Part shown: positions 1 through 18,601 of the stretch, piece after piece
Layout: every line of letters starts with the position of its first letter
Numbering within the stretch: position 1 is the stretch's first letter
DNA from: Gammaproteobacteria bacterium
GTDB lineage: Bacteria > Pseudomonadota > Gammaproteobacteria > QNFN01
Direction of reading: 5' to 3'
Length of the DNA: 18,601 bases
NCBI GenBank assembly: GCA_003645555.1
Contig: QNFN01000003.1
Coordinates: 1-18,601 of the forward strand
Translations under genes and position numbers: made by a program
Notes under the pieces: model-generated
Told to the model about the DNA's origin: nothing
Databases searched by the model: none
Seen by the model: the letters and a program-made list of their open reading frames with translations, nothing else

Positions 1-28
1 AAATCGGTCGCGACTCTGTGCCTCGTCC

Positions 29-45
29 CAAGAAGCCTCTGATGA
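29..45. repeat. possible solo end of family A foldback element
   Basis: Bases 29-45 contain AAGAAGCCTCTGAT, which differs at one position from AAGGAGCCTCTGAT, the inverted right end of the element at 1575-1733. No matching second end or element body is visible in the window. It lies just beyond the stop codon of the sigma54 regulator and could form a weak CCTC/GAGG hairpin. It could be chance or a decayed insertion. Confidence 0.2.
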
Positions 46-51
46 GGTTTT

Positions 52-1407
52 CTAAGGCACCTCGGCACGCAGCCGTCGCACATGGCGGTAGAGAGTTCGC
101 GCGCTGACCCCAAGCAGGCGTGCGGCCCGGGCCCGATGGCCGCCGGTCTCCTCCAGGGCGGTGAGCACGGCTGTGTCGTCGATCCGACGACGAGCTGACG
201 CAAGTCCGTGACCGGTAGCACGGCCCAACTCTGGTGATGGTGACCAGCCACCGTGGTGACCACGACCCTTCCCACTCTCGAGCGCCAGATGCTCGGGCCC
301 GATCGGACCGTCGGCGGCAAGAATGGCGGCGCGTTCGATGATGTTGCGTAACTCGCGAATGTTGCCCGGATAGTCGTGTGCGAGCAGAGCTTCAATCACT
401 TCCGGCGGCAACGGAAGGTGACGGTCGCCGTCTTCGGAACGGCCAAGGAAATGCTCGGCTATTGCCGGGATATCGCTCTTGCGCTCGCGAAGCGGTGGCA
501 CGTGGACCGGGAATGCGGAGAGCCGATAGTAGAGATCCTGGCGGAACTCACCACAATCAACCATCTGCTGGATGTCGCGGTTGGTGGCCGCGATTACGCG
601 CACGTCGATTTTATGGTAATCGGTGCCGCCAATGCGGCGGATGGCACCGGTCTCCAGCACGCGCAGCAACTTGGTCTGTAACGCCAGTGGCAACTCGCAC
701 ACCTCATCAATCAACAGCGTGCCGCCGTGGGCGGCCTCGAACAGTCCTTTCTTGAGCATCGTCGAGCCGGTGTAGGCCCCCTTTTCGCTGCCGAACAGTT
801 CGTTTTCGATCAGGTTCTCACCCAGGGTTCCGCAGTCGACAATGATGAACGGCCCTTTCGGTCGGCTCGAATACTGATGCAGGTACTTGGCCACACACTC
901 CTTGCCGGCACCACTTTCGCCGGTCAGCAGCACCGTGGTCATGGTCGGTGCGACCCGTTGCAGCAAGCTGGTCATGCGCAGGATCGTTCGCGAACGACCG
1001 ACCAGCAGGTCGTCCTTCTCTGGCGTGTTCACCGGGTAGATGAACTCGCCCATGTAGAGCACCTCGCCTTGATCATCAAGCAGCGGTGTGGCCTGGATCT
1101 GCACGTACTCGGGCCGGTCGTCGGCATTGAAGTGGACGTGCATTACCTGGGTGGTCTGCTTGTTGCCAAATACCGACTCCATCGGGCAGTGCTCGCCGTA
1201 GTTGTGGCACGGCGCCTGGGCGTGGTGCGAGACCTCGTAGCAGTGGCGCCCGATCAGCGCATCGGCCTCGATGCCGTAGCGCTTGCGGTAACTTCGGTTG
1301 GCCGCAATGATCCGGTAGTCGGCGTCGATGACGACGAACGGATCCGGCAGAATGTCGATGATCTGGTCGCATGAGGGCTTACCCCTCATGATTGTTTTGG
1401 CGTCCAC
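52..1407 (-). CDS. sigma54-dependent transcriptional regulator (PAS - AAA+ - Fis HTH)
   Basis: This is an enhancer-binding activator that would use ATP hydrolysis to open sigma54 promoters. From the chosen start it has 451 residues. An N-terminal PAS domain (about 15-125) carries a Cys/His cluster (C56, H61, H62, C67, H68, C74). The AAA+ domain follows, with Walker A GESGAGKE (163-170), the sigma54-contact loop written GAYTGS (210-215, usually GAFTGA), Walker B LLIDE (231-235) and the YPGNIREL sensor region near 346. A Fis-type helix-turn-helix lies at about 412-447. There is no receiver domain, so the input is probably sensed directly by the PAS domain. The start is GTG at 1405-1407, because a strong GGAGGAGG-type ribosome site lies just upstream (complement of 1415-1424). 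An in-frame GTG at 1473 would add 22 residues but lacks such a site. The target genes are unknown; none of the neighbours shows an obvious -24/-12 promoter. Confidence 0.93.
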
Positions 1408-1534
1408 AGTCGTTCCCTCCTCCCATGCGATCAATTGTGACATGACCGTCATGACAACGCCTGATGCTGCCACCGTGTCCTGAGGCTGTCAAAGTGGATC
1501 GGCTGTCTGCATGGCGGCCCCCGGACGGGCCGCG

Positions 1535-1540
1535 TACAAT
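1535..1540 (+). promoter_or_regulatory. candidate ancestral pyrC -10 box (TACAAT)
   Basis: TACAAT matches the sigma70 -10 consensus at five of six positions and sits in GC-rich DNA. A -35 box 17 bp upstream is poor (around 1512-1517). With the element at 1575-1733 and one TTAA copy removed, this box would lie about 37 bp before the pyrC ATG, a normal promoter distance. The rest of the 333-bp gene-free stretch 1408-1740 holds the regulator's leader and the element; nothing else was recognised. Confidence 0.3.
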
Positions 1541-1570
1541 CGCCGGACGCCGGCTCGACGGACCCCGCGA

Positions 1571-1737
1571 TTAAGGAACCTCTGATCAAATCATGAACTC
1601 GTATCTGGCGCCAAGAATGTCCAGCTTGTTCGTTGCAAAGCTTCGCAATAGCTAGCTATTGCGTGCGCTTTACGCCTCAAATCTGAACATTCTGAAGCAC
1701 CATCTACTTCGTCCAGACTTAATCAGAGGCTCCTTAA
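1571..1737 (+). mobile_element. family A foldback element, copy 1 (159 bp, TTAA duplication)
   Basis: The element body is 1575-1733, flanked by the direct repeat TTAA at 1571-1574 and 1734-1737. The ends are inverted: GGAACCTCTGAT at left and ATCAGAGGCTCC at right. The centre is a perfect 20-bp palindrome, CGCAATAGCTAGCTATTGCG (1644-1663), within half a base of the geometric middle. The two arms are also loosely complementary along their length (for example AGAATGT at 1614-1620 against ACATTCT near 1687-1693), so the whole element can fold into one long hairpin. It encodes no transposase. It matches copy 2 in inverse orientation at 147 of 159 positions with no gaps. This is the architecture of a MITE-like non-autonomous element. 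A 4-bp TTAA duplication fits the YTAR target rule of the IS5 subgroup, but the mobilising transposase is inferred. Confidence 0.85.
1725..1729 (+). promoter_or_regulatory. SD-like AGAGG supplied to pyrC by the element end
   Basis: AGAGG lies 11 nt before the pyrC ATG and is part of the right terminal repeat of the inserted element. The reconstructed empty site has no comparable purine run at normal spacing. In the folded leader this AGAGG would pair with CCTCT of the left terminal repeat (1579-1583), so access by the ribosome may depend on whether the hairpin forms. Confidence 0.4.
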
Positions 1738-1740
1738 CGC

Positions 1741-2802
1741 ATGACCCTGCCCGACACGATCACCCTGACCCGTCCGGACGACTGGCACCTGCACCTGCGC
1801 GATGGCCCGGCTCTGGCCGCCGTAGTCGGCGCCTCAGCGGTGCAGTTCGAGCGTGCCATTGTTATGCCCAACCTGCGCTCGCCGGTGACTACCACCGACC
1901 GGGCAGAGGCTTATCGCGAACGCATCCTGTCGGCCCGGCCCGATGGGAGCGCTTTTTCTCCATTAATGACGCTCTACTTGACCGACCGCACCGCGGCTGA
2001 TGAGATTCGGGCTGCATGTGCCAGCGGCTTTATCCACGGCGTCAAGCTCTATCCGGCCGGTGCGACGACCAATTCAGATGCTGGCGTGACCGACCTACGC
2101 CAGGCCTGGCCGGCACTCGAAGCCATGCAGGCGGAGCGCTTGCCGCTGCTGGTGCACGGTGAGGTGACCGATCCGGAGGTCGATGTTTTTGACCGTGAGG
2201 CCGTCTTTATCGAGCGTGTACTGGCGCCGCTGATGAACGACTTTCCCGAGCTGCGCGTGGTCTTTGAGCACATCACCACGGCCGATGCGGCGGATTTCGT
2301 CATCACCGGACCGGAACGGTTGGCAGCCACCGTGACGGCCCACCACCTGTTGCTCAACCGGAATGCCTTACTGGTGGGTGGCGTTTGGCCACACCACTAC
2401 TGCCTGCCAGTGCTCAAGCGCGAGCGTCATCGTCAGGCCCTTCTGGCTGCGATCGGTACCGGCTGCAACCGTCTGTTTCTCGGCACCGACAGCGCCCCGC
2501 ACCCGCGTGGTGCCAAGGAGTCGGCCTGTGGCTGTGCCGGGATATTCACCGCTTACACGGCGTTGGAACTCTATGCCGAAGCATTCGCCGAGGCCGGCAT
2601 GCTCGATCGCCTCGAGGCCTTTGCCAGCCACCACGGACCGGACTGGTACGGTCTGCCACGCAACGTTGGCACGTTGACACTTGAGCGACAGCCAACACCG
2701 GTTCCGGAGGCCCTGCCCTTCGGCAACGACACCCTGGTGCCGTTTCGGGCCGGAGGCGAGGTGGCCTGGACCGTCCGGAACGCGACCGGGAGGATGGCAT
2801 GA
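1741..2802 (+). CDS. pyrC: dihydroorotase PyrC
   Basis: PyrC catalyses the reversible cyclisation of N-carbamoyl-aspartate to dihydroorotate in cytosolic pyrimidine synthesis. At 353 residues it is close to the class II homodimeric enzyme of E. coli. The zinc-site motifs are all present: [10 protein letters not shown] (His16 and His18), the carboxylated lysine in [11 protein letters not shown], the His of LLVHGEVT, the His of FEHITT and the catalytic Asp of GTDSAPH. The ATG at 1741 aligns with the usual N-terminus just before the HLHLRD motif. The start codon is only 3 bp beyond a foldback element's target duplication, so the native leader has been interrupted. In enterobacteria the pyrC leader controls translation in response to CTP and GTP through alternative transcription starts and a hairpin; that arrangement cannot be intact here. 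The gene overlaps rnt by 4 bp (ATGA), implying coupled translation. Confidence 0.97.
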
Positions 2803-3440
2803 ACGAGGCGGCTTCGACCCCGAGTCGGATGGCGTCACGCTTCCGCGGCTTTCTGCCCGTCGTGGTGGATGTCGAAACCGGCGGTTTCGAGGCCAAGACC
2901 GACGCCTTGCTCGAAATCGCCGCGGTGACACTGCGCTTCAATGAGGCGGGGCAGATCGAACCCGAAGCGACACATGCCTGTCATGTCGAGCCATTCGAGG
3001 GCGCCAACCTCGATCCCAAGGCGTTGGCGTTCACCGGTATCGATCCGTGGCACCCGTTTCGTTTTGCCAAGCCCGAGCGCGAGGCGTTACTGGCGGTATT
3101 TCAGCCAGTGCGCAAGGCCGTGCGTGACGCCGGCTGCAACCGGGCGATCCTGGTTGGGCACAATCCGCTGTTCGACCTCGGCTTTCTCAATGCCGCGGTG
3201 GAGCGAACCAAAATCAAGCGCAACCCGTTCCACCCGTTCAGCAGTTTCGACACGGCAACGCTCGGTGGCGTGGCCTACGGCCAGACGGTTCTGGCCCGCA
3301 TCGCCGAGGTGGCGGGGATTGACTGGGATGCGGGCGAGGCCCATTCGGCGATCTACGATGCCGAACAGACCGCAAAAATCTTCTGTCGGATCGTCAACCT
3401 GTGGGACACGCTGCGGGAGGCGAGTCCTCCCGCCGAGTAG
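2799..3440 (+). CDS. rnt: ribonuclease T
   Basis: RNase T is a dimeric 3'-5' exoribonuclease that trims tRNA CCA ends and matures 5S and 23S rRNA 3' ends; it also degrades single-stranded DNA. The protein has 213 residues against about 215 in E. coli. The DEDDh catalytic set is visible: Asp and Glu in VDVETGGFE near the N-terminus, Asp in [12 protein letters not shown], and the His and Asp of [11 protein letters not shown] near the C-terminus. The start overlaps the pyrC stop in an ATGA junction, so the two genes form one transcription unit. It is convergent with grxD with only 3 bp between the stop codons. Its presence is the best single clue for a gammaproteobacterial host. Confidence 0.97.
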
Positions 3441-3443
3441 TTC

Positions 3444-3764
3444 TCAGGAGGCCGCTTCCGCGCCTCCGACCATCTGTTTCAATTGACCTTGCTCGTAGAG
3501 TTCAAGCGTGATGTCGCACCCGCCTACGAGTTCGCCGTCAATGTACAGCTGTGGGAAGGTCGGCCATTCGGCATAGCGTGGCAGGTTCTCGAAAATTTCC
3601 GGATCCTGAAGCACATTGACGTAAGCGAACTCCGCCTGGCACGCTTCGAGTGCCGCCGCGGTACGGCTCGAGTAACCGCACATCGGGAACTGCGGCGTGC
3701 CCTTCATGAACAGCACCGTCCGGTTCCCCTTGACGAGTTTGTCGATCCTTTCCATAACATCCAT
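3444..3764 (-). CDS. grxD: monothiol glutaredoxin, Grx4 family
   Basis: Grx4-type monothiol glutaredoxins bind a [2Fe-2S] cluster with glutathione, often together with BolA proteins, and take part in iron-sulfur trafficking. This one has 106 residues with the family landmarks MKGTP, the active site CGYS, WPTFPQLYIDGELVGG (glutathione-binding TFP cis-proline region) and the CDI motif. The active site is usually CGFS; Phe to Tyr is conservative and keeps the single Cys. ATG at 3764 has an AGAGG ribosome site 8 nt upstream (complement of 3773-3777). It lies 90 bp downstream of the amidotransferase gene on the same strand; the AT-rich gap could hold its own promoter. It is convergent with rnt. 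Loss of the C-terminal extension seen in E. coli Grx4 is common in this family. Confidence 0.96.
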   Translation of the reverse strand: MDVMERIDKLVKGNRTVLFMKGTPQFPMCGYSSRTAAALEACQAEFAYVNVLQDPEIFENLPRYAEWPTFPQLYIDGELVGGCDITLELYEQGQLKQMVGGAEAAS

Positions 3765-3829
3765 ATGGATATCCTCTAATATTCTGGATTACAGTATGAC
3801 GATGGTCCCATGACGGCAGATGGACCGGA

Positions 3830-3843
3830 ATGACCTGGGTCAT
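3830..3843. repeat. 14-bp palindrome between amidotransferase gene and grxD
   Basis: ATGACCTGGGTCAT has perfect 6-bp arms around a TG centre. It lies 12 bp beyond the amidotransferase stop and about 66 bp before the grxD start. It has no T-run on either side, so it is not a convincing intrinsic terminator. It could be an operator for grxD or chance. Confidence 0.25.
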
Positions 3844-3854
3844 CAACCAGCGGT

Positions 3855-5639
3855 CTACACCCCGTCGACATTACGCTGCAGCCAGAACTCCAACAGTGCC
3901 AGGTGCCACAGTTTGCTGCCCTGGATTCGGGTCAGGTGCGCTTCCGGTTCGGCCAGCAGCCTGGCGACGTAGGCCTGGTTGAACAACCCACGGCCGCGAG
4001 CCGCCGGGCTGCCGAGCACGTCGCGCATGAAATCGAGGAACGGTCCACGAACGTACTTAAGCGCCGGTACCGGAAAGGAACCCTTGGGCCGGTCGATGAC
4101 CCCGTCGGGCAGCAGTCCGCGCGCAATCTGCTTCAGGGGATGCTTGCCACCTGACTTCAATCTCAGCTCGGGTGGCATCTGTGCGGCCAGTTCGACCAGT
4201 TGATGATCGAGGAACGGTACCCGTGCCTCGAGACCCCAGGCCATGGTCATGTTGTCGACCCGCTTTACCGGATCGTCGACGATCAGTGTGGTGATGTCGA
4301 GGCGCAGTACCTGGTCCAGGAAGGTGTCGGCATCAGGCTCGGCGAGGCGTGCGGCGACCAGTGCCGCCGTGTGATCATCGCCATGGTAGGCGGAATCGAC
4401 AGTGGCCAGGAACTCGTCATGATCACGGTCGAAGTAATGGTTGCGGAAACGTTCGACGGCCGGTAGCGACGCTTCCTCGGCCAGCATCTTCTGGTACCAG
4501 AAGTAACCGCCGAACACCTCGTCGGCGCCCTGCCCGCTCTGCACCACCTTGACCTCGCGCGAGACCTGCTCCGCCAGCAGGTAAAAGGCAATGGCGTCCT
4601 GACCGACCATCGGCTCGGCCATGGCATCAACCGCTTCGGGCAGTCGCTTGAGCACCTCGTCGTTGGGAATGAGGTAGCGATGATGGCGGGTGGCGAAGCG
4701 CTCGACCACCTGGTCGGAGTACTCGAACTCGCTGCCCTTCTCCTCCGGTTGGTCTTCGAAGCCGACAGAGAAAGTCAGGATGTCACTGACCCCGGCCTCG
4801 GCGAGCAGGCCGACCAGTAAGCTGGAGTCGAGTCCACCTGACAGCAGCACACCGACCGGCACATCGGCAATCCGGCGCCGTTTCTCGACCGCACTGATCA
4901 GCGCCGTGCGAACCGCCTCGGCCCACTCCCATTCGCTGAGTGGCCGCTCCGGCCGTCGCGCCGGCAGATGCCAGTAGACCCGCTCGCGCCGGCTGCCGTC
5001 GACCTCGATGGTCATGGTCGTCGCTGGCGGCAGCTTGCGCAGGCCCTTGAGGATGGTCCGTGGCGCCGGGATGACGGCGTGCAGCGTCAGCTGGTGATGC
5101 AAGCCGACCGGGTCGATGGCGGTAGCGACGCCGCCGACGGCGAGCAGTGCCTGGCTGCTGGAGGCGAAGCGCAAGCGGCCTGCATCGTGCGTGTAGTAGA
5201 GCGGTTTGATACCGAGACGATCGCGGGCCAGGAACAGGCGCCTCCTGGTGGCATCCCAGATGGCGAAGGCGAACATGCCGTGCAGCCGTTCCACACACTT
5301 CTCGCCCCAGGCGTGGTAGGCCTTGACGATGACCTCACTGTCGCCGTCGGAGAAGAAATGGTAACCGCTCGCCCGCAGCTCTTCGCGCAACTCAGGATAG
5401 TTGTAAATGGTGCCGTTGAAGACCAGCGCCAGGCCGAGCTCAGCATCAACCAGTGGCTGGCTGGCGCGATGCGAAAGGTCGATGATCGCCAGGCGCTGGT
5501 GGCCAAACGCGACTGGACCGTCGGCATGGCTGCCAGCGTGGTCGGGCCCGCGGCGACGCAGGCGCCCCATCATCCGTCCGACCGCCCCGAGATCGGGGGG
5601 GCGGCTGTCGAAACGCAACTCGCCACAAATTCCGCACAT
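3855..5639 (-). CDS. asnO: asparagine synthetase-family glutamine amidotransferase, probably N-acetylglutaminylglutamine amidotransferase
   Basis: The 594-residue protein has an N-terminal class II glutaminase domain starting MCGICGE (catalytic Cys2, exposed after Met removal) and a C-terminal synthetase domain with the PP-loop SGGLDSS (267-273) and SGQGADEVFGGY. This fold amidates a carboxylate using glutamine and ATP. The opening MCGICGELRFD, the LHAVIPAPRTIL stretch near residue 186 and the length resemble the subgroup that makes the osmoprotectant N-acetylglutaminylglutamine amide (AsnO in rhizobia and pseudomonads) more than AsnB. In those genomes it normally sits beside a GNAT/ATP-grasp ligase and a peptidase; here the neighbours are grxD and the divergent sodB, so the assignment rests on sequence resemblance from memory. 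ATG at 5639 is preceded by a GGGAGAGAGG purine run. Plain asparagine synthetase remains the alternative. Confidence 0.9.
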   Translation of the reverse strand: MCGICGELRFDSRPPDLGAVGRMMGRLRRRGPDHAGSHADGPVAFGHQRLAIIDLSHRASQPLVDAELGLALVFNGTIYNYPELREELRASGYHFFSDGDSEVIVKAYHAWGEKCVERLHGMFAFAIWDATRRRLFLARDRLGIKPLYYTHDAGRLRFASSSQALLAVGGVATAIDPVGLHHQLTLHAVIPAPRTILKGLRKLPPATTMTIEVDGSRRERVYWHLPARRPERPLSEWEWAEAVRTALISAVEKRRRIADVPVGVLLSGGLDSSLLVGLLAEAGVSDILTFSVGFEDQPEEKGSEFEYSDQVVERFATRHHRYLIPNDEVLKRLPEAVDAMAEPMVGQDAIAFYLLAEQVSREVKVVQSGQGADEVFGGYFWYQKMLAEEASLPAVERFRNHYFDRDHDEFLATVDSAYHGDDHTAALVAARLAEPDADTFLDQVLRLDITTLIVDDPVKRVDNMTMAWGLEARVPFLDHQLVELAAQMPPELRLKSGGKHPLKQIARGLLPDGVIDRPKGSFPVPALKYVRGPFLDFMRDVLGSPAARGRGLFNQAYVARLLAEPEAHLTRIQGSKLWHLALLEFWLQRNVDGV

Positions 5640-5807
5640 GGCCTCTCTCCCAGGGACCGGCGCATGCTAACAGAGCACCAGCGGCCAACGATAACTGACC
5701 AAACTCAATGCGTCTGCCGCCTGGGTGGTCTACATTTTCGCCATAGCAGGCGCACCGCGCCACGGCTTCCGCAATCCCGTCGCGCCGCGCGCGATTTCAC
5801 CGTATTC

Positions 5808-5812
5808 AGGAG
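5808..5812 (+). promoter_or_regulatory. ribosome binding site deciding the sodB start
   Basis: AGGAG lies 8 nt before ATG 5821. The resulting protein starts [20 protein letters not shown], which lines up with E. coli SodB. A longer in-frame extension to 5725 has no ribosome site and no family match. Confidence 0.7.
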
Positions 5813-5820
5813 CATCAGGC

Positions 5821-6405
5821 ATGGAACACGTACTACCCCCACTCCCCTACGACATGGATGCACTCGCACCGCACATCTCTCACGAGACGCTCGACTACCA
5901 CTATGGCAAGCATCACGCGACCTACGTCACCAATATCAACAACCTGATCAAGGGCACCGAGCACGAGTCGCAGACGCTCGAGGAGATCGTGCGCAGCGCC
6001 GCCGGCGGCATTTTCAACAACGCCGCCCAGATCTGGAATCACACCTTCTACTGGAACGGCCTGAGCCCGAACGGTGGCGGTGCAGCCAGCGGCAATGTCG
6101 GTGACGCCATCAATGCCTCGTTCGGCGGTTTCGACAACTTCAAGGAGGAGTTCACCAAGAAATCGGTCACCCTGTTCGGCTCCGGCTGGGCCTGGCTGGT
6201 CAAGAACGGCGATGGCTCGCTGGCCATCGTCCAGACCAGCAACGCCGCCACGCCGCTGACCACCGACCAGGTGCCGCTGCTCACCTGCGACGTATGGGAG
6301 CACGCCTACTACGTCGACTACCGTAATGCCCGACCGAAATATCTCGAGGCGTTCTGGAACCTGGTCAACTGGGATTTCGCCAACGCCAACCTTGGGAACC
6401 TCTGA
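5821..6405 (+). CDS. sodB: superoxide dismutase [Fe]
   Basis: SodB dismutates superoxide to hydrogen peroxide and oxygen in the cytoplasm. The 194-residue sequence follows E. coli FeSOD closely. Metal ligands are His in LDYHYGKHH (about residue 27), His in IWNHTFYW (about 74), and Asp and His in [13 protein letters not shown] (about 158 and 162). The AAQ and FYWNGL signature favours iron. The last residues and stop codon are unusual: codons for Asn193 and Leu194 and the TGA (6403-6405) lie inside the inserted foldback element. Removing the element and one CTTG copy restores CTT GGC TGA, giving a 192-residue ancestor ending NANLG. The change adds two residues beyond the conserved fold and should be harmless. 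The native terminator now lies about 180 bp past the stop, beyond the element. Confidence 0.97.
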
Positions 6406-6557
6406 TTAAGTCTGGACGAAGTAGATTGCGCTTCAGAATGTTAAGATTTGAGGCGCAAAATACACGTAATAGCTAGCTATTGCGAAGTTTTGCAACGAAA
6501 AAGCTGGACATTCTGGGCGCCAGATACGAGTTCATGATTTGATCAGAGGTTCCCTTG
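6391..6557 (-). mobile_element. family A foldback element, copy 2 (159 bp, CTTG duplication)
   Basis: The body is 6395-6553, with direct repeat CTTG at 6391-6394 and 6554-6557. Ends are GGAACCTCTGAT at left and ATCAGAGGTTCC at right, a perfect 12-bp inverted repeat. Its reverse complement aligns with copy 1 without gaps, with 12 substitutions in 159. The central palindrome is degraded by one base on one side (GTAATAGCTAGCTATTGC). It is inserted at codon 191-192 of sodB and carries the gene's current stop codon. There is no coding capacity. The rest of the gene-free stretch 6406-6725 holds the sodB terminator and the argD leader hairpin. Confidence 0.87.
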
Positions 6558-6583
6558 GCTGAAGCGCGTCGCCACAACGCGAA

Positions 6584-6617
6584 GGACGGGGCAACCACGG
6601 TTGCCCCGTCCGCCTTT
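6584..6617 (+). terminator. rho-independent terminator of sodB
   Basis: GGACGGGGCAAC (6584-6595) and GTTGCCCCGTCC (6600-6611) form a perfect 12-bp GC-rich stem with a CACG loop, followed by GCCTTTT. In the reconstructed pre-insertion sequence it would start about 20 bp after the sodB stop, the usual position. The element now separates it from the coding region. Confidence 0.85.
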
Positions 6618-6683
6618 TAGCCACCCTTTCTGGGTGCATTGCAAAGCCCTATCCACTTCAGTACCATCAATTTTTTCGTAGAC

Positions 6684-6709
6684 GGCGGCTCGCCAGGGCT
6701 GCCTTTTTT
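6684..6709 (+). terminator. terminator-like hairpin in the argD leader
   Basis: GGCGGC (6684-6689) can pair with GCTGCC (6698-6703), with one G-T pair and an 8-nt loop, followed directly by six T residues (6704-6709). It ends 16 bp before the argD ATG. It may be a second terminator for upstream transcripts or an attenuator acting on argD. No leader peptide rich in Arg codons is evident. Confidence 0.4.
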
Positions 6710-6725
6710 GTTTGGGCTGGACGGT

Positions 6726-7895
6726 ATGACCGATGCACTGATGACCACCTACAACCGGCTTCCGGTCGCGTTTGCGCGCGGCGACGGCGCCTGGCTCTGG
6801 GACGAAGACGGCAACCGCTACCTCGACGGCCTGTGCGGTATCGCGGTGACCGGGCTCGGTCATGCACATCCCGACATCAGCGCGGCACTGGCCGACCAGG
6901 CCGCGACGCTTCTGCACACTTCCAATTTCTACCGCATCCCGCTGCAGGAACAACTCGGCGAGCGGCTGTGCGCCCTCTCCGGCATGGATCGCGCCTTCCT
7001 GTGCAACTCAGGCGCCGAAGCCAACGAGGCCGCGCTGAAACTCGCTCGTCTCCATGGCCACAGCCGGGAGATCGACCTGCCGGCGATCGTGGTGATGGAG
7101 CAGAGCTTCCATGGGCGCACGCTGGCGACCCTCTCCGCCTCCGGCAGCCGCAAGGTCCAGGCCGGTTTCGAACCTCTGGTCCAGGGGTTTATCCGTGTCC
7201 CTTACAACGACCTCGAAGCGGTACGGGCCGTGGCGCGTAACTCGCCGACGGTAGCGGCCGTGCTGGTCGAACCGGTGCTCGGTGAAGGGGGCATCCGTGT
7301 ACCCGACCCGGGTTACCTGGCCGGCCTACGCGAAATCTGCGACCAGAACGACTGGCTGCTGATGCTCGATGAGATCCAGACCGGCATCGCCCGCACCGGC
7401 AAGCTGTTTGCATTCCAGCATGAAGAGATGGTGCCGGACGTGATCACCCTGGCCAAGGCGCTGGGCAACGGCATGCCGATCGGCGCCTGCCTGGCGCGTG
7501 GCACGGCCGCAGCGCTGTTCCAGCCGGGCAATCACGGCACCACCTTCGGCGGCAACCCACTCGCCTGCCGGGTCGGGATGTCGGTGCTCGACGTGGTCGA
7601 ACGTGACGGTCTGGCCGCACGCGCCGCCGAACTCGGTGACCGCCTGGCCCAGGAGATCACTACGGCCGAACTGCCTGGCGTGATCGAGGTACGCCATCAC
7701 GGCCTGATGATTGGCATCGAGCTCGATCGGCCGGCCACGGCACTGCCAGCCCTGGCACTCGAACACGGCCTGCTGCTCAACGTCACCGCCGAGCGGGTCA
7801 TTCGCCTGTTGCCACCGATGATTCTGTCCGACGACGAGGCTGGTGAACTGGTCGTGCGGCTCGCCTCGGCCGTGCGTGCTTTCGCCGCGGCTTGA
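6726..7895 (+). CDS. argD: acetylornithine aminotransferase
   Basis: ArgD is the PLP enzyme that transfers an amino group from glutamate to N-acetylglutamate semialdehyde in arginine synthesis, and often also serves succinyl-diaminopimelate synthesis. The protein has 389 residues. Class III aminotransferase landmarks are [15 protein letters not shown] (phosphate-binding region), [13 protein letters not shown], the Asp of [10 protein letters not shown] that contacts the pyridine nitrogen, the Schiff-base Lys in [14 protein letters not shown], and [10 protein letters not shown]. The ATG at 6726 starts [16 protein letters not shown], the usual N-terminus of the family; an upstream in-frame extension would run through the leader hairpin and is not supported. 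The stop is 13 nt before argF, indicating an argDF operon. Confidence 0.96.
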
Positions 7896-7908
7896 CCGGA
7901 CACAGATC

Positions 7909-8814
7909 ATGGCGATTCGTCACTTTCTCTCCCTGCTCGATCTCTCCCGTGACGAACTGCGCACGCTGATTGCGCGGGCGATCGACCTCAAGGCCCGACG
8001 CCAAAACGGTGAACGGGATGAGCCGCTGAAGAACCAGACCCTTGGCATGGTGTTCGAGAAATCATCGACCCGAACCCGGGTGTCGTTCGAAGCGGCGATG
8101 GCCCAGTTCGGCGGCCACGCTATATTTCTTTCCCCGCGCGACACCCAACTCGGTCGTGGCGAACCGATCGAGGATACCGCACGCGTGCTGTCACGCATGG
8201 TCGACGCCATCATGGTGCGCACCTTCGAACACGAGAAACTCGAACGCTTCACCGCTCACTCCGTGGTGCCGGTGATCAACGGCCTGACCGACCTGGTTCA
8301 CCCGTGTCAATTGCTTGCCGACATGCAGACCTGGTTCGAACGTCGCGGTGACATTGCCGGACGCACCGTCGCCTGGATCGGTGACGGCAACAACATGTGC
8401 AATTCCTATATCAACGCCGCACGCCAGTTCGACTTCACGCTACGCATCGCCTGCCCCGAGGGCTATGACCCCGATGCGAGCCTGCTGGCCGCGGCCGGCG
8501 ACCAGGTCAATCTGGTACGCGATCCCAGCGTCGCGGCACAAGATGCCGACCTGGTGGTCACCGATGTCTGGGCAAGCATGGGCCAAGAAGAAGAGCAGGC
8601 ACGGCGCGCGCGTGATTTCGCCGCCTACCAGGTCAACGGAGAATTGATGTCCATGACCGCTACCGACAGCCTGTTCATGCACTGCCTGCCGGCGCACCGT
8701 GGTGAAGAGGTTGCCGCCGAGGTCATCGACGGTCCGCGCAGCGTCGTCTGGGACGAGGCCGAGAATCGGTTGCACGCGCAGAAGGCACTGCTCGAGTTTC
8801 TGCTGTCCGGTTGA
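7909..8814 (+). CDS. argF: ornithine carbamoyltransferase
   Basis: ArgF condenses ornithine and carbamoyl phosphate to citrulline. It has 301 residues, typical for an anabolic OTCase. Carbamoyl-phosphate contacts are in SSTRTR (near residue 45) and HPCQ (near 133); the ornithine loop carries the DVWASMG motif, and the [11 protein letters not shown] segment holds the catalytic Cys. Start ATG 7909 gives [13 protein letters not shown], the standard N-terminus. It follows argD by 13 nt in the same operon. No ArgR operator could be confidently recognised upstream of argD. Confidence 0.97.
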
Positions 8815-8885
8815 TGCATCATCGATGCGTGCTGGTAGCATGGGCGACACCATGACCCATCCCGCCATGCAGCGCTGAGCCGCCG

Positions 8886-9941
8886 ATGCCTTTACTCCAG
8901 GTCGTCGATATCGATTGCCGCTACGGCACGCAAACGGTCGTGCATGGTGCATCGCTACACGTGCACAAGGGCGGTTTCGTTAGCCTGCTCGGTCCGAGTG
9001 GCTGCGGCAAGACCACCATCCTGCGCGCGATTGCCGGTTTCGAACCGGTTCATGATGGTGAGATCCGCCTGCGTGGTGAGACGGTCTCCGCACCGGGCCG
9101 TAGCGTACCGCCGGAGCAGCGGCGCCTCGGCATGGTGTTCCAGGACTACACCCTGTTCCCCCACCTCAGCGTGGCCGACAACATCGGCTTCGGTCTGCAC
9201 GGACAGGATGCGCCTGCGCGTCGGCACACGGCCGACGCCATGCTCGACCTGGTCGGATTGTCCGGCTTCGGCCCACGCTACCCGCACGAGCTGTCGGGCG
9301 GCCAGCAGCAACGTGTCGCGCTGGCACGAGCGATTGCCCCCGGCCCGGATCTACTGTTGATGGACGAGCCCTTCTCCAGTCTCGACACCGACATGCGCGA
9401 ACGGCTCAGCATCGAAGTGCGCCAGATTCTTGAGGAGCGAGGCGTGACCGGCATCCTGGTGACCCACGACCAGTTTGAGGCGTTCGCCAGCAGCGAACAG
9501 GTCGGCGTTATGCACCAAGGGCAGATCCTGCAGTGGGACAGCCCGTACAACCTCTACCATGAACCGGCCAACCGCCTCGTCGCCGACTTCATCGGTCAGG
9601 GACGTTTCCTGCGCGGCACGCTGTTGGCACCCAACGCGCTCGAGACCGAGATCGGCCTGATCCGTGGAGACCGCGCCTACGGCTGGCCGCGCGGTACGCC
9701 AGTCGATGTTCTGGTACGACCGGACGATGTCGTGCCTGACGACGGTGGTGATGCCTTGCGTTGTGAAGTCGTCAACAAGGCGTTCAAGGGGGCGGAAATT
9801 CTCTACACTTTGCGCCTGCCGACCGGCAGCAACCTGCTGTCGCTGTTCCCGAGTCACCATGAACACCACATTGGCGATACCGTTGGTGTGCGGCTGGCTC
9901 CACGCCACCTGGTGCTGTTTCGCGCCGATCGCAACACCTAG
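8886..9941 (+). CDS. ABC transporter ATP-binding protein, Fe(3+)/FbpC-like
   Basis: The 351-residue protein is an importer ATPase: Walker A GPSGCGKT (36-43), Q-loop in MVFQDY, signature LSGGQ (136-140), Walker B LLLMDEP (156-162), and switch His in VTHDQFEA. The C-terminal third (about 240-351) is a TOBE-like regulatory domain. The PPEQRRLGMVFQDYTLFPHLSVADNIGFGL segment style is closest to ferric-iron FbpC/AfuC and spermidine/putrescine PotA ATPases. No permease or binding protein is nearby in the window, so the substrate is uncertain. It follows argF after 71 bp and could be read from the arginine operon. Its TAG stop (9939-9941) is part of the CTAG that abuts the 157-bp foldback element. 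Confidence 0.9.
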   Translation: MPLLQVVDIDCRYGTQTVVHGASLHVHKGGFVSLLGPSGCGKTTILRAIAGFEPVHDGEIRLRGETVSAPGRSVPPEQRRLGMVFQDYTLFPHLSVADNIGFGLHGQDAPARRHTADAMLDLVGLSGFGPRYPHELSGGQQQRVALARAIAPGPDLLLMDEPFSSLDTDMRERLSIEVRQILEERGVTGILVTHDQFEAFASSEQVGVMHQGQILQWDSPYNLYHEPANRLVADFIGQGRFLRGTLLAPNALETEIGLIRGDRAYGWPRGTPVDVLVRPDDVVPDDGGDALRCEVVNKAFKGAEILYTLRLPTGSNLLSLFPSHHEHHIGDTVGVRLAPRHLVLFRADRNT

Positions 9942-10102
9942 TGGGCCATGCGCAAAGTTCGGTTACTGTTCGCTTTGCCAAAAGGCGTATCTCTGCGTTG
10001 GAAAAGCTTGGAATAGGCCCACTATTCCCGCACTTTTCCGCCTTGATCTACCCCTTTTGGCTGTGCTCCTTTAGTTACCGAATTTCACGCATGGCCCACT
10101 AG
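9938..10102. mobile_element. family B foldback element (157 bp, flanked by CTAG)
   Basis: The body is 9942-10098 between CTAG at 9938-9941 and CTAG at 10099-10102. Ends are TGGGCCATGCG and CGCATGGCCCA, a perfect 11-bp inverted repeat, and complementarity continues with interruptions through TTCGGT and CCAAAAGG towards the middle. The centre is GGAATAG, GCCCA, CTATTCC (10010-10028). It encodes nothing. The segment 9996-10016 shares 16 of 21 bases with the corresponding half-centre of family A copy 2 (6477-6497, reverse strand), so the two families look related in their core but not at their ends. CTAG is palindromic, so it may be a 4-bp target duplication or an outer part of the inverted repeat; it fits the IS5-subgroup YTAR rule. 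Confidence 0.75.
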
Positions 10103-10124
10103 GGAACCTCTGAATCAAAGGTCC
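10103..10124 (+). repeat. internally deleted family A remnant
   Basis: GGAACCTCTGAATCAAAGGTCC starts with 11 bases of the family A left end and closes with an inverted partner, AAGGTCC, like the right end. It is what remains if almost all the interior is lost. It directly abuts the CTAG at the right border of element B. No clean 4-bp duplication is visible (CTAG left, CCTG right). Confidence 0.5.
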
Positions 10125-10139
10125 CCTGGCTAGCTGACT

Positions 10140-10724
10140 CTATCCTTCCCGGCGAGCCACCAGCAGGCTTTCGTCGCGCCATCCTTGGTCGGTATCCCCG
10201 GCCTGCCCCTCGTCGTGGAAAACCAGCACCCTCAGATCGGGGAATAGCTGCAACAACTCGTTCGGTGCAAAACGAAATGCCTGGTCTTCCGGTCCACGGT
10301 CGCTGACCGCTTCACGCACAAAGCTCTGGTAGCAGAGGATGCCACCGGGACGCAATGCGGCGGCGAGTTGCGGGCATAAATCGCGCTCGAGAAAGCGGGT
10401 AACGACGACGGCGTCGAAGCTGGACGGCTTCGGTGGCTGCGCGATGACGTCACGAACCTCGGCGTGGAGCACGACTCCACGCTGGTCTGCCTCGGTGCGC
10501 AGACGCTCGATCGCCGTCGCGGCGTAGTCCCAGGCGGTCACCTGGAATCCGTTGGCGGCCAGGTGCAGCGCGTTGACCCCGAGACCGCAGGCAACCTCGA
10601 GCACTTCGCCACCGGGTGGCAGCAGATAGCTATAACGCTGCACTACCTCGGCCGGCTCGAGGTCGGCGTAGTCACGCCGGGTCCAGCGTTCGTTCCACCG
10701 TGCACGGCGTGTAAGGTCATTCAT
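10140..10724 (-). CDS. class I SAM-dependent methyltransferase (TehB-like)
   Basis: The 194-residue protein has a Rossmann-type methyltransferase fold: motif I VLEVACGLGVNAL (about 41-53), the acidic loop after strand 2 in TAWDYA, motif around RDVIAQPP, and motif IV FDAVVVTRFL. The N-terminus with WNERW and Y-x-E-P is like the tellurite/thiopurine TehB-type group, small soluble enzymes that methylate small molecules. The substrate cannot be told from sequence. ATG at 10724 is used; there is no strong ribosome site. It is transcribed away from the HExxH protein gene, with about 125 bp between them. Its 3' end faces the foldback remnant, which is the only feature between it and the ABC ATPase. 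Confidence 0.85.
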   Translation of the reverse strand: MNDLTRRARWNERWTRRDYADLEPAEVVQRYSYLLPPGGEVLEVACGLGVNALHLAANGFQVTAWDYAATAIERLRTEADQRGVVLHAEVRDVIAQPPKPSSFDAVVVTRFLERDLCPQLAAALRPGGILCYQSFVREAVSDRGPEDQAFRFAPNELLQLFPDLRVLVFHDEGQAGDTDQGWRDESLLVARREG

Positions 10725-10849
10725 CGGCCTGATTTCCGGGTGTAGCCGTCGGTCGCTGCAGCTTCGCAGATGACCGTGTCATGGACAACGTCTCGCCGTG
10801 CGTGGTTCGCAGCGCTAGACTCCTGTATCACAGCCATTCCCGGGGTCCC

Positions 10850-11650
10850 ATGGCCGTCAGAAGTTCCCGCCAGCAAGGTCACATGCTGCGCCACTTGCGC
10901 ATTATATTCCTGCTCCTGCTGCTGGCAGCCGTCATTCTTGGCCAATGGCAGGCGCGCTCGCTGGTGACCTCGTGGGAGACACCGTTGTGGGTGCTCCTGT
11001 ACCCGATCAACGGTGATGGTAGCGACGTAGCGACAAACGATCTCAACACGTTCGACGACCTGCGATTCTCGGCCCTCGAATCCTTCTTCAGACGCGAAGC
11101 CGGGCGCTACGGAATCGATCTTGACGAGCCGGTGGTGGTTCGGGTTGGTCCAGTCCCCGATGCCCCGCCACCGCTGCCACCGACCGACGGAGGACCGTTG
11201 GCAATCGCCTGGTGGAGTCTGAAACTGCGTTACTGGGCCTTTACTCTCGACGATGGCGACGGGCCACCGGCCGACGTACGCATCGCCGTACGTTATTTCG
11301 ACCCGGCAGGTAACCCGAGACTGCCTCACTCCCTCGGCCTGGCCGAGGTGCGAGTCGGTATCGTCAATGCCTACGCGGACGCGGAGTATCGTGGCAGCAA
11401 CCGGGTGGTTATTGCCCACGAACTGCTGCATGCCCTCGGCGCCAGCGACAAGTACGACCCGACCAGCAATCTGCCGCGCCATCCCGACGGCTACGCCGAA
11501 CCGGACCGTCAGCCACGCTATCCACAGCAGAAGGCCGAATTGATGGGCGGTCGTATTCCTCTGGCCCCTGGGGAGGCGCGGATAGCGGGATCGCTCGACG
11601 AGGTGATCGTCGGTCCGCTGTCCGCGCGCGAGATCGGCTGGAGCGACTGA
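10850..11650 (+). CDS. membrane-anchored metzincin-like metalloprotease, uncharacterised
   Basis: The 266-residue protein begins with a short basic segment and a hydrophobic anchor (about 17-31, rich in Leu), so the rest is probably periplasmic. At 190-203 it has HELLHALGASDKYD: a zinc-binding HExxHxxG followed by Asp at the third-ligand position, as in snapalysin-like metzincins. A candidate Met-turn, ELMGG, follows at 230-234. No named family was recognised; a peptidase role is inferred from these motifs. There is a Pro-rich segment (101-111) and a Trp/Tyr-rich patch (121-130). The start is uncertain: ATG 10850, or ATG 10883 directly before the anchor with a weak AAGG. The stop is immediately adjacent to the stop of the convergent GGDEF-EAL gene. 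Confidence 0.75.
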   Translation: MAVRSSRQQGHMLRHLRIIFLLLLLAAVILGQWQARSLVTSWETPLWVLLYPINGDGSDVATNDLNTFDDLRFSALESFFRREAGRYGIDLDEPVVVRVGPVPDAPPPLPPTDGGPLAIAWWSLKLRYWAFTLDDGDGPPADVRIAVRYFDPAGNPRLPHSLGLAEVRVGIVNAYADAEYRGSNRVVIAHELLHALGASDKYDPTSNLPRHPDGYAEPDRQPRYPQQKAELMGGRIPLAPGEARIAGSLDEVIVGPLSAREIGWSD

Positions 11651-14230
11651 TCAACTGTCGATTGGCGGGGGCAGGTTCTCTGGTGGTCGCAATGCCTGAT
11701 TTGGTCGGCCAACGTGGTAACCCTGGGCGAGGTTGACTCCGCATGCCCTGACCGCCCGGTAGATCTCCTCGTCCTCGATGAACTCGGCGACGGAGATGAT
11801 GCCGAGTTCCTCGGCCAGGGTCGAGATACTCTTGACGAAGGCGTGGTCCCGCTGGTCACGCACCATGCTGGCAACAAAATCGCCCTCGATCTTGATGAAG
11901 TCGATCGGGAAGTGCTTGAGGTAGTGGAACGAGGAGAAGCCGGAACCGAAATCGTCGATGGCAAACTGGTAACCGTCGGCCTTGAGGTCGTTGAGAAAGC
12001 TCTTCAGCAGGGCGATGTTGCGTACGGTGTCGCGTTCAGTGATCTCGAACACGATACGTTCCGGAACCATACGGTAGTCAGCGACCAGCCGCCGAATTTC
12101 GCTGAGAAAATCTCTCAGCACCAGGTTTTTCGGCGACAGATTGAGGAACAGCAACCCGTCGTAGTCGCTCTCACTGACGATGGCGAAGGCCTTTTCGATG
12201 GTGATGAAATCGAGACGGTGGACGACCCCCATCTGCTCGGCGGTGGCGATGAACTCCTCGGCGGTGAGCACTTCCGCACCCTCGCCGAGGTCGATGCGGC
12301 CGAGCACCTCGTAGGCGGTGACGTGACCGTCACTGGTGTCGCAGATCGGCTGGAAGTAAGGGACGACGCGCCGCTCTTCGATGGCGTTGTTGATCAACAT
12401 GCCCTTTTCGCCGATGCGTCGGAAGACGTCGACGACATCATCCTGGGTGGGCACGCTGAGGCGATCCTTACCCTCGGACTTGGCCTTGTACATCATGTTG
12501 TCGGCGAACAGGAACAGGTCCTTCGTCTCTTTGGCGTGGTCGGGATAGACCGAGCAGCCAATCGACACCGTCGCCTTAACCGGTTGGCCGTCGGGCGCCT
12601 CGATAGCCAGGTCGTGGATGGCACGGCGCACGCGCTCGCCCACGGTGAACGGCTGCTCGTCACTGGTCTCCGGCAGGATGCAGACGAACTCGTCGCCACC
12701 ATAGCGGCAGAGAATGTCAGGTCGGCGCAGTGCACCACGGATGGCACGCGCAAATTGCTGCAGGCAATGGTCGCCAAAGCCATGGCCGTAGGTGTCGTTG
12801 ATGGTCTTGAAATTATCAAAATCGATCACCAGCAGGGCGAACTTGTACCCGCCGCGTTCGGCGCGACCGATTTCGTAGCCAAGCAGTTCCCAGAATACGC
12901 GCTGGTTGTAGAGGTTGGTCAGAGGATCACGAGTGGCGTAGTACTCGAGATCCTGGGTGTACTTGTAGATCGCCTTGACCGAGCCAACGACGTTGAGCAG
13001 CGTTGACAGGATACTTTCGACCACCAGCATTCGCGTCGGATCCAGCGCAGTTTCGGAGTGGACGCCGATACCGACGATACCGCCGATCTTTGGCCGTTCG
13101 ACCAGCAAGGTCTTGGTCCGGAACGTCAGCGTTTCCTCATCCAGTTCCGGCAACGTTTCGCCTGCTTTGGCGATGTTGTGGTTGATCGCCACCTCGGCTG
13201 GCTCGGCGAACATCCGGTTGTCAGCCATGCTCTTGCGTACGATTTTTTCCAGCATCAGGCGCGTTTCCGTGGGTGGCGTGCCGCGCCAGAAAACCTCCAG
13301 ATCGTAGGCCTCTTCCTCGAGTTTGAAGATCGAGAACAGGGCATAGGTGTTCACCACCTGGTTGATCTCGACCAACAGGTTGCTGACGTAGTCACGCCAG
13401 TCGCGCACCACCTCGGAGGTGATGACGAATTTTTCCAGGATACGAATCTCGAATTCGAGCAGGTCGCGGTCGACGGCGATGTTCCGCAGGCGGTCGGTCA
13501 GAATGTCGAGTTCCGCGGCCAGGGTATTGAATTCGGTGAATCCGAGATCAAGTTGACTTGTGGAGAGCTTGGTCAGGTCCTTGATGCTGCTGATTTCCTG
13601 GATGTTGCCATGCAGCCAGGCCAAGGCCCACTGCAGGCGTCGGCTGACCACCAGCGCGACCAGTGCCGCGACCGCCAGTGCAACCGGTACGATCAGCACG
13701 AACGTGCCGAGGAACTCGTTGCGTGCGGTGTCGAGCAGTTGACCCAGGTCTTCGCGTACATCGATTACCCCGAGTACGTCACCTACGGCCGCATTGACAT
13801 GGCAGCGACGACATTCCTCACTTGCGGTCAGTGGGTAGAGCTGGCGCAAGGCCGTCGTGCTGTCGAGGAGACGCGTCCGGCCGTCTCCCGCGAAGGCCGC
13901 ATCGAGCTCGGCGTCGAGCGGTGGTTGCTCGATGGCGCCGAACAGCGCCTCGACCTTCGGTCCGCGGTAGATTTCGATGGCGATCGGTGTGCCGGCGTAG
14001 CTTTCACGCGTAGCGGCAAGAAACCCCTCGAGCTGGTCACGGCTCCAGCCGAGGCGCATCACCTGGTACATGGCGTTGAAGGTCTGCCGGGCGACCAGTT
14101 GAGCGGTTTCGCGGGCATCCTTGCGCACAGTTCGCTCGTAGAGGTCGGAGACGACGAAGTAGGCGCCGGCAAACAGGGCCAGCGAGATCAGCAGCGCGGC
14201 GGCGAGAATGAATGTCCTGATACTGCGCAA
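11651..14230 (-). CDS. membrane GGDEF-EAL c-di-GMP protein with periplasmic CxxCH motif
   Basis: The 859-residue protein has two membrane segments (about 7-29 and 173-195) enclosing a periplasmic domain with CRRCH at 140-144, a c-type haem attachment motif as in DUF3365/Tll0287-like sensors. A HAMP-like or coiled linker (about 196-270) and a GAF-like region (about 270-425) follow. The GGDEF domain has intact GGDEF (511-515) and an RxxD inhibitory site (502-505). The EAL domain reads EVL (641-643) with N697, E729, DDFG (759-762), K780 and QGY (836-838); most catalytic positions are kept, so both activities are possible. The start is TTG (14228-14230) with a strong GGGAGGGG ribosome site 7 nt upstream (complement of 14238-14245); an ATG there is out of frame. 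It probably links a redox or gas signal to c-di-GMP. Confidence 0.93.
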   Translation of the reverse strand: MRSIRTFILAAALLISLALFAGAYFVVSDLYERTVRKDARETAQLVARQTFNAMYQVMRLGWSRDQLEGFLAATRESYAGTPIAIEIYRGPKVEALFGAIEQPPLDAELDAAFAGDGRTRLLDSTTALRQLYPLTASEECRRCHVNAAVGDVLGVIDVREDLGQLLDTARNEFLGTFVLIVPVALAVAALVALVVSRRLQWALAWLHGNIQEISSIKDLTKLSTSQLDLGFTEFNTLAAELDILTDRLRNIAVDRDLLEFEIRILEKFVITSEVVRDWRDYVSNLLVEINQVVNTYALFSIFKLEEEAYDLEVFWRGTPPTETRLMLEKIVRKSMADNRMFAEPAEVAINHNIAKAGETLPELDEETLTFRTKTLLVERPKIGGIVGIGVHSETALDPTRMLVVESILSTLLNVVGSVKAIYKYTQDLEYYATRDPLTNLYNQRVFWELLGYEIGRAERGGYKFALLVIDFDNFKTINDTYGHGFGDHCLQQFARAIRGALRRPDILCRYGGDEFVCILPETSDEQPFTVGERVRRAIHDLAIEAPDGQPVKATVSIGCSVYPDHAKETKDLFLFADNMMYKAKSEGKDRLSVPTQDDVVDVFRRIGEKGMLINNAIEERRVVPYFQPICDTSDGHVTAYEVLGRIDLGEGAEVLTAEEFIATAEQMGVVHRLDFITIEKAFAIVSESDYDGLLFLNLSPKNLVLRDFLSEIRRLVADYRMVPERIVFEITERDTVRNIALLKSFLNDLKADGYQFAIDDFGSGFSSFHYLKHFPIDFIKIEGDFVASMVRDQRDHAFVKSISTLAEELGIISVAEFIEDEEIYRAVRACGVNLAQGYHVGRPNQALRPPENLPPPIDS

Positions 14231-14384
14231 GCCCCATCCCCTCCCGGTCTGGCCGTGGTCTGCTCATGGGCCGCCCAGCCGACAAATTCTTCTGTAGGAC
14301 CATAATGTATGCACAATGCCGGTGTGGGCAAATCGGGTCGGGCGGCTGGTATGCTTGGCGTGAGCACCTCGATTTCGGCGGACC

Positions 14385-15581
14385 ATGCCAGAATTGACCG
14401 GCGGCCCACTGCAGGGCCTCTATTTCCCGGACTATCCTGACGACACCATCGTCAACCTGATGGCGTCGATTATTGTTGCGCGCGGTGGCCATTCACCGCA
14501 TCGGCCACTCACGAACGCGCCGCCGGACCGGTTGGCCGAGCCGCGTCACCTGATCTGTATTGCTGTCGACGGTCTCGGCGTCGAGCAACTCGATAACTAC
14601 CTGGCCATGCGTCCCGACTCCCCGTTCCTCGGCGTACATGCGCACACTACGCTGAGCACCGTATTTCCCGCGACCACCGCCTCGGCAATCACCACTTTTC
14701 TGACCGGTGCGTCGCCGACCGAGCACGGCATTCTCGGCTGGCATCTCAACCTGCCCGATCTCGGCCTGGTCAGCACGGTGCTTATGTCTCACGTGCGCAC
14801 GGGCAGCGACTTTGCCCCCGAGGCCTTCGATCTCGACGCCTACCTTGCCCTGCCTTCGTATCTGAACAGCATCCCCGAGCCTCGCGCCCAGCTCTCCTAC
14901 GGTGTCATCCCCCACAGCCGCTTCTCACGCACCGGGACTCATTGGGACCGGGTACGGGCCTTTGAAGACCTCGACGGCTTGCATGACGAGGTGGTCGCTG
15001 CCTGCCATGCCGTCAAACGCGGGCTTTCTTATGTCTACTGGCCAGTTCACGATGCCCTCTGTCATGAACACGGCACCCGCGATGCCCACACCATGGAGCA
15101 CCTGGGCCAGATTGATGACGCGTTGGCAACCCTACATCGATCCCTTCATGGGCATGGAGCCCTGTTGATCGTCACCGCCGACCACGGCATCCATGACACG
15201 CCGCAGGAGCAACGTATCGATCTTGCCGCCGTGCCTGGGCTGTACGACTGCCTGGCCACGCTCCCTTGCGGTGACGCCGGTCATGCCAGCTGCTTCGTTC
15301 GTCCCCGACGCGAAACGCGCTTCCTGGAACTGGTCGAACAGCACCTCGGCGAGGCGTGCCACTGCGTCTCAGGCGAGACACTGCTCGAGATGGGCGCCTT
15401 CGGACCCGGTCAACCGCATCCAAAACTCTATGGCAGGGTTGGTGATTACCTGTTGATCGCACGCGACCGACAGGCCTTTGCCGCCCCGGTCGCCGGTGAG
15501 TCGCCGTTGTTCACGCTAGGCAACCACGGCGGCATGAGCATCGAGGAGATGCGGGTCCCACTCTTTGTCGTCGACTGTTGA
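14385..15581 (+). CDS. alkaline phosphatase superfamily protein (nucleotide pyrophosphatase/phosphodiesterase type)
   Basis: The 398-residue protein has the metal-site pattern of type I phosphodiesterase/nucleotide pyrophosphatases: the first Asp in IAVDGLG (about 60), the nucleophile Thr in FPATTASA (about 97), a further Asp and His pair in VHDALCHEHG (about 223-230), DHG in VTADHGIHD (about 265) and a final His in LGNHGG near the C-terminus. No signal peptide is visible, so it is probably cytoplasmic. Substrates of this group range from nucleotides to phosphonates and phospholipid head groups and cannot be predicted here. An extended -10-like TGGTATGCT lies at 14347-14355, about 30 bp before the ATG at 14385, though the -35 is weak. 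It is divergent from the GGDEF-EAL gene and convergent with ycgN. Confidence 0.88.
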   Translation: MPELTGGPLQGLYFPDYPDDTIVNLMASIIVARGGHSPHRPLTNAPPDRLAEPRHLICIAVDGLGVEQLDNYLAMRPDSPFLGVHAHTTLSTVFPATTASAITTFLTGASPTEHGILGWHLNLPDLGLVSTVLMSHVRTGSDFAPEAFDLDAYLALPSYLNSIPEPRAQLSYGVIPHSRFSRTGTHWDRVRAFEDLDGLHDEVVAACHAVKRGLSYVYWPVHDALCHEHGTRDAHTMEHLGQIDDALATLHRSLHGHGALLIVTADHGIHDTPQEQRIDLAAVPGLYDCLATLPCGDAGHASCFVRPRRETRFLELVEQHLGEACHCVSGETLLEMGAFGPGQPHPKLYGRVGDYLLIARDRQAFAAPVAGESPLFTLGNHGGMSIEEMRVPLFVVDC

Positions 15582-15590
15582 TGGAGCATG

Positions 15591-16067
15591 TCAGTCGTTG
15601 TCGTGAATCTGTCCCGGTGTGACCAGGTGCCCCCAGAGATCACCGGCCTCCTCCTCACCCACGCACCAGCCCTGCACCGATTGACCCGCACGATGAACCG
15701 ATTCCTGGTCGCCCGACACCAGCGGGTGCCAGGCAGGTAGCGGTTTGCCCTGGGCGCGTAGCAGGTAGGCGCAAGTGGCCGGTAACCAGTCGATCCCGGG
15801 CAGGGATTTGACGGTCAGCGTCAGGCAGTCGGGGACATGATGGCTGCGGTTGGCATAGTCGCTGCAGCGGCAATGCTCCCGATCGAGCAGGCGGCAAGCG
15901 ACGCTGGTGAAGTGCAGTTCGAGGGTGTCGGCGTCCTCTAGCTTGTGCAGGCAGCATTTACCACAGCCGTCACAGAGCGCTTCCCACTCCGCGCGGGTCA
16001 TCTCGTTCAGGGTTTTGGTTTCCCAAAAAGGGGGCATGGTCGAACGGGTCATTGGTAGGGTCGGCAT
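15591..16067 (-). CDS. ycgN: YcgN-family cysteine cluster protein (UPF0260)
   Basis: The 158-residue protein matches E. coli YcgN along its length: PFWETKTLNEMTRAEWEALC, then CDGCGKCCLHKL, a second Cys set in VACRLLDREHCRCSDY, then DCLTLT, LPATCAYLL and GKPLPAWHPLVSG. The eight or so conserved Cys residues suggest a bound metal or Fe-S cluster, as in the CxxCxxxCC proteins, but no biochemical role is established. ATG 16067 gives an N-terminus like E. coli; ATG 16052 is also possible. Its stop is 9 bp past the stop of the convergent phosphodiesterase-like gene. The upstream side faces the DsrE-like gene, which is divergent with about 70 bp between starts. Confidence 0.94.
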   Translation of the reverse strand: MPTLPMTRSTMPPFWETKTLNEMTRAEWEALCDGCGKCCLHKLEDADTLELHFTSVACRLLDREHCRCSDYANRSHHVPDCLTLTVKSLPGIDWLPATCAYLLRAQGKPLPAWHPLVSGDQESVHRAGQSVQGWCVGEEEAGDLWGHLVTPGQIHDND

Positions 16068-16136
16068 TGTCTCAGGTGATGGTTCACAATGTCAGCAGAT
16101 GGTCCGCCCGAGCATCGAACCTACAAGGAGGCTGCA

Positions 16137-16643
16137 ATGAAGACAATCACAACGGTGGGACACGCATTCGCTGCCGGTTTGCTGTACCTGATTACGCTGG
16201 TGGCGTGGAGTCCGCTGTACGCCGCCGAGGACGACGAAATCGTCAAGGTCGTCTATCACGCCGATTTCGCGGATCCGCGCCGATTCAGTGCAATGCTCTC
16301 CAGTATCCATAACATGGTCACTTACTACGAGGACCAACTCCTCGATTACGATGTACGGGTGGTTTTCAATTCATACGGGATTCGTTTTGTCACCGGCGAC
16401 AGCCTGAAAGACACACCCTTTGCCGCCGATGCGGCCCTTGAAGAGCGCCGTGACAACCTCAAGGGACGCTTGCTCTCCCTGCATGAGGTCGCCGGCGTCA
16501 AGCTCGAGTTGTGCGAGATCACCCGCGTCTCCGTGGGCCTGGATCCTGACAAGCTCTATCCCGAAGTTGCCAGAGTTCCATCAGGCGTAGTGCAGATCGC
16601 TGACCTGCAGCGTCAGGGTTTCAGCTACCTCAAGGTCGAATAA
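16137..16643 (+). CDS. secreted DsrE-like protein
   Basis: The 168-residue protein has a signal peptide (basic MKTITTVGHAF, hydrophobic core about 11-24, cleavage after LYA at 29) and a mature domain that reads like the DsrE/DsrF-like fold: IVKVVYHADFADPRRFSAMLSSIHNM, VRVVFNSYGIRFVTGD, then a segment with one Cys (LELCEITR) and a C-terminal VVQIADLQRQGFSYLKVE. DsrE-like proteins are often sulfur carriers or small-ligand proteins; periplasmic members are poorly characterised. The single Cys sits where DsrE-type proteins often carry their reactive Cys, but that alignment is by eye. Start ATG 16137 has a near-perfect AAGGAGG (16125-16131) 5 nt upstream, so a longer frame to 16089 is rejected. 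Confidence 0.8.
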   Translation: MKTITTVGHAFAAGLLYLITLVAWSPLYAAEDDEIVKVVYHADFADPRRFSAMLSSIHNMVTYYEDQLLDYDVRVVFNSYGIRFVTGDSLKDTPFAADAALEERRDNLKGRLLSLHEVAGVKLELCEITRVSVGLDPDKLYPEVARVPSGVVQIADLQRQGFSYLKVE

Positions 16644-16656
16644 GGGCGCCACCGGG

Positions 16657-16848
16657 TCAGGCGCCAAGCCAGGGGTCCAGCGGTTCCAGGCTGGGAGCGT
16701 CCGTATCACGTGCCCTGCCCTGTTCTCTCAAGGCGGCCAACGTTTGTCGCAGCACGTCCGGATGTGCGATCAGCTGGTCGCGTAATTCGCGCAGAATCTC
16801 GGGGTCATCCTGCAACTGTGTGATCAACGCTTCCATGCTACGGCCCAT
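16657..16848 (-). CDS. small hypothetical protein (63 residues)
   Basis: The frame starts with ATG 16848 behind a GGGAG ribosome site about 8 nt upstream and encodes an acidic, probably helical protein with regular Leu/Ile spacing (LITQLQDDPEILRELRDQLI, then HPDVLRQTLAALREQ), ending in a Pro-rich tail. The repeated DDPEIL and HPDVL units look like a short helical hairpin. No family was recognised. Convergent with the DsrE-like gene, 13 bp apart. Codon third positions are GC-rich, as in neighbouring genes. Confidence 0.55.
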   Translation of the reverse strand: MGRSMEALITQLQDDPEILRELRDQLIAHPDVLRQTLAALREQGRARDTDAPSLEPLDPWLGA

Positions 16849-16999
16849 GGCGTATCTCCCGGTAGGTGATGGAAGAATCCTGGCCCGCCTACGGCACCAG
16901 CCGGCGATGGGCCTGGCCTAAAGCCTTTGAAACGCGAGTGGAAAAGATCGGTTTTGAAGTGAATTTGAAACATACGGTTTGTTACCGGCCCGAGGCCTA

Positions 17000-17215
17000 T
17001 CACGGCCCCGGCTGGTCCAGGCACGCCTGGACTTGCGCTTCACTCAAGGAATAGCTGCGGCTATTCCTTTCCCTCCAGCACGGCGTCCAGTCGCCCCTGT
17101 CCTGCGCCGGCATCCGTGATGCTGGTGCCATAGGCAGGCTCGCCAGGCGCCGCGCTGGTGACTGGACCGAACGCGTCAACCGCCAGACCGGCCGCGCCGG
17201 TGATCCGTTGCGGCT
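17000..17215 (-). pseudogene. possible decayed gene remnant
   Basis: On the minus strand a GC3-rich frame ends LDAVLEGKE at the TAG of 17061-17063. A second readable stretch, YSLSEAQVQACLDQPGP, begins in the next frame at 17053 and ends at TGA 17000-17002. Deleting 10 bases (17054-17063, inside the hairpin) would join them into one frame. There is no start codon with a ribosome site, and the 5' part runs into the tRNA deacylase gene. The product is not recognised, so this is a tentative reading. Confidence 0.25.
17046..17069. repeat. perfect 10-bp hairpin AAGGAATAGC/GCTATTCCTT
   Basis: The stem is perfect with a TGCG loop. Neither side has a real T-run, so a simple intrinsic terminator is doubtful, although it lies downstream of the tRNA deacylase gene. 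Its GGAATAG and CTATTCC halves match the centre of foldback element B (10010-10028). Confidence 0.6.
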
Positions 17216-17227
17216 GGTTGGTTGCCT

Positions 17228-17698
17228 TCAGGCGTGCTGGCTGATGCGACCGTGTTCGGCTGCGCCCATCAGGGCATCGAACTGAGCGCCGTCGACGTGG
17301 ATCAACTCCTCGTGATCGCCTGCCTCGAACCAGATATCACGCTGGCGTATCAGTGCGTCATCGACCACCGTCTCGAGGCCGTAGGCGGTACCACACGGTG
17401 GGATAGCACCGAATTCACAGTCGCCGAACAGCGCTCCCACCTCGGTTTCACTGGCCATTTCGAGCGGCCGCTCGAGCAGCCGGCTGAGTTGTGCCAGATC
17501 GAGGCGGTGGGTGGCAGGGACCACGGCGACCAGGAAATCCTGGCCATCCCGTAGCAGGACACTCTTGGCCAGCCGGTCGCCGGGTATGTGCCCTACCTGG
17601 GCCGTCTCCATGCTTGTGTAGCTGCGCGGATGCACCGTTACATTGTACTCAATATCCTGTTTTTGCAGGAATTTCTCTAGAGTGATCGCGATTGCCAT
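17228..17698 (-). CDS. YbaK/EbsC-type aminoacyl-tRNA deacylase
   Basis: The 156-residue protein belongs to the YbaK/ProX editing-domain superfamily, which hydrolyses mischarged aminoacyl-tRNAs. Visible landmarks are the N-terminal LEKFLQKQDIEYNVTVHPRS region, the conserved Lys in GDRLAKSVLLRDG (the superfamily's catalytic Lys), LVAVVPATHRLDL and the C-terminal GAIPPCGTAYGLETVVD loop with GxxxPxG-like spacing. The start is ATG 17698, with GGAGGAGG 5 nt upstream; an in-frame ATG at 17713 and longer versions are less likely. It lies divergently from lutA, with 105 bp between. Which mischarged tRNA it edits cannot be told. Confidence 0.88.
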   Translation of the reverse strand: MAIAITLEKFLQKQDIEYNVTVHPRSYTSMETAQVGHIPGDRLAKSVLLRDGQDFLVAVVPATHRLDLAQLSRLLERPLEMASETEVGALFGDCEFGAIPPCGTAYGLETVVDDALIRQRDIWFEAGDHEELIHVDGAQFDALMGAAEHGRISQHA

Positions 17699-17803
17699 GG
17701 CGGCCTCCTCCATGTGTACAGCGTGTGTTGAAAGTATAGTTCGTGCGCTGCGCCAGGGGCCGTCGATTGACTCCACGGCGGGTGGCCCGCAAGCTTGCCC
17801 ATT

Positions 17804-18565
17804 ATGAGCGGCGCCCCCCTCCACGTCGGTCTTTTCGTCACCTGCCTGGTCGACTTTTTTCGCCCTACCGTTGGCTTTGCCACGGTCAGTCTGCTTGAGC
17901 GCGCCGGTTGCCGGGTGACGGTCCCGCCCGAACAGACCTGTTGCGGTCAGCCCGTCTTCAGCCAGGGGGCACTCAATGAGGCCAGGGCGATCGCCCGCCA
18001 GGCGATCGAGACCTTCTCCGGCTTCGATTACGTGGTCTTACCGTCAGGTTCCTGCGCGGCGACCATTCGCCGGCACTACCCGGAACTGCTCGCCGATGAC
18101 CCGGTCTGGGCGGCACGTGCGAAACGACTCGCCGAGCAGACATATGAGTTAACGTCATTTATCATGAAATTTCTTCATGATGCTGATATAAAAACAGTAT
18201 TAGATGCCAGTTACGCTTATCATGACAGCTGCTCAGGACTGCGCGAGTTGGGGATACGCGACCAGCCGAGACAACTTCTGGAGCGGGTCGACGGCCTGCG
18301 TGAGACGCCCCTGGAATCACCGGAGGGTTGTTGCGGCTTCGGTGGTGCCTTCTGCATAAAGTACCCGGGCGTCTCGGCGCAGATGGCCGCCGACAAGGTG
18401 CGCCAGATCGATGACAGCGGCGCCGACCTGTTGCTAGGTGGCGACCTCGGCTGCCTGCTCAACCTGGCCGGCACGCTGCACCGGCGCGGGGCCACGAGCG
18501 AGGTGCGCCATGTCGCCGAAAGTCTTGCTGACATGACCGATGCTCCGGGTATTGGCCAGGACTGA
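17804..18565 (+). CDS. lutA: LutA/LldE-type (Fe-S)-binding CCG-domain subunit of lactate oxidation
   Basis: The 253-residue protein has two cysteine-rich CCG domains: VTCLVDFFRP (C14) with QTCCGQP (C46-C47), and HDSCSGLRELG (C143) with EGCCGFGGAFC (C176-C177). This is the pattern of LutA/LldE, the heterodisulfide-reductase-like subunit of the LutABC L-lactate oxidising complex; GlcF of glycolate oxidase is related but longer. The ATG at 17804 is chosen; a TTG three codons upstream is possible. The next frame begins 2 nt after the stop and looks like LutB, supporting a lut operon. Bases about 18137-18232 are much more AT-rich than the rest of the gene, without disrupting the frame. Confidence 0.9.
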   Translation: MSGAPLHVGLFVTCLVDFFRPTVGFATVSLLERAGCRVTVPPEQTCCGQPVFSQGALNEARAIARQAIETFSGFDYVVLPSGSCAATIRRHYPELLADDPVWAARAKRLAEQTYELTSFIMKFLHDADIKTVLDASYAYHDSCSGLRELGIRDQPRQLLERVDGLRETPLESPEGCCGFGGAFCIKYPGVSAQMAADKVRQIDDSGADLLLGGDLGCLLNLAGTLHRRGATSEVRHVAESLADMTDAPGIGQD

Positions 18566-18567
18566 AC

Positions 18568-18601
18568 GTGCAGCCCACCTGCCACGCGTTTCCTGCCAAC
18601 G
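18568..18601 (+). CDS. start of probable lutB/lldF (partial, runs off the window)
   Basis: GTG at 18568 opens a frame reading VQPTCHAFPAN, which resembles the T-S-H-x-F start of LutB/LldF iron-sulfur proteins. It begins 2 nt after the lutA stop codon, as expected in a lutAB operon. Only 11 codons are visible. Confidence 0.45.
   Translation, partial: MQPTCHAFPAN

Follow-up and report, generated by a model that had tools for sequence, protein, structure and literature searches.

A family of IS5-type MITEs in a gammaproteobacterial genome and a hairpin core common to repeats with dissimilar ends

Background

MITEs are normally classified according to the IS that has the same ends. Among the closest described systems is MITEPsy1/ISPsy2 of Pseudomonas syringae, a MITE of 100 bp whose transposition has been observed experimentally; closely matching copies are reported from relatives of P. 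syringae, and sequences resembling it from other Pseudomonas as well as from Marinobacter and Klebsiella (PMC3189936). Like the element reported here, it is non-coding, has probably IS5-derived ends (one being GTATCCTCTGAAAAAGCC) and generates a 4-bp duplication, CTAG or YTAA; it is set apart, by description, by its length and by the fact that the available part of the source describes neither a conserved core nor a strand-specific structure (PMC3189936). ERIC, Correia/NEMIS and YPAL are likewise small mobile hairpins found near genes, some with reported RNA-level effects involving RNase III or RNase E, but they differ in length and target (5'-TA-3' termini for several, duplications of 3-26 bp for YPAL) and, in the available parts of the sources, no end-independent core is described, so that they too are set apart by description (PMC2229807, PMC2267715, PMC10969869). 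QMITE2 of Coxiella burnetii, the source of a small RNA, is similar in its length (150-190 bp), its location at gene 3' ends and its partial occurrence outside its species, and is distinguished, again by description in the available part of the source, by duplications of 7-11 bp and a GTAG REP inside (PMC5896051). A further possible lead is R6, a 177-bp repeat known from P. fluorescens (PMC2718517).

No published description of the element or of its end-independent core was found, and the letters of its ends or core appeared in print only in seemingly unrelated papers, in a search that left subscription journals, preprints and supplements mostly outside. With Rfam 15, positions 1400-6800 gave two matches at E <=10, neither of which falls inside an element or comes near its gathering score, and 16 loci gave none at gathering thresholds. 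Copy 1 had no blastn match in plasmids and phages, and viral contigs contained no exact match to the core pattern.

Results and discussion

Two mobile copies in the window

The window, i.e. the whole stretch of 18,601 nucleotides analysed here (contig QNFN01000003.1, assembly GCA_003645555.1), contains two 159-bp bodies in opposite orientation which, as a preliminary description had it, align without gaps at 147 of 159 positions and are flanked by exact 4-bp direct repeats (Table 1). The AATAGCTAGCTATT centre and the lack of coding capacity that it reported were also found, no frame of at least 80 aa lying inside either body, and the 12-bp terminal inverted repeats that it described are present, but those of copy 1 do not pair exactly, having one mismatch (GGAACCTCTGAT / GGAGCCTCTGAT). 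With up to one mismatch, GGAACCTCTGAT occurs 122 + 115 times in the own genome as compared with 4 + 2 times for the reversed pattern, so that the terminal repeats are far above chance.

Table 1. Features of the window related to the MITE family and its core
Feature	Position	Strand	Basis
Target duplication TTAA, left of copy 1	1571..1574	.	sequence comparison of flanks
MITE copy 1, 159 bp	1575..1733	-	S (strongly folding) strand is minus
Conserved structured core, copy 1	1614..1689	-	covariance model R2, E = 5.5e-23; sequence in training set
Target duplication TTAA, right of copy 1	1734..1737	.	sequence comparison of flanks
Target duplication CTTG, left of copy 2	6391..6394	.	flank comparison and empty site in relative
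MITE copy 2, 159 bp	6395..6553	+	S strand is plus
Conserved structured core, copy 2	6439..6514	+	covariance model R2, E = 3.8e-22; sequence in training set
Target duplication CTTG, right of copy 2	6554..6557	.	sequence comparison of flanks
Third element, 157 bp, same core, dissimilar ends (TGGGCCATGCG)	9942..10098	-	boundary read by eye
Core of third element	9979..10055	-	covariance model R2, E = 1.8e-16; outside training set
22-bp IS5-type terminal-repeat pair end to end, GGACCTTTGA-TTCAGAGGTTCC, body absent	10103..10124	-	read by eye

Both repeats belong to a non-autonomous transposon (MITE) ca. 159 bp in length, which duplicates 4 bp on insertion and has YTAR as its main target. The additional genomic copies that the MITE-like reading called for were found in the examined stretches of the own genome (68 full and 19 partial), the 40 best-scored being 92-100% identical, and exact 4-bp duplications flank 44 of 65 copies, 33 of them being YTAR; among the matches listed in named genomes, 22 of 27 duplications have this target. 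Empty sites were compared at two loci, sodB and pyrC. The orthologous sodB site of a same-genus genome is empty, in agreement with the prediction, and reads CTCG where the window has CTTG, that is with one substitution, and at pyrC the element is absent from the relative, the flank being too diverged to reveal a single TTAA.

An IS5-family partner

The IS5-type transposase that had been proposed to move the element gains support from the YTAR duplications and from members of the IS5 family that, in other genomes, carry these ends. These are 1.17-1.19 kb long, the 15-bp MITE ends being exact at one or both ends of the IS in five loci (L117, L119, L122, L123 and L124), with exact 4-bp flank repeats in three of them (CTAG in L117, TAAG in L122 and ATAA in L123). 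Two transposases tested against the NF033581 profile scored 354 bits (cut-off 140). The IS of L119 sits in the genus of G058, and its first 19 letters are also those of the G058 MITE end. Members of the IS5 family (NF033581) are thus like the MITE in their terminal repeats and, in L117, in a CTAG duplication, and differ in encoding a transposase, only ca. 15-23 bp of the ends being common to both.

The full IS predicted to carry the MITE ends exists elsewhere but was not found in the own genome, which has neither a PF01609 match nor a relative of L098; since the assembly is 86% complete and in 392 contigs, such an IS may have been lost in assembly. No co-occurrence of IS and MITE was seen: the element was found in 21 of 60 genomes with a related IS5 transposase vs. 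89 of 309 others (p = 0.36), and strong matches in 8 of 60 vs. 39 of 309 (p = 0.83). The core had no match inside IS elements in 53 loci, taken around transposase matches and from the G001 flanks. Comparison of ends and targets suggests that an IS5-group transposase most likely moved the MITE copies in trans.

A hairpin better folded on one strand

Both ends were found for 58 of at least 80 loci with relatives and, among the matches listed, 52 of the 58 are 158-161 bp long. One element lies in locus L214 of Sedimenticola selenatireducens DSM 17993. Compensatory (double) changes affect 47 of 64 stem pairs, with a covariation score of 0.380 for the full hairpin vs. at most 0.085 for slid partners; for the core alone, the corresponding values are 25 of 26 pairs and 0.591 vs. 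at most 0.129. For copy 1, predicted folding gives -87.7 kcal/mol for the S strand and -52.2 for the other strand, and the S strand is predicted to be the more stable one in all 66 own-genome copies compared, two of the 68 (identity <=84%, or short) being omitted here and from the analysis of variation, as well as in two more sets (22/22 and 56/56). Alignment A2 comprised 45 of the 52 listed references and 11 others, and alignment A3 was a chosen set of 56. Exceptions in which the S strand does not fold better were G602 (one of 14 rows in the comparison of end types) and one weak match in L185. G-U outnumber A-C cells by 384:48 in the S pairing, by 187:45 in pairs predicted on both strands and by 384:103 in the union. 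Unpaired letters of the S strand are 47% A and 6% T, and the centre contains conserved unpaired letters, its consensus being CAAGGCG - stem - GCA - AATAGCNNGCTATT - AAG - stem - CAACG. The body of the element is a long hairpin of near-constant length, with pairing maintained through compensatory changes and much better folding on one strand, and not an arbitrary IS remnant.

The copies, the YTAR targets, the matching ends and the empty site need nothing more than an ordinary type II MITE of an IS5-group IS, in which the hairpin would be a by-product of palindromic origin, pairing would be kept by DNA-level correction (template switching between arms), which also yields double changes, and the core would be a slowly changing sequence. 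Variation in the own genome fits this reading: one-sided departures from Watson-Crick pairing lead in 22 cases to G-U, in 17 to A-C and in 32 to other mismatches, so that within the genome there is hardly any indication that pairs are maintained or that one strand is preferred. However, an ordinary MITE predicts no strand preference, while all 56 sequences fold better on the S strand, also when the arms are taken alone (56/56), and it leaves unexplained the invariant unpaired letters and the occurrence of the same core under dissimilar ends; we regard it as quite improbable.

Folded single-stranded DNA comparable to what is considered next is known from integron attC sites and IS200/IS605 end hairpins. 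If such DNA were the selected form, the S strand being recognised by a recombinase, a primosome or another factor after extrusion on one of the replication strands, strand preference and conserved unpaired letters would also be expected, and since DNA folding parameters give the same preference in 55 of 56 sequences, such DNA fits too. Against it, both the ends and the 4-bp duplications are typical of a DDE transposase, an enzyme type that acts on double-stranded DNA, and we know of no shared recombinase gene; this reading appears fairly unlikely.

A core under dissimilar ends

A core of ca. 50 nt lies at nearly the same position in hairpins with dissimilar ends, as in the third element of the window, whose boundary and CTAG repeats (9938-9941 and 10099-10102, read by eye) agree with loci L161 and L170. 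Five more copies of its type were found in the examined stretches of the own genome (L161, L007, L170, L171 and L017), and a like-ended relative in genome G002 was matched with covariance model R1. In 12 of 12 other-end types, core identity to copy 1 (0.53-0.83) exceeds that of both arms (0.23-0.61 for the 5' and 0.31-0.55 for the 3' arm), the arms serving as yardstick in place of a computed null. Ten of these types were obtained via a sequence pattern or model R1, and the type of the third element and that of G201 via R2, whose training included some other-end sequences; loci with wrongly placed ends (e.g. L390, L401, L432, L434 and L435) were left out. Dissimilar end types number only about ten, since some ends resemble each other (GAGAGCTTTGCA, GAGACCTTTGCA and GATACCTTTGCA) and GGACACCTCTATTAATTC could have arisen from an IS5-type end by drift. 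Duplications were found for the type of the third element (CTAG and similar), in L386 (GTAC) and in L388 (3-bp TCA), and not for most other end types, where ends were placed by best inverted repeat only. Hairpins whose terminal repeats are dissimilar thus have the same core, with hardly any change in its position. Supported as it was, the initial MITE/IS5 reading was incomplete, having missed the host range, the constrained single-strand structure, the shared core and the third element; the terminal-repeat pair at 10103-10124 was likewise absent from it.

Covariance-model searches, in which the best 7-12 candidates per genome were scored and E-values are rough, gave matches in 110 of the 369 genomes that represented the class and, outside it, in one family belonging to another class; the match of G612 has a rough E-value of 5e-9.

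Overall, we consider it reasonably probable that an IS5-moved MITE carries an end-swapping core selected as a single strand, likely RNA. The core hairpin would be a portable module, selected most likely as RNA in transcripts running through the element, a putative state and function, and it would last over long times by taking the ends of whichever transposase is available. This explanation is held less firmly because of the within-genome variation and because target duplications are missing for most other end types. A broader claim is put forward tentatively, belief in it falling slightly short of doubt: what truly descends as a unit would be the structured single-strand module itself, most likely RNA, which is present in ca. 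one third of the genomes sampled from the class as well as in a family outside it, and which would persist by exchanging its terminal repeats, so as to be carried by unrelated DDE transposases.

With ends that vary and a middle that is constant over some ten dissimilar end types, the usual IS-based classification of MITEs is reversed. If the broader claim is true, there would be a class of mobile elements whose defining feature is the core rather than the transposase, as a bacterial counterpart of the CORE-SINEs of animals, in which a conserved centre is joined to ends that differ by family; the likeness is an analogy only, CORE-SINEs being retrotransposons and the present elements DNA elements. 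If the core acts as RNA or folded DNA, it would be a structured element of very many genomes that is unlisted in Rfam 15, and would allow the reason for the folding of bacterial MITEs to be tested directly.

Gene context and stop codons

Many copies sit at gene ends, and none of 68 and none of 154 spans a predicted gene (1 of 86 with the crudest gene calls), as would be expected of a gene-end signal, terminator or mRNA stabiliser, domesticated by the host and no longer mobile. This seems highly improbable: the exact duplications, the empty site and the identity of the 40 best copies point to recent movement, neither of the two window copies has a T-run after its hairpin, and sense orientation is not consistent. 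A role of the S RNA for host genes would lead one to expect S in sense orientation; in tandem contexts, with stricter but still crude gene calls, anti to sense counts were 13:4 in the own genome, 15:7 in named genomes and 4:7 in G058, pooled to 32:18 (p = 0.065), first and cruder counts having been 19:5, 19:5 and 5:13, respectively.

In the selected-core explanation a local effect, proposed with less confidence, would be that an RNA hairpin close to the end of a gene, either protected or bound by a protein, makes insertions tolerable. The YTAR target may help in this since it would recreate TAA/TAG stop codons, the element ends adding more stops in two frames, and a target containing a stop codon would be a simple reason for such tolerance. 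In the window, copy 1 ends 7 bp upstream of the pyrC ATG (1741), and copy 2 is inserted within the last codons of sodB, whose present stop TGA (6403-6405) is supplied by the element's end. Of 154 copies, 24 start exactly after the stop codon of a gene, out of 98 gene 3' ends lying within 100 bp.

Insertion of the two copies in the window

The preliminary description had reported two 159-bp bodies in opposite orientation, with 147/159 identity and flanked by TTAA and CTTG repeats, all of which was borne out on re-examination. Window genes being named from our reading of their translations, copy 1 sits between pyrC and a divergently transcribed regulator gene, its end 7 bp upstream of the pyrC ATG, and copy 2 is located within the final codons of sodB and now provides the stop codon of that gene. 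From the position of an AGAGG motif within its end, 11 nt upstream of the ATG, copy 1 may be the source of the pyrC ribosome-binding site. In a same-genus genome with no match to the IS5-type element, the sodB end is continuous (GCCAACCTCGGCTGAGG), but in the window it is split, as GCCAACCTTG-element-CTTGGCTGAAG; the C-terminus is NANLG-stop in the relative and NANLGNL-stop in the window. The pyrC site of that genome is also without the element, with a flank too diverged to reveal a single TTAA. The window's own genome, an assembly of 2.21 Mb in 392 contigs at 86% completeness, has 237 occurrences of the end motif with at most one mismatch, versus 6 for a reversed control, and the stretches examined contain 68 full and 19 partial copies. 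Exact 4-bp repeats flank 44 of the 65 copies having both flanks (CTAA 12, TTAA 11, TTAG 9, CTAG 1, others 11). The window repeats have moved.

Copies spanning a predicted gene amounted to 0/68, to 0/154 with stricter gene calls and to 1/86 with the crudest, and 24/154 copies start directly after the stop codon of a gene; both observations fit insertion at YTAR, a target that includes TAA or TAG, together with selection against harm. The stricter gene calls, still crude, gave no clear sense/antisense rule for orientation.

Candidate mobilising IS elements

No DDE_Tnp_1 protein was found in the own genome. A truncated transposase with a matching right end in another genome (G072) prompted us to look for related transposases in 369 class genomes. 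Five of the resulting loci (L117, L119, L122, L123 and L124) contain complete IS elements that are 1.17-1.19 kb long and have reading frames of 319-330 aa. The 15-bp MITE ends are exact at one or both ends of these elements, and exact 4-bp repeats flank those at L117 (CTAG), L122 (TAAG) and L123 (ATAA); flanks differ at L119 (CTAA/TTAA) and the L124 element lies at a contig edge. The ends of E. coli IS5 presumably look like those of the MITE. Two of the transposases were tested and scored 354 bits each against NF033581 (IS5 family; cut-off 140). Since MITE and IS elements have only ca. 15-23 bp of their ends in common, with no convincing internal similarity, the MITE is assigned to type II of a published division (PMC10969869). 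Across the 369 genomes, presence of such a transposase was no predictor of presence of the element, indicating that the IS partner is often absent. The earlier account of how copies 1 and 2 arrived, as a MITE-like family moved in trans, plausibly by an IS5-subgroup transposase, stands.

Host range

One pattern scan gave at least 88 stretches in named genomes; the 80 listed are spread over 43 assemblies that include Chromatiaceae, Thiotrichaceae, Ectothiorhodospiraceae, Sedimenticola, tubeworm symbionts, Methylophaga, Thiomicrorhabdus and Lysobacterales, and from these names we take the sampled class to be Gammaproteobacteria. Both ends were found in 58 listed stretches, of which 52 measure 158-161 bp (5, 31, 15 and 1). 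Exact duplications flank 27 of the 58, and the duplicated target is YTAR in 22 of these 27. A covariance model of the whole element, built from 56 sequences, matched 110/369 class genomes, own included (E <=1e-3), and 47 of the 110, from 35 families, at E <1e-15. Its matches in a phylum sample (66/398) fell in the same class (24 genomes) and in a single family, f207, belonging to another class (41 genomes), plus one further genome. Nine f207 loci were read, and exact 4-bp repeats flank four of them (CTAG at three, TAAA at one).

A constrained, strand-biased body

What was unexpected is the element body: its length is constant, its stem shows compensatory changes, it favours one strand, some of its unpaired letters do not vary, and it is reused with other ends. 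In 56 diverse sequences, standard pairs account for 93.9% of cells and double-sided changes occur in 47/64 stem pairs, with a covariation score of 0.380; shuffled controls score 0.160 and slid partners no more than 0.085. The stem structure is constrained. One strand (S) is predicted to be the more stable in 66/66 own-genome copies, in 22/22 and 56/56 of further sets and in all nine f207 loci; in the 56-sequence set, mean folding energy is -75.3 kcal/mol for S versus -53.5 for the other strand, and S is preferred by the arms alone in 56/56 and by the conserved core alone in 54/56. G-U versus A-C cells number 384 versus 48 in the S pairing, a count biased towards S by construction as free energies are not. 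Restricting the count to pairs predicted for both strands gives 187 versus 45, and the union gives 384 versus 103. Pairing departures among own-genome copies (22 to G-U versus 17 to A-C) display little strand preference. Folded single-stranded DNA is the alternative to RNA: DNA parameters give the same strand preference as RNA ones in 55/56, so that these data fit both equally. The body is probably a portable single-strand module, and probably RNA, where we infer function from constraint and RNA over folded DNA; it would be carried by whichever transposase's ends it acquires. The literature drawn on includes PMC5896051, PMC4853749, PMC2229807, PMC2267715, PMC2718517, PMC3189936 and PMC10969869.

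The core in hairpins with other ends

In a Piscirickettsiaceae assembly, the pattern lies within 160-bp repeats forming the same hairpin with ends GAG(A/C)GCTTTGCA. The whole-element model detected further end types in other genomes (GAGACCTTTGCA, GATACCTTTGCA, GGTGTGAATGAATCC; GTGGTGTTTCGCACATAATG and GACTGTAACAGCC both within one genome; GTCCTGTCTCGCC, AGAGCCTGTTCACGA, GTCGGCACGGCGATGG, TATCAATCACACTG and others), ca. 10 of them dissimilar because some resemble each other. For most, boundaries were placed by the best inverted repeat, and the flanks showed no target duplication; we infer that these hairpins are mobile. In 12/12 other-end types, core identity to copy 1 (0.53-0.83) exceeds that of both arms (5' 0.23-0.61, 3' 0.31-0.55). 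A representative from the other class has the same IS5-type ends as copy 1, similar arms (0.79-0.82) and a core at 0.65.

In an alignment of 56 chosen core sequences, double-sided changes occur in 25/26 pairs (score 0.591 versus at most 0.129 for slid partners). The core model matched 137/369 class genomes (E <=1e-4); it had no match among 53 loci, made up of transposase surroundings and flanks from the same-genus genome. Two core matches do occur in that genome, the better at E 4.8e-12, yet it lacks the IS5-type element, implying other end types in the genus. In the window, this model recovered copies 1 and 2, a third element (core E 1.8e-16) and two weak opposite-strand matches to the palindromic centre (E 0.005 and 0.07). 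Five further copies with ends of the third element's type occur in the stretches of the own genome that were examined (L161, L007, L170, L171, L017), flanked by CTAG, CTAA or TTAG; none of the six was in the training set.

Locations of elements and associated features
Feature	Location	Strand	Remarks
Copy 1	window 1575-1733	minus	159 bp
AGAGG motif	window 1725-1729		within copy 1 end
Copy 2	window 6395-6553	plus	159 bp
sodB C-terminus	window 6391-6405		stop from element
Third element	window 9942-10098		dissimilar ends TGGGCCATGCG, CTAG both sides
End-to-end pair of IS5-type terminal repeats	window 10103-10124		22 bp, no body; beside third element
Like terminal-repeat pair	L082:1501-1526		26 bp
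Two adjacent weaker core matches	L185:1680-1858	opposite	ends like GGGCCTGTTAACACTA
Copies with extra hairpin	L212:151-300
	L226:2727-2870
	L231:1094-1240

The ends in L185 are possibly a third end type of the own genome; in one of its two core matches, the other strand rather than S folds better. Finally, in some copies the internal loop that faces AAGGCG is interrupted by an additional short hairpin (CACCAA.AGTAGGCGC...GCGACG).
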